From the NCBI GenBank assembly GCA_947458545.1, contig CANGYH010000001.1, forward strand, positions 434,001 to 498,000: DNA of 64,000 bases. The letters run 5' to 3'. The position numbers and the translations under genes were made by a program. The notes under the pieces are model-generated. The model saw only the letters and a list, made by a program, of their open reading frames with translations. It was not told the DNA's origin and made no database searches. The stretch comes from Cytophagaceae bacterium. GTDB taxonomy: Bacteria; Bacteroidota; Bacteroidia; Cytophagales; Flexibacteraceae. Positions 1 to 64,000 of this stretch are shown in pieces. The stretch's first letter is position 1; the number at the start of each line of letters is the position of its first letter.

Positions 1-3000
1 TTCACGCAGCCATTGGGACTGGTCACAGTCAACGACACATCCCAGGTATTGGCCTCGGTGTACTTGTGCTTGGGGGTCATCTCTGTGCTGGTGTTGCCGT
101 CACCAAAGTCCCACTTGTAGCTACAAGTCTGGCAAGGATACAGCGGACGGAAGTCCACAGCCTGCTCCGGTATAATTACCTCAAGCCCAGATCGAGGATT
201 GGTTACAAAGAGCGCAGAGCCAAAATCCTGCACCTCAATGATGGTGTCTTTGGTAATGCTTCGCACGCCGCCAAAGCCAGATACCGTCAGCTTAACGGTG
301 TATTTGCCCGGGCGATTGAATACCCGTACCGGGTCGCGCTCGCTGGTTATGCCCCGGTCGCTAAACTCCCACAGATACTCTCTACCATAACTTGAGCGAT
401 TATAAAACGCTACCTGAAAGGGCGCACAACCTATAGAATCGCTCCAGGTAAAATCAGGCACCGGAGGCTCCGGCTGTATAATCATCTGCTCGCGGAGCGT
501 ATCAGAGCAACCAAACGCGTTGAAGGCAATCTGGGTAATAACGAAGTTGGTGTCTAAGAAATCTTGATTCTGGAAATTGTAAGTGTGTGTAAATGCCGCT
601 GCACGGCTTGTGTCCACCGTACCGTCTCCAAAGAGCCACCTGTAGTTCCACTCGGGCCGGTAGGCATTGCGGTTTTCGATGCGAAGCACCCGGTCTGGCA
701 ATTGCAGTCTGCGTATCTGGTTGAAGGGTGCCGTGGCAGTCGTAATGCGGAAGTTGTTTACGGGTCTGCCATATACGCGTACCGGCACGCTATCTGTACG
801 GCGGCACCCACCGATTGACGATATGCTCGTAAGACTTACCCAGTAGGTTGTATCTCCGGCACCGCCTCTGAAGTTGAACTCGTGCGTAGGATTACGCACC
901 GACGAGCTGTTACCGTCGCCGAAGTTCCACAACCAGCTACCGCCATTGTTAGAGCTGCGGTTTGTGATGGTAACCAAGTGCGGGCTGCAGCCTACGGTAT
1001 CCAGCTCGAAATCCGCCGTGACGTCTGCATAAACCGTGATAAAATCTCGCTTGGTATCCGTGCACCCTTGAGCCGAAAAGGCTACCAGGTCAACGATCAC
1101 CGATTTATTGACAAGGTTCGGGTTAGAGATCACAGTATCCAACACAGCCCGGTTGCGGATGGTATCACTCACGCCACCGCTGCTGATGATCCAGTAGAAA
1201 GAGGCCGTCCGCAGGCTGGTGTTGCGCAGCCGTACAGCTAGCGGTCCGCAACCTATGTTGTTGCTTAACTCAAAATCTGCCCTTGGCTTAGGCAAAACAC
1301 GCACGTTGATAAGGGTCGTATCTGGGCAGGCCCCGACCTGTGTTTTCTGCGCCACCAACCGCACCGGGACGGTCAGCACGGTATCTGCCCCGTTTACCAG
1401 CGTTACAATGGGATTGTTGGCATTGCTGGTTGCCTGCGTGCCAAACACCCAGTCGTACCGATTGGCATTGATAGACCCGGCAGAGCTAAACCTTGCCGTA
1501 AACGGCGAGCAACCAACGGTGTCTTGCGTGATAATACCTGCCTGCACAAAGGGCTTGACCGTCAGCACGCGCTGGGCCGTATCGGCGCAGCCACGGCTGT
1601 TGCGGCCCACTACGGTCACGGTATAATTTCGGTCTGCAGTAGGGTTGTAGTTTTCGTACAGGTGGCTCAGGCTTCCTGTGCGTTCTGTAGAGTCCAGGCC
1701 GTCACCAAAGCTCCAGTAGAATTCTTCTATACCCAGGCCAGACGAGCTCAGACGCGCCACCATGGGCGAGCAGCCTACCGCCGACGGCACAGATACGCCA
1801 TCTACACGCGGCTTGGCAAACACCCGCACCTGTCTGATGGCCGTATCTATACAAGCAGGTGCAGCCGTGTTGCGCACCACCAACTGCACGGGGATGGTTG
1901 TATCTCGCACGGCACTGACGTTGGTAAGCACCTGCTGTACAAAGGTCTGATTGCGAATAACCTGACTACCCACCGACCATGTCAATTGATCGCCACCTAT
2001 GGTGCTGCTGTTGGTGGCTACTGTGGCCAGCGGATGGCAGCCTTGCGTAGTGTTCAGGTTAAAGCTGGCGCGTACCTCTGGGTTGATGGTAATGGTGCGC
2101 GACACCCTTGTAGAGCAAGCGCCCCCATTGGTTGCGACCATCTGAATAGACTGTTGCACCGGCGATGCCGTCGTATTGGTAAACGTGCGATTAAAGGCTG
2201 TATCTGCGTTGAAAATGGCAGAATCCTGCCCACCGAAGAACCACTTAAACTGGCTGGCTCCGCTGACGTTGGCATAGCTAAAACGTACCTGCGCCGGGCT
2301 GCAATGGTTATCTGCCGTCAATTGCGAGCCAATCTCTACCTGCGGTTGAGGGAAAACCTTGATCGGCCGGCTCACCGTCTGCACGCAGTTGTAAACCGTG
2401 CGGGCCGTCAGATCAATGTTGTAGATGCGCGGCTGCCCCGTAAAGTTGACAAACACTTTAGCAGGCCGTGCGTCGAACACAGTACTCTGGTCATAATCGG
2501 CAAAGCTCCAGGTATACTGAGACAAGTTGTTGCCCGTAGCCGAAAGCTGGGCCGGCACGCCAGAGCAAAGGCTGTCTGGGGCAGTCATCTGAACGCTCGG
2601 ATTCGGAAAAACAAACAACTCGCGCGATGCGCTATAAGCGCAACCATCTCTCCGGGTAATGGTAAAGAAGATGGTATCCTTGCGCAGCACCGGCGTGTTG
2701 TTGATAAAGTCTTGCGGTGCCGGGTTCTCTAGGCGGCTCGTAGTGCTGCTTCCCAGTCGCCAGAAGTAGCGGTTGGACGTATCTACCGGAAGATTGAAGC
2801 TGGCATTATTGAAAGTGACGCCTACAATAGGGCTGCAACCATCTGCCTGAGACATCGAAAAGTTGGCCACAGGCGTAGGGGCTATACCCAGCCTGCGCAT
2901 TGGGCTAGAGGTTATGCAGGTATCTGCTCCTGCCACCGTGTAGGCAAATAGGGTAACCTGATAATAGGTGCTGTCTCCGGGCGGCACATAGGGCAATAGC

Positions 3001-5105
3001 GCATCAAAAGCCTGGCGGTCTTGCCGGACGAAGCGGGCTGCCAACTGGGCCCCTCGCCGGGCCTCAAAGGCATAGAATGTGGCAGAGTCAGCGGTGGTGT
3101 TGGTAAAGCGCACCCGCATGTTGTCGCACCTGTTCCGCGTAACAGCAAACGTTGGCCGAACAGCAGGCAGCGCCTGCACAATGATGGTATCTGTCTGAGG
3201 GCAGTCCCTATCTCCTACCCAAACTGTGAGCGCTACCTTGTAAATGCCTGGTTGGGTATAAGTGTGGGTAGTGATTCGGTTGCTGCGGCCTGGGCTATCA
3301 AAGTTGTCTGCCACGGGTGCAGCAGAGCGGTAGCGGGTGGTGTCGCCCATATGCAGCTGCCACGTCAGGTTGCGGAAGTTGCTCGGCAGCCCGTTGCTGT
3401 CGGTGGCAAATACCACAGAGCTGTCTCTGATCTGAAAAGGCGCACCTACGCAAACCCTACGGGTAGAAGCCCGCCAACGCAAGGCTGGCGTAGGCCATAC
3501 GTTCATCTCAAAGCTGCCTGCCACCTGCGGGCAAGTGCCAGACTGCGCCTTAAGGCGAACGGTGTAGCGACCATGACGCTTAAAGGCCAATTGAAAAGAA
3601 GAGTCTGCAGGGTTCACGTTCCGCAGTGCCACCACGCTCGTGTCTTGCCCGGGCTGTAGGGCTGGCAAAAAACCATTGCCTGCTGCAAGGCCGGGTGCAT
3701 TCAACTCCCATCCGCCCCAAACAACCTGCTGTGTATTAACGGAGCGGTTTTTGAAGGTGGCCACGCCATTGTTGCACAATACACCAGGGTTTGCACTAAC
3801 AATAGGAGACACCGTCCGCCTAACGGAGACCGGTAAATCTCTAAACCGGCTACAGGCCTGGCCTGGTACTGTCGTCAGCACCCGGCAGGTAAGCCTTACC
3901 GTGTAGTTGCCGCCTATGGTGTAGGTATGCTCAACCGTCGGATCGTTGTTTACTTCTACAGGGCTACCATCGCCCCAATCCCACTCAAACTGAACAATAC
4001 CATCGGGGTAGTTGATGACCGTATTGTTGGTAAATCGCATCACCTCGCCAGGGCAGACGGTGGGGTTCACCACCGCAAGGCTTGGCGTTTTAGGCTGGGC
4101 CATCAGAATGTCAATCGTGGCGGTATCCGTGCCGCAACGATTGCTCAAAAACATCTTCACCTGGTAGGTAGAGTCGGCAGGTGCAGGCGTAAAAGCGCTG
4201 GCAGGTATCTGCAGGCGCTTGTTGGCAGGCACGTTGTAGCTCACAAAGGCACCGTTTGCCGGAGCGCCGATACCACCCGCAAAGCCGCGTGTGCCCTGCC
4301 AAGAAATACGCCTGCCAGACGTGTCGAGGCAGTTGAGTTTACTGGCATCGTTGATGGTTAGCTCAGCCGGTGCACACATGACAATCTTTTGCGGAGACGT
4401 CATGGCAGAGTCTTTCTCAATAAAAAAGTAATCTCCAGCAGACTGGCTCAAGGGCTGTTGCCCAGGGGTAGCTCCACATAGGTTTCGGAATGTGACCGTC
4501 ATCCGCGTACGGCACAGGCGGTTGCCAGGCTCGTAGGTGTGTAAGATGGTCTCATCATAGCTCCGCGCATCCACCGTATCTGGCTTCTCTTGCCCACCCC
4601 AGTTGATGATGAACGTCGTAAAGGCGTTCATGCCTGGGCTCAAGTTGCGGATGCCCAACGTCACCGGAAGGCAGCGCCTGTTATCAGTACCCGCGGGGGG
4701 GAAGACGAAGCCAATGCCCGGCGTACTCGTATTGTAGTTGTTGATGAAGGTACCTTCTATGACGGTGGCGCAGTTGGGCTGGGTAATTCTATATGTAAAA
4801 GTGCCGGTATCAGGCCAAGTGTGGGTTACAGACGTTGCGGGCCCTGCCAAGTTCTGAACGGGTGTTCCGTCTCCCCAGTTGATCACCACGTTTCGTACGG
4901 CAGATTCGAAGTCTATTCGCAGTACGGTGGCGTTTCTAGGTGCATTTGCCGTGAGGCAGGCAAAGTTTGTCCTGGGGCGCAGGGTCAGCTGGTTGCCGTT
5001 GCGGGGGTCTCGCATGCGGATGCACTGCGCGGTAGCATCGTGTGCCGACAGTGCCACCAATAGGCCAACAATCCACGGAATTAAGCTGGTAAACCTTAGA
5101 ATCAT
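1..5105 (-). CDS. Giant PKD-repeat secreted surface protein (C-terminus beyond window)
   Basis: One open frame runs from an ATG at 5105 to the window edge, about 1,701 codons without a stop; the same frame gives PKD repeats at both ends. It opens with a hydrophobic signal peptide ending near SAHDATAQC. It then carries many immunoglobulin-like PKD repeats of roughly 80-110 residues. Recognisable repeat cores are NWGDGTPV near 4870, WDWGDGSPV near 3970, YWSFGDGLDS near 1720, WLWNFGDGNSS near 920 and YKWDFGDGN near 110, often following a GCSP or GCAP turn. Such proteins in Bacteroidota are exported to the cell surface, commonly by T9SS with a gliding-type C-terminal domain; that domain would lie outside the window, so export route is inferred. 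Likely adhesin or matrix protein. The substrate or partner cannot be read from the sequence. Confidence 0.85.
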   Translation of the reverse strand, partial: MILRFTSLIPWIVGLLVALSAHDATAQCIRMRDPRNGNQLTLRPRTNFACLTANAPRNATVLRIDFESAVRNVVINWGDGTPVQNLAGPATSVTHTWPDTGTFTYRITQPNCATVIEGTFINNYNTSTPGIGFVFPPAGTDNRRCLPVTLGIRNLSPGMNAFTTFIINWGGQEKPDTVDARSYDETILHTYEPGNRLCRTRMTVTFRNLCGATPGQQPLSQSAGDYFFIEKDSAMTSPQKIVMCAPAELTINDASKLNCLDTSGRRISWQGTRGFAGGIGAPANGAFVSYNVPANKRLQIPASAFTPAPADSTYQVKMFLSNRCGTDTATIDILMAQPKTPSLAVVNPTVCPGEVMRFTNNTVINYPDGIVQFEWDWGDGSPVEVNNDPTVEHTYTIGGNYTVRLTCRVLTTVPGQACSRFRDLPVSVRRTVSPIVSANPGVLCNNGVATFKNRSVNTQQVVWGGWELNAPGLAAGNGFLPALQPGQDTSVVALRNVNPADSSFQLAFKRHGRYTVRLKAQSGTCPQVAGSFEMNVWPTPALRWRASTRRVCVGAPFQIRDSSVVFATDSNGLPSNFRNLTWQLHMGDTTRYRSAAPVADNFDSPGRSNRITTHTYTQPGIYKVALTVWVGDRDCPQTDTIIVQALPAVRPTFAVTRNRCDNMRVRFTNTTADSATFYAFEARRGAQLAARFVRQDRQAFDALLPYVPPGDSTYYQVTLFAYTVAGADTCITSSPMRRLGIAPTPVANFSMSQADGCSPIVGVTFNNASFNLPVDTSNRYFWRLGSSTTSRLENPAPQDFINNTPVLRKDTIFFTITRRDGCAYSASRELFVFPNPSVQMTAPDSLCSGVPAQLSATGNNLSQYTWSFADYDQSTVFDARPAKVFVNFTGQPRIYNIDLTARTVYNCVQTVSRPIKVFPQPQVEIGSQLTADNHCSPAQVRFSYANVSGASQFKWFFGGQDSAIFNADTAFNRTFTNTTASPVQQSIQMVATNGGACSTRVSRTITINPEVRASFNLNTTQGCHPLATVATNSSTIGGDQLTWSVGSQVIRNQTFVQQVLTNVSAVRDTTIPVQLVVRNTAAPACIDTAIRQVRVFAKPRVDGVSVPSAVGCSPMVARLSSSGLGIEEFYWSFGDGLDSTERTGSLSHLYENYNPTADRNYTVTVVGRNSRGCADTAQRVLTVKPFVQAGIITQDTVGCSPFTARFSSAGSINANRYDWVFGTQATSNANNPIVTLVNGADTVLTVPVRLVAQKTQVGACPDTTLINVRVLPKPRADFELSNNIGCGPLAVRLRNTSLRTASFYWIISSGGVSDTIRNRAVLDTVISNPNLVNKSVIVDLVAFSAQGCTDTKRDFITVYADVTADFELDTVGCSPHLVTITNRSSNNGGSWLWNFGDGNSSSVRNPTHEFNFRGGAGDTTYWVSLTSISSIGGCRRTDSVPVRVYGRPVNNFRITTATAPFNQIRRLQLPDRVLRIENRNAYRPEWNYRWLFGDGTVDTSRAAAFTHTYNFQNQDFLDTNFVITQIAFNAFGCSDTLREQMIIQPEPPVPDFTWSDSIGCAPFQVAFYNRSSYGREYLWEFSDRGITSERDPVRVFNRPGKYTVKLTVSGFGGVRSITKDTIIEVQDFGSALFVTNPRSGLEVIIPEQAVDFRPLYPCQTCSYKWDFGDGNTSTEMTPKHKYTEANTWDVSLTVTSPNGCV

Positions 5106-5315
5106 CTGAGCTAAAAGCATCAATACATGCCTGCCCACCACATGGGGCAAGCCGCAATCCAAATTTGGAAGAACCTTAAATGCCTTACCGGCACCGTAAC
5201 ACAGCCTTTATTACAGGTAGAATTTTTGCATTCATTTCAAGCAAAGTCTTTAAGCGATTCATTTCTTAAGCTGGTCTAAATAGGATATTGACCAGCCAGC
5301 CCTCCGATTAACCAC

Positions 5316-5345
5316 CACTTTGCACCAAAGTGCAACCCTGGTTGC
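5316..5345. promoter_or_regulatory. Two adjacent palindromes upstream of the TPR lipoprotein
   Basis: CACTTTG-CAC-CAAAGTG (5316-5332) is followed directly by GCAACC-CT-GGTTGC (5332-5345). Both arms are perfect. They lie just upstream of a TAATTTTG box and could be operator sites; no regulator can be assigned. Confidence 0.4.
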
Positions 5346-5359
5346 CATGCCATGCTATG

Positions 5360-5367
5360 TAATTTTG
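5360..5367 (+). promoter_or_regulatory. Putative Bacteroidota -7 box (TAATTTTG)
   Basis: TAATTTTG matches the TAnnTTTG -7 consensus exactly and sits 13 bases before the ATG at 5381, implying a very short leader. A TTG at 5342-5344 is a weak -33 candidate because the spacing is shorter than usual. Confidence 0.4.
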
Positions 5368-5380
5368 CACCTTAATTCAA

Positions 5381-6499
5381 ATGAAAATTATAAACCTCTC
5401 TCCTAGGTTCTGCTTGCTTAGGTATGCTTGCGGATTGGCTATTGCATTGTTTTTGCTAAGTGCATGTGAGATAAAAGGCAAAAAAGAGAAAGCCCCTATT
5501 CAAAAAGTACAGACAGAAAACGACTACACAAACAATCTTAAGCTCAAGGCCATCAACGACGAGATTGCCCAGGCAGCCACCAACCCCATAGCCTGGAGCA
5601 AGCGCGCAGACTTTTTCTTGCAGGCCCAGGAGTACCAGGCAGCCATTGCCGATGCCAAGCAGGCCCTAAGGTTAGACAGCAACCGGGTGGAGGCCTACGT
5701 CTTGCTGGCCTCGGCCTATAGAGGAGGCAAACGGCTAGATTCCGCCGCTCTTTGCATCAACAGAGCTAAGCGCAGAGGGTATGCATCACCGGAGCTTTAC
5801 GTTTCGTCAGGAGAAATTCTGCTGGTAGCTCGCCGCCTCGATGCCGCCTTGGATGAACTCAACGAGGCCCTGCGCCTGGCCCCAGAAAATGCCAAGGCCT
5901 ACTTCTACAAAGGCATGGTGTACGAAGAAAAGGGCGATACGGCTAAGGCCATTCAATCCTTCCAAAAAGCTGTAAGCATTACCCCAGAGTATGCCGACGG
6001 CCACAACAAGCTGGCAGGCATATACATGCGACGCAAACAGTGGAGTATGGCCAGCCAGCACTTGGCAACAGGCCTCCGCTTTGCGCCTGAAGATGCCTAC
6101 GTGCTTTATAATCTGGGCGTTTACTACGAAAATCAAAAGAACACAGACTCGGCACGGAGCTTCTTCTCTAAGGCCGTGTTCTTTGAGCCTAGTATGTATC
6201 TGGCCAACTTCCAGCTAGGCACTTACAGCTACAAGGCTCGCAACTATATGGAGGCGGCAAACCGCTACGAGGCCGTGCTACAATACAATCCTCGTATGGT
6301 AGAGGCACGCTTCTACCTTGCCCTCTGCCGAGAGTTTATGGGTAGCTACAGCGAGGCACTGGCTCAGTACGAGGCCGTAATTGCAGAAGGTAAAGGCTTT
6401 GAGGCTGATAGCAAAAGGGGAATTGCCCGAATCCAGAGCCGAATGGCCCAACGCGATACCCAAGAAGAAGCCGAGGCCCTGGCTGACTCAACGCTTTAA
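5381..6499 (+). CDS. TPR-repeat lipoprotein
   Basis: This 372-residue protein starts with a signal sequence and a lipobox, LLSAC, with the lipidated cysteine at residue 29. It should therefore be an envelope lipoprotein. From about residue 50 to 345 it is built of tandem tetratricopeptide repeats; typical helices include AKAYFYKGMVYEEKGDTAKA and PEYADGHNKLAGIY. The last 20 residues are charged and without repeats. TPR proteins act as scaffolds for protein complexes, and several gliding and T9SS accessory proteins are TPR lipoproteins, but no specific partner is visible here. It is a single-gene unit between a putative promoter with palindromes and a hairpin terminator, convergent with thrS. 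Confidence 0.85.
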   Translation: MKIINLSPRFCLLRYACGLAIALFLLSACEIKGKKEKAPIQKVQTENDYTNNLKLKAINDEIAQAATNPIAWSKRADFFLQAQEYQAAIADAKQALRLDSNRVEAYVLLASAYRGGKRLDSAALCINRAKRRGYASPELYVSSGEILLVARRLDAALDELNEALRLAPENAKAYFYKGMVYEEKGDTAKAIQSFQKAVSITPEYADGHNKLAGIYMRRKQWSMASQHLATGLRFAPEDAYVLYNLGVYYENQKNTDSARSFFSKAVFFEPSMYLANFQLGTYSYKARNYMEAANRYEAVLQYNPRMVEARFYLALCREFMGSYSEALAQYEAVIAEGKGFEADSKRGIARIQSRMAQRDTQEEAEALADSTL

Positions 6500-6502
6500 G
6501 CC

Positions 6503-6534
6503 AAAAAAAGGGCCAGTATGCTACCGGCCCTTTT
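6503..6534. terminator. Bidirectional rho-independent terminator
   Basis: AAAAGGGCC and GGCCCTTTT pair around an 11-base loop, flanked by A and T runs on the two sides. It lies between the convergent TPR lipoprotein gene and thrS and can serve both. Confidence 0.75.
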
Positions 6535-6561
6535 GATGCAATTCAGCAGCATTAAAGAGCT

Positions 6562-8505
6562 CTAGTGTGCCTTAAAAACGAGCACCTCTGTGTCTGCCTT
6601 TACAGATTCTATAAACGCAGCCACAGCCAGGGCGCCCGTATCGCCAAGCCCCTTCTTGCGCACCGAAACAGTACCGGCCTCCTCATCTTTACCTCCAACA
6701 ACCAGCATATAGGGGTACCTGGCCTTTTCGGCATCCAGAATCTTGCGGCCTACCTTTTCGTCGCGGTCATCCACCACGGTGCGAATGTCAGCGGCATCCA
6801 ACTGTTGGCGGACGGATTCTGCATACGCATTATACTTCTCTGACACTGGCAGTACGATGGCCTGCTCGGGCGTCAGCCAGACGGGCAGGTTGCCGCCGGT
6901 ATGCTCAAGCAATACGGCCACAAACCGCTCCATAGAGCCAAAGGGCGCCCGGTGAATCATCACCGGCCGATGTCGCTGATTATCTGCTCCCACATACTCT
7001 AGGTTAAAGCGCTGCGGTAGCTGATAGTCCACCTGAATGGTGCCCAACTGCCAAGATCGGCCAAGGGCATCCTTTACCATAAAGTCTAGCTTGGGGCCAT
7101 AAAAGGCCGCCTCACCAAGCTCGGTAATGGTTTTCATGCCCCGCTCTTGGGTCGCCTCTATGATGGCAGATTCGGCCTTGGCCCAATCTTCGTCAGAGCC
7201 AATGTACTTGGCTTTGTTGGCCGGGTCTCGCAGGCTGATCTGGGCCGTGTAGTCTTCAAAACCCAGCGAGGTAAATACATACAGTACCAGGTCAATCACA
7301 CGCTTAAACTCATCCTTCACCTGGTCTGGCCGGCAAAAGATGTGGGCATCGTCCTGGGTAAAGCCGCGGACCCGCGTCAACCCATGCAGCTCGCCGCTTT
7401 GCTCGTAGCGATATACGGTACCAAACTCCGCCAGGCGTAGCGGCAACTCTTTGTAAGAGCGCGGCCGGCTGGCGTAAATCTCGCAGTGGTGCGGGCAGTT
7501 CATGGGCTTGAGCATGAACTCCTCACCCTCGTTGGGCGTCTCGATGGGCCTGAAGGAGTCGTTCTTGTACTTCTCGTAATGGCCGCTGGTCACGTACAAC
7601 TGTTTTCCGCCAATGTGTGGGGTAACCACCTGCTGGTAGCCAGCTTTGCGCTGCGCCGCCTTCAAAAAATTCTCCAGGCGCTCGCGCAATGCCGCCCCTT
7701 TGGGGAGCCAGAGCGGCAGCCCCATGCCTACCTTCTCTGAAAAGGTGAACAGCTCAAGCTCCTTACCCAAACGACGGTGGTCACGCTTCTTGGCTTCTTC
7801 CAGCCGCTCCAGGTACTCCTTAAGCTCGCTCTGCTTGGGGAAGGTGATGCCGTAGATGCGCGTCAACTGCTTGTTGTTGGCATCGCCACGCCAATAAGCA
7901 CCTGCAATGTTGGTAATCTTGGCTGCTTTTATAAAGCCTGTATGCGGAATGTGTGGCCCACGGCACAAATCCGTGAAGCCCCCCTGCTTGTAGAACGTAA
8001 TGCTACCGTCCTCCAACCCTTCCAGCAGCTCAAGCTTATAGGGGTCTTGCTTATCAGCAAAGTAGGCAATAGCCTCTGCCTTACCCATGGGGATACGCTC
8101 GTAGGCATTGGCCTGCTTGGCCAGCTCCAGCATAGTGCTTTCCAGGGTGGCCAGGTCATCTGGAGAGAGCGTTCGGTCTCCCAGGTCAACGTCGTAGTAA
8201 AATCCGTTGGCAACGGGTGGTCCGATGGCCAGCTTCACACCGGGCACCAGCTTCTCTAGCGCCTCGGCCATAAGGTGTGCGCTAGAGTGCCAAAAGACCT
8301 CCTTGCCTTGATCATCGTTCCAGGTCAGCAGGCGCAAGGTGGCGTCTGCCTGCAAGGCCGTGTTGGCATCTACCGTGTTGCCGTTTACTACGGCAGCCAA
8401 TACGTTGCGGGCCAGGCCTTCTGATATCGAAAGGGCAATCTGAGCAGGCGTTGTGCCCGCGGCTACCTCACGAACGGAGCCATCGGGCAGGGTAATCTTA
8501 ATCAT
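6562..8505 (-). CDS. thrS: Threonyl-tRNA synthetase
   Basis: This 647-residue cytoplasmic class II synthetase charges tRNA-Thr with threonine. The full family architecture is present: TGS domain (about 1-60), editing domain with HSSAH near residue 75 and the DLCRGPH motif near 180, catalytic core with the zinc-binding MNCPHH region and motif 3 around [11 protein letters not shown], then an anticodon-binding domain ending in [10 protein letters not shown]. Length is normal. The ATG start gives the canonical [11 protein letters not shown] beginning. It starts 12 bases after the stop of the TonB receptor gene, so read-through from that gene is possible, an odd pairing for a housekeeping enzyme. 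A shared terminator follows. Confidence 0.97.
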
Positions 8506-8517
8506 GTAGAATGGGGG

Positions 8518-10818
8518 TTAAAAACTGGCAGACAACGCCAGGTAGGGTAAAATGGGCAACTGGTTCACGCGCCGTGCCGCGTTGATGCGCTCTATGAAAA
8601 ACACATTTGCCCGGTTGTAGAGGTTGGTTGCCCCTACATTGATCTCTAGGTTGCCGTTCTTGCTTAGCACAATCTGCCGCTTTAGGCTAACGTCTAACCT
8701 GTGGTAATAGGGCAAGCGCGCGCGGTTATAGTCTTGAGGCGTGCCGTAGTTAATACCCAGCGTTCCATTCTCGTTGATGAAAGGCCCGGCCCCGCCACCC
8801 TGAAAGTTCACACTCTCAAAAAAGCCCTGCGTCTGCGTAAAAGGCAGACCGCTGCCCAGGTTGAACCTGACATCTACCTGAATATCCTTCCGGTTGGCCA
8901 GCGGGAAAATGGAGCCCACCAAATTCACGTTATGTCTGCGGTCGTAGAAGGGAAAGTAGGTCAGGTCGCCGATTTGCCGTGTAACCCGAGCCAGGCTGTA
9001 AGTACCCCGCACCTCGTAGCGCGCTTGCGCGTACTTTACGGCAAAGTCAATCCCAACCGCCCGGCCGCGCTCGGCAATAAACACAGGGTCATCTGCCGAT
9101 GTACGGATGGCGTTCACATTGATAATCTGCGTAAAGTCTTTCAGGTAGGCTTCCACATCCACCTCTAGCTTTTTTGCTGGCTCAAACTCAGTACCTACCA
9201 CAAAGTGGTTGGCAAACTGAAGCTTTGATGCAGCCTGCCCCCCACCCGGCACGCTTACCTGCCCCGGCGAGGATATAAAGCCGTTAAACAGGTTCACGAC
9301 GTCTTGGTCTGAGCGGGTAGTAATAAGGTTTTGGCTGTATCGGCCAGCCGAGCCCTTCAGCTTAAAATTGGGCAGCACAAACCACTTAGCGCCAAGGCGT
9401 GGCTCGATGCTACCCTCGCCCAGCGAGCTGTAGTAATGGTAACGCAAGCCCGGGTCTATGATGAACTTCGGCAGGTTGATGCGATACTTTATGAAGGCAA
9501 ACGCCTCTGTATTGCTGGCATCTTGTGTGTAAAGCAGCGTGTTCTCTCCCGGGATGTTGGCCTGAAAAGGGCTTTCATAAAGGGTGTTGTTCCGCACCAC
9601 GCCAAACCCATATTTAAGCTCAGACTTGTTGATGAAATACGTAAAGTCAAACTGCCCGTTCAGGGCATCAATCGTACTCTTCCGTGGCGGGCTGTTGGTA
9701 GAGCTGGTGTTTATAGTGTAAGAGCTGTAGCTAAACTGCCCACCAATGAGCGCAGTAGAGCCATCGGGTATAAACAAAAAGTTGAGCCCGAGCCCAGAGT
9801 TCTTCCAGTTAAACTGATTAGGCGCCCCAATGTCGGCGCGGTCTCTAAAGTCAAACGCCGACACAGAAACTTTGCTACCATTGGAAGTTGACAGCGCCAA
9901 CTTGCCGAAAAGATCTGTAAATCCAAAGCCAAGCCGGTTACCATTGCGCTCTGCCCAGGGGTAAATTGTAGGGCCTAGCCTGTCCAGATAGCTATGCCTG
10001 GCGCTGGCCAGGTAAGTCAGGGTAGAGCCGTTCTTGCTCCAAAGCGGGCCATCTACGTTCAATTTGGCTGCCACTGTGTTTGCAGAGGCGCGCCCGCTGT
10101 GGCGCACCTTGTTGCCGTCAATCGTCCGGGCATCTATTACAGAGCTGGCGCGTCCGCCATAATCTGCATTGAAGCCAGCCGTGTAAAAGTCTACTGTCTT
10201 CAGCAGGTCAGACTCAAAAATCGAGTACATCCCTATGCTGTGGAAAGGGTTGTAGATGATCATCCCATCCAACAGCGTTAGGTTCTGGGCCAGCGTACCG
10301 CCGCGGATAAACACTTGGCCGCCTTGGTCTCCGCTGCTAACTACGCCTGGCACGGTCTGTATATATTGAGCCAGGTCCGTCTCGCCTCCTACCGACGCGG
10401 TAAGCTTTATGTCCTTAGGGGTAATCTGCGTTAGCGACACGTTTACAGTATTCTCTCGCCGGTAGGTGCTACGGCTACCTTCAATCTCAACCACGTCTAA
10501 CTGCCGGGCAGACTCAGCCAAAAACAACTTCTTGGATAAAATTTGGCCCGCGACCAGCTCCACCGGCTCTTGCAGGGTATCGTAGCCAATTTGTGTGGCC
10601 ATTAGCACATACCGCCCCGGGGGTATGCGCGTGATCAGGAAATAGCCGTTTGCATCGGTGGCTATGCCCAACTTGGTGCCTTTTAAGTAAACATTGGTGT
10701 AAATGAGGGGCTCTCCGTTCTTTTTATCGTACAGAAAGCCTTTGATCTCAGCATTTTGAGCCAAAGCGGCCTGCCCAAAGGCAAGCAATAGTAGCAGAAG
10801 GTAAAAGAGCTTTTTCAC
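8518..10818 (-). CDS. TonB-dependent outer-membrane receptor with carboxypeptidase-like N-domain
   Basis: The 766-residue protein begins with a classic signal peptide (MKKLFYLLLLLLAFGQAALA). A carboxypeptidase-D regulatory-like beta-sandwich follows (about 22-105, with EIKGFLYDKKNGEPL and ATDANGYFLITRIPPG). A plug domain comes next (about 125-230, IQTVPGVVSSGDQGGQVFIRGG), then a 22-strand-type barrel to the C-terminal phenylalanine-containing strand. It should import a ligand across the outer membrane using TonB energy. No SusD partner, sugar hydrolase or metal gene is adjacent, so the substrate is unknown. Its start is 46 bases from the divergent guanine deaminase start, and thrS follows by 12 bases. 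Confidence 0.93.
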   Translation of the reverse strand: MKKLFYLLLLLLAFGQAALAQNAEIKGFLYDKKNGEPLIYTNVYLKGTKLGIATDANGYFLITRIPPGRYVLMATQIGYDTLQEPVELVAGQILSKKLFLAESARQLDVVEIEGSRSTYRRENTVNVSLTQITPKDIKLTASVGGETDLAQYIQTVPGVVSSGDQGGQVFIRGGTLAQNLTLLDGMIIYNPFHSIGMYSIFESDLLKTVDFYTAGFNADYGGRASSVIDARTIDGNKVRHSGRASANTVAAKLNVDGPLWSKNGSTLTYLASARHSYLDRLGPTIYPWAERNGNRLGFGFTDLFGKLALSTSNGSKVSVSAFDFRDRADIGAPNQFNWKNSGLGLNFLFIPDGSTALIGGQFSYSSYTINTSSTNSPPRKSTIDALNGQFDFTYFINKSELKYGFGVVRNNTLYESPFQANIPGENTLLYTQDASNTEAFAFIKYRINLPKFIIDPGLRYHYYSSLGEGSIEPRLGAKWFVLPNFKLKGSAGRYSQNLITTRSDQDVVNLFNGFISSPGQVSVPGGGQAASKLQFANHFVVGTEFEPAKKLEVDVEAYLKDFTQIINVNAIRTSADDPVFIAERGRAVGIDFAVKYAQARYEVRGTYSLARVTRQIGDLTYFPFYDRRHNVNLVGSIFPLANRKDIQVDVRFNLGSGLPFTQTQGFFESVNFQGGGAGPFINENGTLGINYGTPQDYNRARLPYYHRLDVSLKRQIVLSKNGNLEINVGATNLYNRANVFFIERINAARRVNQLPILPYLALSASF

Positions 10819-10864
10819 AACTTTGCCTGCAAAACTACCCGTTCAAGCCACAACTACCCCGCCC

Positions 10865-11350
10865 ATGGCAAACCTTACCACCACCGATGCGCATTTTTTG
10901 GACATGGCAGGCAAACTTGCCCAAGACAATGTCCGGCAAGGCCTTGGTGGGCCCTTCGGGGCAGTCATCGTAGACAGCGGCGGGCAGGTGGTAGCGGCTG
11001 CCTGCAATGCCGTTATCAGCACCAACGACCCAACCGCCCATGCCGAGGTGCAGGCTATCCGATCGGCCACATCTAAACTGGGCCGTTATGACCTTACCGG
11101 ACTTACCATCTACGCCAGCGCAGAGCCTTGCCCCATGTGCATGGCAGCCATCTATTGGGCCAGGCTTGCTAGAGTTGTTTACAGCAATACACGCCAGCAA
11201 ACGGCCGCCATCGGCTTCGACGATGCCTTCTTTTACGACGAACTGCTTAAACAACCCCACCAGCGCCAGCTAACCTGCCAACATGCGCCCAATCCAGAGG
11301 CAGAGGCAGCATTCAAACTTTGGGCAGACTCTAACCTACCCAGATACTAG
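10865..11350 (+). CDS. guaD: Guanine deaminase (cytidine-deaminase fold)
   Basis: Starting from the ATG at 10865 the protein has 161 residues. The upstream in-frame TTG at 10823 would add 14 residues that the family lacks. The zinc site is intact: TAHAEV (His59, Glu61) and EPCPMC (Cys89, Cys92). The flanking DPTAHAEVQAIR, AIYWAR and GFDD segments and the C-terminal tyrosine match Bacillus-type guanine deaminase better than TadA, so conversion of guanine to xanthine is the likely reaction. Its TAG overlaps the TAG of convergent mtaB in the tetranucleotide CTAG. TadA-like tRNA deaminase is the main alternative. Confidence 0.85.
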   Translation: MANLTTTDAHFLDMAGKLAQDNVRQGLGGPFGAVIVDSGGQVVAAACNAVISTNDPTAHAEVQAIRSATSKLGRYDLTGLTIYASAEPCPMCMAAIYWARLARVVYSNTRQQTAAIGFDDAFFYDELLKQPHQRQLTCQHAPNPEAEAAFKLWADSNLPRY

Positions 11351-12708
11351 GCCGTTAAGAGATCAAGGTCGGCAATCACAGACGTACCCGCGTTCACAGC
11401 CGAGGTCTCCATTAGCATTGTTTCTGCATTAAAGGCAGCCAGCTTAACCGCTGTCAGCTCGTTTTGTAGCTCTGGGTCGTAGGGGGCGGTTACCTTCAGG
11501 TAGTTGTCGGTAAAGCCGGTAAGGCCATGCTCGGCATCGCCAGATTCCCACAGCACCTGCCTCTGCTGGCCCACAAACCGTTGGTAGAAAGCCCGCTTCA
11601 GCTTGTCTGAAAGAATGTGCAGGCGCGTACTCCGCTCTGCCCGCACAGTTGTAGGGACGCTAGGCTTAATACTTAGGGCGTGCGTATTGGCCCGCTCAGA
11701 GTAGGTAAAGACGTGCAGATATGAAGGCTCCAGGTCTACCAAAAAAGCATAGGTCTCCTCAAAGTCCGCCTCCGTCTCGCCCGGAAAGCCCACAATCACA
11801 TCTACCCCGATGCAGCAGTCAGGCATAGCCGCCTTGATGGCCCTGATGCGCGAGGCAAATACCTCACGCTTATAGCGGCGGCGCATTTTAGCCAACACCG
11901 CATCAGAGCCAGATTGAAGCGGAATATGAAAGTGCGGCACAAATAATCGGCTATCTGCTACAAACCGGATGATTTCATCAGAGAGCAGGTTTGGCTCAAT
12001 GCTGCTAATGCGCAATCGCTCCACACCAGCCACGGAGTCCAGCGCCTGCACCAGATCGTAAAAGGTCTCTGCCCGCCTTCGGTTGCCATCCGCATCAGCC
12101 TGCAGGCCAAAGTCGCCGATGTTTACGCCCGTCAGTACAATCTCCTTGACACCAGTAGCAGCGATACCCTCGGCTTGCTGCACCAGTTGAGCAATCTTGG
12201 GGCTGCGGCTAGCCCCGCGTGCCAGCGGAATGGTGCAGAAAGCGCAGGTGTAGTCGCAGCCGTCTTGCACCTTCATAAAGGTGCGCGTACGCTCTCCCCT
12301 GCTATGGCTGGGCACAAACACATTGGCCTCGGCCAAAGGCCTTGTTTTTATCCAACCGCCGGCCTTGGCGCTTGCGGCCACTTCGGCTATTGCAAACTTG
12401 TCTGCCGCTCCAAGCACGGCATAAACACCGGGGATTTTGGCAATCTGCTCGGGCTTCAACTGCGCATAGCAACCCACCACCACAATGCGTGCCTGGGGCG
12501 AAATCCGCCTGGCCTCGGATACGATTTTGCGGCAGCGTTTGTCGGCATTCTCAGTTACAGAGCAGGTATTGATGACTACTATATCGCTTGGCAACCCAAA
12601 AGCGGTCGTCTCAAATCCTGCTGATTCCAGAATCTGGGTCAGTTGGCTCGTTTCAGAGAAATTCAGCTTACACCCAAGCGTGTAGTAAGACGCCCTACCC
12701 CCTTGCAT
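11347..12708 (-). CDS. mtaB: tRNA (t6A37) methylthiotransferase MtaB
   Basis: This 453-residue radical-SAM enzyme converts t6A to ms2t6A at position 37 of ANN-decoding tRNAs. The N-terminal methylthiotransferase domain supplies cysteines for one iron-sulfur cluster (YTLGCKLN, INTCSV, VGCYAQ). The radical SAM motif CDYTCAFC follows near residues 150-157, and a TRAM-type domain ends the protein. The YTLGCKLNFSE beginning is characteristic of MtaB rather than MiaB. It is divergent from glutamine synthetase across 184 bases and convergent with guaD with a 4-base overlap. The tRNA hydroxylase gene miaE lies about 4 kb away. Confidence 0.93.
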   Translation of the reverse strand: MQGGRASYYTLGCKLNFSETSQLTQILESAGFETTAFGLPSDIVVINTCSVTENADKRCRKIVSEARRISPQARIVVVGCYAQLKPEQIAKIPGVYAVLGAADKFAIAEVAASAKAGGWIKTRPLAEANVFVPSHSRGERTRTFMKVQDGCDYTCAFCTIPLARGASRSPKIAQLVQQAEGIAATGVKEIVLTGVNIGDFGLQADADGNRRRAETFYDLVQALDSVAGVERLRISSIEPNLLSDEIIRFVADSRLFVPHFHIPLQSGSDAVLAKMRRRYKREVFASRIRAIKAAMPDCCIGVDVIVGFPGETEADFEETYAFLVDLEPSYLHVFTYSERANTHALSIKPSVPTTVRAERSTRLHILSDKLKRAFYQRFVGQQRQVLWESGDAEHGLTGFTDNYLKVTAPYDPELQNELTAVKLAAFNAETMLMETSAVNAGTSVIADLDLLTA

Positions 12709-12819
12709 ACATATACAAAGATACGAATATCAGCAGCGGGACCTCAGCTCTCCTTCATCGAGGCAACACTCCCATTTTTCAAGTCAAATTTTACCAAAAA
12801 GTAATTTTTCTAACAAAAC

Positions 12820-12838
12820 CACCCTAAAATTGAGGGTG
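12820..12838. promoter_or_regulatory. Short inverted repeat upstream of glutamine synthetase
   Basis: CACCCT-AAAATTG-AGGGTG is a perfect 6-bp inverted repeat in the AT-rich region between divergent mtaB and the glutamine synthetase gene. It may be an operator. A TAAATTTA box at 12866-12873, close to the TAnnTTTG consensus, lies between it and the ATG. Confidence 0.3.
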
Positions 12839-12892
12839 TCTTTCTGGAAAAGCACACCTTTTCTCTAAATTTACCTTAAAATCAAAGACATC

Positions 12893-15076
12893 ATGGCAAA
12901 GCTTCGTTTTTCTGCATTGGCCAAGCGCTCCCAGCGCGAGCGGGTCAAGATCAAACGCTTCAACGGTAAAGTGAGCGATTACTTCGGGAGCAACGTCTTC
13001 GGCCCCCAAGCCATGATGGAGTATCTGCCTGGCGACGTTTACAAAAAACTGCTCCGCTCCATCGAGACGGGCGACAAGCTCGACATCTCTATTGCAGACG
13101 CCGTGGCCAGCGGCATGCGCAGTTGGGCCTTATCTAAAGGTGCTACGCACTACACACACTGGTTTCAGCCGCTCACGGGCTCTACGGCCGAAAAGCACGA
13201 TGCCTTCTTTGAGATTGAAGACGACAAAGTCATCGAGAAGTTCAAAGGCTCTGCCCTCGTGCAGCAAGAGCCTGATGCCAGCTCGTTCCCCTCTGGCGGC
13301 ATACGCAACACCTTCGAGGCCCGTGGCTACACCGCGTGGGACCCTACGTCGCCCGCCTTTATCATGGAGGCGCAAGGCGGCTCCACGCTTTGCATCCCAA
13401 CCATCTTCGTTAGCTACACCGGTGAGGCCCTAGACCACAAAACCCCATTACTCAAAAGCATCGCAGCCTTAGACAAGGCCGCTGTTGCCGTGTGCGAGTA
13501 CTTCGACAAAGACGTGCAGCGCGTACACGCAACCCTTGGTGCAGAGCAAGAGTACTTTTTGGTAGATGAGGCACTTTACTACGCCCGGCCAGACCTTGTA
13601 ATGTGCGGCCGTACCCTTAGCGGGGCCACGCCGCCCAAGGGGCAACAATTAGAGGATCACTACTTCGGCTCGATACCCACCCGCGTGCAAGACTACATTG
13701 CCGACTTTGAGCAAGAAGTCTGGAAGCTCGGTATCCCCATCCGCACCCGCCACAACGAGGTAGCCCCCAGCCAATTTGAGTGTGCCCCCACCTTTACCGA
13801 AGTCAACAAAGCCGTAGATCAAAACCTGCTGCTGATGGACGTGATGCAGAAGGTAGCCGAACGCCACAACTACAAGGTGCTTTTCCACGAAAAGCCCTTT
13901 GCCGGCATCAATGGCTCTGGCAAGCACAACAACTGGAGCATGGGGACTGACACAGGCAAAAACCTGCTGGCACCCGGCAAACGCCCCAAAGACAACCTGC
14001 AGTTCCTCACCTTCTTTATCAATACGATAAAGGCCGTACACGACTATGCCGACCTGCTCCGGGCCAGCATAGCCTCTGCCGCCAACGACCACCGACTCGG
14101 CGCCAACGAGGCTCCGCCAGCAATCATCTCAGTTTTCATCGGCACCCAGCTGACAGAAATGCTGGAGGCCCTAGAGAAAAACACCGATGTTATCGAGAAG
14201 GGCGACAACATGTACCTCAAGCTCGGCCTAAACAAGCTGCCCGAAATTCTGCTAGACAACACAGACCGCAACCGCACATCGCCCTTTGCCTTTACGGGCA
14301 ACAAGTTTGAGTTCCGCGCCGTTGGCTCGTCGGCCAATTCTGCTGCTCCAATGGCCATCCTCAACGCCATCGTTGCCAAGCAACTTAGAGAGTTTAAGCG
14401 CGATGTAGATGCCCAGCTCTCTAAAAATGCCAAAAAGGAGGTAGCCATCGTAAACGTTCTCAGGGGCTACATCTCTGCTTGCAAGAGTATCCTGTTTGAG
14501 GGCAACGGCTACGGAGACGAATGGGTAGAAGAGGCCGCCCGCCGGGGCCTTTCTAACATCAAAACCACGCCAGAGTCTCTCCATGCCTTTGTGGCCCCCA
14601 AGGCCATTGCCCTGTTTGAAGAGACCGGCATTTTAAGCAAGCGCGAAGCCGAGGCCCGGCTAGAGGTCAGCCTTGAGCAGTACGTCAAAAAGGTGCAGAT
14701 TGAAAGCCGCGTACTGGGCGACCTGATTTTGAACCAGGTAGTACCTGCCGCAACCGAGTACCAAAACACGCTGATCAAGAACGCTAAGGGCCAGGCAGAC
14801 CTGGGCCTGCCCAAAGAGGCCTACCAAAGCGTGCTAGACGACATAGTGGAGATAAGCCAGCGCCTGACAAAGCTCCGACAGCTGGTAGAGGCCATGATCG
14901 AAGAGCGCAAAACATGCAACAACATGCCAAACGCCGACGAGATGGCAGAAGGCTATTGCCACAAGGTGCGGCCCTATCTAGACCAGATTCGCTACGAGGC
15001 CGACAAGCTGGAACTTGTGGTAGAAAATGAACTGTGGCCGCTGCCCAAGTACTACGAACTGTTGTTCTCCCACTAG
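12893..15076 (+). CDS. glnN: Type III glutamine synthetase (GlnN)
   Basis: The 727-residue length and sequence mark the large GSIII class common in Bacteroidota. It makes glutamine from glutamate, ammonia and ATP in the cytoplasm. Recognisable segments are the GSIII N-terminal region (DYFGSNVFG), the catalytic stretches LGAEQEYFLVD and RTRHNEVAPSQFE, and GINGSGKHNNWS in the glutamate/ATP site. The C-terminal extension has the GSIII feature MIEERKTCNNMPNADEMAEGYC. It is a single-gene unit with its own AT-rich promoter region and a strong terminator. No nitrogen-regulatory gene is adjacent, so control is not evident. Confidence 0.97.
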   Translation: MAKLRFSALAKRSQRERVKIKRFNGKVSDYFGSNVFGPQAMMEYLPGDVYKKLLRSIETGDKLDISIADAVASGMRSWALSKGATHYTHWFQPLTGSTAEKHDAFFEIEDDKVIEKFKGSALVQQEPDASSFPSGGIRNTFEARGYTAWDPTSPAFIMEAQGGSTLCIPTIFVSYTGEALDHKTPLLKSIAALDKAAVAVCEYFDKDVQRVHATLGAEQEYFLVDEALYYARPDLVMCGRTLSGATPPKGQQLEDHYFGSIPTRVQDYIADFEQEVWKLGIPIRTRHNEVAPSQFECAPTFTEVNKAVDQNLLLMDVMQKVAERHNYKVLFHEKPFAGINGSGKHNNWSMGTDTGKNLLAPGKRPKDNLQFLTFFINTIKAVHDYADLLRASIASAANDHRLGANEAPPAIISVFIGTQLTEMLEALEKNTDVIEKGDNMYLKLGLNKLPEILLDNTDRNRTSPFAFTGNKFEFRAVGSSANSAAPMAILNAIVAKQLREFKRDVDAQLSKNAKKEVAIVNVLRGYISACKSILFEGNGYGDEWVEEAARRGLSNIKTTPESLHAFVAPKAIALFEETGILSKREAEARLEVSLEQYVKKVQIESRVLGDLILNQVVPAATEYQNTLIKNAKGQADLGLPKEAYQSVLDDIVEISQRLTKLRQLVEAMIEERKTCNNMPNADEMAEGYCHKVRPYLDQIRYEADKLELVVENELWPLPKYYELLFSH

Positions 15077-15098
15077 GCTATCCAAGTCGGACAGCGTG

Positions 15099-15131
15099 AC
15101 GCCTACCCATACCGGGTAGGCGTTCCTTTTT
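15099..15131 (+). terminator. Rho-independent terminator after glutamine synthetase
   Basis: ACGCCTACCC and GGGTAGGCGT form a perfect 10-bp stem with a 5-base loop, followed by CCTTTTT. Confidence 0.85.
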
Positions 15132-15136
15132 GCGGG

Positions 15137-16378
15137 CTACTCGTAGCGCAGGCTCTCTACCGGATCTACCTTGGCCGCCGAGTTGGCAGGCCCCAGCCCA
15201 CTCAGAATGCCAACGATAAACGCCGTACCAAAGCCGGTGGCAATCCAGGTAAGTGGCAAAACGAAGGCCCCCGAGCCCGTGGCTAGCGGGATCAGGTTGC
15301 CGACCCCAAGGCCCAACAACACACCCAACACAGCCCCGAAGAGGCAAATGATGATGGCCTCTGCCAGAAACTGAATCCGTATCGCGTTCGTGGTAGCCCC
15401 CAGAGACTTGCGAATACCAATCTCGCGCGTGCGCTCACGCACAGACACAATCATGATGTTGAGTAACCCGATACTAGCCCCCAGCAGGGTAATAAAGCCA
15501 ATGATGGATCCGCCGATCCGGAGCGAGTTGCCAATATTATTCACCGATGAAATGGCCGACTCATTACGCTCTACCTCAAAAGACGCTGGCCGATTGGCCT
15601 TGTCGCTGCGGATACGCCGCATGAGCCTGTCGGCAATGGCCTGGGCATTGTCAATGTTTTCCGTAGAGGTCGTCACCCGTATTGTATAGCCGCCTGCCTT
15701 CTTCTGAAAAACCCTTGCTTGGGCCAGCGGCATCAAAATGAGCCTAGACGTACTGCCCGTACCCATTACTCCGCTGGATGATTTAAAAACACCGATGATA
15801 TTCCAAACCCGGCCCAGGCAAACAAGCTGCTTACCGATACCGCTACCGTTGGGAAAGAGTATGTTGTTCAGTTCAGACCCGATAATCACCACAGGGTCGC
15901 CCCGCTTTACCTCAGACTCCGAAAAGTTTCGCCCCTCGCCAATGGGTCTGGCAAAATTTACCACATAGTCTTTATCACCCCCCACGATAGAGGTGTTCGG
16001 GTTGCTCTTCCGCCCATTGGCCGATGCCACCGCGCCCCACATAGCCTGCAAGGCGATGCTTACCTCGTCGGGCTTGGGGTACAACCGCTTAAAGGTGGCC
16101 ACCTGGCCGTAAGTCATCGGGCGCTTCACAGGGTCGGCCATCCAACTGTGCCTGGCCTGCGGTTGCTTGTCGATAATATCAAAAGAGGCCCCGCCCAACG
16201 ATGCCAGGTTAGACGTTACCGAGGCCTGGATGGCATCAATGGCCGTCAGTACGCCCACCAGGCTCATCAACCCGATGGCAATTAAGGCCACCGTGAGGCC
16301 AGTGCGCACTTTGCTACCCCTCAGGCTTTTCAGGCTTTCGGCAAAGGCCAGCCGTAAGATGGTCAGCAGATGCCCCAT
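15137..16378 (-). CDS. ABC transporter permease (MacB/FtsX type)
   Basis: From the ATG at 16378 the protein has 413 residues. An N-terminal membrane helix (about 27-48) is followed by a large periplasmic MacB-type domain with SLGGASFDI and VIIGSELNNILFPNGSGIGKQ. Three C-terminal helices form the FtsX domain, including the family stretch MIVSVRERTREIGIRKSLGA. These permeases couple ATP hydrolysis to export or envelope mechanotransmission rather than import. No ATPase or membrane-fusion gene is nearby, so it probably works with a subunit encoded elsewhere. The ATG follows the miaE TAA by one base, which suggests translational coupling. An upstream TTG start would overlap miaE and is less likely. 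Confidence 0.88.
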   Translation of the reverse strand: MGHLLTILRLAFAESLKSLRGSKVRTGLTVALIAIGLMSLVGVLTAIDAIQASVTSNLASLGGASFDIIDKQPQARHSWMADPVKRPMTYGQVATFKRLYPKPDEVSIALQAMWGAVASANGRKSNPNTSIVGGDKDYVVNFARPIGEGRNFSESEVKRGDPVVIIGSELNNILFPNGSGIGKQLVCLGRVWNIIGVFKSSSGVMGTGSTSRLILMPLAQARVFQKKAGGYTIRVTTSTENIDNAQAIADRLMRRIRSDKANRPASFEVERNESAISSVNNIGNSLRIGGSIIGFITLLGASIGLLNIMIVSVRERTREIGIRKSLGATTNAIRIQFLAEAIIICLFGAVLGVLLGLGVGNLIPLATGSGAFVLPLTWIATGFGTAFIVGILSGLGPANSAAKVDPVESLRYE

Positions 16379-16379
16379 G

Positions 16380-16961
16380 TTATTGATGGATGCGCCCGGC
16401 AATGGGCGTTAACGTCTCTACGATTTCCTTCTCTAAAGCTACGCAGGCTTGCAACCGATCGGCCACCTCTTGCGCAGGGTAGTACACCCGGGCCAGGTCT
16501 GTAAAAGTAGTGTAGTGCCCAGCCTCAGACTCCATAAGCTCACGGTAAAACACCGCCAGCTCTGGGTCTTCAACCGTTTGGCTCAGCACCTTAAACCGCT
16601 CACAGCTCCGTGCCTCTATGATTGCGCATACCAAAAGCTTGTCTAACAGCTGCTTGTCGCGCTCACCCTTGCGCTCAAACTTCAGCAGGCGTACGGCATA
16701 CTCATCTACCCGCTGAGGCCCCACCGTAAAGCCCCGCTTCCGGATTTCGGCCAACACACGTCGGTAGTGCTCCCACTCCTCGGCCACCACATCTGCCAGC
16801 GTATCCACCAATGCCGTTCGCTCGGGATAGCGCACAATCATCGAGATGGCATTACTTGCGGCCTTCTGCTCGCAGTAGAGGTGATCCACCAAAATATCCT
16901 CTAGGTTGCGGAGGGCTAGGTCGGCCCAGGCTGGTTCGGTAGGTAGTTGAAGATGCAGCAT
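16380..16961 (-). CDS. miaE: tRNA-(ms2io6A) hydroxylase MiaE
   Basis: This 193-residue ferritin-like diiron protein hydroxylates the isopentenyl group of ms2i6A37 in tRNA. The expected helical bundle carries the metal-binding glutamates and histidines, seen in LVDHLYCEQKAASNA, EEWEHYRRV, IEARSCERF and SEAGHYTTF. Length fits the family. The gene lies in a minus-strand run: the porin-like gene ends upstream and the next gene starts 2 bases later, and the ABC permease follows after 1 base. Neither miaA nor miaB is in this window. Confidence 0.92.
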   Translation of the reverse strand: MLHLQLPTEPAWADLALRNLEDILVDHLYCEQKAASNAISMIVRYPERTALVDTLADVVAEEWEHYRRVLAEIRKRGFTVGPQRVDEYAVRLLKFERKGERDKQLLDKLLVCAIIEARSCERFKVLSQTVEDPELAVFYRELMESEAGHYTTFTDLARVYYPAQEVADRLQACVALEKEIVETLTPIAGRIHQ

Positions 16962-16963
16962 CG

Positions 16964-18826
16964 TTAATCAAAGAAAACCCAGTCTAGGCCAAACTCAAAG
17001 TAGCGCCGCTGCCCCGGGTAAAAAGGCACGTCGAAGTAGCCAAGGCCCGTAATGCCTTGCAGCAGGTTGCCAACTTTAACGTAGCCGCGCGTATTGTTGA
17101 TTTTCAGGTTGACGAATACACTCGTCCACAGGTATGGCTCCAGGGTCTGCACCCTGGGTATGGCATTGGCCAACCCTCCCCCCTGCCCTTGCAGGTGGAA
17201 AACCCCCAGCGACGGCTCCCAGGCTTGCCCATTAAAAGCCGTCCGATACCAAAAGTCCATGCCCGGATTGACTTGGTAACGCCCTTGTTTGAAGTTAAAC
17301 AAAAACGCCGGCGACGCCCTTGCAAACAGCCTTGGCTGCGGCAACAGATCCATCCGGCTTGGGTTGGCAGCTTGTACCCACAGGTTTAGTCTGAACGTTC
17401 TTGCAACCAAGCGCCCCTCAGCCTTCAGCACAAGGTTATTGACGGCACTACCTTCTTGAAAAGGCCGCACCGAATCTCCAAAAAAAATGCCGTTACGAAT
17501 CGTCTGGTTGCGCAAGGCAAACAGAAACGACTGCCCCCTTAATCTTGCGACAAAGCCAGCCTCGGCATGCAATACCTGCTCCAGCTTAAAGTCGTTAAGC
17601 CACAAAAAATGGTTAGAGATAATTTGCTGCTGGGCAAACGTAGGCGAAATAGCCGCCGTGCCCACCTCTGCAAACCACCCCGGCCAGCGCGCGCCAGCCA
17701 CAATAGAGCGGTCTCTGCCCGGCACCCATTGCCCTTTGGCAGATACCTCGCCAGCACCTACCTCATACCGCGCCTGGACAGACAAGATGGTCTCCGTAAT
17801 TCGGGCCACGTTGAGCCGTGCATTGGCATACCTGTGGTTGCGTATCAAGGCGCCTGTCTTAAGGTGTAAGCTACCTACAGAATAGCTCAACTCCGGTTGC
17901 AGAAAGGCAAGCCTGTACTCATAAAAGTTGCGGGTAGAATCTTGTGCCAAAAAGAAGCTTTTGTACGGCAGCCTTTCCAAGGCACTTGCCTCGCTTGGCA
18001 CGGCAAGCTTAAAGCCATACTGGTAGCTATCAAAGCCCGCGTTCACCTGCAGTTTGGGCAAAGCACTGTCAATCGTAAGTATCTGATATAGCCTTCCGTT
18101 GCGCACCCGCTCGGCCGATACCCCCGCACCCGGAAAGAGCGTCTGCGATACGTTGAAATCAAAAAGCTCCTCCTTAGCTGTCTGCGCGTTGGCCAATATC
18201 CCACCGGTTTCTGTGTTGGTCTGCCTGAAGTTAGAGAGGCTGCCAAACACATAGTATCGTTGTTTCCAGGCACTGCCGTTAAAGTGCAGGCAGTAGGCCG
18301 TTTGGTCTAGCTGTTTCTCGCGCCGGGTGGTCACGCCGATCTGACGTTGCATCGTCAGCCTGCGCAGGTTGAACCCCACGTTCCAATTAGAAGCAATGTT
18401 TTTGGCTAGCTCTACCTGCACCCATTGCCGCCCATAGCTGCCCTGGTTGTAGCGTAAGCGGCTAAGCACATTGTAATTGCGGTAAAACCGTACTGAATCT
18501 GGGTGGAAGGTCAGGTATTGCGTAGCCCCCAGCCCCAGCGCTCTGCCAACCTGCTGCCTATGCCTATAAAATAGCGGCATCTGTGGCGATCCAATGTAGC
18601 CCAGGTTCTTTTGTCGCTCGCCACCCACATAGAGCCATTCATCAGTCTCTTGCAATTGGTGCAACGTAGTATCTAACCGGCGGCTCTTAAGTACTCCCTC
18701 GGCTACAGACTGGCCCGTAACAAAGATGGTATTGGCATAGCCGCGCACCACCTGGGTAGTATCATCTACGATTTGTGCCCAGGCACTAGTCTGCCCCAGG
18801 CATAGGCAGACAATCCATAGCCGCAT
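16964..18826 (-). CDS. Putative outer-membrane beta-barrel porin
   Basis: From the ATG at 18826 this is a 620-residue protein with the signal peptide MRLWIVCLCLGQTSAWAQ. A longer reading from 18883 or 18844 would overlap lpxK. After an N-terminal region rich in DTT/TT turns it consists of alternating amphipathic strands (for example RFYRNYNVLSRLRYNQGSY, YYVFGSLSNF, GYVKVGNLLQG) and ends in an aromatic strand, FEFGLDWVFFD. This resembles the Bacteroidota putative porin family (Porin_10-like), assigned by general resemblance only. It follows lpxK directly, a placement consistent with outer-membrane biogenesis. Substrate is unknown. Confidence 0.72.
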   Translation of the reverse strand: MRLWIVCLCLGQTSAWAQIVDDTTQVVRGYANTIFVTGQSVAEGVLKSRRLDTTLHQLQETDEWLYVGGERQKNLGYIGSPQMPLFYRHRQQVGRALGLGATQYLTFHPDSVRFYRNYNVLSRLRYNQGSYGRQWVQVELAKNIASNWNVGFNLRRLTMQRQIGVTTRREKQLDQTAYCLHFNGSAWKQRYYVFGSLSNFRQTNTETGGILANAQTAKEELFDFNVSQTLFPGAGVSAERVRNGRLYQILTIDSALPKLQVNAGFDSYQYGFKLAVPSEASALERLPYKSFFLAQDSTRNFYEYRLAFLQPELSYSVGSLHLKTGALIRNHRYANARLNVARITETILSVQARYEVGAGEVSAKGQWVPGRDRSIVAGARWPGWFAEVGTAAISPTFAQQQIISNHFLWLNDFKLEQVLHAEAGFVARLRGQSFLFALRNQTIRNGIFFGDSVRPFQEGSAVNNLVLKAEGRLVARTFRLNLWVQAANPSRMDLLPQPRLFARASPAFLFNFKQGRYQVNPGMDFWYRTAFNGQAWEPSLGVFHLQGQGGGLANAIPRVQTLEPYLWTSVFVNLKINNTRGYVKVGNLLQGITGLGYFDVPFYPGQRRYFEFGLDWVFFD

Positions 18827-18833
18827 CCCAAGT

Positions 18834-19871
18834 TTACCCGCCATATACCAACCGCAGCAAGTGCGCTTTATCTTCTTGGTCAAAAAACTCCATCCTTATC
18901 TGAACCACTCCAATAGGCAAACGCTGCCAGCCGGCCCGCTCCACCACCCCAGAGATCTTCACCCAATCCTTCTCCGTTGTGATGATCTGCATGCATGCCT
19001 CCTCTGCCAGTGTTTTTTTCAAGGCTGCCAATACCACATCCGTATATTCGGCGTGATCTGCCAGGGCCACCTTTGCAAAGGCCTGGCCCTGGCCAGACAG
19101 ATATGCATACAGCGGTTTTGGCTCAGCTATAGAAGTTACCACCAGCGCCTTGCCTGTGCCCACACAATTTTGATATTGCACCGACATATAAGTTAGGCCC
19201 GCAAAGGCCACACGTGCACGGGCGTTGTATCGACGTATGGCTGCGCTTACCTCTGCCCTGTTAGGAATGGCAGGCGGGCACTTGGTCACCACAATCATGT
19301 CTGCCCTTGCTGCGCCGCTTCGAGGTTCGCGTAGGTTGCCTGCAGGTAGCACCCAATCCTGGGTAAAAGGGCTTTGATAGGTTGTCAGCAGCACATTTAC
19401 ATGCCTGCCAGCATACCTATGCTGGTAGGCATCATCTAGCAGAATGTAGTCGCAAGGCATTTGCCCGGCAATGTAACGGTAAGCCTCAGCCCTGCGCTCG
19501 GCTACCAGCACCTCCGATTGCGGAAAAGCAGCTTTTATCTGACAAGGTTCATCTCCGTACTCTGCAGGATCTAGCTCGGCCGCCTCTAGCCGCCGGAGTC
19601 CCTTGCTCGTGCGCCCATACCCCCTACTAACCACCACGCATCGCGCTCCGGCTGGCGCATACCGCAGCAGATACTCAATGAAAGGTGTTTTACCCGTCCC
19701 CCCCGCGGCCAGGTTGCCTACACAAACGGCTCGCGCGGGCGAAACTTCTACCTTCAGCAGACCAAGGTCAAAAAGTAGGTTGCGCACCTGCACCACCGCC
19801 GCAAAAAGGACACTCAAGGGCCAAAGAGCCTTCCGAAGCAAGGGATTGACGGCGATATTCGTAATTTGCAA
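18834..19871 (-). CDS. lpxK: Tetraacyldisaccharide 4'-kinase (lipid A)
   Basis: LpxK phosphorylates the lipid A disaccharide at the inner membrane. The amphipathic membrane-anchor helix (KALWPLSVLFAAVVQVRNLL) precedes the Walker A loop GNLAAGGTGKTP. Downstream are SRGYGR, GDEPCQI, VAERR and LLDDAYQHR, all family hallmarks. The start is uncertain because no ATG exists near the N-terminus. A TTG at 19871 gives 345 residues, close to the family length. A GTG at 19967 would overlap the divergent MORN gene by 53 bases. It heads a run with the porin-like protein, miaE and a permease. Confidence 0.9.
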   Translation of the reverse strand: MQITNIAVNPLLRKALWPLSVLFAAVVQVRNLLFDLGLLKVEVSPARAVCVGNLAAGGTGKTPFIEYLLRYAPAGARCVVVSRGYGRTSKGLRRLEAAELDPAEYGDEPCQIKAAFPQSEVLVAERRAEAYRYIAGQMPCDYILLDDAYQHRYAGRHVNVLLTTYQSPFTQDWVLPAGNLREPRSGAARADMIVVTKCPPAIPNRAEVSAAIRRYNARARVAFAGLTYMSVQYQNCVGTGKALVVTSIAEPKPLYAYLSGQGQAFAKVALADHAEYTDVVLAALKKTLAEEACMQIITTEKDWVKISGVVERAGWQRLPIGVVQIRMEFFDQEDKAHLLRLVYGG

Positions 19872-19914
19872 GACCTTCGGCTGCTGCTCAAAGCTGCAAA
19901 AGTAACGCGTTTCA

Positions 19915-21750
19915 ATGGGTGTCTGGACAAGACTGATGCTGGCACTGGCAGTGGCTCTTACAGGCACACAAAGTTGTTTTGCCCAGTATAGGTGGGTGCA
20001 GCAGTACTACGATTTCGAAAAGAAAATCCTAAAGTCAGAGCACCAGGTGCTAGACGCTGACCCCAAGCGCCTCAATGGGTTATACCTCGGCTACTACCCC
20101 GACGGCACCCTGCAAGGCCGTGGCCGCTACCTCAATGGCGTACAAAACGGTAAGTGGAGCTTCTACTTCCAAAACGGCAACATAAAATCAGCAGGCTATT
20201 ATACACTGGGAGACAAGTCTGGCCTCTGGGAGTATTACTACGAGAGCGGCAAAATGTCTCAGACAGGCCGCATGGACAAGAACAAGAAACAGGGCGTCTG
20301 GAAGTACTTCTACGAGTCTGGCGGGCTAAAAAGCGAAGGTGAGTTTATAGACGATAAAAACGAAGGCCTCTGGAAGTACTACTTAGAAGACGGCACTACC
20401 AAAGCCACGGCCACCTTTAAGCGCGGCAAAGGCATCTACGAGGAGCGGTACGCCAACGGCAACCTCAAAATGATCGGCCAGATCAAAGACGGGGGCTCAG
20501 ACTCAACCTGGGTCTATTTCTACGACAGCGGTGCCAAGAAAGCCGAAGGCCGAGAGAAAAACGGGCTAAAAATGGGCAGGTGGCGCTTCTACCATCCAGA
20601 CAACAGCCTCATGTCTGAAGGTGAGTTTTTGGCAGACCAAGAGTATGGCGAATGGGTTTACTACTACCCAAACGGCCAGGTAAGCTCTAAAGGCCTAATG
20701 GAGACCGGAAAAAAGCAAGGCAACTGGACCCTCTTTTACGAAACGGGCAAGTTCATGGGCGAGGCCACCTTCGACAAAGGCTACGGTATCTACAAAGAGT
20801 TTTACGACAACGGCAAAATCAAAATGACCGGCCTGATCTCAGGCAACACCTACATAGGAGACTGGAAGTATTACTACGACGACGGCAACATTGAGGGCGA
20901 ATGCCTCTACATCAACGGCGAGGGAGACTACCTTGGCTACTACCCAGACGGCAGCAAAAAAATCAGCGGAAGGCTTAAAAACGGCCAAAAAATCGGCGTA
21001 TGGCGGCTTTACGACCCCGAAGGCAACCTGAGCGGCCTTTACAAGTCTTACTTCGAGCCTGGGCAAGAGGAAGTTACCCCGGATACCTTACCGCAAGACG
21101 TAAAAGCCACGGCCGTATCTAAAAAGAGGGGCAAGCCTAGCCTTGTATTGCCAGGGCAGGGCTTCCACTTTTTCCAGCCAAAAATCAACGAGAAACGTGG
21201 TGTCATCATCGCCTGCAATCCAGTGGCACCGCTGTTCAATCAGTTTCCTGCCAGCCTAGAGTACTACCTCGATAAACGCCTAGGATACGAGCTGGGCATC
21301 ATTGTGCTCCGTAGGCCCTTTTTGGAGCGACATACCGACTTTTTGAGCCAGATCTTCGAGACCCCCGTTAGCCAAGGGGGGCAGATTTACGGCCGCCAGA
21401 AACTATATTTCAGCAAACGGGGGCCAGGTCATTACTACTTTGCCCAAGAGGTGCGCTACACATATCTGATGCACCAAGAGAGCTTCAGGCAGCGCACTTC
21501 AGACACCTCGCTACCGATGACGGTCGTCCGTTCAGCCGAAGAGCACAGGGCCGAGCTTTCCTTCTTATTGGGCCGTCGGTTTTTTGCAGACGCCGGCAAA
21601 GGCTCCATAACTTTTGACATTTACGCTGGCATAGGCGCAGGCTACCGCTGGCTTTCAGACCTGGAAGATCAGCGGCTTTTTTCTTCGTTACCACGCAATT
21701 CGTTTACTTTTCCGGTGCGCGCTGGTGTTATGGTGGGGTATATGTTTTAG
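19915..21750 (+). CDS. MORN-repeat secreted protein with C-terminal barrel-like domain
   Basis: The 611-residue protein has an N-terminal signal peptide (cleavage near SCFAQ). About 14 MORN-like repeats follow from residue 50 to 375, of the form GxWxYYYxxGxxxxxGxF, with YYPDG and FYESG variants. This is the arrangement annotated elsewhere as YwqK-type. After a linker with lysines and prolines (about 380-425), the C-terminal 190 residues look like an outer-membrane beta-barrel, ending YAGIGAGYRWLSDL and FPVRAGVMVGYMF. The barrel reading is inference from strand pattern and the terminal phenylalanine. It probably sits in the outer membrane with the MORN sheet exposed. The next gene starts 2 bases later. 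Confidence 0.75.
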   Translation: MGVWTRLMLALAVALTGTQSCFAQYRWVQQYYDFEKKILKSEHQVLDADPKRLNGLYLGYYPDGTLQGRGRYLNGVQNGKWSFYFQNGNIKSAGYYTLGDKSGLWEYYYESGKMSQTGRMDKNKKQGVWKYFYESGGLKSEGEFIDDKNEGLWKYYLEDGTTKATATFKRGKGIYEERYANGNLKMIGQIKDGGSDSTWVYFYDSGAKKAEGREKNGLKMGRWRFYHPDNSLMSEGEFLADQEYGEWVYYYPNGQVSSKGLMETGKKQGNWTLFYETGKFMGEATFDKGYGIYKEFYDNGKIKMTGLISGNTYIGDWKYYYDDGNIEGECLYINGEGDYLGYYPDGSKKISGRLKNGQKIGVWRLYDPEGNLSGLYKSYFEPGQEEVTPDTLPQDVKATAVSKKRGKPSLVLPGQGFHFFQPKINEKRGVIIACNPVAPLFNQFPASLEYYLDKRLGYELGIIVLRRPFLERHTDFLSQIFETPVSQGGQIYGRQKLYFSKRGPGHYYFAQEVRYTYLMHQESFRQRTSDTSLPMTVVRSAEEHRAELSFLLGRRFFADAGKGSITFDIYAGIGAGYRWLSDLEDQRLFSSLPRNSFTFPVRAGVMVGYMF

Positions 21751-21752
21751 AT

Positions 21753-23294
21753 ATGGAGATCGTAGAGGTTATACCCATCGAGGCGGGGTTTTCAGAAGGT
21801 GAACTAGTTAGCTATCTAAGGCAGCGGCACGGTGTCTCGGCGGGTAAGTACCTCATCCTCAAAAAGCGAAGCATTGACGCACGCGGCGGAAAGGTCAAGC
21901 TCATCGTTAAAGCCACAATCTCTGACGAGCCAGAAGACCTCCAATTAGACTACCCCAGTGTTGAGGGCAAGCCACCCGTCGTAATCATAGGCGCCGGCCC
22001 GGCCGGACTTTTTGCTGCCCTGCGTTGCATAGAGCTGGGCCTGAAGCCCGTCGTGCTAGAGCGCGGCAAAAACGTACGTGACCGCCGACGAGATCTGGCC
22101 GCTATCAACAAAGCCCAAACCGTAAACCCAGACAGCAACTACTGCTTCGGGGAGGGCGGCGCAGGCACTTATTCAGACGGCAAACTTTACACCCGCAGCA
22201 AAAAGCGCGGCAACATCGAGCGGATTCTTAAAATCTTCGTGTATCACGGTGCCACCCGAGAGATACTCTTCGATGCCCACCCCCACATCGGCACCAACAA
22301 GCTGCCCAAGGTAGTTTCAGCCCTGAGCGAGACAATCCTCAAAGCAGGAGGTGAGATCCATTTCGAAACTCGGGTAACGGAGTTCATCCAAGAGGGCAAC
22401 GCCCTGGTTGGGGTGCAGACGGCTACTGGTATAACCCATAGGGCGAAGGCCTTTATCCTGGCCCCCGGGCACTCCGCCCGAGACATCTTTTATGGCTTGC
22501 ACAACCAGGGCATTAAAATCGAGCAAAAGCCTTTCGCCATCGGTGTTCGCATTGAGCATCCCCAGGCGTTCGTCAACAAGAGCCAGTTCAAAGGGCAGTT
22601 TCCAGAGATTCTACCCTCGGCCAGTTATGCCTTAAGCACGCAGGTAAGGCTCAAAAACGGTACGCAGAAGGGGGTTTTCTCTTTCTGCATGTGCCCAGGC
22701 GGTTTTATCGTGCCAGCCTCTACGGCACCAGGAGAGTTGGTTGTAAATGGCATGTCTCCCAGCCGGCGAGATTCAAAATACGCCAACAGCGGCATGGTCG
22801 TAACGGTAGATCAGGCCGACTTCGGTTCGGCCGCTCCGCTGGCAGGGCTAGCCTACCAGCATCGATTAGAGCAAGCGGCCCTGGCGGCCGGTGCATCGGG
22901 CGGGCAGGTCGCCCCATCTCAGCTAATCACAGACTTTGTACAAGGCAAGCCGAGCACGGCCATGTTGCCCACCAGCTTCCAGCCCGGGCTGCACCCCACG
23001 TCGCTCAAAACCTATCTGCCTCCTGAGATTGCCGTGCCACTTCAAAGGGCCCTCCCCGTATTCGACAAGCAGATAAAAGGATACGTAGGCCCATATGGCC
23101 AGATGATTGGCCTAGAGAGTCGCACCTCGTCGCCTGTCCGCATCCCCAGACAAGCAGACACCTTAATGCACCCTGAGGTCCAAGGCCTCTTCCCTTGCGG
23201 AGAGGGTGCCGGTTATGCTGGCGGCATCCTCTCGGCTGCTATGGACGGAGAAAGGTGCGCCGAGGCTGCCAAACAATATCTGGCCAACTACTAA
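21753..23294 (+). CDS. FAD-dependent dehydrogenase (COG2509-type)
   Basis: This 513-residue flavoprotein begins with a roughly 70-residue alpha/beta domain, then the FAD-binding GAGPAG loop at residues 80-85. The characteristic stretch NYCFGEGGAGTYSDGKLYTR and the C-terminal FPCGEGAGYAGGILSAAMDG identify the broad COG2509 family of predicted FAD-dependent dehydrogenases. The physiological substrate of the family is not established. The GVFSFCMCPGG segment contains two cysteines close to the predicted flavin domain. It begins 2 bases after the MORN protein and is followed 45 bases later by a membrane protein gene, so the three may be co-transcribed. Confidence 0.88.
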   Translation: MEIVEVIPIEAGFSEGELVSYLRQRHGVSAGKYLILKKRSIDARGGKVKLIVKATISDEPEDLQLDYPSVEGKPPVVIIGAGPAGLFAALRCIELGLKPVVLERGKNVRDRRRDLAAINKAQTVNPDSNYCFGEGGAGTYSDGKLYTRSKKRGNIERILKIFVYHGATREILFDAHPHIGTNKLPKVVSALSETILKAGGEIHFETRVTEFIQEGNALVGVQTATGITHRAKAFILAPGHSARDIFYGLHNQGIKIEQKPFAIGVRIEHPQAFVNKSQFKGQFPEILPSASYALSTQVRLKNGTQKGVFSFCMCPGGFIVPASTAPGELVVNGMSPSRRDSKYANSGMVVTVDQADFGSAAPLAGLAYQHRLEQAALAAGASGGQVAPSQLITDFVQGKPSTAMLPTSFQPGLHPTSLKTYLPPEIAVPLQRALPVFDKQIKGYVGPYGQMIGLESRTSSPVRIPRQADTLMHPEVQGLFPCGEGAGYAGGILSAAMDGERCAEAAKQYLANY

Positions 23295-23339
23295 ATTGGC
23301 CCCAAGATTACATCATCATTACCAAAGCCTTATTAGCGA

Positions 23340-24194
23340 ATGTTTGCCCCCTACGACTACCGGCGCGAGGCCGCCTCGCAGACGGATAGGTCTAAGCTGT
23401 TTTTTACCTTCATCAATAGTACGGCACTTTATATCCTGGCCTATGTGGTCTTATACACCCTGTTCGAAATCATAACCAGCAACACCGCCTGGATAGGTTT
23501 CAACATCAAGTCTATCATCTTCTACCATAAGATAGACTTCAGGGTATCGGCCGATGTTTGGAACCCGCAAAACGTAATTACCACCTTCACGGCAGGCCCC
23601 GTCTTCTGCCTCATCATGAGCTGGGTCTTTTTCCGGCTCTACAAGCTTACCAAAAAGCAGCCCGGATACCTCAAGCTGCTTTTCTTCTGGCTCTATTTAC
23701 ATGGAGTCAACTTCTTCTTCGGCTTTTACGTGGCCGGGGTAATCACCAGCACCAACTTTCACTGGGTAACCAACTACCTCAGGGTCACACGGAAAATTGA
23801 GTACGTCATAGCCTTCGTCTGCGTACTGGTGCAGTTTGCCATAGGCTACTTCTCTACCAAAGGCTTCTTGCAGATGTCACCCTCCAAGAACCTTATCGAG
23901 CGCTACAACCGCCGGCTTTTCATATTCTGCGTATGCATCGGGCCTTGGATGGTAGGCTCTATCGTACTCACGGTATTTAAGCTACCCAACATCCTCATCC
24001 ACGAGATGCTGGTGTACCTGATGATGTTCACCTTTGCCGTGCCGGTCGTCTTAATTCAACGCAGCTTTTTAGAGGTAATGCTGGTACGCCAGATCAAAGC
24101 GCTGGCATTCAGTTGGCCCTTTATCCTGGGCTGCATCGGAGCGCTTATCTTGTTTCGGTCCATCTTCCAGTTTGGCCTTAAAGTAGGCAATTAG
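23340..24194 (+). CDS. Seven-helix membrane protein of unknown function
   Basis: I do not recognise the family. The 284-residue protein has about seven hydrophobic segments, starting near residues 25-45 (FINSTALYILAYVVLYTLF) and ending at 255-275. It is rich in aromatic residues and has a short basic N-terminus. A long loop between the first two helices contains IIFYHKIDFRVSADVWNPQN. It has no catalytic motif that I can identify. It sits between the FAD dehydrogenase and gyrB on the same strand. The frame and codon use resemble its neighbours, so it is probably a real inner-membrane protein. Confidence 0.7.
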   Translation: MFAPYDYRREAASQTDRSKLFFTFINSTALYILAYVVLYTLFEIITSNTAWIGFNIKSIIFYHKIDFRVSADVWNPQNVITTFTAGPVFCLIMSWVFFRLYKLTKKQPGYLKLLFFWLYLHGVNFFFGFYVAGVITSTNFHWVTNYLRVTRKIEYVIAFVCVLVQFAIGYFSTKGFLQMSPSKNLIERYNRRLFIFCVCIGPWMVGSIVLTVFKLPNILIHEMLVYLMMFTFAVPVVLIQRSFLEVMLVRQIKALAFSWPFILGCIGALILFRSIFQFGLKVGN

Positions 24195-24248
24195 GTGGAT
24201 TTTAGGCCCACCAATGGCCTCCAAAGCGTTATATTTACGGGAATGTTT

Positions 24249-26207
<1,959 letters not shown>

Positions 26208-26214
26208 CCCCCCC

Positions 26215-26239
26215 AAGGCCCTCAATTAGAGGGCCTTTT
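26215..26239 (+). terminator. Rho-independent terminator after gyrB
   Basis: AAGGCCCTC and GAGGGCCTT form a 9-bp stem with a 5-base loop and a T run. Confidence 0.85.
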
Positions 26240-26356
26240 GCTTGGGCATCAATCGCATCAGGCACCAAAGTAGCGTAGGCTGCCCGCATATTGGGCCAGC
26301 ACCTGTTGCAGGTAAGAAACTGACGTATTTCTGGTTTTACGGCTGCCAGATTGCAG

Positions 26357-26390
26357 CATAGCTTGGCACCATACAATACACCAAGCTATG
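26357..26390 (+). promoter_or_regulatory. 10-bp inverted repeat covering the start codon of the 79-residue protein
   Basis: CATAGCTTGG and CCAAGCTATG are perfect inverted copies 14 bases apart. The last ATG of the right arm is the start codon at 26388. In RNA the start codon would be paired inside a stem; in DNA the repeat could be an operator. Confidence 0.55.
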
Positions 26391-26627
26391 CGCCAGGCCA
26401 TCGAAGATTTTCAAGACAAGTTGGATGCCGACCTCCTATCTATTGAAGCCTGCATCCTGAACTACCTGCATCAGGCAGAGCAGATCTTCTCTGACAAGGC
26501 CTCTAGCAAACCTGAAGTGCGGCTTAAAATCGCTATAGCCTGCAAAAAGGGCCTGGAAGATTTCCGCCAAATGCGCAATAGCCTACTGGCCAAGCGACGC
26601 CTGGTAGAAGATATCCTACCCAATTAA
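26388..26627 (+). CDS. Small helical protein, 79 residues, unknown function
   Basis: I do not recognise this protein. It is predicted to be almost entirely alpha-helical and charged, from MRQAIEDFQDKLDADLLS through LRLKIAIACKKGLEDFRQMR-like heptads to RRLVEDILPN, suggesting a helical hairpin or oligomer. It has no signal or membrane segment. It stands alone after the gyrB terminator, convergent with a flavoprotein gene that ends 14 bases away. The inverted repeat over its start codon supports it being an expressed, regulated gene, but coding status rests on sequence character only. Confidence 0.55.
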   Translation: MRQAIEDFQDKLDADLLSIEACILNYLHQAEQIFSDKASSKPEVRLKIAIACKKGLEDFRQMRNSLLAKRRLVEDILPN

Positions 26628-26641
26628 GGCCTATCCGATTC

Positions 26642-27811
26642 TCAAACCTTGGCAATGATTTGCTCTGCTACGCGCCGGCCACTGAAAGCAGCCCCATTCA
26701 GCGAGCCATAGGCCAGCCAGTCGCCCGCGTGCAACACCCCATCCTTTACCACAAAAGGCTCTTGGGCCTGCGACACTACCTTAGGCAAAGCCTTTGCCAC
26801 ATTGTAGCGTGTCAGCAAGCGCAAATCGCTGCCTGGCCCAAGCCAGGGCAATATCTGCCTTAGCGCCGCCTCCGCTACCTGCCGGTCGGACTGGTGCAAC
26901 TGGCTAGCATCCAAGCTAACAGACACGAGGTCTTGCCCTGCCGGCGCGTAAGACGGTTGCACCGCTGATAACAGACTGACATTGCGTACCGGTCCGCTGC
27001 CCGCATTAAGCAGCAATCGATTGCCCGGCGTGCGCTCAACCCGCCCACAGAGGTACAAATTGACGGTTGGGTTCCATCGAACTGCATCAGGGCTGGCAAA
27101 CGTCTGCACCACATAATCGTACCGGTGAGCAAGCTCTGCCACAGCCTCCACACTCGAGCCAAGGCGCACGGTGCCCGGCTTTAAAAGGCTATGTAGTTGA
27201 GCCGGGATGGCCGCCATTCCACCCTCCGGCAGCGAGGCACGGGTATGCGCAAAGCGCCGAAACAGGTATAGAAACAAACCAGCGTCCGTCTCTAGGCCCC
27301 TGTCTAAGAAGACATCTCCAAAAAACGGCCTGAACAGCCGCTCAAAGGCTTTATCAGTAAACCCGCACTGCTTCAACAACTCCTGGGCACTGATACCTTT
27401 CAGCGGGAAGGGCTTAGCACCGGCCGCATGGGCCAGGTACAACTTAGCCAGTCGCAGCTTATCGGCAACGGTAGCCCAAGGGCCCAGCGCTTCTAGCAGT
27501 GCGCTTGGGCCAGCCATGAGCGGATTGCCAAGCCCTAAGGCCTGGCCCTGCGGGGTGTAAATGGTGGCACCGCTGTAGAAATATCCAAGTTGCAGAGCCT
27601 CAAGGTCTAGGAGCATACGCAGCTCCTCATAGCTTTCTAAAAATACCTGAAAGCCAACATCGAGCTTGTAGCCTTCAACCATCTCGGTGGCCACGCGCCC
27701 CCCTACCCGATCGGCTGCCTCAAAAACGACAACCTCCAGCCCAGCTCTTTGTAGGTAAATGGCACAGGTAAGGCCTGTTATCCCTGCCCCTACGATGGCA
27801 ACTTTCTTCAA
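26642..27811 (-). CDS. FAD-dependent amine oxidase/desaturase-like protein
   Basis: The 389-residue flavoprotein starts with a Rossmann FAD motif, VAIVGAGITGLTCAIYLQRA, followed by FEAADRVGGRV, the arrangement of the amine oxidase/protoporphyrinogen oxidase/phytoene desaturase group. The C-terminal FAD contact segment VLHAGDWLAYGSLNGA is also present, with GRRVAEQI after it. The protein is shorter than typical carotenoid desaturases. Similar flavoproteins act on carotenoids, porphyrins or amines. No carotenoid gene is adjacent, so the substrate is not assigned. It is not in an operon: tRNA-Leu and its terminator lie upstream. Confidence 0.85.
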   Translation of the reverse strand: MKKVAIVGAGITGLTCAIYLQRAGLEVVVFEAADRVGGRVATEMVEGYKLDVGFQVFLESYEELRMLLDLEALQLGYFYSGATIYTPQGQALGLGNPLMAGPSALLEALGPWATVADKLRLAKLYLAHAAGAKPFPLKGISAQELLKQCGFTDKAFERLFRPFFGDVFLDRGLETDAGLFLYLFRRFAHTRASLPEGGMAAIPAQLHSLLKPGTVRLGSSVEAVAELAHRYDYVVQTFASPDAVRWNPTVNLYLCGRVERTPGNRLLLNAGSGPVRNVSLLSAVQPSYAPAGQDLVSVSLDASQLHQSDRQVAEAALRQILPWLGPGSDLRLLTRYNVAKALPKVVSQAQEPFVVKDGVLHAGDWLAYGSLNGAAFSGRRVAEQIIAKV

Positions 27812-27843
27812 CTTATGCTGCTTTTGGCTTTAGGTCAGAACAC

Positions 27844-27873
27844 AAAAAAGGCGATCTCTGATGAGACCGCCTT
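27844..27873 (-). terminator. Terminator after tRNA-Leu
   Basis: Read on the minus strand, AAGGCGGTCTC and GAGATCGCCTT pair around ATCA with one central mismatch, followed by a T run. Confidence 0.7.
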
Positions 27874-27881
27874 CTTACAAG

Positions 27882-27965
27882 TGCCGAAGGTGGGAGTCGA
27901 ACCCACACATCCTTTCGAATACACGCCCCTGAAACGTGCGCGTCTACCAATTCCGCCACTTCGGC
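27882..27965 (-). tRNA. tRNA-Leu (anticodon CAG)
   Basis: The minus strand folds as a class II tRNA. The 7-bp acceptor is GCCGAAG/CTTCGGC. The D-arm contains AATTGGTAGA. The anticodon stem CACGT/GCGTG encloses loop TTCAGGG, giving anticodon CAG (decodes CUG). A long variable arm follows, then the T-arm GTGGG-TTCGACT-CCCAC. The 3' CCA is not encoded. A terminator follows. No integrase or repeated copy of the 3' end is seen nearby. Confidence 0.95.
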
Positions 27966-28029
27966 TTGGGGCTGCAAATATGGCACCTGGCCGCTGTTTC
28001 AGCAAATACAGCGCCTAAAAAAACAGGTA

Positions 28030-31000
28030 TTATGGCTTCACAACCTCTACCCAACCTTTACAACTTTGAGCTCCAGGCGTTTCTATTATAAAGAAATAAA
28101 CACCTGCATCCTGCTGCTTAAAGCCGTATCCCTCTTTTGCCGGTATTTGCCGGGCCACGGCCTGGCCCCAGCGGTTGTAAACCGATAGCCGGGCCTCTTC
28201 AGGCAGTTGCGTTGGCTTAAAGGTGTCATTCAAATCATCTCCGTTAAGAGTAACGATATTGGGCACAAACGGCTGGGCTGGCCGAAACTCCAACCCGAGC
28301 GTATCCTGGCAACCACCATAGAAAACCTGCGCTTCCAGCAACCCCGGCCCCGCATCGCCGCCAAGCTCTAGCGTAGGGGCAAAACCAACCGGCTCTTGGT
28401 TGAGCCGCCAGCGCACCACCCAAGTAGAGTCTGCCCCTAAACTGAAGCGGTACTTTAGAGCCGTGCAACCATCCAGGGTGCTGTCTTTGCGTATTACCTG
28501 CGGCAATTGCACCTTTGGTAAGCGAATCATAAGCGGCACCTCCGTCAAGCCCCGGCAGCCTTGCACGGTGCGGTACAGCCGGGCCGTTTCGTTAATGCCC
28601 TGGCTCAGGGTAAGCCTTACCGTATCCGCCAGATAAGTCTGCCCCAACACCACCCATCGGGTAGAGTCTGCCGCACCGGCAACGGCAAGGCGGACGGTTA
28701 GCCTTCCCGCACAAGAGTCTGCCCGTACGGATACCGTCGGCTCCAATGGAATACCCTTAGCGTTTACGCGCCATACGGCACTGTCTCGGCAGCCCGTCAG
28801 CCGATTTTCTACAATGAGCTGGTACACCACGTTGTTGCGTGGCACGGCCTGCACTACATAGCCCGTATCGGCCAGCAGAAAACGTGGCGGTTGCCAGCGC
28901 ACCAGGTGCGGTTGCAGGTTCGCACGCAAGGTCACGGTATCACCCAGGCAATATGGCAATAAGGTATCTTGTGGCTTCGGCACGCCCTCTTTAACCCTTA
29001 GGGCCACCGTATCTATAGAACTATTGGGGCAGCCTGGCCCGCGCCCGCGCACCACGATGTTATACCTGCCCGGCCTGGGATACTGATAGGCAATCGGCGA
29101 GGCGCTCAAGGCCGTGCTATCGCCGTTGCCCCAAAGCACATAGCCGTCGGCCAGGTTGCGCGCATTGTGGGTGAGTATGGCGGCCTCTTTGGGGCAAATG
29201 GACGGCGTGATGGATGCATCGAAGGGTAGGTATAGCGGAGTCAGGTCTATTTTGAAGGCGGCCTGATTACAGTTGCCACTCCGGTTTCTGGGGCTGTACA
29301 CCCCGGGCGTGGTCGGAAAGTCAGACGTTCCCTGGCAGCCCGCGCAGACGGCCTGATAGATAAAGCCCCTGGGATCAAAGCGACTCGTGCCACCATCCAC
29401 ATGCTCGGTATTGGTGCCGTTGCCGCCAAAAAAGGTGGCGTACTTCAGCCCCTCGGCATCTGGCAGAAGCACACAAACGTAAAAGTCTCGCCCATCCGTC
29501 GTACCTTTTATTGCATCTCGGCTCACGGGTAGGCCCGTCGTCGTTGTTGGCAAGTAATTGCAGCTACTGCTGCGTATCTCTCCCCCCCAGCCCGAGAAGT
29601 ATATCTGGTTGCACTGATCAACCCTGAAAGCCGTCGGAGAGAGGTTGGGCCGGTTAGGTAGGCTGCCTATCCTCAAGGCCAGGTCTAGCCCCCTCCCGTC
29701 TCTGGTAAAGCGCTGTACAAACAACCCGCCCGTGGCGCTGGCCACGGGCGATGGGGTAAAGTTGGGCATAGCCCCCGTGGTTTGCCCCAATACCACGACG
29801 CGGCCCTCCTGATCAAAATCGGCAAAGTAGGCCTGGTCGTAGGCATCGGTGGCAGAGTAAGAGAGGTACTCGACGGCGCGGTTGGCCGCCAGCACACCCA
29901 CAAAGGCATTCATCCGGTTGAGCGGCGCGCCAGTTCCGGCCAGAACGTTTGTTTGGTATGCCCCTGCCGTAACAGGCAGGTTGCCGCTCGTTGATCCGCC
30001 ACAAAATCCGATACGCCCGGCATCGTCCAAGGTGATGCTGTTCAGCAGGTCTGTACCAGCACCGCCGACATAGGTAGAAAACTGCAGGTCCATGTTTGCC
30101 GATAGCTGGCAAATCACGCCGTCTCCAAAACCCTGGTAATTGGGTTGGATGGCATTCACCATGGGGAAGTTGTTAGACACTGTGGTAGAGCCCAGGTAAA
30201 TCCGCCCGGCAGCATCCACATCCACCGTCCCCCTGAACTGATCTCCATAATTGGCCACCAGCCCTGCCACACACGGCGAAAGCCCATCGTTCCCAGACCC
30301 GCCTAGGTAGCGGCCGCTTTGCAGTGTCGTCAAATTGGTCGAAAAGCGCGCCAAAAACAAGTCTGAACCACGGTCGTAGGATACAAAATCATCGTTGTGG
30401 GGGTCCACCCTGGGCCCGCCCAAAAACCGGCTGCCGCCTGTCACGGGCAGGTTGGCACTGCTCGTGGTGCCCATTACTATTAGCTCACCAGCCGCATTGC
30501 ACACAATGGAGTGTGGTACATCTTGCCCAGTGCCACCATAATAAGTACTGGCAAGTAAGCTGCGCCCATCTACCGAGAATTTCTGTATGCCAACATCTAC
30601 ACTGATGTCAAAGCCGCTCCCACCATACTGAGGCTGAAAGCTGCCAGCCGTCGTGGGGAAGCCCACGTCAAAGGCCATGCCCGCCACGTACGTATGGCCC
30701 GCTGTGTCGGAGGTGGCCGTGCACCCCCAGTTATCGGCCAAAGAGCCGCTGTAAGTAGAAAACACCAGTTGCGGATCAATCCATACGCTGTCTGCCATTT
30801 GCACATCCTGCGGAAGCGCGAAACCGTACCTGCCAACCCCCAAGGCAGCAAATTGGCAAGGCTTGCGCTGCCATAAACCCCGTCGTTTTACCCTTAATAC
30901 CGGCGGTGTAAGCCTAACTGAGCCTGCCTTCCCCGTCAATAAAATCTGACCTGCCTCTAGGGTCACAGGCAGCCCTTGCAGCCTGAAAGCTAGGTTCGCC

Positions 31001-31455
31001 CATCCTGCGCCGCCCCTACCCTTCAGCTCAAAGGCCAAATGTCCATCATCAGTGTACCACCGCTGGGATATGCGGCCGGCTACCATACCTGCTTCCAGCT
31101 TATTATAGCCTTTCACCAAAGTACTGATAGGTCTCAGTCCGTCAGACCAAACCCTGGTAAAAGACTCCGTCACCGCCCCTCGTTGCTTCCATTGGAGGTT
31201 GGTATGGTTATCCCAAACGAGCCTGAAAACATCTACCCAATCTTCTTTTGACGGGTGGTGCAAATCCACATCTGTGGCTAGCACCGTCACGGCATCTGGC
31301 CCGAAGAAAACCCGCCCTGCATTCAGCTTGCAGTAATGGCTATATGGGGCTGCCTGCTTTGCAGGCCCGGCCGGCAAAAACGATGCGCGTTGCCCCAAGG
31401 CAGGCAGCGCCCATAAGCCAACCAATACCAGCAGACAATTTATTAGGATTTTCAC
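28030..31455 (-). CDS. Large T9SS type B secreted protein with beta-propeller repeats
   Basis: From a GTG at 31455 the protein has 1,141 residues and the signal peptide VKILINCLLVLVGLWALPAL; an upstream TTG would only add a non-signal extension. The N-terminal third has the module that often precedes SBBP propellers (NAGRVFFGPDAVTVLATDVD). Propeller-like repeats follow from about 230 to 720, with STYYGGTGQDVPHSI, STYVGGAGTDLLNSI and GNGTNTEHVDGG. PKD-like repeats come next. The tail, PNIVTLNGDDLNDTF to YNRWGQAV to AGVYFFIIE, is a gliding-associated type B sorting domain. It should be a surface or secreted protein; the ligand is unknown. Confidence 0.88.
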   Translation of the reverse strand: MKILINCLLVLVGLWALPALGQRASFLPAGPAKQAAPYSHYCKLNAGRVFFGPDAVTVLATDVDLHHPSKEDWVDVFRLVWDNHTNLQWKQRGAVTESFTRVWSDGLRPISTLVKGYNKLEAGMVAGRISQRWYTDDGHLAFELKGRGGAGWANLAFRLQGLPVTLEAGQILLTGKAGSVRLTPPVLRVKRRGLWQRKPCQFAALGVGRYGFALPQDVQMADSVWIDPQLVFSTYSGSLADNWGCTATSDTAGHTYVAGMAFDVGFPTTAGSFQPQYGGSGFDISVDVGIQKFSVDGRSLLASTYYGGTGQDVPHSIVCNAAGELIVMGTTSSANLPVTGGSRFLGGPRVDPHNDDFVSYDRGSDLFLARFSTNLTTLQSGRYLGGSGNDGLSPCVAGLVANYGDQFRGTVDVDAAGRIYLGSTTVSNNFPMVNAIQPNYQGFGDGVICQLSANMDLQFSTYVGGAGTDLLNSITLDDAGRIGFCGGSTSGNLPVTAGAYQTNVLAGTGAPLNRMNAFVGVLAANRAVEYLSYSATDAYDQAYFADFDQEGRVVVLGQTTGAMPNFTPSPVASATGGLFVQRFTRDGRGLDLALRIGSLPNRPNLSPTAFRVDQCNQIYFSGWGGEIRSSSCNYLPTTTTGLPVSRDAIKGTTDGRDFYVCVLLPDAEGLKYATFFGGNGTNTEHVDGGTSRFDPRGFIYQAVCAGCQGTSDFPTTPGVYSPRNRSGNCNQAAFKIDLTPLYLPFDASITPSICPKEAAILTHNARNLADGYVLWGNGDSTALSASPIAYQYPRPGRYNIVVRGRGPGCPNSSIDTVALRVKEGVPKPQDTLLPYCLGDTVTLRANLQPHLVRWQPPRFLLADTGYVVQAVPRNNVVYQLIVENRLTGCRDSAVWRVNAKGIPLEPTVSVRADSCAGRLTVRLAVAGAADSTRWVVLGQTYLADTVRLTLSQGINETARLYRTVQGCRGLTEVPLMIRLPKVQLPQVIRKDSTLDGCTALKYRFSLGADSTWVVRWRLNQEPVGFAPTLELGGDAGPGLLEAQVFYGGCQDTLGLEFRPAQPFVPNIVTLNGDDLNDTFKPTQLPEEARLSVYNRWGQAVARQIPAKEGYGFKQQDAGVYFFIIETPGAQSCKGWVEVVKP

Positions 31456-31524
31456 ACGGTTAAAGTTACGCAAGCAATCCGCCAAAACAGGATGCTGCAC
31501 CAGGGCAGCAGGCCTCAACTTACA

Positions 31525-32343
31525 CTAGCTACGGCCCATTAGATAATAAATGCCTGCGTAAGCCACCACGCCCAGTCCATTGAGCACCACCAGCCCAAAG
31601 ACGTCTTTATAAACCAAAGGAAAACCCTGCCTAAACCGCAACACCAGCCTGGTATATGCAACCAGCACGGGTGCCAGGCACAGCACTAATACCTCTACCT
31701 TAGGCACAACTGCCCAAGCCAGCGCCAAAAAAATACCAAAGAGCAGCCCCGTAGCCGCCAAGCATCCCTTGGTGCCCAGCACCATGGCCACGGTCGTGTC
31801 GCCGCGGCGCGCGTCTTCATCCATCTGGTAGGCCTGCGTAATAGGATAGCTTGCCACCAGATAAACAAAAATGGCGGCTAACGGGCCAGGCGCTATGGCC
31901 TGGCTTGCCAAGGCCGCTATCATGGCATAGATCAACACGCCCTGAAAAAGCCCCACCATTACCAAACTAAGCCAAGGCAGCGCCTTGATGCGGACTCGAT
32001 GATAACTGTAAAGCCTGCTAGCTACCTGATACACCAGCACCCCAACAAAAACCTTAGGCACTACCATCCAGGTTAACACCAGTGCCGCCAGATCCATAAC
32101 CTGTACCAACCGGCCCAGTGACAATGTAACGTTGGGCGGAGAAGCCAACCCCCCGATAGGCCCGGTATCTCTGTCGAAGTAGGTGTTATAGCCATTGCTG
32201 GCCGGATATACCAGCAGGTGAAGAATGCCAAACAACCATAAATGCGATACATTGCATGCTTTTACCATTGCAAGCGAAAGCAGAAACGCAGGCATTAACA
32301 AAAGGCTAAAGCCAAACCGTAAGTTTTTAATTGCGTTTAACAT
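31525..32343 (-). CDS. UbiA-family prenyltransferase
   Basis: This 272-residue integral membrane protein has about eight to nine helices. It carries the two aspartate-rich motifs of the UbiA superfamily: NGYNTYFDRD (residues 50-59) and YQMDEDARRGDT (172-182). These bind the magnesium-diphosphate of an isoprenyl donor. The family attaches prenyl chains to aromatic or other small acceptors (menaquinone, ubiquinone, heme O, phenolics). It does not look like MenA or CtaB. Its start is 24 bases from the divergent type III PKS start, which strongly suggests a shared pathway in which it prenylates the PKS product; that is inference. Confidence 0.88.
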   Translation of the reverse strand: MLNAIKNLRFGFSLLLMPAFLLSLAMVKACNVSHLWLFGILHLLVYPASNGYNTYFDRDTGPIGGLASPPNVTLSLGRLVQVMDLAALVLTWMVVPKVFVGVLVYQVASRLYSYHRVRIKALPWLSLVMVGLFQGVLIYAMIAALASQAIAPGPLAAIFVYLVASYPITQAYQMDEDARRGDTTVAMVLGTKGCLAATGLLFGIFLALAWAVVPKVEVLVLCLAPVLVAYTRLVLRFRQGFPLVYKDVFGLVVLNGLGVVAYAGIYYLMGRS

Positions 32344-32367
32344 TCTATTAGCCTACGGCGGTCTTTA

Positions 32368-33438
32368 ATGGCGTTTATTCATGGGCTTACATTGGTAGAG
32401 CCTCCCTACAAACATCGGCAAGATGCAATACTGAGCTTCATGCTCAAGCACTTTGCGGCCAGCAGCAAAGAAAGCCGGATGCTCGCCAGCGCGTTTGCAG
32501 GGTCAGGTATCGACACGCGCTTTTCCATTCTGCCCGATTTTTCTGCTGGTATGGGTGCGCCGCAACTCTTTATAGGCGCGCATCTGCCCAATATCTCCGC
32601 TAGGATGGCCCTCTATAAGCTCTGGGCCGCACGTTTAATGGCTGAAGCAGCCCAGCGCACCATAGAGAAGGCACGGATAACGGCGCAGGCCATTACGCAC
32701 CTTGTTACCTTCAGTTGTACGGGGCTATCCAACCCGGGCGTAGAGAATACCCTATTAAAAACCTGCGGCCTGGCCGCAACGGTCGAGACGCATTTTATCA
32801 ACTTTGCCGGTTGTCATGGGGCTTTTAAAGCCATCAAACTGGCCAAAAGCCTGGCCAGAAGCTACGAGGGCAACGCCCGCATCTTAGTATGTGGCGTAGA
32901 GCTATGCACCCTGCATTTTATGCCAGGCACCACTGGCGACCAAATCCGGGCCAATACCATCTTTAGCGACGGTTGTGCAGGCTTCATCGTCAGCAGCGAG
33001 GCGCCATCAGACCAGCCAGCTTACGCCATTGAAAGCCACCAGCAGGCTGCCATCACAGATGCGGAAGACCTTATGAGCTGGAACATCGGCGAAAGCGCCT
33101 TTTTTATGACGCTCAGCTCCAAAATCGACCAAGCGCTCAAAGGCTTCAACTTACCCCAGTTCGTCGGTAAATTCAGCCGTAGCAGCCAGGCCAAAGTCGC
33201 ATGTCACCCAGGTGGGAAGTCTATTCTGGATTGTGTGCGGCAGCAGCTTGACCACTGCGAAGACACCTCTTTGGCGGGCAGCTATAAAGTATTGAAAAAC
33301 TTTGGCAACATGAGCTCTATCTCAATCCTTAAGGTGCTAGAGGATGAGTTTCGACTCCAGACCCAGCATTTAACTGCTATAGGGTTTGGCCCGGGCCTGA
33401 CGGTAGAAGGCCTCGCCTTGCAGTTGCAGACCGCCTAA
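32368..33438 (+). CDS. Type III polyketide synthase (chalcone/stilbene synthase family)
   Basis: The 356-residue thiolase-fold enzyme should condense a starter acyl-CoA with malonyl-CoA units to form a phenolic or pyrone ring. The catalytic triad is present: Cys117 in FSCTGLSNPG, His280 in CHPGGKS and Asn314 in NFGNMSS. The family signature GFGPGLTVEG closes the protein (339-348). FAGCHGAFKA matches the conserved region after the catalytic cysteine. Length is slightly short of plant enzymes but usual for bacteria. Downstream, a methyltransferase starts 4 bases after the stop and a flavin oxygenase overlaps that. Starter unit cannot be read from sequence; a fatty acyl starter would give alkylresorcinols or alkylpyrones. 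Confidence 0.93.
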   Translation: MAFIHGLTLVEPPYKHRQDAILSFMLKHFAASSKESRMLASAFAGSGIDTRFSILPDFSAGMGAPQLFIGAHLPNISARMALYKLWAARLMAEAAQRTIEKARITAQAITHLVTFSCTGLSNPGVENTLLKTCGLAATVETHFINFAGCHGAFKAIKLAKSLARSYEGNARILVCGVELCTLHFMPGTTGDQIRANTIFSDGCAGFIVSSEAPSDQPAYAIESHQQAAITDAEDLMSWNIGESAFFMTLSSKIDQALKGFNLPQFVGKFSRSSQAKVACHPGGKSILDCVRQQLDHCEDTSLAGSYKVLKNFGNMSSISILKVLEDEFRLQTQHLTAIGFGPGLTVEGLALQLQTA

Positions 33439-33442
33439 GCCT

Positions 33443-34141
33443 ATGCCAGACTTTCGCCGACGCTCTACCGAACTTGAGATGCTCGACCACCCAGGTCAAT
33501 TCTCATCAGGCGTTTTAAGCCAGACATACCGCGAGATCAACTTCATTAACAAGTACCTGCTCGGAGACTATTTCTTGCAGAATGACCTGATCAGGTTGTT
33601 AATGGGCTACCCCACCAAAACCCTGACGCTGCTAGACCTGGGCTGTGGCAACGGTAACCTTCTGCGCAAGTTGCAACTGGCCCTAAAACCCTTAGGCTTC
33701 CGAGTGATAGGCGTAGGGTTCGACCCTTATTTGGAAAGCATCGGTGACAAGTTTCAGACTGAAGATCTACACCTTTATAGTGACTGGAACCAACTGGTTG
33801 CCCGGCACCCGATAGACATTGCCATTACAAGCCTAACCCTGCACCACCTTTACGACGAGGTACTGGCCGAGGCACTCCATAGGCTCATGGTAGCGCCACG
33901 GTACGGTTTCGTAATCTCAGATTTGGTCAGGAGCCCTATTGCCTACTATCTGATTAAAGGTATGACGGCCGTCTTCTCGCGGTCTGACTTGGTCAAAAAC
34001 GATGCCCCGCTCTCGGTATGCCGAGGTTTCTCCAGGGCCGATATGGTTGCCATGTCGCTCGTTGCAGAGCCTGGTACCCACATCCAAATTCAGCAGAATA
34101 TTGCCTTCCGGTGGCATATCATCGGCCGCAAAACGGTATGA
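33443..34141 (+). CDS. SAM-dependent methyltransferase
   Basis: The 232-residue class I methyltransferase has the SAM-binding motif LLDLGCGNGNLL (about residues 63-74), an acidic loop near GVGFDPYLES and motif IV-like DIAITSLTLHHL. The N-terminal STELEMLDHP segment resembles methyltransferases that accompany type III PKS genes in other Bacteroidota, recalled rather than searched. It begins 4 bases after the PKS stop and shares an ATGA overlap with the flavoprotein. O- or C-methylation of the polyketide phenol is the likely job, parallel to SrsB in Streptomyces. Confidence 0.88.
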   Translation: MPDFRRRSTELEMLDHPGQFSSGVLSQTYREINFINKYLLGDYFLQNDLIRLLMGYPTKTLTLLDLGCGNGNLLRKLQLALKPLGFRVIGVGFDPYLESIGDKFQTEDLHLYSDWNQLVARHPIDIAITSLTLHHLYDEVLAEALHRLMVAPRYGFVISDLVRSPIAYYLIKGMTAVFSRSDLVKNDAPLSVCRGFSRADMVAMSLVAEPGTHIQIQQNIAFRWHIIGRKTV

Positions 34142-35169
34142 GCGTCATCATTGTTGGTGCAGGATTAGCGGGCCTGTCTTGTGGTATAGAGTTGCTGCAA
34201 GCCGGATACGATGTTACCATTTTAGATAAGGGCCAGGTCCCATCGCTTAAAGTTTGTGGCGAATACTTGTCTTTAGAAGCTCTGCCGATCTTGGAGCAGC
34301 TAGGCGTTGCCCTCGGCTACAGCCAACACCCATTGATTGATACCCTTGTTGCCCAAGCCGGCAAAGCTACCTCCAGGCAGATGCTGCCGCTGGGTGGGCT
34401 GGGCATATCAAGGCAACTGCTCGATGGCCGTCTTAAAGACCGGTTCGAGGCCTTGGGCGGCAAGCTGTTGCAGTATGCCCCGGCCAAGGCCATTACCAGC
34501 CAAACCGTGACCCTCAAAGACGGACAATCCTTATCAGCCGCAAGGGTAGTAAACGCCACAGGCAGGCAAAATCCCTTTGCTGAGCATGCAAGGGGCTCTG
34601 GCCTTTATGTGGGGTATAAAAAGCAAATCCCATTGCCGCCGGGCTGGCCCGTCAGCCAGATATACTTGTCCTTCCACCGATGGGGGTACTTTGGCATCAA
34701 TGCCATAGAAGGCAGCAGATTGTGCATTTGCACCTTAGCCAACCAAGAAGCCTTTAGGCAATCTGGCAGCATCCAAAATCACATAAATGCCATCCAGGGC
34801 CTGGAGCCTGAAATTAGGGCACTCATTAAAGAGCCTGCCCCATCCGTGGCCGTGTCCAACTTTTCCTTTTACGACTACGAGCCAGCCAACCTACCCCAGA
34901 TCGGAGATGCAGGACGTAACATCCCTCCATTGGTGGGCAATGGTATGGCGTTAGCCCTGCGGTCTGGCATAGAGATGGGCAAAAGCCTTGCCACCCATAG
35001 AGCGCCAAACCTGCACAAAGAGAACTTCCGCATTGGCTTCGGCATTGCGCTCAATAAGTTGGCGCAAGGGCCCGCTGCAGGGCTTTCTCTCTGGGCCATG
35101 GAAAACCTGCCCCAACTTGGGCAGCGCAGCATTGCCCAAACGCATGGCGTGCCCGAGCGCCTGGCTTAA
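34138..35169 (+). CDS. FAD-dependent monooxygenase (PKS cluster)
   Basis: From the ATG at 34138 (overlapping the methyltransferase TGA) the protein has 343 residues; the longer open frame upstream overlaps the methyltransferase and lacks homology. It has the FAD Rossmann motif VGAGLAG (6-12), a conserved KVCGEYLS motif near 40, NATGR near 140, and the second flavin site IGDAGRNIPPLVGNGMALAL near 260-275. This is the group-A flavin hydroxylase/geranylgeranyl-reductase fold. In the cluster it would hydroxylate or dehydrogenate the phenol, as SrsC does. Its TAA overlaps the TAA of the convergent lectin gene through TTAA. Confidence 0.87.
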   Translation: MSVIIVGAGLAGLSCGIELLQAGYDVTILDKGQVPSLKVCGEYLSLEALPILEQLGVALGYSQHPLIDTLVAQAGKATSRQMLPLGGLGISRQLLDGRLKDRFEALGGKLLQYAPAKAITSQTVTLKDGQSLSAARVVNATGRQNPFAEHARGSGLYVGYKKQIPLPPGWPVSQIYLSFHRWGYFGINAIEGSRLCICTLANQEAFRQSGSIQNHINAIQGLEPEIRALIKEPAPSVAVSNFSFYDYEPANLPQIGDAGRNIPPLVGNGMALALRSGIEMGKSLATHRAPNLHKENFRIGFGIALNKLAQGPAAGLSLWAMENLPQLGQRSIAQTHGVPERLA

Positions 35170-37313
35170 TCCACTACAAGCTTTGCCCTCAAGGCCCTTC
35201 CTTGCTGATCCGTCCAGGCAAGTCCATAAAGCCCTTTAGCCCAACCCGACACGTTGATTCTGCCGGCTTTGGCCATGGTGAATTCTGCCACAGTACGCCC
35301 ATCCAGGGCTGTTACAACTAGCCGGCCTGAGCCTGGGGCTGTAATGCTTACAAATCCAGCTGCCGGATTGGGGTATATACCCAAGGCACCAGACGCTAGC
35401 TTATTGATGTTTAGAACCTGGAAACCAATAGGTTGCGAGGTTGAACTGCAAGCATTGCGCGAGGCCGTAACCGTATAAAAACCCACCTGGCTTGCCACAA
35501 AATACGGCCCTACACCACCTGTGGTAATCGGATTTCCCTGGAATGCCCACGTGTAAGACGCGCCGGCATATGGGTTGGTAACATAAATGGTGTCCTGAGA
35601 AACACGCAGCAGCGGTGCCAGGAAACCACCCGACCCCACCTCTACTGTACCTGGTATGGCATAGTCATACAGGCCACGGACGGTATCTGCCAACCGAAGC
35701 CTGTAACCTGTGGCCAAAGGCATCGTTGTTGGCCACTGGAACCTAATCTGGTTGCGCCGCAGCACTTCAAATGGAATCTGCCTTGCCTGGCTAAAATCTC
35801 CGCCAGGGTCTGAAACTTGGAGCTTACACTGGCTTAAAGATTCTATCGAATAGGCAACCAAAGAATCTACCGAGCCCGGGCAAACTACCTGATCGGTGGG
35901 GTTAAGCGCCACCACAGACTCCTTGGCCGTCAACACAAAACGGATGGAGAATTGCGGGTTCATGTCGTTCCAGGTCCCGTCAACGCCAAAAAGGTGAACA
36001 TAGGGCTCGCGCCCGGCGTGGTTATTTGGCTCGCCTTGCCGCCAGTTGGCAAACGTAATCGTAGAGTCGCTGCTGAAATACCTGAACCGCCTCGGGGTCT
36101 GCCCAGGTACATAAGCGGCTGAGTCCGTCACACCTATCCACTTATTTTCTTGCGGATAGAAAGCTGCAGCGATATCGTTTTCGGCCTGGTTGCGAATCTC
36201 TGCCAAACGGCTGCCAGTCAGGTAACCAATCATGCGGGCCACGCCCAGCGTCGCAGTGAACTTGCTGCAGTAGTACCGCTGCCCCTTGTACGATGGCCCG
36301 ATGGCAAACAAGGCAGTGTCCAGACCTTCGTATTGAGGCTTTGCAGGGTATGTAACTAAATCGGAGGCACAACCATCTTTGGTAACAATCAGCCCAAACT
36401 GGTCAGAGGCCAAACCCGTCGGCGGGATGAACACCCGGTCTATGGTAAGCAGAGAGTCCGTCGCAAAAAAGCCATTGGGGCCCAGCCAAGTATATGAGGC
36501 CCCCGCAATCCTAGGCGCCTGCAGCCACAGCGCACCGCCGGGCACCGTAAAAATGGTGTCTCTATAGCTGGTGTTTATCTCCAAAAAATGCCTGTGGAGC
36601 GACATGGCCCACTGGTCGTTCCAGCTTGTATCTCGGCGAATAACTGCATAATCTTCTACCCCACCCGCATTATTGGGCTCACCAGGCGCCCAATCTAGGT
36701 AGCTGCCTTTGGCAAGCCGGTTAGTACGCCACTGGCCCTCCAGGTAGCGATCTGTAAAGTCGAACCAATTACCATCGGTATCCGCCAAAGCGGCCAGTTT
36801 GGCATTATACACCGCATCCGTAATGCGGGGCAAATCGCCCCCGCTGGCGCGCGCCAGAGCCGCAGCTTCAGCAATTGGTGTCGCTACCCGAGATAAGAAG
36901 ACGAGCCGGTCTTTGTATGTAAATCCAAACGTATAATGATTGCTTGATACAGCCGCCGTTAGCGGATTGACTACCTGCAACGATGTGCTAGACGTGTAGA
37001 TGCTGCTTGACAACCGCAACGCAACCGAGTAATCGTTGGCACCAACCGTTGTCTTTCGGGTGCGGCAGGTAATACGGCCATTGTCCAGTGTTATAGCTAA
37101 AGAGTCTTCTATGCCTCCGTACTGCAGTGTGCTCAACACAACAGCCTCAATATCCTGTAGGCTGTGTATGCCACCGGGTATCCATACCTGAAAGGTATCT
37201 CCAGCGCACACCACACTTCTACTAACATGTAAGCTAAGTGGATTGGCAACCTGAGCGGACGCCGAAACGGCCCACCACGCCCAAATACCGATAACCCATA
37301 GCCACTTTTTCAT
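35166..37313 (-). CDS. T9SS-secreted protein with two C-type lectin domains
   Basis: The 715-residue protein has a signal peptide (MKKWLWVIGIWAWWAVSASAQ). Two C-type lectin-like domains follow at about 110-240 and 325-450. Each has the calcium/carbohydrate loop WAPGEPNNAGG or WRQGEPNNHAG followed by a WND motif (SWNDQW, TWNDMN). Later segments look like immunoglobulin-type beta domains. The last 75 residues, with LGIYPNPAAGFVSI and KGLYGLAW, form a T9SS type A sorting domain. It is probably displayed on or released from the cell surface as a glycan-binding adhesin. EPN in the loop predicts mannose-type preference by analogy with animal lectins. Confidence 0.9.
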   Translation of the reverse strand: MKKWLWVIGIWAWWAVSASAQVANPLSLHVSRSVVCAGDTFQVWIPGGIHSLQDIEAVVLSTLQYGGIEDSLAITLDNGRITCRTRKTTVGANDYSVALRLSSSIYTSSTSLQVVNPLTAAVSSNHYTFGFTYKDRLVFLSRVATPIAEAAALARASGGDLPRITDAVYNAKLAALADTDGNWFDFTDRYLEGQWRTNRLAKGSYLDWAPGEPNNAGGVEDYAVIRRDTSWNDQWAMSLHRHFLEINTSYRDTIFTVPGGALWLQAPRIAGASYTWLGPNGFFATDSLLTIDRVFIPPTGLASDQFGLIVTKDGCASDLVTYPAKPQYEGLDTALFAIGPSYKGQRYYCSKFTATLGVARMIGYLTGSRLAEIRNQAENDIAAAFYPQENKWIGVTDSAAYVPGQTPRRFRYFSSDSTITFANWRQGEPNNHAGREPYVHLFGVDGTWNDMNPQFSIRFVLTAKESVVALNPTDQVVCPGSVDSLVAYSIESLSQCKLQVSDPGGDFSQARQIPFEVLRRNQIRFQWPTTMPLATGYRLRLADTVRGLYDYAIPGTVEVGSGGFLAPLLRVSQDTIYVTNPYAGASYTWAFQGNPITTGGVGPYFVASQVGFYTVTASRNACSSTSQPIGFQVLNINKLASGALGIYPNPAAGFVSITAPGSGRLVVTALDGRTVAEFTMAKAGRINVSGWAKGLYGLAWTDQQGRALRAKLVVD

Positions 37314-37443
37314 AACCTATACCTATAGAACGATAGCTCTTCTGAGAGGTTTAGAACACAGGCTAAAGGCCTAAATACCTATCAAAATAAGCAGAATGTT
37401 TCGTGCAAACAAAATTTGGATTGAACTTTAATCCAAACACCCC

Positions 37444-38367
37444 CTAGTCAGGTAACTGCGCCATAACAAAACTTAGATAAAACCTATTCACCATGTAAGC
37501 CTCGGGTACGGCCGCCGTTCCAGCCAGGTATGTCAGCATACCTTCTGGCGGCTCCACTCCAGCATCTAATTGGTTGTGAAACTCGGCCGCTTTGGCCATA
37601 AAAGCGGGCAAAGCCGTTTCTAGCTGGGTAGACAAACCACCGCCCAAGACTCCCTCTAGCACAGCACAGAATATTCTACTTTCTGTAAGACCTACGTGAG
37701 TCTTTCTATTTAATTCATTTATAACCTTTTTTAACTCTTGTATCATCTTTACAAGCACCTGTTGGTCCTCTTGCGTGAATTTTTGTTCATAAATTTTTTC
37801 CGTAAGTTCAGACAACGCCCCTTTCAGTTTGAGCCGGTACGTCGCAGAAAGGTAATCTTCAATAGCCCAGACCCTAGTTGCATCGATAAAGCTATGTACC
37901 ACGGCTGAGGGCACCGCCAAATCAACCAAGGCCGCAATCAGCGTCTGTATGCCTTTGTCGATTTGGGCCGGCAACCGATGTTTTTCCCGCTTCTGGTAGG
38001 TCTCAACCAGCTTCGGTTCTAGGTTTAAAGTGGTGCCATCTCCTAAAAAAACAGGTACCTGATAGACAGGCCATTTAAAAGAGGTACCGGCAAAATCATG
38101 CGTCATCCCCAACAGTACCAATGGCTTAGTCGCATCTATAAACCAAAGACACGGGACGGCCTTGCCCGAAGTTTCTACCCCCTTGACAAACACACCCGGC
38201 AACACTTGCTGATAGACAAGGGCAGATGGCTCGGCAAACAAAAGCTGCCCTGTGCTGGCTTTAGGCCTTCGCTTCTGCGCCTTCCGCACTGGTACAACCG
38301 GCGTAACCTCTTGGTAAACCCTGCTTAAGACACTGTAGAAGTCAGACATGCTTTCGAAAACCCTCAT
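37444..38367 (-). CDS. Hypothetical cytoplasmic protein, 307 residues
   Basis: I do not recognise the family. There is no signal peptide or membrane helix. After a basic segment (KAQKRRPKAS, about 30-40) the N-terminal half is beta-rich with short strands such as VKGVETSGKAVPCLWFID. The C-terminal half is predicted helical and amphipathic, with charged stretches such as QVLVKMIQELKKVINELNRK. Bases 37700-37810 are more AT-rich than neighbouring genes. A second ATG at 38349 is possible. A hairpin terminator of the ERF gene lies just upstream, so it is likely a separate unit. Function unknown. Confidence 0.6.
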   Translation of the reverse strand: MRVFESMSDFYSVLSRVYQEVTPVVPVRKAQKRRPKASTGQLLFAEPSALVYQQVLPGVFVKGVETSGKAVPCLWFIDATKPLVLLGMTHDFAGTSFKWPVYQVPVFLGDGTTLNLEPKLVETYQKREKHRLPAQIDKGIQTLIAALVDLAVPSAVVHSFIDATRVWAIEDYLSATYRLKLKGALSELTEKIYEQKFTQEDQQVLVKMIQELKKVINELNRKTHVGLTESRIFCAVLEGVLGGGLSTQLETALPAFMAKAAEFHNQLDAGVEPPEGMLTYLAGTAAVPEAYMVNRFYLSFVMAQLPD

Positions 38368-38401
38368 CTACTGTATCACAGCGATGCTGGCTGCCAAAAA
38401 T

Positions 38402-38430
38402 ACAAAAGCCTGCCCTAGGCAGGCAGGCTT
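38402..38430 (-). terminator. Terminator after the ERF gene
   Basis: On the minus strand AAGCCTGCC and GGCAGGCTT form a 9-bp stem with a 7-base loop and TTTT-rich tail, 17 bases after the ERF stop codon. Confidence 0.7.
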
Positions 38431-38446
38431 GGCAATGTCACCTCGG

Positions 38447-39139
38447 TTAGGCTAGCTCTCTGTCGTGCACAACCAGGGCCTCGTTGAGGCGCTCCCGGTA
38501 ATCGCGTCTGATCTTGTAGTTCTCCATCTTGGCCAGAACCATGCCCCCCTTGCCACTCTGGATGGCCTCCATCATGGCCTGAAACTGGGCCTCGTTCAAC
38601 CAGGGCCGCTGGTCAGACTCAACATTTATGCTTGTTGTCAAGGTTTTAGGCTCAGATACTTTGGCCTCAACAGGTTTTGCTGCACCCAATTGGTGGCTTT
38701 GATACTCAATGTCCTTCTCCTCTGTAGTGGGGATCATGAACATCTGCATCAAAGCATATTTCAGGGCAGAGCTAGCAGCTTTAGAGCTGGCCTTATCGCC
38801 CGTATCCATAGCCTCGCCCCGCATAATGCTGCTTATAGACGAGCCATCTTCGGCAAAGAAGGTGAACTCGATATCCATAAACGTGTACACCATCACGTTG
38901 CCAGCCTTGTTGAGGCGCTCCTCCCGCTCGGCATGGATAACCTTGCTGGTAAAGAACACTTTATGTTTAGCAAACAAGCCATGTAGCTCGTTATACATAT
39001 CGTCAATACCTCTGAAGGAGTATCCCTGCTGAGGATTCTTACGGCTTTTCTCAATGGCCGAAACCTCAGCCATGATAGCGGGTATCTTCTCGAAGATCAA
39101 CGCGCGCTCTTGTTTGGTTACTTCTTTAGTGGTTGCCAT
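38447..39139 (-). CDS. ERF-family single-strand annealing protein (phage-type recombinase)
   Basis: From the ATG at 39139 the protein has 230 residues; an upstream in-frame ATG at 39175 adds a hydrophobic segment not expected here. It matches the ERF recombination family: YSFRGIDDMYNEL, the central MRGEAMDTGDKASSKAASSALKYALMQMF segment (with the GDKA..KA...A.KYA pattern) and a charged C-terminal tail. ERF proteins anneal single-stranded DNA in phages and plasmids. No integrase, capsid, exonuclease or other phage gene flanks it; neighbours are an unknown protein and a sugar transporter. It may be a domesticated or stranded mobile-element gene. Confidence 0.82.
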   Translation of the reverse strand: MATTKEVTKQERALIFEKIPAIMAEVSAIEKSRKNPQQGYSFRGIDDMYNELHGLFAKHKVFFTSKVIHAEREERLNKAGNVMVYTFMDIEFTFFAEDGSSISSIMRGEAMDTGDKASSKAASSALKYALMQMFMIPTTEEKDIEYQSHQLGAAKPVEAKVSEPKTLTTSINVESDQRPWLNEAQFQAMMEAIQSGKGGMVLAKMENYKIRRDYRERLNEALVVHDRELA

Positions 39140-39281
39140 CAATAGTACAACCAGATACTGGGCAAAAAAGGTCACATCCTCAGCAATTTTTTACTGCCTC
39201 AACCTGCCCTGAAAGCTACCCAAAAGGCATTTTAGCCCAATAACCGCGCCTTACTCAGAGTTAACCCACAAGGCACCTTGC

Positions 39282-40445
39282 CTATCGTCTAAGCCTGAAT
39301 AGTGCAAACGTCGAGATCAGCACATAAGCCACCATAGGTACCACCAGCGCCGGCCGTAATCCTCCGAGCGCATCTGCCAATGCACCATGCAATAAGGGCA
39401 GCACGGCTCCGCCAGAAATTGCCATCACCAGATAGCCAGACGCCCGGTTTGCCTGAACGTCCAAACCAGCCAACGTAAGCGAAAAAATGGCCGGAAACTG
39501 AACGCTATTGAAAATACCCAACGCCAGCAGCGCCAGGATCCCAGACAAACCCCCAAGTTGCATACCTAAAAGCAACAAGCAGGCGCACACAGCCGAAGCC
39601 GCCAACAGAACGCTCGCAGGCCTGAAACGGCCAAATAGCAAACTACCAGCCAGCCTACCCACCAAAGAGCCACTCCAATAAACAGAGACCCAAACCCCAG
39701 CCTGCGCTACAGAAATACCCAACCCACTGTTCGATATGATGCTCAGCAAGCTGCTGCCCACGCTTATCTCTGAGCCCACATAACAAAAGATGGCTGCGGC
39801 CCCAAGCCCTATCTGCCATCGCTGGGATGCGCTCGCCGGGGGCAAGCTCTTACTGGAATGTAGAGTATCAGGCAATGGCTTAACCCTGGTAAGCACTGCC
39901 ATAGCAATTAGTACAACTGCCAGAATCCCATAAGGCAACAGCAGTTGGTTCACGTCGTAAGCGCCCGTGTCCATCAGCATTCTTGTCGCCAGCGGTGGCC
40001 CTACCAGTGTTCCTAGGCTGTAAAAGGCTTGCAGAATAGACATCCGGCTGCCTGCACTGTCAGCGCTACCCAAAAAGGCGCTATACGGATTGGCGGCTAC
40101 CTGAAAAACGGTAAGCCCAGTGCCCAATACCAACAGTGCACCCAAAAAGTATGGAAAGCGCCCCATCTGCGCGGCAGGCAAAAACAACCCGCATCCGCAA
40201 GCAAGTAACACGCAAGCAACAATCAAAGTCTGCTGATAACCCCAGCGCGCTACAAGCCTACTGGCCGACAAACTAAAGAGCAGGTACGCCCCAAAAAAGC
40301 AAAGCTGCACCGCAGTTGCAGCCACAAAGCTCAAACCAAAAACCTGCTTAAAGAAGGGGTTGAGCACATCGTTGCTAACCGTGATAAGCCCTGCCAGGAA
40401 GTATTGCATAACCAGCAATAGCAAGGCATAGCGGCGGTTGGGCAT
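39282..40445 (-). CDS. Sugar MFS transporter (FucP-like)
   Basis: The 387-residue inner-membrane protein has about 12 helices. It matches the fucose/glucose/galactose permease branch of the major facilitator superfamily: SNDVLNPFFKQVFGLSF in helix 1, QVAANPYSAFLG and MSILQAFYSLGTLVGP around helix 4-5, and NSVQFPAIFSLTLAGL in the second half. It likely imports a hexose with protons. An ATG at 40526 would add 27 residues with a hydrophobic stretch; the chosen start at 40445 matches the usual position just before helix 1. It is divergent from the HAD phosphatase gene, and a sugar-phosphate phosphatase neighbour fits sugar use. Confidence 0.88.
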   Translation of the reverse strand: MPNRRYALLLLVMQYFLAGLITVSNDVLNPFFKQVFGLSFVAATAVQLCFFGAYLLFSLSASRLVARWGYQQTLIVACVLLACGCGLFLPAAQMGRFPYFLGALLVLGTGLTVFQVAANPYSAFLGSADSAGSRMSILQAFYSLGTLVGPPLATRMLMDTGAYDVNQLLLPYGILAVVLIAMAVLTRVKPLPDTLHSSKSLPPASASQRWQIGLGAAAIFCYVGSEISVGSSLLSIISNSGLGISVAQAGVWVSVYWSGSLVGRLAGSLLFGRFRPASVLLAASAVCACLLLLGMQLGGLSGILALLALGIFNSVQFPAIFSLTLAGLDVQANRASGYLVMAISGGAVLPLLHGALADALGGLRPALVVPMVAYVLISTFALFRLRR

Positions 40446-40549
40446 AGGGTTGACGGCACTGGTTTGCATAAGGCACGCGAAGATGGCAGCCACAGTGAGC
40501 AACCATACTCGGCGGCCCGAGGCCATGCATCAGCCCTAACTTTGGGCTG

Positions 40550-41212
40550 ATGCAAGACCCTAGGCCCCGCGCTTTTTTGTTCGATATGGACGGCGTCATC
40601 TGTGACAACAACGCCTGGCACCGTACCAGTTGGCTAGCTTATGCCGAGCAACTGGGCAAAAAACTCTCTGAGCAAGACATTGAGGCCAAGGTGTACGGTA
40701 AAACCAATGCAGAAATCCTGGCGTTCGTCTTAGGCCGCCCTGTAGAGGCCGAAGAGCTACACCAGCATGCCGAAGCCAAAGAGGCACTTTTCCGCCAGCA
40801 ATACGGGCCACATTTTGCGCTTACAACTGGCTTAGAGGCTTTTCTGGCGGCAACCAAACAACAAGGCATAGCCATTGGCCTGGCCACCAATGCCCCACAA
40901 AGCAACCTAGAGTTCACCTGGCAAAAGGGCCAATTAGCCCGCTTTTTTACGGTACGCACCCATGCAGCCGAGGTAGCACTCCCCAAACCAGCACCAGACC
41001 TTTACCTGCTGTGTGCCGAGCGGCTGGGCGTTTCTGCTACCCAATCTATTGTGTTTGAGGATAGCCTCACCGGCATCAAGGCGGCCCGGGCAGCCGGGGC
41101 CAAAGTTGTAGGCGTGGCCAGCACCATGAGCGAAGCCGTTTTAACCCCCCTCTGCGATAAAGTCATCACAGACTTTGCCCAAATCACCCCTGCAGACGTA
41201 TTGGCCGTATGA
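40550..41212 (+). CDS. HAD-family phosphatase/phosphomutase (beta-phosphoglucomutase-like)
   Basis: This 220-residue cytoplasmic haloacid dehalogenase-type enzyme has the nucleophile motif FDMDGVICDN (Asp12, Asp14), motif II near GLATNAP, motif III around LPKPAPDLYL and the magnesium-binding acidic motif FEDSLTGIKAARAAG. A helical cap lies between motifs I and II. The overall pattern is that of beta-phosphoglucomutase or a sugar-phosphate phosphatase; the two cannot be separated without structural comparison. Its TGA overlaps the ATG of the next gene (ATGA). It is divergent from the FucP-like transporter. Confidence 0.88.
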   Translation: MQDPRPRAFLFDMDGVICDNNAWHRTSWLAYAEQLGKKLSEQDIEAKVYGKTNAEILAFVLGRPVEAEELHQHAEAKEALFRQQYGPHFALTTGLEAFLAATKQQGIAIGLATNAPQSNLEFTWQKGQLARFFTVRTHAAEVALPKPAPDLYLLCAERLGVSATQSIVFEDSLTGIKAARAAGAKVVGVASTMSEAVLTPLCDKVITDFAQITPADVLAV

Positions 41213-41466
41213 CCAAAACCTGGATAGACATCATCAACGGCACCGGGGTAACGCTGATTCTGTTGGCCTTCTTCCTACAGCAGGCGGGCAAGCTTAGCAG
41301 TACCGCAAGGGCGTACCTATGGCTAAACCTGGTAGGGTCTGCTTTGGCCTGCCTGGGTAGCTACCTGATGGGCGCTTGGCCCTTTGTAGTATTAGAGGGC
41401 GTTTGGGCAGCCGTATCACTGTTTGGCCTCTTCAAGCCAGCAACCAAAGCAAGCCATCTAAGCTAG
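41209..41466 (+). CDS. Small membrane protein (CBU_0592-like)
   Basis: The 85-residue protein has three hydrophobic helices: TGVTLILLAFFLQQAGKLS, LWLNLVGSALACLGSYLMG and WPFVVLEGVWAAVSLFGLFK. This is the pattern of a widespread small inner-membrane family of unknown function (CBU_0592-type). It overlaps the preceding HAD gene by 4 bases, so it is probably translationally coupled to it. A 55-residue membrane protein follows 9 bases later. Confidence 0.7.
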   Translation: MTKTWIDIINGTGVTLILLAFFLQQAGKLSSTARAYLWLNLVGSALACLGSYLMGAWPFVVLEGVWAAVSLFGLFKPATKASHLS

Positions 41467-41475
41467 TCTAAACCA

Positions 41476-41643
41476 ATGGGCAAGCTAAAATCCCTCATCC
41501 AAGACCCAACCGCCCTCCTTTACGTTTTGGGCTTTGCTGCTCCGTTCGTCCTGCAGATAGGCATCTTTCCGTTTCAGAAACTCTCCATGTTCTCTGAAGA
41601 CCCTAAGGCCTACGTACGCTTCTCTAAACGCCCACCTAAATAG
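41476..41643 (+). CDS. Small protein, 55 residues, one membrane segment
   Basis: I do not recognise this protein. It begins MGKLKSLIQDPTALLYVLGF, with one likely membrane segment (about 13-35) followed by FPFQKLSMFSEDPKAYVRFS. It overlaps the GTG start of the next gene by one base (TAG/GTG) and follows the CBU_0592-like gene by 9 bases. This tight four-gene packing makes a real gene likely. The FPF..SMFS stretch resembles the loop after the first helix of some bacterial multi-helix membrane families, so a two-gene split of one membrane system is possible; this is weak. Confidence 0.45.
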   Translation: MGKLKSLIQDPTALLYVLGFAAPFVLQIGIFPFQKLSMFSEDPKAYVRFSKRPPK

Positions 41644-42605
41644 TGCCTGGCGCCGCTTTGTTCTTGCGTATCCTTTGGTTGCTGGGGCTGTTACTATGGC
41701 TCGCGGGCCTGTTGCTGGCCGAGCAGCTTCCGGCATCGATTCCCATAATTGGCAGCATGGCCATTGGGGGGCATACAGAAGCATCCATATGGCTGCGGCT
41801 CTTTTCTATACCCCTGCGCGCCGCCATCGCTTGGCAATTGGGCCTAGCGCTATGGCAAGGCGTTAAGTCAAAAATCAACATACAACCAAACACTATTGAG
41901 GTTCGCTATCTGCAGGCAGCCTGGCAAACGGTCAGCCTGTTTTATATCAGCGACTTATATCTGTTTGACCTTCACCATCCCCAATGGACTGTGGCGGTAA
42001 CACTCACGCTTTTGAGTGCAGCATGGGCGGCAGCGCTTCTAACGGGCCGTGGTCGGACAGTAATGATGTTCGTCCTGTTCTGTGCATTAACGTGGGGCAT
42101 TTGGCAAGCCCAAGCCTCGGGCACAGAGAACAATGCCTTTACCACCTTCGGACTCCAAGGCCTTGCGCTAATGTTGGGCGCGCGTCGCGGGCAACCGAGC
42201 CCGGGCACCTTACAGGCATGCTACCTGATCCCGGCTCTGGGGTACATTTTCCCTTTCTTCGAGAAGGTACTGCTCAATCCCCTCGGCTGGTTATCAGGCC
42301 AAACCATGGCCGCTTATGCTGAGATTTACACCGGCCAAGTACATGGCACAGCCACAGGTATTGCCTTATCGCTTGTGTTGTTGGGCTTCCAAGGCTCCTT
42401 CCTTGGCATTCTTTTCAAACCAGCTCTGCTGCCTTGGTTATATGCCGCTGCCATAGTTTTTCATGTGGTAGCAGGCGTAATACTCGGCTTCCCCGGCATC
42501 CTAAACCCTTGGATAACGGCGCTGGGTATCGGTTGGGTAGCTTTCCTGCTCAATAAACCATCTGCAGCCGGCGCGCAAACCACAAGTGTCGGCCCGCAGA
42601 TGTAA
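41643..42605 (+). CDS. Multi-pass membrane protein, possible HTTM relative
   Basis: This 320-residue protein starts with a GTG that overlaps the previous stop. It has about eight hydrophobic helices, from FLRILWLLGLLLWLAGLLLA to ILNPWITALGIGWVAFLL. Loops include LFDLHHPQWT near residue 105 and the cluster FFEKVLLNPLGWLSGQTM near 210, followed by a helix with FHVVAGVILGFPGILNPW. This distribution is weakly reminiscent of horizontally transferred transmembrane (HTTM) domain proteins. No catalytic motif is certain. It is last in the four-gene unit, and a separate T9SS gene follows 23 bases later. Confidence 0.55.
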   Translation: MPGAALFLRILWLLGLLLWLAGLLLAEQLPASIPIIGSMAIGGHTEASIWLRLFSIPLRAAIAWQLGLALWQGVKSKINIQPNTIEVRYLQAAWQTVSLFYISDLYLFDLHHPQWTVAVTLTLLSAAWAAALLTGRGRTVMMFVLFCALTWGIWQAQASGTENNAFTTFGLQGLALMLGARRGQPSPGTLQACYLIPALGYIFPFFEKVLLNPLGWLSGQTMAAYAEIYTGQVHGTATGIALSLVLLGFQGSFLGILFKPALLPWLYAAAIVFHVVAGVILGFPGILNPWITALGIGWVAFLLNKPSAAGAQTTSVGPQM

Positions 42606-42628
42606 ATTGCGCTGCACAACTACAAATC

Positions 42629-44584
42629 ATGAAAAAACTCGTACTATTTGCCTTAGTGGCAGTGGTTGCTAGCCTTGGGGTGTCGCAATCAGCTTCGGCC
42701 CAGGCGCGCCGCAGTGGCCGCGACGCCTTCGGTTATACCTGGCTCCGGAACGATACCGCAGGTGGCCCCACCTACAACTGGATCGACATCCGCACCACCG
42801 GTACCCGCGTCACCGGCATGGGCGACGACATGGTGGCAGGCCCCTTCAACATTGGCTTCGACTTTAAGTACTTCTGGAACTCCTACAACCAGCTTTATGT
42901 AGGCTCCAACGGTTACCTCATGTTCGGCAATGGCGACAACATCGCCTCTGGAGACTTTGCCGGTATCGGCAGTGGGATGCCCCCCATTCCATACCAAGAC
43001 AATAAGAACAACTTCATTGCACCCTTCATGGCCGACCTGACCTTCATCAGGAGCAATGGTCAGCCCGCGGGCAATGCAGGCCTCTACTACCAGCAGCAGG
43101 GCTCTAAGTTCATCGTAACCTTCGACCAGGTCGCTTTCTGGAACCAGGCCACCGCCGGCCAGGTAAGCGGCAGCATGACGTTCCAAGTCATCCTCGACGG
43201 TGCCGACAGCTCTATCACCATGCAATATCAGTCTATGGCTGGTGTGCCCTTCTCAGGTTACACGGGTATCAAATACACCCTCGGGTACGAAGATATCAAC
43301 GGCCTGAATGGCTCTAGCTTCGGTGCCTTCATCCGCAACCCCAACCCGCTCCTGCTTAGTGGCTTTGCAAACCGGGCCTACAAAATCAGCTACCCCCGCA
43401 ACTCCACCTTCCAAATCCTTGACGTTGCAGCAGACGGCGTTTTCAACAGCGACAACGGCGCGCAGTTTTTCCCCCTTGGTGGCACCAACAACGTCGTATC
43501 AGCCGTTGTGCACAATGCAGGTACGGTTGACGTAACTGCCCCTTTCAACGTTAGCATTTCTGTAGAAGACCCATCTGGCACAGTGGTAGCCAGCGGCAAC
43601 GTGCCCGTAAACAGCCTTGCACGCAGCCAACGCGCCACTGTTAGCCTGCCCGCCCTGCCTGCCAACGCACAGGCTGGCACTTATCTGGTGCAGGTAACTA
43701 CGGATGTAGCCAACGACGGCGTTGCCGCCAACAACAACCGCGCCGGTATGCTCAAGATTATTGACACGGCTGCCTCTCCGGTCATCTACACTTTTGGCCA
43801 AGGCGCGTATGGAGACAACCAGCGTTTTGCCGGCGACGATTTCGGTAACTACATTCCATTCGCCAGCTCCCCTACCCGCCTCACGGGTGTCTTCTTCGAC
43901 ATGGGCTGGGTTGATCCTACAACAGACTATCAAGACTCCTCTCAGTACCGTTTCTACGTTTACCGCGAGTCTGCTACACCCAACGTCCCCGGCGATGTGA
44001 TTGACAGCGTAGAAATCGACTGGAACCGTCAGTTCGACTATGACTCTATCGCACCTCTTAACCTGAACATAGCCAACATCGGCCCCATCCGCCGTCATGT
44101 GCTGTATTTCAACCAGCCTTACAGTGTAGCTGGCAATGGTGTGTACGTTCGTAGCCGTTATATCGGCCCTCCCCGCCGCTTCTTCTGGAACCGTGTAATG
44201 GCCGATACCGTTGCACCCTACAGCTACCGTGGCTACGAAGTACAAGGCGGCGTCTGGGGTCCAGACCGTAACCGGTCAGAGATCAACTATTCGCTTGGTG
44301 TGGTAACCCGCACCATCATCACGGCCAACCGTGCCACCCTACCCCGCGAGCAAGTCAGCACCTTCCCCAACCCAGTGGTTGATCAGGTTACCGTGCGCCT
44401 GCCTAAGTCAGCGGATCGCCTCGTGGTGCTCAACACGCAAGGCCAGGTAGTGGCAACCGTTGACCGTCGGGCCATCCGCGGCAACAATGCCACCTTCTCT
44501 GTAAGCCACTTGCAGCCTGGCGCATACGTTATCAAAGGTTTTGCTGGCGGTAAGGCCTTTAGCAGCCGGTTTGTAAAAATCTAG
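42629..44584 (+). CDS. T9SS type A secreted protein with beta-sandwich domains
   Basis: The 651-residue protein has a signal peptide (MKKLVLFALVAVVASLGVSQ, cleavage near SASAQ). Its N-terminal 200 residues form a beta-rich domain with GFDFKYFWNSYNQLYVGSNG and YLMFGNGDNI, resembling nidogen-like extracellular domains. A CARDB-like immunoglobulin domain follows at about 280-375. A further beta region is present from 390 to 545. The tail, VSTFPNPVVDQVTVRLPKSA through HLQPGAYVIKGFAGG, is a T9SS type A sorting domain. It should be exported to the surface; function unassigned. A strong terminator follows. Confidence 0.85.
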   Translation: MKKLVLFALVAVVASLGVSQSASAQARRSGRDAFGYTWLRNDTAGGPTYNWIDIRTTGTRVTGMGDDMVAGPFNIGFDFKYFWNSYNQLYVGSNGYLMFGNGDNIASGDFAGIGSGMPPIPYQDNKNNFIAPFMADLTFIRSNGQPAGNAGLYYQQQGSKFIVTFDQVAFWNQATAGQVSGSMTFQVILDGADSSITMQYQSMAGVPFSGYTGIKYTLGYEDINGLNGSSFGAFIRNPNPLLLSGFANRAYKISYPRNSTFQILDVAADGVFNSDNGAQFFPLGGTNNVVSAVVHNAGTVDVTAPFNVSISVEDPSGTVVASGNVPVNSLARSQRATVSLPALPANAQAGTYLVQVTTDVANDGVAANNNRAGMLKIIDTAASPVIYTFGQGAYGDNQRFAGDDFGNYIPFASSPTRLTGVFFDMGWVDPTTDYQDSSQYRFYVYRESATPNVPGDVIDSVEIDWNRQFDYDSIAPLNLNIANIGPIRRHVLYFNQPYSVAGNGVYVRSRYIGPPRRFFWNRVMADTVAPYSYRGYEVQGGVWGPDRNRSEINYSLGVVTRTIITANRATLPREQVSTFPNPVVDQVTVRLPKSADRLVVLNTQGQVVATVDRRAIRGNNATFSVSHLQPGAYVIKGFAGGKAFSSRFVKI

Positions 44585-44604
44585 GTTAGACCTATAGTAA
44601 CGCT

Positions 44605-44632
44605 AAAAGGGAGGCCTAGGCCTCCCTTTTTT
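44605..44632 (+). terminator. Rho-independent terminator after T9SS protein
   Basis: AAGGGAGGCC-TA-GGCCTCCCTT is an almost loop-less 10-bp stem ending in six T residues. Confidence 0.85.
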
Positions 44633-44727
44633 GTTGTATTTATAGCTTTACTTGCCCTATTGTGGGTGCCACATACCTTTCTGTATCTTGCGCCGAAATA
44701 ATTGACTATTACACCTCTTTAACCTCT

Positions 44728-46206
44728 ATGTCGCTAGTAGCAGGCGCAGTATCCGAACTTCAAGACCTCCTCGGCGCTCAATTCCAGGTAAATCAGGCGC
44801 ACCTTAAGGCTTATTATCAGAACGCCACGGAGTTCCAACCCAAAGAAGTGCTAGGGGTGGCCAAACCAAACAGCCCCGAGCAGGTACGGCAGATCCTCGA
44901 AGTTTGCTCACGGCAGAGTCTTAAGGTGTATACCTTTTCTACCGGGATGAACTGGGGCCTCGGCTCCAAAATCCCCACAGAAGGCCAGTGCGTCTTGTTG
45001 GATATGGCTGGCCTAAAGCAAATCCGGGCCGTGAGCGAGGAGTATCGCTATGCCATAATTGAAGCTGGTGTAACTCAAAAGGAGCTCTCTGACTACCTTG
45101 AGGCCAAGGGCTACAACCTCATTTTACCCGTCACAGGATCCTCTCCGCATAGTTCTATCCTTGGCAATTCATTAGAGCGTGGTACCACCTTTTTGACGCA
45201 CCGAGCCCAAGACCTCCGCAACCTAGAGGTTATCCTGCCCGACGGCCAACTCGTCCGCACAGGCTTTTGGGAGACCGCCAACGGAGAAGGTGGCCTTGGC
45301 GACGAGCTACACTATAGTTATGGTAATGGCCCCGACGTCAAAGGTTTGTTCGTACAGTCTAACCTCGGCGTTGTAACGGCCGGCGTCATAGAACTCTTGC
45401 CTAAGCCTGAGACCATCAAGTTGTTTTGGGCCTCTGTAAAAGAAGCCCAGCTACCCGCCTTCTTGGACCGTTGTAAGCAACTCTACCGGATGGGGGGTAT
45501 GCGCAACATCATGCACGTGGGCAACGAAAAGCGCATGAAGATCACGGGCAAGGGTATTTCGTCAGACAGCGTCTGGGTAGCCATGACAGCCCTGCAAGGC
45601 CCCAAAGGGCTGGTAGAATGGCAAGAGTCTGCACTGACTACCTACCTGAGCGGTCTGGTCTCTACGATGCGGTTTGTCTCCTCTGCCGACGACCTATCTG
45701 AAGAGCCAGTGCTGGCCCGCATGATGGACCTGCACAAGGGCAAACCTACCACCATCTTCTTGCAGGCCATGTACAAGAGCGAAGACTCTGCCGGCCACAA
45801 CGTCGACTATGATATCGACCGCGGCGATGTAGGGATGCTCTGCTGCCTGCCGGCCTTCCCCATGGACGGTGCCCGCATCCTGAAAGCCGTAGAGGTGGCC
45901 AATGCCATAGCAGAGGAGCACGGTTTCTTGCTGGCCACCACCATCAACCCCGTCAACGACCTCTACGCCGAGTCTGTCATCAACCTGTACTTCAACAGAA
46001 GCTCAGAGGCCGACATAGCCAAGGCCCACCACTGCAACAGCCTGATTCACAAAAAATTGGCAGACCTAGGCTACAAATTCTACCGCCTAGATGTTAAAGA
46101 GATGACACATGGCTATCATAACCCCATGTCTATCTCTGTGCCCAAGCTCCTTAAAGGCGTCCTAGACCCCGAAGCCCGGCTCGCAGCAGGCAAATATGGG
46201 GTATAG
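44728..46206 (+). CDS. FAD-linked oxidase, VAO/4-cresol dehydrogenase type
   Basis: From the ATG at 44728 the protein has 492 residues; an upstream GTG adds residues outside the family. It contains an FAD-binding PCMH-type domain (about 35-220). Identifying segments are VGAVKPN-like AKPNSPEQVRQILEVC, STGMNWGLGSKIP, and ILGNSLERGTTFLTHR near 160-175. The C-terminal catalytic domain has SVINLYFNRS and PMSISVPKLLKG. Similar enzymes oxidise phenols, alcohols or hydroxyacids. Substrate and electron acceptor are unclear. No signal peptide is seen, so a cytoplasmic enzyme is likely. It is single and terminated by a hairpin shared with the convergent regulator. Confidence 0.83.
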   Translation: MSLVAGAVSELQDLLGAQFQVNQAHLKAYYQNATEFQPKEVLGVAKPNSPEQVRQILEVCSRQSLKVYTFSTGMNWGLGSKIPTEGQCVLLDMAGLKQIRAVSEEYRYAIIEAGVTQKELSDYLEAKGYNLILPVTGSSPHSSILGNSLERGTTFLTHRAQDLRNLEVILPDGQLVRTGFWETANGEGGLGDELHYSYGNGPDVKGLFVQSNLGVVTAGVIELLPKPETIKLFWASVKEAQLPAFLDRCKQLYRMGGMRNIMHVGNEKRMKITGKGISSDSVWVAMTALQGPKGLVEWQESALTTYLSGLVSTMRFVSSADDLSEEPVLARMMDLHKGKPTTIFLQAMYKSEDSAGHNVDYDIDRGDVGMLCCLPAFPMDGARILKAVEVANAIAEEHGFLLATTINPVNDLYAESVINLYFNRSSEADIAKAHHCNSLIHKKLADLGYKFYRLDVKEMTHGYHNPMSISVPKLLKGVLDPEARLAAGKYGV

Positions 46207-46227
46207 AAGCAACCGTGCTTTCAAACC

Positions 46228-46253
46228 AAAGGCCACCCCGTAGGGTGGCCTTT
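46228..46253. terminator. Bidirectional terminator
   Basis: AAAGGCCACC and GGTGGCCTTT pair around a short loop (CCGTAG), between convergent oxidase and response-regulator genes. T-rich tails exist on both strands. Confidence 0.8.
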
Positions 46254-46257
46254 GTCG

Positions 46258-46677
46258 TTATAAGAAGTAAAGGAGTAGCTCTTCAACGTTTAAGGGCTTG
46301 TTTAGGACCCGCACCACATATCGGTTATCGTTGGCGCGCTCTATGTCGGTGGGGTCAATAGAGCTTGTGAGTAGAAATACCTTACAGCAGTCGGTAACTT
46401 CAGCTGGGAGGTGATCAAACCGCTCCAAGAAGGTAAACCCGTTCATCTCTGGCATATGAATATCCAGCAGAACAATCAAGGGATTGTCTTCTGATAGGGG
46501 CCCAACCTTCGCAATTTCAAGCTCAGATCCCAGCAGGTCTAGCGCTGGCATGGCATGCCGTATCGTTATCTGCTCTTTCGGCAGCCCAGACAGCTGTAAA
46601 ATTTTGCTTGTGATGATTGAATCAATGTCACTATCGTCGATAAGCAAAAACTTATGTTTCTCAAAGGGTAGTGGCAT
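46258..46677 (-). CDS. Single-domain response regulator
   Basis: The 139-residue protein is one receiver domain without an output domain. Conserved residues are present: the acidic pair Asp14/Asp15 (FLLIDDSD), phosphoacceptor Asp72 (VLLDIHMPEMNG), Thr104 (LLTSS) and Lys127 (LNKPLN). It begins 2 bases after the stop of the histidine kinase, making it the likely phosphorylation target. Signalling must pass through a protein partner or a phosphorelay since no DNA-binding domain exists. It ends in a bidirectional terminator. Confidence 0.92.
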   Translation of the reverse strand: MPLPFEKHKFLLIDDSDIDSIITSKILQLSGLPKEQITIRHAMPALDLLGSELEIAKVGPLSEDNPLIVLLDIHMPEMNGFTFLERFDHLPAEVTDCCKVFLLTSSIDPTDIERANDNRYVVRVLNKPLNVEELLLYFL

Positions 46678-46679
46678 CG

Positions 46680-48545
46680 CTAAACCTGCTGCAGTGGAAG
46701 CTTAACAGTAAACTTTGTTCCTTTACGAGGCGAGCTCTCAAACGTAAGCGTACCCTCCAGCTTCTTTATAGTTTCTTGTACAATATAGAGGCCCAAGCCG
46801 CTTCCTGTCTCATCGAATCCGATTCTGTAGAACATATCAAATAGCTTGGTGTGATGTTCGGCCTGGATGCCCGGTCCGTTATCCTCCACTTCAATGCAAA
46901 GATGACCCTTCTGATGCGTAAGCGTAGTGCGGACGAATCCGCCCGGCTTATCATGATACTTGACAGAGTTGATAATTAGGTTGTTCAGTATAATGTTCAG
47001 CCTGCTTGCGTCCACCGTCAATGGGGTTTCTAGGTGGCTAACAACCTCCAGCTTCAAGGGCACCTCTGGCCTGTAGTGCGACAGCGAATCGTAAATCGCC
47101 TGGGTAAGCAAGGCAAGGTCTGTCTCTTTGTGGTGAATCTCCGTTCGGTTGTTCCGATAATACTGGATAATCTCCTTCACAAAGTCATCCAGCCGGGTTA
47201 CTGACGTTTTAATCATACCCACGTAGGGCAGGGCAGCCGTAAAGTCCTCAAGCTTTTGCTCGTGCTCGGTCTCCATCACCTTTACCAGGCCCAGAATGCT
47301 GGTCAGCGGCGCACGCAAGTCGTGCGATGCCGAATAAACAAACTTATCCAGCTCCATATAGGCCTTTTCAAGCTCGGCATTCTTCCGCTCCAGGTCTGCT
47401 TGTACCTCTTTCAGGTGGGTAATATCAATTACCACACCATCTACAAACATCCCGTCGGCCGTACGCCGGCTGCTTATAAGCCAGTTACGGCTGCGTCCTT
47501 GCAGATCGATAGAGACCTCCTGGCCCGACTCTTTACCCTCTGCATCCAGCAGCATTGCCAGCACACGATCTGCTATATCGGTGCTGATTCCTTTGCGCAT
47601 CTTTTCGGCCACCAGCTCGGGCATCAAGTCATAAAAGGCATCATTGGCAAAAAGCAACTTGCCTTCGGCAGATAGGCGGTATATGCCCTCTTGCACGTTC
47701 TCTGCCAAAGAGCGAATCAGCTCGTCCTGCTCCTTGGCGCGTATTTCAGCACGCCTACGGTCAGAGATATTGAAGCCATAACCGATTACAATCAAAATCT
47801 CGCCATCTGGCCCAAGTATTGGCGAGTAGCGTTTCAGGTTGTAATCATTCTCTCCGAATTCGTTCTTCTGTACCTCTTCCCACTCCACCTCTTGCTTGGT
47901 AGAGACAGCCTGGTTAAAGTAAGCTTGCCGTAAGGCTACCGTTTTAGGGTCTTTGCCTCTGTGTAGGCAATAGTCCAGATCTGTTTTGCCAATTAGCCAG
48001 GCCCGCAACTCGTCGTTTTTGATGGCTGTCTTATTGCAGAAGATGTAGTGCTGGGTTTTGTCTAGCACCACAAGCTCCACAGGCATCTTGTTGAGCGTGC
48101 CCTCATAAAAGAGGCGCTGGCGCTCCATCTCTTCCAAGGCCTGCCTTTGTGCAGTGATGTTTTGCAAAAACCCCTGTATCTTCTGCTGGCCCTTGTCGTC
48201 TACGCCAACCATAAAGCCAGACTCCTGCAACGTGATAGACTGCCCCAACGCCTTGATCGTAAACTCGATAGAGTATGGCAGCCCGCGGCTCAGGCGCTCT
48301 ATGGCCAACCGCTGCTGCGGTGCAAGCGAGCTTAGCTCAATCCAGGGGCTCAGATTCAGCGTCGTGGCCTGACCTTCATAGCCCTCTTGCCCCAAATACC
48401 CGACAACAGCCTCCCAGGCCGTATCCAGAAAGGTGTAGACAGAGAACCTGTCTACGGTCTTTACAAAAGCAGCGCTATGATTGCCAGACAACGCAGCCGC
48501 GCGGGCAGATCCATCAAAACTGATTTTAGAAGACGCGATTGGCAT
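46680..48545 (-). CDS. Cytoplasmic PAS-domain sensor histidine kinase
   Basis: The 621-residue protein has no membrane helix. It has three PAS-like modules: an atypical N-terminal one (about 20-140), one at about 145-275 (LNKMPVELVVLDK to YGFNISDRRRAE) and one at about 285-385 (AENVQEGIYRLSAEGKLLF to VVIDITHL). A coiled linker leads to the DHp helix with SASHDLRAPL; His408 is the phosphorylated residue. The HATPase domain has NLIINSVKY (N box), VEDNGPGI (G1) and GSGLGLYIV (G2). Cytoplasmic location implies sensing of an internal signal. The next gene, 2 bases downstream, is its likely receiver. Confidence 0.93.
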   Translation of the reverse strand: MPIASSKISFDGSARAAALSGNHSAAFVKTVDRFSVYTFLDTAWEAVVGYLGQEGYEGQATTLNLSPWIELSSLAPQQRLAIERLSRGLPYSIEFTIKALGQSITLQESGFMVGVDDKGQQKIQGFLQNITAQRQALEEMERQRLFYEGTLNKMPVELVVLDKTQHYIFCNKTAIKNDELRAWLIGKTDLDYCLHRGKDPKTVALRQAYFNQAVSTKQEVEWEEVQKNEFGENDYNLKRYSPILGPDGEILIVIGYGFNISDRRRAEIRAKEQDELIRSLAENVQEGIYRLSAEGKLLFANDAFYDLMPELVAEKMRKGISTDIADRVLAMLLDAEGKESGQEVSIDLQGRSRNWLISSRRTADGMFVDGVVIDITHLKEVQADLERKNAELEKAYMELDKFVYSASHDLRAPLTSILGLVKVMETEHEQKLEDFTAALPYVGMIKTSVTRLDDFVKEIIQYYRNNRTEIHHKETDLALLTQAIYDSLSHYRPEVPLKLEVVSHLETPLTVDASRLNIILNNLIINSVKYHDKPGGFVRTTLTHQKGHLCIEVEDNGPGIQAEHHTKLFDMFYRIGFDETGSGLGLYIVQETIKKLEGTLTFESSPRKGTKFTVKLPLQQV

Positions 48546-48657
48546 ACGGGTTTACGGGTCTGCATAGATAGGGTACTAATGGCCGGGCTACATGAGCTTG
48601 TCAAGCAGAAAGGCTGCAGCCGTAAGTTAATGCGCAAAAAAGACTAAAATGCAACTT

Positions 48658-50028
48658 TTACTTGCCTTTGCGCTTACCGGGCTTGTTTCCAGTTTTTACC
48701 TTGGGTGCAACAGTCTTGGCTTTAGCCAATCTCTTGGGCCCCGTTCGCTTTTCATGGAAGGCCCCTTTAAAGGTAGGGTCTGCTGCCTTGCGCACATCGT
48801 CCCTTATCCGCTCGTAATCGATGGCCTCGGCCCGGGGCGTTTCGTGTACAGGCACGCCTTCAGGCAAGGGTAACAAAGTAGGGGGGTGCCCCAGCAGCTT
48901 GGCAAGGCCAGATATACGTGCCTCATCACCAGGGTCAATAAACGTAAAACTCATACCCAGAGCCCCTGCCCTGCCCGTGCGGCCCGTGCGGTGCACGTAG
49001 TCTCTGATATCCAGCGGCAGATTAAGCTGGAACACCAACGGCACGGCAGGTATGTCTAACCCTCGTGAGGTAACGTCAGTCGTCACCAGCAGCCGAGCCT
49101 CCCCTGCCCTAAACTGCTCCAGCGTTTGCGTGCGCACATTCTGCCCTTTGTTGGCATGCAGCCCTACGGCCTGGGATCCGACTCTATTTAGGTGGTTAAG
49201 CAGGTGGTTGGCATCTTGTCGGCTTCGGCAAAAAACAAAGGCGCTGCTATCTGCTGGCATCTGCTGCCAGAGCGCCTCCAAAAGCTCTAGTTTGGTAGCC
49301 TTGTTTGGCACAAGGTAGAAGCGCTCTTCAATAGTCTTTGGCACGGTTGCCTGCTTGGCTGCCTGCACCTTCACGGGCCACTCCAAAAACTCGGCAGATG
49401 CTTCCTCAACCCTTTGGCTAAATGTGGCAGAAAACAACAGGTTCTGCCTCTTTTTAGGCAGCACCTCTAGCATGGCGCGCAGTTGGGGCATAAAGCCCAT
49501 GTCCATCAACCGGTCTGCCTCATCCAATACAAGGTACTTTACCTGCTTCAGCACAAGCACCTCTTGCCGGTAAAAGTCTTGTATACGCCCCGGTGTCCCA
49601 ACCACAACGCACGGGCCTGCGTCCATCTGGGCCTTCTGGGCCGTTGTTCCTGTACCTCCATACAAGACGGCTATCTGATGCTTTGGGTCATCTGCCAGCA
49701 GAGATTGTAACACCTGTGCCACTTGCTGCGCCAGCTCCCTGGCAGGCACAACAATCAGTGCAGCCGGCCCTTTGGCAAAGATTAGCTTGCCCGTCCGCAA
49801 AGCCTGCACGATAGGCAACAAGTAGGCCAGCGTCTTGCCGGTGCCCGTTGGCGCAATGCCAATCAAATCTTGCCCGGCCAGCAAGGGAGGAATGGCCAGC
49901 CTTTGGATATCAGATGGGGCAGATATGCCGTCTTGCTCCAAAATCTTACACAGCCCCCGTGATATCCCGAGGGCTTCAAATGCCCTAACTGGCAACAATT
50001 CATCCATAAATTCGAGGGCTGGGGCCAT
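48658..50028 (-). CDS. DEAD-box RNA helicase (RhlE-like)
   Basis: The 456-residue ATP-dependent helicase has the full motif set: Q motif (GISAPSDIQRLAIPPLLAGQ), Walker A APTGTGKT, PARELAQQ, GTPGR, VLDEADRLMDMGF (DEAD variant DEAD), SATF, and the C-terminal HRTGRTGR motif VI. A basic tail, KRLAKAKTVAPKVK to GKRKGK, should bind RNA. RhlE-type helicases in Bacteroidota act in ribosome assembly and cold growth. A second ATG at 50007 is possible. It is divergent from the SiaB-like gene. Confidence 0.93.
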   Translation of the reverse strand: MAPALEFMDELLPVRAFEALGISRGLCKILEQDGISAPSDIQRLAIPPLLAGQDLIGIAPTGTGKTLAYLLPIVQALRTGKLIFAKGPAALIVVPARELAQQVAQVLQSLLADDPKHQIAVLYGGTGTTAQKAQMDAGPCVVVGTPGRIQDFYRQEVLVLKQVKYLVLDEADRLMDMGFMPQLRAMLEVLPKKRQNLLFSATFSQRVEEASAEFLEWPVKVQAAKQATVPKTIEERFYLVPNKATKLELLEALWQQMPADSSAFVFCRSRQDANHLLNHLNRVGSQAVGLHANKGQNVRTQTLEQFRAGEARLLVTTDVTSRGLDIPAVPLVFQLNLPLDIRDYVHRTGRTGRAGALGMSFTFIDPGDEARISGLAKLLGHPPTLLPLPEGVPVHETPRAEAIDYERIRDDVRKAADPTFKGAFHEKRTGPKRLAKAKTVAPKVKTGNKPGKRKGK

Positions 50029-50118
50029 TACTGCCCCAAATCATACATCCGTATAAGATGTTATGATACGTAACGCCTTCAAAGGCCGGGCATCCCAACC
50101 TTTGTAACACCTCCAAAG

Positions 50119-50715
50119 ATGATGTACGACAACCCGTCCATCTCCGCTTCTGGCAACAATATGAAAGATAGTGTTGCTGCCCTAAGACAGTATCAAGCCA
50201 TGCAGAAGGATGGTTTGATACTGTCTTACTGTGGCACGCTAACACACGAGTTGATGACCGCTTTTTTACAAATGGCCGACACCAAATTGAAAGATTTGCA
50301 GGCCACCAAAAAGAAGCAGAAAAACATCATCAATGTGCTGATCGAGTGCCTGCAAAACGTCATGTTTCATGGTGATGCCAGTAAAGGAGATCAATCCGCG
50401 CCTGACTATGAGTCTTGCCTAGTGGCCCTTGGCCACGAGACAGGAGACTTCTTTATCTACGCAGGCAATTTTCTCAGCACGGCCTCTGCCAAACAGCTTG
50501 AGGCTAAGCTAGAAAAAATGTTGCCGCTGACCTCCGAGCAACTCCACGACTTATATCTGAAGCAACTCAGCTCCGGCGAAATCTCCGACAAAGGAGGCGC
50601 AGGGCTAGGCATCATACGCATCCTCAGAGAGAGCAATCAACAGATTGCTTACTCTTTCAGAGAAATTTCTGCCAAAGCGGCCTTCTTTAGCCTCCAAGTC
50701 AGAATCTCATCTTAA
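50119..50715 (+). CDS. SiaB-family protein kinase
   Basis: The 198-residue protein has a GHKL-like ATP-binding fold, as in SiaB of Pseudomonas aeruginosa. Segments are NVLIECLQNVMFHGD (helix with N-box asparagine) and DKGGAGLGIIRILRES (lid/G2-like). It lacks a histidine-kinase dimerisation helix. SiaB phosphorylates SiaC and a SiaC-like gene follows immediately, so this is a kinase/substrate pair. The SiaA phosphatase and SiaD cyclase of the Pseudomonas system are absent nearby. It is the first of a two-gene unit and diverges from the helicase. Confidence 0.82.
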   Translation: MMYDNPSISASGNNMKDSVAALRQYQAMQKDGLILSYCGTLTHELMTAFLQMADTKLKDLQATKKKQKNIINVLIECLQNVMFHGDASKGDQSAPDYESCLVALGHETGDFFIYAGNFLSTASAKQLEAKLEKMLPLTSEQLHDLYLKQLSSGEISDKGGAGLGIIRILRESNQQIAYSFREISAKAAFFSLQVRISS

Positions 50716-50749
50716 GACCTCACATCAGTCCGTCAAGCCAACAGTCTGT

Positions 50750-51133
50750 ATGGATAAAATTGTACTAGAAGCTACTTCTACGACCCCAAGAATTTACTTT
50801 GATCCAGTCGCCGGGTACTTCGAGATTTCTGGCAAGTCGCTGCCCGAAAACTCGTTTGAGTTCTACAAACCCTTGTTAGACTGGATGGAGAATTACAGCG
50901 AGAACCCTGGTATGCAGTCTGCCTTGGTTTTCAAGCTAGAGTATTTCAATACCAGCAGCACCTCACACTTTCTTAGGCTTATCAAACGCCTAGAGAAACT
51001 TTACTCAGAGGGCCGTAACGCCGTCGTACAATGGTATTACGACGACGAAGACGAAGACATGAAAGAAGCCGGCGAAGACTTCAAGCTCCTCTCCAAGCTT
51101 CCTATTCAAATCCTCTCTAAAGGCGACGAATAG
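50750..51133 (+). CDS. SiaC-family regulatory phosphoprotein (DUF1987)
   Basis: From the ATG at 50750 the protein has 127 residues, the normal length; an in-frame extension overlaps the SiaB gene and is not part of the family. It shows the SiaC signature: EATSTTPRIYFDP near the N-terminus, ISGKSLPENSFEFYKPLLDW at 26-45, and FNTSSTSHFL at 66-75. Thr68 falls at the position phosphorylated in the Pseudomonas protein, where phosphorylation releases the partner; this is from family knowledge. The C-terminus is acidic (YYDDEDEDMKEAGEDF). It probably acts as a switch controlled by the kinase encoded 34 bases upstream. Confidence 0.83.
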   Translation: MDKIVLEATSTTPRIYFDPVAGYFEISGKSLPENSFEFYKPLLDWMENYSENPGMQSALVFKLEYFNTSSTSHFLRLIKRLEKLYSEGRNAVVQWYYDDEDEDMKEAGEDFKLLSKLPIQILSKGDE

Positions 51134-51160
51134 CCTAGCAATATAATTTTGGCCAAGAGC

Positions 51161-51202
51161 CAGAAGGGCAGCATCTGTTTAGATGCTGCCCTTCTGCTTT
51201 TT
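51161..51202. terminator. Strong bidirectional terminator
   Basis: CAGAAGGGCAGCATCT and AGATGCTGCCCTTCTG form a 16-bp perfect stem with a 4-base loop (GTTT) and a T run. It separates the SiaC-like gene from convergent lysS; the lysS stop codon lies at its edge. Confidence 0.88.
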
Positions 51203-52931
51203 AGGCGGCTGCTTGCCAGCTTTTAATCTGCTCTACCGTTGGCACCGGGGCTTCAATCTTGTGCTTCTTACGCAAGCCACCCAAATCGTTGAAGATTCGG
51301 TTGGGGTTGGCACCCTTAAACTCCTCTATAGATGTGTAGGGCATCGTAGATAGCACCCCAAGCCAAGCATCAGGCACCCCGACGGCGGCGTAGTCAACAC
51401 CTACTGACGCCGTCTCTAGGGCCTCTGGCCGCATCTGCGGAAAAAACAACACCTCTTGGATAGACGGCTGGTTGGTCATAATCATAGCCAACCTGTCTAT
51501 GCCGATACCCAGGCCGGCCGTGGGCGGCATGCCGTATTCGATGGCCCTCAGAAAATCCTCGTCCAGCACCATAGCCTCTACGTCTCCGCGGCGGCCAAGC
51601 TCAAGTTGTTCCTCAAAGCGGGCCCTTTGGTCCATAGGGTCGTTTAGCTCAGAGAAAGCATTGCAGATCTCCTTACCGTTGCAGATAGCCTCAAAGCGCT
51701 CTACAAGCTCGGGCTGGTCTGCCTTGCGTTTTGCCAGCGGAGACATCTCCACAGGATAGTCTGTAATAAACGTGGGCTGTATTAGGTGCGGCTCTACCAG
51801 CTCTCCAAACAGCGCATCAATCAGCTTAGCACGGCCAAAAGTATCGTCCACCTCCACGTTTTTAGCGGCACAAACCTCCCGCAGGCCTTGCTCGTCTAGG
51901 TGCGCCACGGGCTGGCCGGCAGCCTCTTCTATGGCACCATACATACTGATGCGCTTCCAGGGTCGCTTAAAATCAATAACATGATTACCCACCTGCACCT
52001 GCGTCTTACCGTGGAGTGCCAGGGCCACCGTCTCTACCATCTCCTCTACCAGGTCCATCATCCAGGCGTAGTCTTTGTAGGCTACATAAAGCTCCATCTG
52101 GGTAAACTCCGGATTATGGAACCGGCTCATACCCTCGTTGCGGAAGTCTTTGCTGAACTCATAAACCGCATCAAACCCGCCCACGATCAACCGCTTCAGG
52201 TACAGCTCGTTGGCAATCCGCAGATAAAGCGTCATGTCCAGCGTGTTGTGATGCGTCTTAAACGGGCGTGCTGCCGCACCACCATACAGCGGCTGCAGGA
52301 TGGGCGTCTCTACCTCCAGGTAGCCGCGCTTGTTTAAAAAGTCGCGCATGGCCTGCACCAGCAGCGTCCGTTTGCGGAAGGTCTCCCGCACCTGCGGATT
52401 GACGATAAGATCCACATAGCGCTGCCGGTAGCGCTGTTCTGCATCGGTAAAGGCGTCGTACACCTCTTTGGTGCCATCTTCCTTCTCCACCTCTTTGGCT
52501 ACGGGCAGGGGCTTCACGCTTTTAGCCAGCAGCACCAACTTGCTCACATGCACCGATATCTCCCCAAGCTGCGTTTTAAAGACAACCCCTACTACACCGA
52601 TGTGGTCGCCTATGTCCAGCAGTTTCTTAAAGAAAACGTTGTAGAAAGCTTTGTCTTCGCCAGGGCAAACATCATCTCTACGCAAATAAACCTGAATCCG
52701 GCCCTTGGCATCTTGCAGCTCCGCAAACGACGCAGAGCCCATGATACGCTTGCCCATAAGGCGCCCGGCTAGGGTTACCTCCTTCCCCTCAAAGGCAGCA
52801 TAGCGGTCGTGGATATCAATTGAATAGGTATCAACCGGAAACGTGGCCGAGGGATAGGCGTTGATGCCCATCGTTTTCAGCTCTTCCAGGGCCTTGCGGC
52901 GTAGCAACTCTTGCTCAGACAGTATGCGCAT
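51201..52931 (-). CDS. lysS: Lysyl-tRNA synthetase (class II)
   Basis: From the ATG at 52931 the 576-residue enzyme charges tRNA-Lys. It has the N-terminal OB-fold anticodon domain (VTLAGRLMGKRIMGSASFAE), motif 1 in FLNKRGYLEVETPILQ, motif 2 in FRNEGMSRFHNPEFTQME, and motif 3 GLGIGIDRLAM. A C-terminal extension of about 70 residues (DAWLGVLSTMPY onward) follows motif 3, as seen in some Bacteroidota LysS. A TTG eight codons upstream gives no extra domain. A terminator-like hairpin lies 14 bases before the start. Confidence 0.96.
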   Translation of the reverse strand: MRILSEQELLRRKALEELKTMGINAYPSATFPVDTYSIDIHDRYAAFEGKEVTLAGRLMGKRIMGSASFAELQDAKGRIQVYLRRDDVCPGEDKAFYNVFFKKLLDIGDHIGVVGVVFKTQLGEISVHVSKLVLLAKSVKPLPVAKEVEKEDGTKEVYDAFTDAEQRYRQRYVDLIVNPQVRETFRKRTLLVQAMRDFLNKRGYLEVETPILQPLYGGAAARPFKTHHNTLDMTLYLRIANELYLKRLIVGGFDAVYEFSKDFRNEGMSRFHNPEFTQMELYVAYKDYAWMMDLVEEMVETVALALHGKTQVQVGNHVIDFKRPWKRISMYGAIEEAAGQPVAHLDEQGLREVCAAKNVEVDDTFGRAKLIDALFGELVEPHLIQPTFITDYPVEMSPLAKRKADQPELVERFEAICNGKEICNAFSELNDPMDQRARFEEQLELGRRGDVEAMVLDEDFLRAIEYGMPPTAGLGIGIDRLAMIMTNQPSIQEVLFFPQMRPEALETASVGVDYAAVGVPDAWLGVLSTMPYTSIEEFKGANPNRIFNDLGGLRKKHKIEAPVPTVEQIKSWQAAA

Positions 52932-52945
52932 AGTTTCAGAAATGC

Positions 52946-52974
52946 AAAAGAGCAACCCGATACTAGGTTGCTCT
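52946..52974 (-). terminator. Terminator-like hairpin just before lysS
   Basis: On the minus strand AGAGCAACC and GGTTGCTCT pair around TAGTATCG and are followed by TTTTG. It ends the upstream secreted-protein gene (46 bases after its stop), but the lysS ATG lies only 14 bases further, so lysS transcription may start near or through it. Confidence 0.65.
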
Positions 52975-53019
52975 CCCGGCCAGGGTTAAGCACCCGGCAG
53001 GCCCGCAAAAATAAGGCGA

Positions 53020-53964
53020 TTACTTGCGCTTGTTCTTGTTTTTGTTGGCCTTCTCGGCAGCCAGAGCCTCGGCAGCGGCCACCTTGGCGGCAGCGTCGGC
53101 CTCCGTCTGGGCAACGGCGTATGCGGCATCAGCGGCACCCGCCAGGGCAGGGTACTGCTCTTTAACCCACTGCGTCAGGTCAGACCCCCAAACGTTCCCA
53201 TAGTGCTGTTGCATAAAGCCTGCAAGCTCTTTGACAATCGTCTCTGGCGTGGCTTGGCGCAGCGTCAGGCGGTTTACCAGCACATCCGTCTCTTCTTTCA
53301 AGCGTTCGTCAACCGGAAAGTAAGGCTGCATCTTGCCCAGAAAAGTGTGCTGGTTCTTAGGCTGATTGTAGTAGTAAAACTGAAAGTTCTCGGCATACTT
53401 GCCATCTACTTCTTTGCCGTCGATCTTAAAAAGAGCCCTTTTAGCGAGTATAACCGTATCCCCTCTATAGTCTATCTTCTTGTCTATGTTGTCTTCCTTG
53501 AAGTCATAGTTCATATAAAAGAACAAGGCCCGGCTCATCGGGAACACCTTCTTGTTCATTCTGAACCGTGTCTCCGGTCCTAAGAATACAAAGGGCCTCG
53601 TGCTGAAAAATGCTTTGGCCTCGGCATTACTAAAAAAGGAAGGGTCAGCCGGATAAGTGGCAGGCGCACCTTGCGTCCTCACCAGGTCTAGTGGGTATTC
53701 GGCCTTCTTTTTCTTAAAGCGTTTCAGCGGGTATGCCACCACAAATCGGGCACCCTCTTCTGTCATCAGGCTAAGCAGATCTGTTTGATCTCTAAAGGTC
53801 AGGATATCATCCGTAGGGATGATGTCGCCGCTTCTAAGGTTTTTACCCGTCTTTTTAGACTTTACATTGCCGCGCGCAGCGATCACATACAAGTTTTGCC
53901 CAAAAGTCTGCCCAGCCAGAATCAGAAGGGCTGCCAAAAGGCAAAACCGAACACAAGAACGCAT
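53020..53964 (-). CDS. Secreted protein of unknown function with Ala/Lys-rich tail
   Basis: I do not recognise the family. The 314-residue protein has a signal peptide (MRSCVRFCLLAALLILAGQTFG). The N-terminal region, YVIAARGNVKSKKTG, GDIIPTDDILTF and DLLSLMTEEGARFVV, resembles the FecR-like beta region found in surface proteins. A middle domain (about 110-260) is aromatic and charged. The last 45 residues become an alanine-rich helix with lysine/asparagine ending (AADAAYAVAQTEADAA, KNKNKRK). Exported to periplasm or beyond; no sorting domain is visible. It ends in the hairpin before lysS. Confidence 0.65.
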   Translation of the reverse strand: MRSCVRFCLLAALLILAGQTFGQNLYVIAARGNVKSKKTGKNLRSGDIIPTDDILTFRDQTDLLSLMTEEGARFVVAYPLKRFKKKKAEYPLDLVRTQGAPATYPADPSFFSNAEAKAFFSTRPFVFLGPETRFRMNKKVFPMSRALFFYMNYDFKEDNIDKKIDYRGDTVILAKRALFKIDGKEVDGKYAENFQFYYYNQPKNQHTFLGKMQPYFPVDERLKEETDVLVNRLTLRQATPETIVKELAGFMQQHYGNVWGSDLTQWVKEQYPALAGAADAAYAVAQTEADAAAKVAAAEALAAEKANKNKNKRK

Positions 53965-54183
53965 CAGAGGGTTATGTAAAAGTCTTTAGCCGACGGGCCA
54001 AAATTATGGCCTTAAAGGCAAATGTAGAGCCTTAAAGTTTTTTTGTAATCAGCATGGTGTAAGAACTACGCCAATCGCGTGGGTTTGCCACTTTTGTCTG
54101 GTCAATCGCTGCTTAGGCAGCATTCGCTTTTGTGCCCATAAAAGCCTTGCCGGCAGGCTTTGTATACGATACACACACAACCC

Positions 54184-55383
54184 ATGTTAGCCTCTAGCCC
54201 CCACCCTACCCTAAAACTTTCAGAGCAGGGCCTGCAAGCCGTGCCAGATGCAGATTTGCTGCGCGCCTATTGGGTATATGCCTTTGTAGCCAAGCCCTGG
54301 CTGGTAGATATGGGTTCAAAGGTGGGCGCATGGTCAGTCAACAACCTGGGCCCTGCTAAATGGGCCGTCAAAAAGACCATCTTCGCGCAGTTCTGCGGGG
54401 GCGAGTCTGTGGAGGCATGTGCCGGTACCTCTGCCAGGCTGGCACAAAGCGGCATTCATACCATACTAGACTATTCCGTAGAGGGCGCATCAGACGATGC
54501 CACCTTCGATGCCACAGTAAACGAGCTGGAGCGTACCATTTACCAGGCTGCCCAGTCTAAAGACATAGCTTTCTCGGTATTTAAAGTTTCTGGCATCGGC
54601 CGAACTGAAGCACTGGAGGCAGCAAGCAAATACCCGCAGCTTGCCCTGGCCAACCCAGAGGCAGCACAAATAGCCATGCGGGTAGACAGGCTCTGCCGCC
54701 TTGCCCACAGCCAAAACGTCCGCATCTTTATAGACGCAGAAGAAACCTGGATCCAGCCCTTCATAGACTTCCTGGCCATAGAAGCTATGAAAGCCTACAA
54801 CCAGGAGAGGCCCATCGTTTTCAATACCTATCAGCTCTACCTAGCCGACGGCCTGGCCCGCCTGCAACAACAGGCCGAGGATGTGTTTGCCGCGGGTGCT
54901 CAGTTCGGTGCCAAGCTGGTGCGCGGAGCCTACATGGAAAAGGAAGGCGCCAAGGCCGCCGCCAATGGCTGGGCCAACCCCATCAATCCATCCAAAGAAG
55001 CTACCGACGCCCTTTTTGATAAAGCCGCCCAATGGTGCCTGCAACACATAGATAAAGCTGCCTTTTGCTTGGGTACGCACAACGCCCAAAGCTGCCAGCT
55101 CATGATAGACCAGATGGAGGCCCAAAGCCTGCCCAAAGACGATGCTCGAATCTGGTTTGCCCAGCTATTGGGCATGAGCGACAACCTTAGCTACCCGCTG
55201 GCAAAAGCTGGATATAACGTAGCCAAATACGTACCCTACGGCCCCGTTAAAGAGGTTATCCCCTACCTCATACGCCGCGCCCAAGAGAACACCACCGTTG
55301 CAGGGCAAAGCGGGCGCGAGCTGAAGCTGATTCAGCAAGAAGTGGCACGCCGCAAGCTGAACCCCATGCGGTTCTTCTTCTAA
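54184..55383 (+). CDS. Proline dehydrogenase
   Basis: From the ATG at 54184 this is a 399-residue FAD-dependent enzyme that oxidises proline to pyrroline-5-carboxylate at the membrane. The TIM-barrel core carries LVRGAYMEKEG (substrate lysine/arginine region), FIDAEETWIQP, QLLGMSDNLSY and YVPYGPVKEVIPYLIRR, the characteristic proline-binding RR pair. Length suits a monofunctional form without the PutA P5C dehydrogenase. A nearby palindrome-like sequence (AAAGCCTTGCCGGCAGGCTTT, with a one-base centre shift, 54141-54161) lies 22 bases before the ATG. Single gene, convergent with hldD. Confidence 0.93.
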   Translation: MLASSPHPTLKLSEQGLQAVPDADLLRAYWVYAFVAKPWLVDMGSKVGAWSVNNLGPAKWAVKKTIFAQFCGGESVEACAGTSARLAQSGIHTILDYSVEGASDDATFDATVNELERTIYQAAQSKDIAFSVFKVSGIGRTEALEAASKYPQLALANPEAAQIAMRVDRLCRLAHSQNVRIFIDAEETWIQPFIDFLAIEAMKAYNQERPIVFNTYQLYLADGLARLQQQAEDVFAAGAQFGAKLVRGAYMEKEGAKAAANGWANPINPSKEATDALFDKAAQWCLQHIDKAAFCLGTHNAQSCQLMIDQMEAQSLPKDDARIWFAQLLGMSDNLSYPLAKAGYNVAKYVPYGPVKEVIPYLIRRAQENTTVAGQSGRELKLIQQEVARRKLNPMRFFF

Positions 55384-55408
55384 AGCAGTACAAAGCTACC
55401 GGCCCATG

Positions 55409-56377
55409 CTAAGCTACCTTACCCGGCAGCAGATACGCCTGCACGTACTGGTCAATCCCGTCTTCCAATGTGGTGAAAGCTTTGTCGTAGCCCGCTAAGC
55501 GCAGCTTGTCCATGTTTGCTTCGGTAAAGTACTGGTACTTGTCGCGTATGTCTGCCGGGGTGTCTATAAACTCGATCTGCGGCTCAAGGCCCAGGCTGCG
55601 GAACACTTGCGTGCCCAATGCCAGGAAGGTGCGTGCCTTACCCGTACCCAGGTTGAAAATGCCTGATGTCGTCCGCTGCTCAAAGCTGTGAATCAACACT
55701 TCTACCAAATCAAACACATAGATAAAATCGCGCATCTGTCCCCCGTCGGTATAACTGGGGTTGTGGCTGCGGAAAAGCCTTAGGCGCCCCTCCATCCGGA
55801 TTTGATTAAACGCGTGGAAGATAACCGAGGCCATGCGCCCCTTATGATATTCATTGGGCCCATAGACGTTGAAGAACTTAAAGCCGCGCCAGTAGTAAGG
55901 TGCCTCGGTCTGTGCCAATGCCCATACATCAAAGTCTTGCTTGCTTTGCCCGTATGGGTTTAGCGGTTGTAAGGCAGTTATCAGCCCTTCATCGTCGGCA
56001 TAGCCGTGCTCGCCTGCGCCATAGGTAGCCGCAGAGCTGGCATAGATAAACGGAATCTGCTCTTGCGCGCAAAGCTGCCACAGCCGCTGAGAGTACCGCA
56101 CGTTCAGCGTATCAAACACGCCTTTGTCAAACAGGGTGGTATCCGTCTTTGCCCCTATGTGAAACACGGCCTCTATCTCGGCAGGGCGGTGCGCGATGTA
56201 GGCAAACACCTCTTCTCTGCCAATTTTGGTGTCGCAAACCTTGCCTTCCCAGTTTCGGGCCTTGTCTGGCCGGCTGGTAAAGTCATCTACCAATACCAGA
56301 TTGGTGTAGCCCAAGGCATTGAGCCTACCAGCCAACACCGAACCAATAAAACCTGCGGCCCCCGTAATTACAATCAT
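55409..56377 (-). CDS. hldD: ADP-L-glycero-D-manno-heptose-6-epimerase
   Basis: From the ATG at 56377 this 322-residue extended short-chain dehydrogenase starts canonically, MIVITGAAGFIGS. It has the NADP motif, YASSAATYG and YGQSK (catalytic Tyr/Lys), and GFKFFNVYGPNEYHKGRMAS, specific to heptose epimerases. It converts ADP-D-glycero- to ADP-L-glycero-heptose for the lipopolysaccharide core in the cytoplasm. The longer reading from 56452 has no family support. Its start codon overlaps that of the divergent binding protein: both ATGs lie in CATG at 56375-56378. Confidence 0.93.
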   Translation of the reverse strand: MIVITGAAGFIGSVLAGRLNALGYTNLVLVDDFTSRPDKARNWEGKVCDTKIGREEVFAYIAHRPAEIEAVFHIGAKTDTTLFDKGVFDTLNVRYSQRLWQLCAQEQIPFIYASSAATYGAGEHGYADDEGLITALQPLNPYGQSKQDFDVWALAQTEAPYYWRGFKFFNVYGPNEYHKGRMASVIFHAFNQIRMEGRLRLFRSHNPSYTDGGQMRDFIYVFDLVEVLIHSFEQRTTSGIFNLGTGKARTFLALGTQVFRSLGLEPQIEFIDTPADIRDKYQYFTEANMDKLRLAGYDKAFTTLEDGIDQYVQAYLLPGKVA

Positions 56378-57230
56378 GAACGTTGTGCGAATCCTGGGCC
56401 GAAAGTACGCCTTTGCCGTTCTTTGCCTAAGCCTTGTGGCCTGCTCTGGCACACCTCAAAGGGCCGACAAAGCCGCAGAAACCCAGCCTACCGTCTTTGC
56501 CCTCACCCCTGCTCTTACGGAGATTGCCGCCGGCATCTGCCAGCGCCAACAACTGCCGGTCGTCTGCACGCACAGCGACTATCCTGCCTGGGTAACGCCA
56601 CTGCCAAAGATTCCAACCCTCCCACTGGACCTTGAATCATTACTGGCGGCAAAACCCGGCCTCGTTCTGGCCGAAGCAGGCATGCACAGCCCCGCCACCC
56701 TGGCCACCATCGCTAAGCTTGGCCTGCGGGTAAAAGAGTTGCGCCTGCAAAACCTAGAAGACCTCTACACCGCCTGCGACAGCATCGGGCACTGGACGGG
56801 CAACACAGCCAGAGCCACCACTTTGGCAGATAGCGTGCAGCGTTTGGTGGCGCAGTATAAGAACAGACTGGCAGCGGCCGACCGCAGGGCTGTTGCCCTA
56901 TTGTACTTCAGCCCTATTATGGCTTATGGCGCCACGTCTTGGATGGGGAGTAAAATGCAGTACCTAGGCCTTGCCAACGCCATCGGCCCCTACCCTAGCC
57001 CCGCCAAGACCCTTACAGCCGAAGAGCTGGCCGCCCTCCCTGCTGACGTCTGGCTCATCCCCGGTGCGCCTGGGCGTGCGCTGCCCCCTGCATTGGGCAC
57101 CGTTTTGGCCCTAAAGCCGCATACTCATATTGGCTACTTGGACGAAAATCTTGCAGCCCGCCCCTCCATCAGACTTGGGCAGCAATTAGAAGATATTTGC
57201 ACTGCCGTCGAGGGCAGCAGACCGCGCTGA
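56376..57230 (+). CDS. Vitamin B12/siderophore-type ABC binding lipoprotein (BtuF-like)
   Basis: From the ATG at 56376 the protein has 284 residues, with a lipobox LSLVAC (Cys23), so it is an envelope lipoprotein. It has the helical-backbone metal-receptor fold: VFALTPALTEIAAGI, VVCTHSDYP, DLESLLAAKPGLVLAE and a connecting helix to the C-lobe with LTAEELAALPADVWLI. BtuF, FhuD and FepB share this fold; cobalamin or a metal chelate is likely but not separable here. No permease or ATPase genes are adjacent. Its start overlaps divergent hldD, and the acyl-CoA carboxylase gene follows 23 bases later. Confidence 0.85.
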   Translation: MNVVRILGRKYAFAVLCLSLVACSGTPQRADKAAETQPTVFALTPALTEIAAGICQRQQLPVVCTHSDYPAWVTPLPKIPTLPLDLESLLAAKPGLVLAEAGMHSPATLATIAKLGLRVKELRLQNLEDLYTACDSIGHWTGNTARATTLADSVQRLVAQYKNRLAAADRRAVALLYFSPIMAYGATSWMGSKMQYLGLANAIGPYPSPAKTLTAEELAALPADVWLIPGAPGRALPPALGTVLALKPHTHIGYLDENLAARPSIRLGQQLEDICTAVEGSRPR

Positions 57231-57253
57231 CCCCAACCGACAACACACCTACT

Positions 57254-58870
57254 ATGACAGATACCGCCGCAGAGACTTGGCTCGATAGCCTAACCAGTGC
57301 CCTCTCTAGCAAGAAAGCCAAAGCCCACCTGGGCGGAGGCGAAAAAAGCCTGGCTAATCAGCGAGCCAAGGGCAAGCTAACCGCCCGAGAGCGTATCGAC
57401 TATCTGGTAGATGACCCGGCCGCCACCATCGAGATAGGCACCCTGGCCGCCGACGGCATGTACATCGAAGAAGGTGGCTGCCCAAGCGCAGGCGTCGTAG
57501 TTAAAATCGGGTCCATAGAAGGGAAAAAGGCCATCATCGTGGCAAATGATGCTTCTGTTAAGGCCGGGGCCTGGTTCCCCATGACGGCCAAAAAGAACCT
57601 GCGCGCCCAAGAGATTGCCCTAGAAAACGAGCTACCCATCATTTACCTGGTAGACAGCGCAGGCGTTTTCTTACCCCTGCAGCACGAAGTATTCGCCGAC
57701 AAAGAGCATTTCGGCCGCATCTTCCGCAACAATGCCGTTTTAAGCGCCAAAGGCATCGTGCAGATTGCCGCCATTATGGGATCTTGCGTAGCAGGCGGTG
57801 CCTACCTCCCCATCATGAGCGACGAGGCCTTGATTGTAGATGGCACCGGATCTGTTTTCTTGGCTGGTAGCTATCTGGTCAAAGCCGCCATCGGCGAGGA
57901 CATAGACAACGAGACGCTGGGCGGCTCCGTTACCCAAACTGAGATCAGCGGCGTTACCGACAACCGCTACCCCAACGACCAGGCTGCGCTAGATGCCATC
58001 CGGCATTACTTCCGGTTTTTACCCGCCCAAAAGTCTCCCTATATGCCACAGCGCACGCCTTGCGCCACCCAGGCCTCGGTAGCAGACCTGCACAGCTTTT
58101 TCCCGGCAGATCGTACCAAGCCCTACGACATGCACAGCCTCATTGCAACGCTTGTGGATGCTGAGAGCTGGATCGAGTACAAGCCTCTCTACGGCAAAAC
58201 CATCGTCTGCGGCTATGCTCAGATTGAGGGCCAGCCCGTAGGCATTGTGGCCAACCAGCGCAAAATGGTCAAAAGCCGCAAGGGCGAGATGCAGATGGGC
58301 GGCGTAATCTACTCAGACTCTGCCGACAAGGCCGCCCGCTTTATCATGAACTGCAACCAACGCTCGGTGCCGTTACTGTTCATACACGACGTTACCGGCT
58401 TCATGGTCGGCAGCCGCTCCGAGCAAGGGGGCATCATCAAAGACGGCGCCAAGATGGTCTCGGCCGTCTCCAACTCGGTCGTACCCAAAATCACGCTCAT
58501 CGTAGGCAACAGCTACGGCGCCGGCAACTACGCCATGTGCGGCAAAGCCTACGACCCTCGCTTCATCTTTGCCTGGCCATCGGCAAACATTGCCGTAATG
58601 GGTGCAGCCGCGGCATCAGGAACGTTGGCCCAAATCCAAAAAGCCAAGCTAAAAGGCCAAGAAGGCAACGCACAAGACGAACAGGCCTTACTAAAGGAGA
58701 TAACAGAGCGCTACACGGCAACCACAAAGCCCGAGTATGCCGCCGCAAGGCTCTGGATAGACGACATCATAACCCCTGCCGAGACCAGACACTACCTGGC
58801 TACAGCCCTAGAGGTGGCAGGCGTAGCTCCCATTCGCGAGCGTTTCAACGTCGGCATCATACAGACCTAG
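57254..58870 (+). CDS. Acyl-CoA carboxylase carboxyltransferase subunit (methylcrotonyl-CoA type)
   Basis: From the ATG at 57254 this 538-residue protein is a biotin-dependent carboxyltransferase beta subunit with two crotonase-like halves. The first half has GKLTARERIDYL and SAGVFLPLQHEVFADKEHFG, the second has GVIYSDSADKAARFI, FIHDVTGFMVGSRSEQGGI and GAGNYAMCGKAYDPRF. The LPLQ..VFAD.EHFGRIF and FLQDVTGFMVG-like segments resemble methylcrotonyl-CoA carboxylase (leucine breakdown) more than propionyl-CoA carboxylase. The biotin carboxylase subunit is elsewhere. A terminator hairpin follows. Confidence 0.88.
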   Translation: MTDTAAETWLDSLTSALSSKKAKAHLGGGEKSLANQRAKGKLTARERIDYLVDDPAATIEIGTLAADGMYIEEGGCPSAGVVVKIGSIEGKKAIIVANDASVKAGAWFPMTAKKNLRAQEIALENELPIIYLVDSAGVFLPLQHEVFADKEHFGRIFRNNAVLSAKGIVQIAAIMGSCVAGGAYLPIMSDEALIVDGTGSVFLAGSYLVKAAIGEDIDNETLGGSVTQTEISGVTDNRYPNDQAALDAIRHYFRFLPAQKSPYMPQRTPCATQASVADLHSFFPADRTKPYDMHSLIATLVDAESWIEYKPLYGKTIVCGYAQIEGQPVGIVANQRKMVKSRKGEMQMGGVIYSDSADKAARFIMNCNQRSVPLLFIHDVTGFMVGSRSEQGGIIKDGAKMVSAVSNSVVPKITLIVGNSYGAGNYAMCGKAYDPRFIFAWPSANIAVMGAAAASGTLAQIQKAKLKGQEGNAQDEQALLKEITERYTATTKPEYAAARLWIDDIITPAETRHYLATALEVAGVAPIRERFNVGIIQT

Positions 58871-58886
58871 AGCCCCTATACAACAC

Positions 58887-58934
58887 AAAAAAGGCTCCAC
58901 GAGCAGGGATTATCCTGGCCGTGGAGCCTTTTTA
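58887..58934. terminator. Bidirectional terminator
   Basis: AAAAAGGCTCCACG and CGTGGAGCCTTTTT pair with a longer loop (GAGCAGGGATTATCCTGGC), with A and T runs on both sides, between convergent carboxylase and membrane-protein genes. Confidence 0.82.
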
Positions 58935-58944
58935 TTGCAAGAGG

Positions 58945-59613
58945 CTATGCCAGCGATGATACGTGAGGCTGCGTGTAGCCTTTGGCTTCAGGCGCGGGGC
59001 GCTTTTCTCGTGTACGCCTTGCCATATACCGTTTGCGTTGCCGTGCAGCGCGTATGTACAACGCCGTAAGCAAAATGCCAGAGCAGCCAGCCAGTACAAA
59101 CCAGGCCATGGCAGCCCAGTCACTGTCGTAGCGAAAGGCAACCACCACAAAAGAGGCTAAAATCAAAGTGCCTAGCAGAACCCCAAGCTGCCTGAACAAG
59201 AAAGCCTTAACAATCTCTGTCTGCAGCCTGGCTTTGCTAAAGCCCACAAAAAAACCGATGAAGGCCGTGGCCACAGGCACACCCATGAGCAGGGGCCCTA
59301 TCGTCCAGAAAGACACGTGTAAATCAAAGAAGGCTATCTGGAACGGTACGAAGCCAAAAGTATAGGCTACACCCACCTGCGCACTAGATGACATACCTTC
59401 TAGGCTTGTAGCCAAAGACCTGCTCTTGAGCTGCTCTGAGATTGCCACAATGTAGCAGCTCCAAACGGCAATAAAGCCAATAATAACGGCAGTCAAAAGG
59501 CTACTCCCAAAATCGAGAATTGGCTCCCCTGGCAAGAACTCTAGCAGAGAAAACCAAAGGATTGATGACGGAAGAAGCGCCGCTAATCCAAGAAAAAAGT
59601 TCCGAATTTTCAA
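58945..59613 (-). CDS. Membrane protein of unknown function, 222 residues
   Basis: I do not recognise it. It has about six hydrophobic helices, for example FFLGLAALLPSSILWFSLLEF, LLTAVIIGFIAVWSCYIVAI and WAAMAWFVLAGCSGILLTALY. The polar tail is basic (RRTREKRPAPEAKGY). No motif links it to a transporter class. It begins in an AT-rich stretch and ends at a terminator. It lies between the carboxylase and the saccharopine dehydrogenase-like gene. Confidence 0.6.
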   Translation of the reverse strand: MKIRNFFLGLAALLPSSILWFSLLEFLPGEPILDFGSSLLTAVIIGFIAVWSCYIVAISEQLKSRSLATSLEGMSSSAQVGVAYTFGFVPFQIAFFDLHVSFWTIGPLLMGVPVATAFIGFFVGFSKARLQTEIVKAFLFRQLGVLLGTLILASFVVVAFRYDSDWAAMAWFVLAGCSGILLTALYIRAARQRKRYMARRTREKRPAPEAKGYTQPHVSSLA

Positions 59614-59655
59614 GCTTACCCTAGTTACAAATAGCTATTGAAAGATGGCTGAAGG

Positions 59656-60936
59656 TTACAAAGGGTATAGTGGGTTTGGTAAAGGTACTGTCTGGTAAGT
59701 CATTTCTACACCATAGCCCTTTAAGTTATTGTAAATAATGGGCCAAAGCTGGGGCTGGGCAATGGTTGCAACACCTCTCAGATTGATTGCCGCCCACTGC
59801 TTTATCACTATGGCGATGGGTAAACCTACCGTAAAAGCCATAGCCGAGTGATGGTCTTGGCCTTCCAAATCAAGGATGCCTGTGTATGCATACCAAGTGC
59901 CAGCCTGCTGATAACCAATGCGGTGCTGCATGATTACCCTGTCCTTGTAGATCCCCTCACCATTCCAGCAACGCTCCAATACCATCAAGAGGACTTGGGC
60001 ACTCGTCATAGGCTCGGGTAGGTTGCCGCCCGTTAGGTTACACTCGGCCAAAAGGGTACGGAGCAGCCCGTGGGCTTGCGTATGCCACTCAAACAAGTTT
60101 GCCCAAGCGTCAAACGGCAAACCGGCCTCAAGCACCAACCCCGTATTAGCTACGCCAGCCTCGGCCAATGCAGCCCAGCGACTGCAAAACGAGGCATACC
60201 GGATGGTACCCCGCACAAACGTACCTATCCCTTGCAAACCGTAGGCGTCCATATACGGCACAGAATCGCGGTTGGCATAGGCCACCAATGGGCGGCCGTC
60301 TTCTTCAAACAGGGCCCGGTGTCGCTTAAAAACCTCCGGATAGGCAATCATTTGCTGCTTGCCAGCCTCCACGTACCTTGCCCCTGCCTGCCCCGCCGTC
60401 ACCACGTTCATTGGGTTCCAGAAAAAGCGATACCCCCAATCATTCAGGTCTGCCCGGCTGGGTAGGCCACCGCAATCAGACTCAAAAGAGGCAATGCTAC
60501 CACCTGCCGCTTTTACACGCTCTAGCATGGCCAATGCCGTCACGTGGTCTAAGCCAGGGTCCAGGCCACATTCGTTCAAGAAAAGCAAACCCGCATCTAC
60601 CGCAGCCTGATGCAGAGCCCTGCCTCCGGCAGATTCGTAGCTGGCCGACACAAAGTGAGCTCTAACCGCCAGGCAAGCCTCCATCACGGCCAGGTGCATG
60701 GCAGGCGGCAATAAGGAGACCACTATGTGCGCCCCTGCCAGCACCTCCAGATAGTCTGAAGGCTCGCCACCTAAAGCCAATGGCATTGTCTCCGCCTGCG
60801 GATACCTGCTCTGCGCCAATTGGCCATCCACAATACGCAGCCTAAGTTGCCCATGTGCCGCCTGCTCGTGCAGATGAGACAAAAGCCAGCCGGCAGACCG
60901 GCCAGCGCCTAAAACAACAATCAATGGTGCAGGCAT
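59656..60936 (-). CDS. Saccharopine dehydrogenase-family protein
   Basis: From the ATG at 60936 the protein has 426 residues. It has an NAD(P) Rossmann domain (VVLGAGRSAGWLLSHL), the substrate region SYESAGGRALHQ and NECGLDPGLDHVTALAM near 125-145, and the C-terminal saccharopine domain with ESDCGGLPSRADLNDWGYRF. This resembles the glutamate-forming saccharopine reductase (LYS9/LKR-SDH) of lysine metabolism, more than the LYS1 type. No lysine-ketoglutarate reductase is adjacent. It is divergent from hutH, whose start lies 123 bases away, and could be co-regulated with amino-acid catabolism. Confidence 0.85.
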   Translation of the reverse strand: MPAPLIVVLGAGRSAGWLLSHLHEQAAHGQLRLRIVDGQLAQSRYPQAETMPLALGGEPSDYLEVLAGAHIVVSLLPPAMHLAVMEACLAVRAHFVSASYESAGGRALHQAAVDAGLLFLNECGLDPGLDHVTALAMLERVKAAGGSIASFESDCGGLPSRADLNDWGYRFFWNPMNVVTAGQAGARYVEAGKQQMIAYPEVFKRHRALFEEDGRPLVAYANRDSVPYMDAYGLQGIGTFVRGTIRYASFCSRWAALAEAGVANTGLVLEAGLPFDAWANLFEWHTQAHGLLRTLLAECNLTGGNLPEPMTSAQVLLMVLERCWNGEGIYKDRVIMQHRIGYQQAGTWYAYTGILDLEGQDHHSAMAFTVGLPIAIVIKQWAAINLRGVATIAQPQLWPIIYNNLKGYGVEMTYQTVPLPNPLYPL

Positions 60937-61059
60937 ACAGAAAGGCGTGCAAACTTTGCAGCAGAAAGGCAACGCCGCAGTGCGGATTAGGGCGCAAATA
61001 TGCTGCCCCGGCCCAACCCGTCGGCTTACCCCGCACACCAAGCGACAAAACAACCCGAT

Positions 61060-62580
61060 ATGCGCACCCAAGCCGTGGCCACAGCACCGGTTACCCATAC
61101 CCTGCAAGAGCATTACACCTGCCAAGAAGTTTATCAACTTGCCACCGCTGCCACTAAAATCGCCCTATCAGAGGCGCAGGTAAGTCGGGTAGAGCAGTGC
61201 CGGGCCTACCTAGAAAGTAAAATAGAGGGCGGCAACAGAATCCACTACGGTATCAACACAGGTTTCGGAGACAATGCGAACATCGCCATCAGCCCCGAGC
61301 ACCTGGAGGCGCTGCAACTGAACCTGGTGCGCAGCCATGCCGTAGGTATGGGAGACGAGGTGCCGGCAGAGATTGTCCGCATCATGCTGCTGCTCAAAGT
61401 GATAAGCCTCTGTGGAGGTTACAGCGGTATCCGTACGGCTGTGGTAGAGCAGCTTTCAGAGACCTTCAATGCCAATATATCGCCAATAGTTTATCAATAC
61501 GGCTCTCTCGGTGCCAGCGGAGACCTGGCCCCTCTGGCACATATAAGCCTGGTGCTGATGGGAGAAGGAGAGGCGCGAGATGCCAACGGCAACCTGTTGA
61601 GCGGCAACCAAGCCCTGGCCCTTGCAGGCCTAAAGCCCCTACGCCTGCAAAGCAAAGAGGGGTTGGCGCTGCTCAACGGTACCCAATTTATGAGCGCTTA
61701 CGGGGTATGGCTCATCACGCACGCCTTCCGCATCTTCGACTGGGCCCAGGCCCTGGCCGCGCTCTCTTGCGAGGCCTTTTTGGCCAGCAACGATCCCTTC
61801 CACCCGGCCATCCACAAGGCGCGGCCCCACCGTGGGCAAATGTTGGCTGCAGAGCAAATTCTGAGCCTGCGGGCAGGCAGCCAGTTGGCAGGCACCAGTG
61901 GCCGCGTGCAAGACCCTTATAGCTTCAGGTGTATTCCACAAGTGCATGGAGCCTCTTGGGACACTTTCAAACACGTAGAGAGTGTGTTGGAGACAGAAGT
62001 AAACGCAACTACTGACAACCCCAATGTCTTCCCCGACGAAGACCGGATTCTCTCTGGCGGCAACTTCCACGGCCAGCCGCTTGCCCTCGTGCTAGACTTT
62101 TTGGCCATTGCACTTGCAGAGCTTGGCAACATCAGCGAGCGCCGCACTTACTTGCTCATGGCAGGCAAAAACGACACCAAGGTTTTCTTGGCCGACAACC
62201 CCGGGCTAGAGAGTGGCCTGATGATTGCCCAATACCTGGCCGCGGGCCTGGTTAGTGCAAACAAACAACTTTGCACCCCCGCCTCGGTAGATTCTATCCC
62301 CAGCAGCAACGGGCAAGAAGACCACGTCAGCATGGGGGCCAACGCCGCCACCAAATGCTACCGTGTAGTAGAAAACCTATACCGCATCTTAGCCGTGGAG
62401 TGGATGAGCGCCTACGCAGCACTCAATCCGGCCCGCCGCCAAAGACTATCTCCCACCCTGGCCCCGTTATGTGATATGGCAGAAGGCCCCCTGGCCATCG
62501 GCCACGGAGACAGGTTCTTGAGCCCAGAACTGCAACGCCTTGAAAACTACCTGCGCAACAATGCCTGCCCGTTGGGCTAG
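61060..62580 (+). CDS. hutH: Histidine ammonia-lyase
   Basis: The 506-residue reading from the ATG at 61060 fits the family; a 20-codon extension from 61000 is possible. The MIO prosthetic group forms from Ala152-Ser153-Gly154 in GSLGASGDLAPLAH. Other hallmarks are YGINTGFGDNAN near 63-74, QDPYSFRCIPQVHGA and ATTDNPNVF. It deaminates histidine to urocanate. hutU, hutI and hutG are not nearby, unlike typical hut operons. The gene diverges from saccharopine dehydrogenase. The next coding region starts within its last 20 bases in another frame. Confidence 0.95.
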   Translation: MRTQAVATAPVTHTLQEHYTCQEVYQLATAATKIALSEAQVSRVEQCRAYLESKIEGGNRIHYGINTGFGDNANIAISPEHLEALQLNLVRSHAVGMGDEVPAEIVRIMLLLKVISLCGGYSGIRTAVVEQLSETFNANISPIVYQYGSLGASGDLAPLAHISLVLMGEGEARDANGNLLSGNQALALAGLKPLRLQSKEGLALLNGTQFMSAYGVWLITHAFRIFDWAQALAALSCEAFLASNDPFHPAIHKARPHRGQMLAAEQILSLRAGSQLAGTSGRVQDPYSFRCIPQVHGASWDTFKHVESVLETEVNATTDNPNVFPDEDRILSGGNFHGQPLALVLDFLAIALAELGNISERRTYLLMAGKNDTKVFLADNPGLESGLMIAQYLAAGLVSANKQLCTPASVDSIPSSNGQEDHVSMGANAATKCYRVVENLYRILAVEWMSAYAALNPARRQRLSPTLAPLCDMAEGPLAIGHGDRFLSPELQRLENYLRNNACPLG

Positions 62581-64000
62581 CCTTGCCCTTTGGGTGTGGT
62601 ACCTATGTACCGGCGTTGGCAGGGAGGCGTCGGCCCAGTCAACGCTGGGCTGCTTCACCTTTCTGACAGACAGCGTGGGTTGTGCACCCTTCACAGTCGG
62701 ATTCCAAAACTGCTACACACCAGGCCTGCAAGTGGCCTACAACTTCGACTTTAGCGCCAACCCAGGTCTAAGCGGCTTTGTAACCTCTACCGACCCAACT
62801 GGCAATGCTCAGCATACCTACGCTGCCCCAGGCAACTACCAGGTCCGTCAGATCCAGACAGGTGGCTCTATCTCCAGGGCGGCCAGGCGTGTGGTTACAA
62901 TTTACCCTCAAGGTGTAAAGCCTGTATTCAGGCTCACCAGTTGCCCCAACAGCATCCAGCTTTTTGTTCAGGATACCATCTTCAGCCGTTGCCGTATAGC
63001 TTGGGCGGGGCAAACACAAGAGGTTTCTGTGCCCCAAGGGGGGGTGCGCATTTCCTTGCCCACAACGGTTACCTCTGCCACACCTGTTGAGGTTACCGTA
63101 ACGGGCCTGCAACCGGCCAACTGCGGCAATACTGCTTTGGCAGATACCATTGTTGTATATCCCTCCATACCACCCGCCCGGCTAGACTCTGCCACCGGCC
63201 AGTTAATAGGTTTACAGCCAACCCTATTAACCAGCCTGCCGCTTTTGAAAGACGTTGCCTATCAGGTCTCCCTGCGAGATCTTTTCACAGGTGCAGTACG
63301 TACGCTAGACAGCCTAGTGCATACCGAGGCGTCTGGGCAGATCGCCAAAGCGTACCCTTTTGCCGGCTTTGGCAAATACAGGCTCCGCTTCGTACAGGCC
63401 GCAGGATGCCCTGCCGCCACCAAAGACAGCCTGCTCGTTGTGCAGCCCACCACATCACAAGCAGAAACTGGCCTTGCCTTCCGCTCACTGGCCCCAGATG
63501 CGGGCCAACAACAGGTCAGCGTAGTCACGCGTGTGTACACCCTATCACCCACCGATACCCTCTTTACCGACACCCTACCCTTCCGGTGTAACGAGGAGCG
63601 CTGTTACATCCTCACTACCACAGCGAACGGCCGTCTTTACCGCGCCTACCCCATCTGCCTGCGTGCGCAAACCGGTGCCGGGCAAGGGCTAATGCTGCTT
63701 GCATCTGGCTGGTCAGATTCTCTACGGCGCCATACCCTCACCTTCGACAGGCGCAACGCCATTGCCCAGTTCTTAGGCCAGGGCTTGCTACGCCTGCCGG
63801 CAAGCCGGCCAACAGTAGCACTCCCTGGCGCGGGCTGCCTGCCCATCGGCTTTGCCGATAGCTGCGGCAATAACGTACCAGGTACAGAAGCTTTTTGCCC
63901 ATTAGCGCTTGATGGTAGGTTAGAGGCCGATACCCGCATCCTCACCGTACAACCCCTCCGGGGCCCCGGCCTTACCCAAGCGGCCGACTTCTTTATCAGG
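62561..64000 (+). CDS. PKD-type secreted surface protein (C-terminus beyond window)
   Basis: The open frame from ATG 62561 runs 480 codons to the window edge. It begins MPARWASLALWVWYLCTGVG, then REASAQ, a signal peptide. An immunoglobulin-like PKD domain with YNFDFSANPG and TYAAPGNYQVRQI follows (about 30-110), then further beta domains each spanning about 100 residues, with cysteine pairs. No sorting domain has appeared by the edge. It overlaps the hutH stop by 20 bases in a different frame. Export and surface role are inferred from domain type. Confidence 0.78.
   Translation, partial: MPARWASLALWVWYLCTGVGREASAQSTLGCFTFLTDSVGCAPFTVGFQNCYTPGLQVAYNFDFSANPGLSGFVTSTDPTGNAQHTYAAPGNYQVRQIQTGGSISRAARRVVTIYPQGVKPVFRLTSCPNSIQLFVQDTIFSRCRIAWAGQTQEVSVPQGGVRISLPTTVTSATPVEVTVTGLQPANCGNTALADTIVVYPSIPPARLDSATGQLIGLQPTLLTSLPLLKDVAYQVSLRDLFTGAVRTLDSLVHTEASGQIAKAYPFAGFGKYRLRFVQAAGCPAATKDSLLVVQPTTSQAETGLAFRSLAPDAGQQQVSVVTRVYTLSPTDTLFTDTLPFRCNEERCYILTTTANGRLYRAYPICLRAQTGAGQGLMLLASGWSDSLRRHTLTFDRRNAIAQFLGQGLLRLPASRPTVALPGAGCLPIGFADSCGNNVPGTEAFCPLALDGRLEADTRILTVQPLRGPGLTQAADFFIR

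Follow-up and report, generated by a model that had tools for sequence, protein, structure and literature searches.

In srsABC of Streptomyces griseus, SrsB and SrsC are the methyltransferase (MT) and the flavin enzyme, and that locus is not known to include a UbiA; in agqABCD of Actinoplanes missouriensis, AgqB is the methyltransferase and AgqC the flavin hydroxylase. The srsABC genes are described in a passage of one report as making alkylquinones (PMC10896814). The products of agqABCD are given as alkyl-O-dihydrogeranyl-methoxyhydroquinones in the relevant passages of three papers (PMC3227686, PMC10896814, PMC7692728), in one of which AgqD, a UbiA-like enzyme, is said to O-prenylate an alkyl-methoxyhydroquinone (PMC3227686). 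According to a passage on planctomycete MT-oxidoreductase-type III polyketide synthase (PKS) operons, the PKSs make alkylresorcinols, and addition of the Gimesia maris MT and oxidoreductase leads to an extra methyl group (PMC10896814). A prenyltransferase is also reported in one hierridin-like cluster of a cyanobacterium (PMC8086630). Surveys of Flavobacteriaceae put type III PKSs at 10.74% (PMC10734526) and 9% (PMC7440613) of clusters, and the survey passages that give these figures name no type III PKS product. Among the titles and abstract openings listed, with few subscription papers covered, we found neither a description of the present cluster or its product in Bacteroidota nor one of a UbiA-type III PKS fusion.

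The window, i.e., the whole 64,000-nucleotide stretch of DNA that was analysed, holds four genes (Table 1) that in our judgement are likely to encode a single four-enzyme pathway, membrane-located, whose product would be a prenylated phenolic lipid. The MT starts 4 bases past the PKS stop, and the ATG of the flavoprotein (34138-34140) overlaps the MT TGA in an ATGA at 34138-34141. The original prediction had the coordinates and spacings of all four genes right, and also His280 and Asn314 of the PKS; its third residue, Cys117, is kept in all 96 closer PKS sequences and is not the catalytic cysteine, which is Cys149. The nucleophile is assigned to this residue, in FAGCHGA, by the type III PKS motif.

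Table 1. Features of the four-gene locus in the window
Feature	Coordinates	Strand	Basis or remark
UbiA-superfamily membrane prenyltransferase, 272 aa	31525..32343	-	divergent from PKS; PF01040 above cut-off
Spacer, 24 bases, separating the divergent UbiA/PKS start codons	32344..32367	.	sequence
Type III polyketide synthase, 356 aa	32368..33438	+	PF00195/PF02797 above cut-off; Cys149, His280, Asn314
Class I SAM-dependent methyltransferase, 232 aa	33443..34141	+	PF13489 above cut-off
FAD-dependent oxidoreductase, 343 aa, probable aromatic-ring monooxygenase	34138..35169	+	DAO/FAD_binding_3 above cut-off

Membership of the type III PKS family is indicated by the N- and C-terminal Chal_sti_synt domains (PF00195, 60.1 bits; PF02797, 43 bits; cut-offs 27) and by the Cys-His-Asn triad, which is kept in all of the 114 PKSs compared (96 closer, 18 remote); no PKS relatives were found in viral contigs. 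The prenyltransferase belongs to the UbiA superfamily by PF01040 (40.6 bits; cut-off 34.2) and by two Asp-rich motifs, NTYFDRD (N53, D57 and D59) and DEDARRGD, whose N and D columns are invariant in a 19-row alignment. Identity as MenA or CtaB can be ruled out, as the protein matches neither the CtaB nor the MenA model (TIGR01473, TIGR00751) and CtaB (220 bits; cut-off 210.3) and MenA (259.7 bits; cut-off 102.15) are encoded by other genes of this genome. In a tree, the UbiA clade may stand as one against the other UbiA rows, lying apart from the genome's CtaB, MenA and GGGP-like proteins (support 67/93). The window UbiA is 27-36% identical to its relatives, and the window's own gene copies are, on sequence comparison, divergent; the UbiA had no match in a plasmid collection. 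The MT scores 31.6 bits against PF13489 (cut-off 27) and 87 bits against the NCBIfam model PRK06202, under a cut-off of 243 which is no published requirement for a PKS-MT-flavoprotein operon, and which a Paludisphaera MT also fails to reach (232) and a Bacteroidota MT (L114) passes (275). Its AlphaFold model (pLDDT 89.9) has NovO and CouO among its PDB neighbours. The flavoprotein is recognized by DAO (55.7 bits; cut-off 27.9) and FAD_binding_3 (47.4 bits; cut-off 22), and the PDB folds nearest to its model (pLDDT 87.0) are flavin halogenases, hydroxylases and a geranylgeranyl (GG)-reductase-like protein.

The distribution of these genes argues for a shared function. In a sample of 241 genomes of the order, the UbiA clade was detected in 176 and the PKS in 179; both occurred in 173, the PKS alone in 6, the UbiA alone in 3 and neither in 59 (Fisher p 2.6e-45, kinship ignored), a count of UbiA and PKS only and not of the whole four-gene set. 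The two are thus together in 173 of the 182 genomes holding either, unlinked cases included. In a phylum sample of 395 genomes (thresholds E<=1e-86 for the UbiA clade and E<=1e-37 for the PKS), all 26 genomes with the UbiA clade lie within the 109 with the PKS (Fisher p 2.6e-16, kinship again ignored); the sampler's ranks differ from those of NCBI, Fulvivirga (NCBI Cytophagales) being counted as same phylum only. Of 11 genomes in the window's own family, each gene is in 10 and both are absent from the eleventh, and in 5 of these 10 the UbiA is on a different contig from the PKS. Of 80 named loci, 76 have UbiA and PKS side by side, and here too the divergent spacers are short (mostly 12-125 bases); these were the 80 loci most similar to a single sequence among at least 586 relatives, and are therefore biased to its kin. 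The two genes are not adjacent in 6 of the 26 UbiA genomes of the phylum sample. The PKS-MT-flavoprotein core is spread wider than UbiA: among 101 neighbourhoods of the closer PKS (those passing the score used, out of the 109 genomes), the MT adjoins in 88 and this UbiA in only 20. Some genomes that lack this UbiA (L148, L149, L151 and L156) carry the MT-flavoprotein pair next to a remote type III PKS, and in five genomes with UbiA and PKS (L311, L313, L282, L284 and L286) the PKS does not have the MT and flavoprotein as neighbours. Because the set recurs across the phylum, the four-gene grouping is not due to chance. That similar gene sets seem to recur in Bacteroidota had been stated in the original prediction, and the UbiA/PKS co-occurrence in both samples bears it out. 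Of the two outcomes it had named as telling against it, neither was observed: adjacency is common in relatives, and the UbiA is recognized by neither the MenA nor the CtaB model.

A closer tie is provided by one related genus, g217. Here, in 32 of the 47 genomes with a match, UbiA and PKS form one continuous protein, i.e., a single stop-free frame covering almost all of the query; in 13 more they are separate but abut or overlap. Both domains lay in one frame in all seven g217 loci extracted, two of which are 99% identical. One of the fused proteins has 652 residues. As the two enzymes are fused in this genus, the prenyltransferase is tied to the polyketide step. A second fusion, tabulated for genome G751 as one 698-residue frame, was rejected, since translation gave separate frames of 314 and 383 residues, the PKS frame having no UBI domain.

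Taken together, the genes probably encode an order-wide pathway to a prenylated phenolic lipid, which is probably membrane-bound. The type III PKS would add malonyl units to an acyl starter and close a phenolic ring, most likely of the alkylresorcinol type; the MT would place a methyl group on a ring carbon or oxygen, the flavoprotein would oxidize the ring towards a hydroquinone or quinone, and UbiA would transfer an isoprenyl chain onto the phenol. We infer the product, its ring type and role, the prenyl donor, the lengths of the starter and prenyl chains, the order of the steps and the site of methylation.

The PKS might instead make an alkylpyrone or other non-resorcinol polyketide, with UbiA prenylating this or a hydroxylated derivative. 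The ring type is unreadable from the PKS sequence alone, among proteins of solved structure the family profile matches Ectocarpus PKS1, Steely1 and PKS18 best, and the top NCBIfam match, far under its cut-off, is DpgA. The window PKS is divergent, with a long branch (2.5 and 2.2 in two trees) and a tentative placement; in the second tree, to which nine family PKSs were added, it joins three of the family (unstarred, 92/92) that have no MT or flavoprotein alongside. However, in a 60-row tree PKS18 and Ectocarpus PKS1 are joined (99/98) by six Bacteroidota rows, all from loci without MT and flavoprotein; the window PKS, the MT-linked rows and the planctomycete PKS fall in the other group, at a tentative fork (85/78). 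A pyrone would also be a poor substrate for an MT and a ring hydroxylase, and we consider such a product rather unlikely.

The flavoprotein lends itself to two other interpretations. Its best NCBIfam match is GG-red-SF (TIGR02032; 60 bits, not reaching the cut-off of 158.8) and the GG-reductase-like 3oz2 ranks 16 among its structural neighbours, as might be expected of a prenyl-chain reductase giving a lipid with a reduced prenyl chain, like the dihydrogeranyl of agq. Yet PKS, MT and flavoprotein are annotated in four of six plasmid regions examined and UbiA in none, and in many Bacteroidota loci flavoprotein relatives lie beside PKS and MT with UbiA unannotated; the enzyme therefore seems not to need a prenylated substrate, and a reductase is unlikely. 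Halogenation of the ring is suggested by the nearest PDB fold, the brominase Bmp2 (TM 0.78), and by the halogenases that also top the profile search, but the flavin-dependent halogenase motif W.W.IP is present in 0 of 26 family members, which rules out this assignment for practical purposes and leaves it extremely improbable. Incidental closeness of a UbiA serving another pathway would fit its position on the strand opposite to the PKS and the separation of the two genes in several genomes; their joint presence in nearly all order genomes holding either, linked or not, and the g217 fusions make this very unlikely.

Presence of the pair in 173 of 241 sampled genomes of an order is more suggestive of a stable lipid trait than of a sporadic antibiotic. 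Tentatively, most Cytophagales may make an undescribed two-tailed membrane lipid, an alkyl-hydroquinone or alkylquinone with an isoprenyl chain, with the PKS at the membrane handing its phenol directly to UbiA and fusions of the g217 type making this link permanent. The fusion offers a testable handle: the single protein should convert acyl-CoA, malonyl-CoA and prenyl diphosphate to a prenylated phenol.

By gene roles the locus resembles srsABC, whose PKS, MT and flavin enzyme lead to phenolic lipids and quinones. The trio is shared with hidABC (hierridins, cyanobacteria) and the planctomycete operons, to which it belongs in that its PKS, and the MT and flavoprotein genes next to it, are homologous; homology was computed for the MT-FAD-PKS operon of Paludisphaera borealis, which has the hid gene order (profile E 4e-114 for PKS, 4e-35 for MT and 7e-35 for FAD). 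The window order is PKS-MT-FAD, as in some hid-like clusters described as hidC-hidA-hidB in passages of two papers (PMC10896814, PMC8086630), and UbiA is the window's addition. The UbiA itself has the PF01040 superfamily and Asp-rich motifs in common with UbiA, MenA, CtaB and DGGGP synthase, and differs from MenA and CtaB in matching neither model. In the loseolamycin locus of Micromonospora endolithica, a UbiA-family prenyltransferase, an MT and a type III PKS likewise lie close together, with an acyl-CoA dehydrogenase listed in place of the flavin monooxygenase, as far as the description in part of that paper goes (PMC7587189). The prenylated alkylquinone-like lipid of the original prediction is still the best reading, through co-occurrence and fusion, with the qualification that the product is inferred and that the combination of UbiA, PKS, MT and flavin enzyme has a precedent in agqABCD. 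That locus, like the one in the window, combines a type III PKS and tailoring genes with a prenyltransferase of the UbiA type, whose substrate is, in the window probably, a phenolic lipid; four other actinobacterial type III PKS loci from plasmid records gave no MT or UBI match and one flavoprotein-profile match. However, agqABCD is an actinomycete system, compared here by gene content, whereas the window's UbiA belongs to a clade of its own that runs through one Bacteroidota order and, in one genus, is fused to the PKS.

The genes for a UbiA prenyltransferase, a type III PKS, a methyltransferase (MT) and a flavoprotein (FAD-dependent oxidoreductase) in the window form a real, recurring and coherent pathway. 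UbiA and PKS are divergent, with start codons 24 bases apart; 4 bases separate the PKS end from the MT start, and the flavoprotein start codon lies inside the MT stop (ATGA). These positions and spacings, as originally predicted, were borne out by the sequence, and domain searches were concordant. The catalytic residues of the PKS are intact: the nucleophile Cys149, with H280 and N314, is conserved in all 114 PKS sequences compared. The original prediction had His280 and Asn314 right but took Cys117 as catalytic, a conserved but different cysteine. The flavoprotein (343 aa) falls ~30 residues short of most relatives and shows gaps towards its C-terminal end.

The four genes of the pathway, in window positions
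Gene	Positions	Strand	Basis
UbiA prenyltransferase	31525-32343	-	sequence and domain search
Type III PKS	32368-33438	+	sequence and domain search
Methyltransferase (MT)	33443-34141	+	sequence and domain search
Flavoprotein	34138-35169 (start in ATGA 34138-34141)	+	sequence and domain search

Similar gene sets had been expected to recur in Bacteroidota, and a phylum sample of 395 genomes agrees. PKS matches occurred in 179 genomes at E<=0.001, 109 of them at E<=1e-37 (the closer set). Across 101 neighbourhoods of closer PKS, window included, an MT adjoins on the same strand in 88, an MT-flavoprotein pair is adjacent in 74 (21 flavoproteins of the window's type, 53 of a distant type) and a window-clade UbiA lies alongside in 20 (13 divergent, 7 co-directional). 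A separate scan found this UbiA clade, at E<=1e-86, in 26 of 395 genomes, all 26 with a closer PKS; within the order and class of the window, 23 genomes carry a closer PKS, and exactly these 23 carry a window-clade UbiA. A weaker UbiA tier comprised 34 genomes and one fragment, all from one family (f25, probably Flavobacteriaceae) and all PKS-positive, with UbiA not near the PKS; ten more f25 genomes had the PKS without a UbiA of this tier. The f25 relatives (loci L246-L259) carry an IGGLxxPP signature and lie away from the PKS, though 35/35 genomes are PKS-positive; in the 14 loci examined, UbiA is divergent from a gene for a ~300-residue protein and is mostly followed by one for a ~205-residue protein.

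In a denser sample of 241 genomes of the order, with lists compared genome by genome, UbiA was present in 176 and PKS in 179: both in 173, PKS only in 6 (two of them, at E about 1e-38, of a remote PKS tier), UbiA only in 3 and neither in 59 (Fisher p 2.6e-45, relatedness ignored). The window's own family had both in 10 of 11 genomes and neither in one. Scanning named genomes gave at least 586 confirmed relatives; among the best 80 of these, from Algoriphagus, Belliella, Aquiflexum, Cecembia, Fulvivirga, Marivirga, Cyclobacterium, Chryseolinea and kin, UbiA lies <=1 kb from a PKS in 76 loci, the reverse of the rare adjacency that was to count against the prediction. Within the same best 80, the two genes are divergent in 77/77 pairs, 74 loci have an MT next to the PKS as well and 63 have a window-type flavoprotein <=3 kb from UbiA. 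In four other loci (L279, L281, L308, L309) all four genes share a strand in what looks like an operon. Adjacency of UbiA is not a simple rule: 6 of the 26 UbiA-clade phylum-sample genomes have it at a distance from the PKS, and 5 of 10 family genomes on a different contig. A Cytophagales-type UbiA-PKS-MT-flavoprotein set on a contig titled Candidatus Anammoxibacter (L224, a MAG) is perhaps a binning error.

The strongest single sign of UbiA acting with the PKS is their fusion in genus g217, of another family of the order (f4), where the two are often a single protein. Both profiles fall in one stop-free frame in 7/7 extracted loci (L292, L293, L294, L295, L299, L320, L321; L293 and L295 are 99% identical), and the MT and flavoprotein genes lie directly downstream in all five with longer flanks. 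The 652-residue fusion has UbiA at residues 7-251 and PKS at 295-648, with hardly any linker. When it was used as query against 222 f4 genomes, 47 g217 genomes matched: 32 with a single stop-free match spanning query 1-652 or reaching to within 5 residues of the query's first, 13 with two separate genes that abut or overlap and 2 with a weak PKS match only. Genome G519 has separate same-strand genes, likely the state before fusion. An apparent fusion in G751 was rejected, translation and domain checks giving two genes.

Were the UbiA part of ordinary cofactor biosynthesis, kinship with MenA or CtaB was predicted. The host assembly (3.23 Mb, 9 contigs) has five PF01040 matches, four over cut-off: beside the window's UbiA these are CtaB, MenA and a GGGP-synthase-like protein. 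Of them, CtaB and MenA each exceed their own curated NCBIfam cut-off, and the window's UbiA matched neither model. In a 41-row tree, 32 window-type UbiA rows, window included, stand tentatively apart from CtaB, MenA, the GGGP-like protein and six f25 rows (support 67/93). The PKS lineage may have shifted substrate, since both trees put the window's PKS on a long branch and the second joins it, unstarred (92/92), to three family PKS whose loci have no adjacent MT or flavoprotein.

The MT-flavoprotein pair is not specific to window-type PKS, because it also adjoins remote type III PKS in genomes that lack window-clade UbiA (L148, L149, L151, L156). In L151 (5398-10947) the order is flavoprotein, MT, remote PKS, as in the other three, followed by FabZ-like, ketosynthase-like, ACP-like and phosphopantetheinyl-transferase-like genes, named from sequence alone, which suggests that this PKS may use an ACP-bound starter. 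On Sphingobium and Novosphingobium plasmids (L266, L268), an annotated phosphopantetheine-binding protein and ketosynthase directly upstream of a type III PKS hint at a dedicated starter supply. Six Bacteroidota PKS without adjacent MT or flavoprotein (L083, L094, L129, L134, L136, L137) group with PKS18 and Ectocarpus PKS1 (99/98), apart from MT-linked PKS. A Hymenobacter plasmid (L277, 5107-10116) has a flavoprotein relative beside an annotated isonitrile synthase and TauD/TfdA dioxygenase, with no PKS annotation within the 19 kb viewed.

The structural neighbours of the window's MT model include NovO and CouO (ranks 3 and 6), methyltransferases of aminocoumarin antibiotics, the latter titled a C-methyltransferase; this likeness faintly favours methylation of carbon. 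The flavoprotein model is about as close to halogenases as to hydroxylases and reductases. The likeliest activity of this enzyme would be ring oxidation, since a halogenase motif was absent from all 26 family members searched and relatives also occur where UbiA is not annotated.

Order-wide spread and the UbiA-PKS fusion make the locus more noteworthy than a routine cluster; an Actinoplanes precedent lowers the novelty originally proposed. The PKS, MT and flavoprotein are homologous to an MT-flavoprotein-PKS operon of the planctomycete Paludisphaera borealis and to plasmid trios of Sphingobium, Methylobacterium and Deinococcus. According to PMC10896814, the PKS encoded in planctomycete operons of this kind yield pentadecyl- and heptadecylresorcinols; when the Gimesia maris MT and oxidoreductase were co-expressed, a methyl was added, probably on carbon, and the authors leave the oxidoreductase's role open. 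For the window we infer a resorcinol ring, and likewise the chain lengths, methyl site, hydroxylation, prenyl donor, step order and role. The functional precedent for its UbiA is AgqD of Actinoplanes, which according to PMC3227686 O-prenylates an alkyl-methoxyhydroquinone. That the pathway works like the agq and hid (cyanobacterial hierridin) pathways is well supported, the likeness to the agq cluster being one of gene content.
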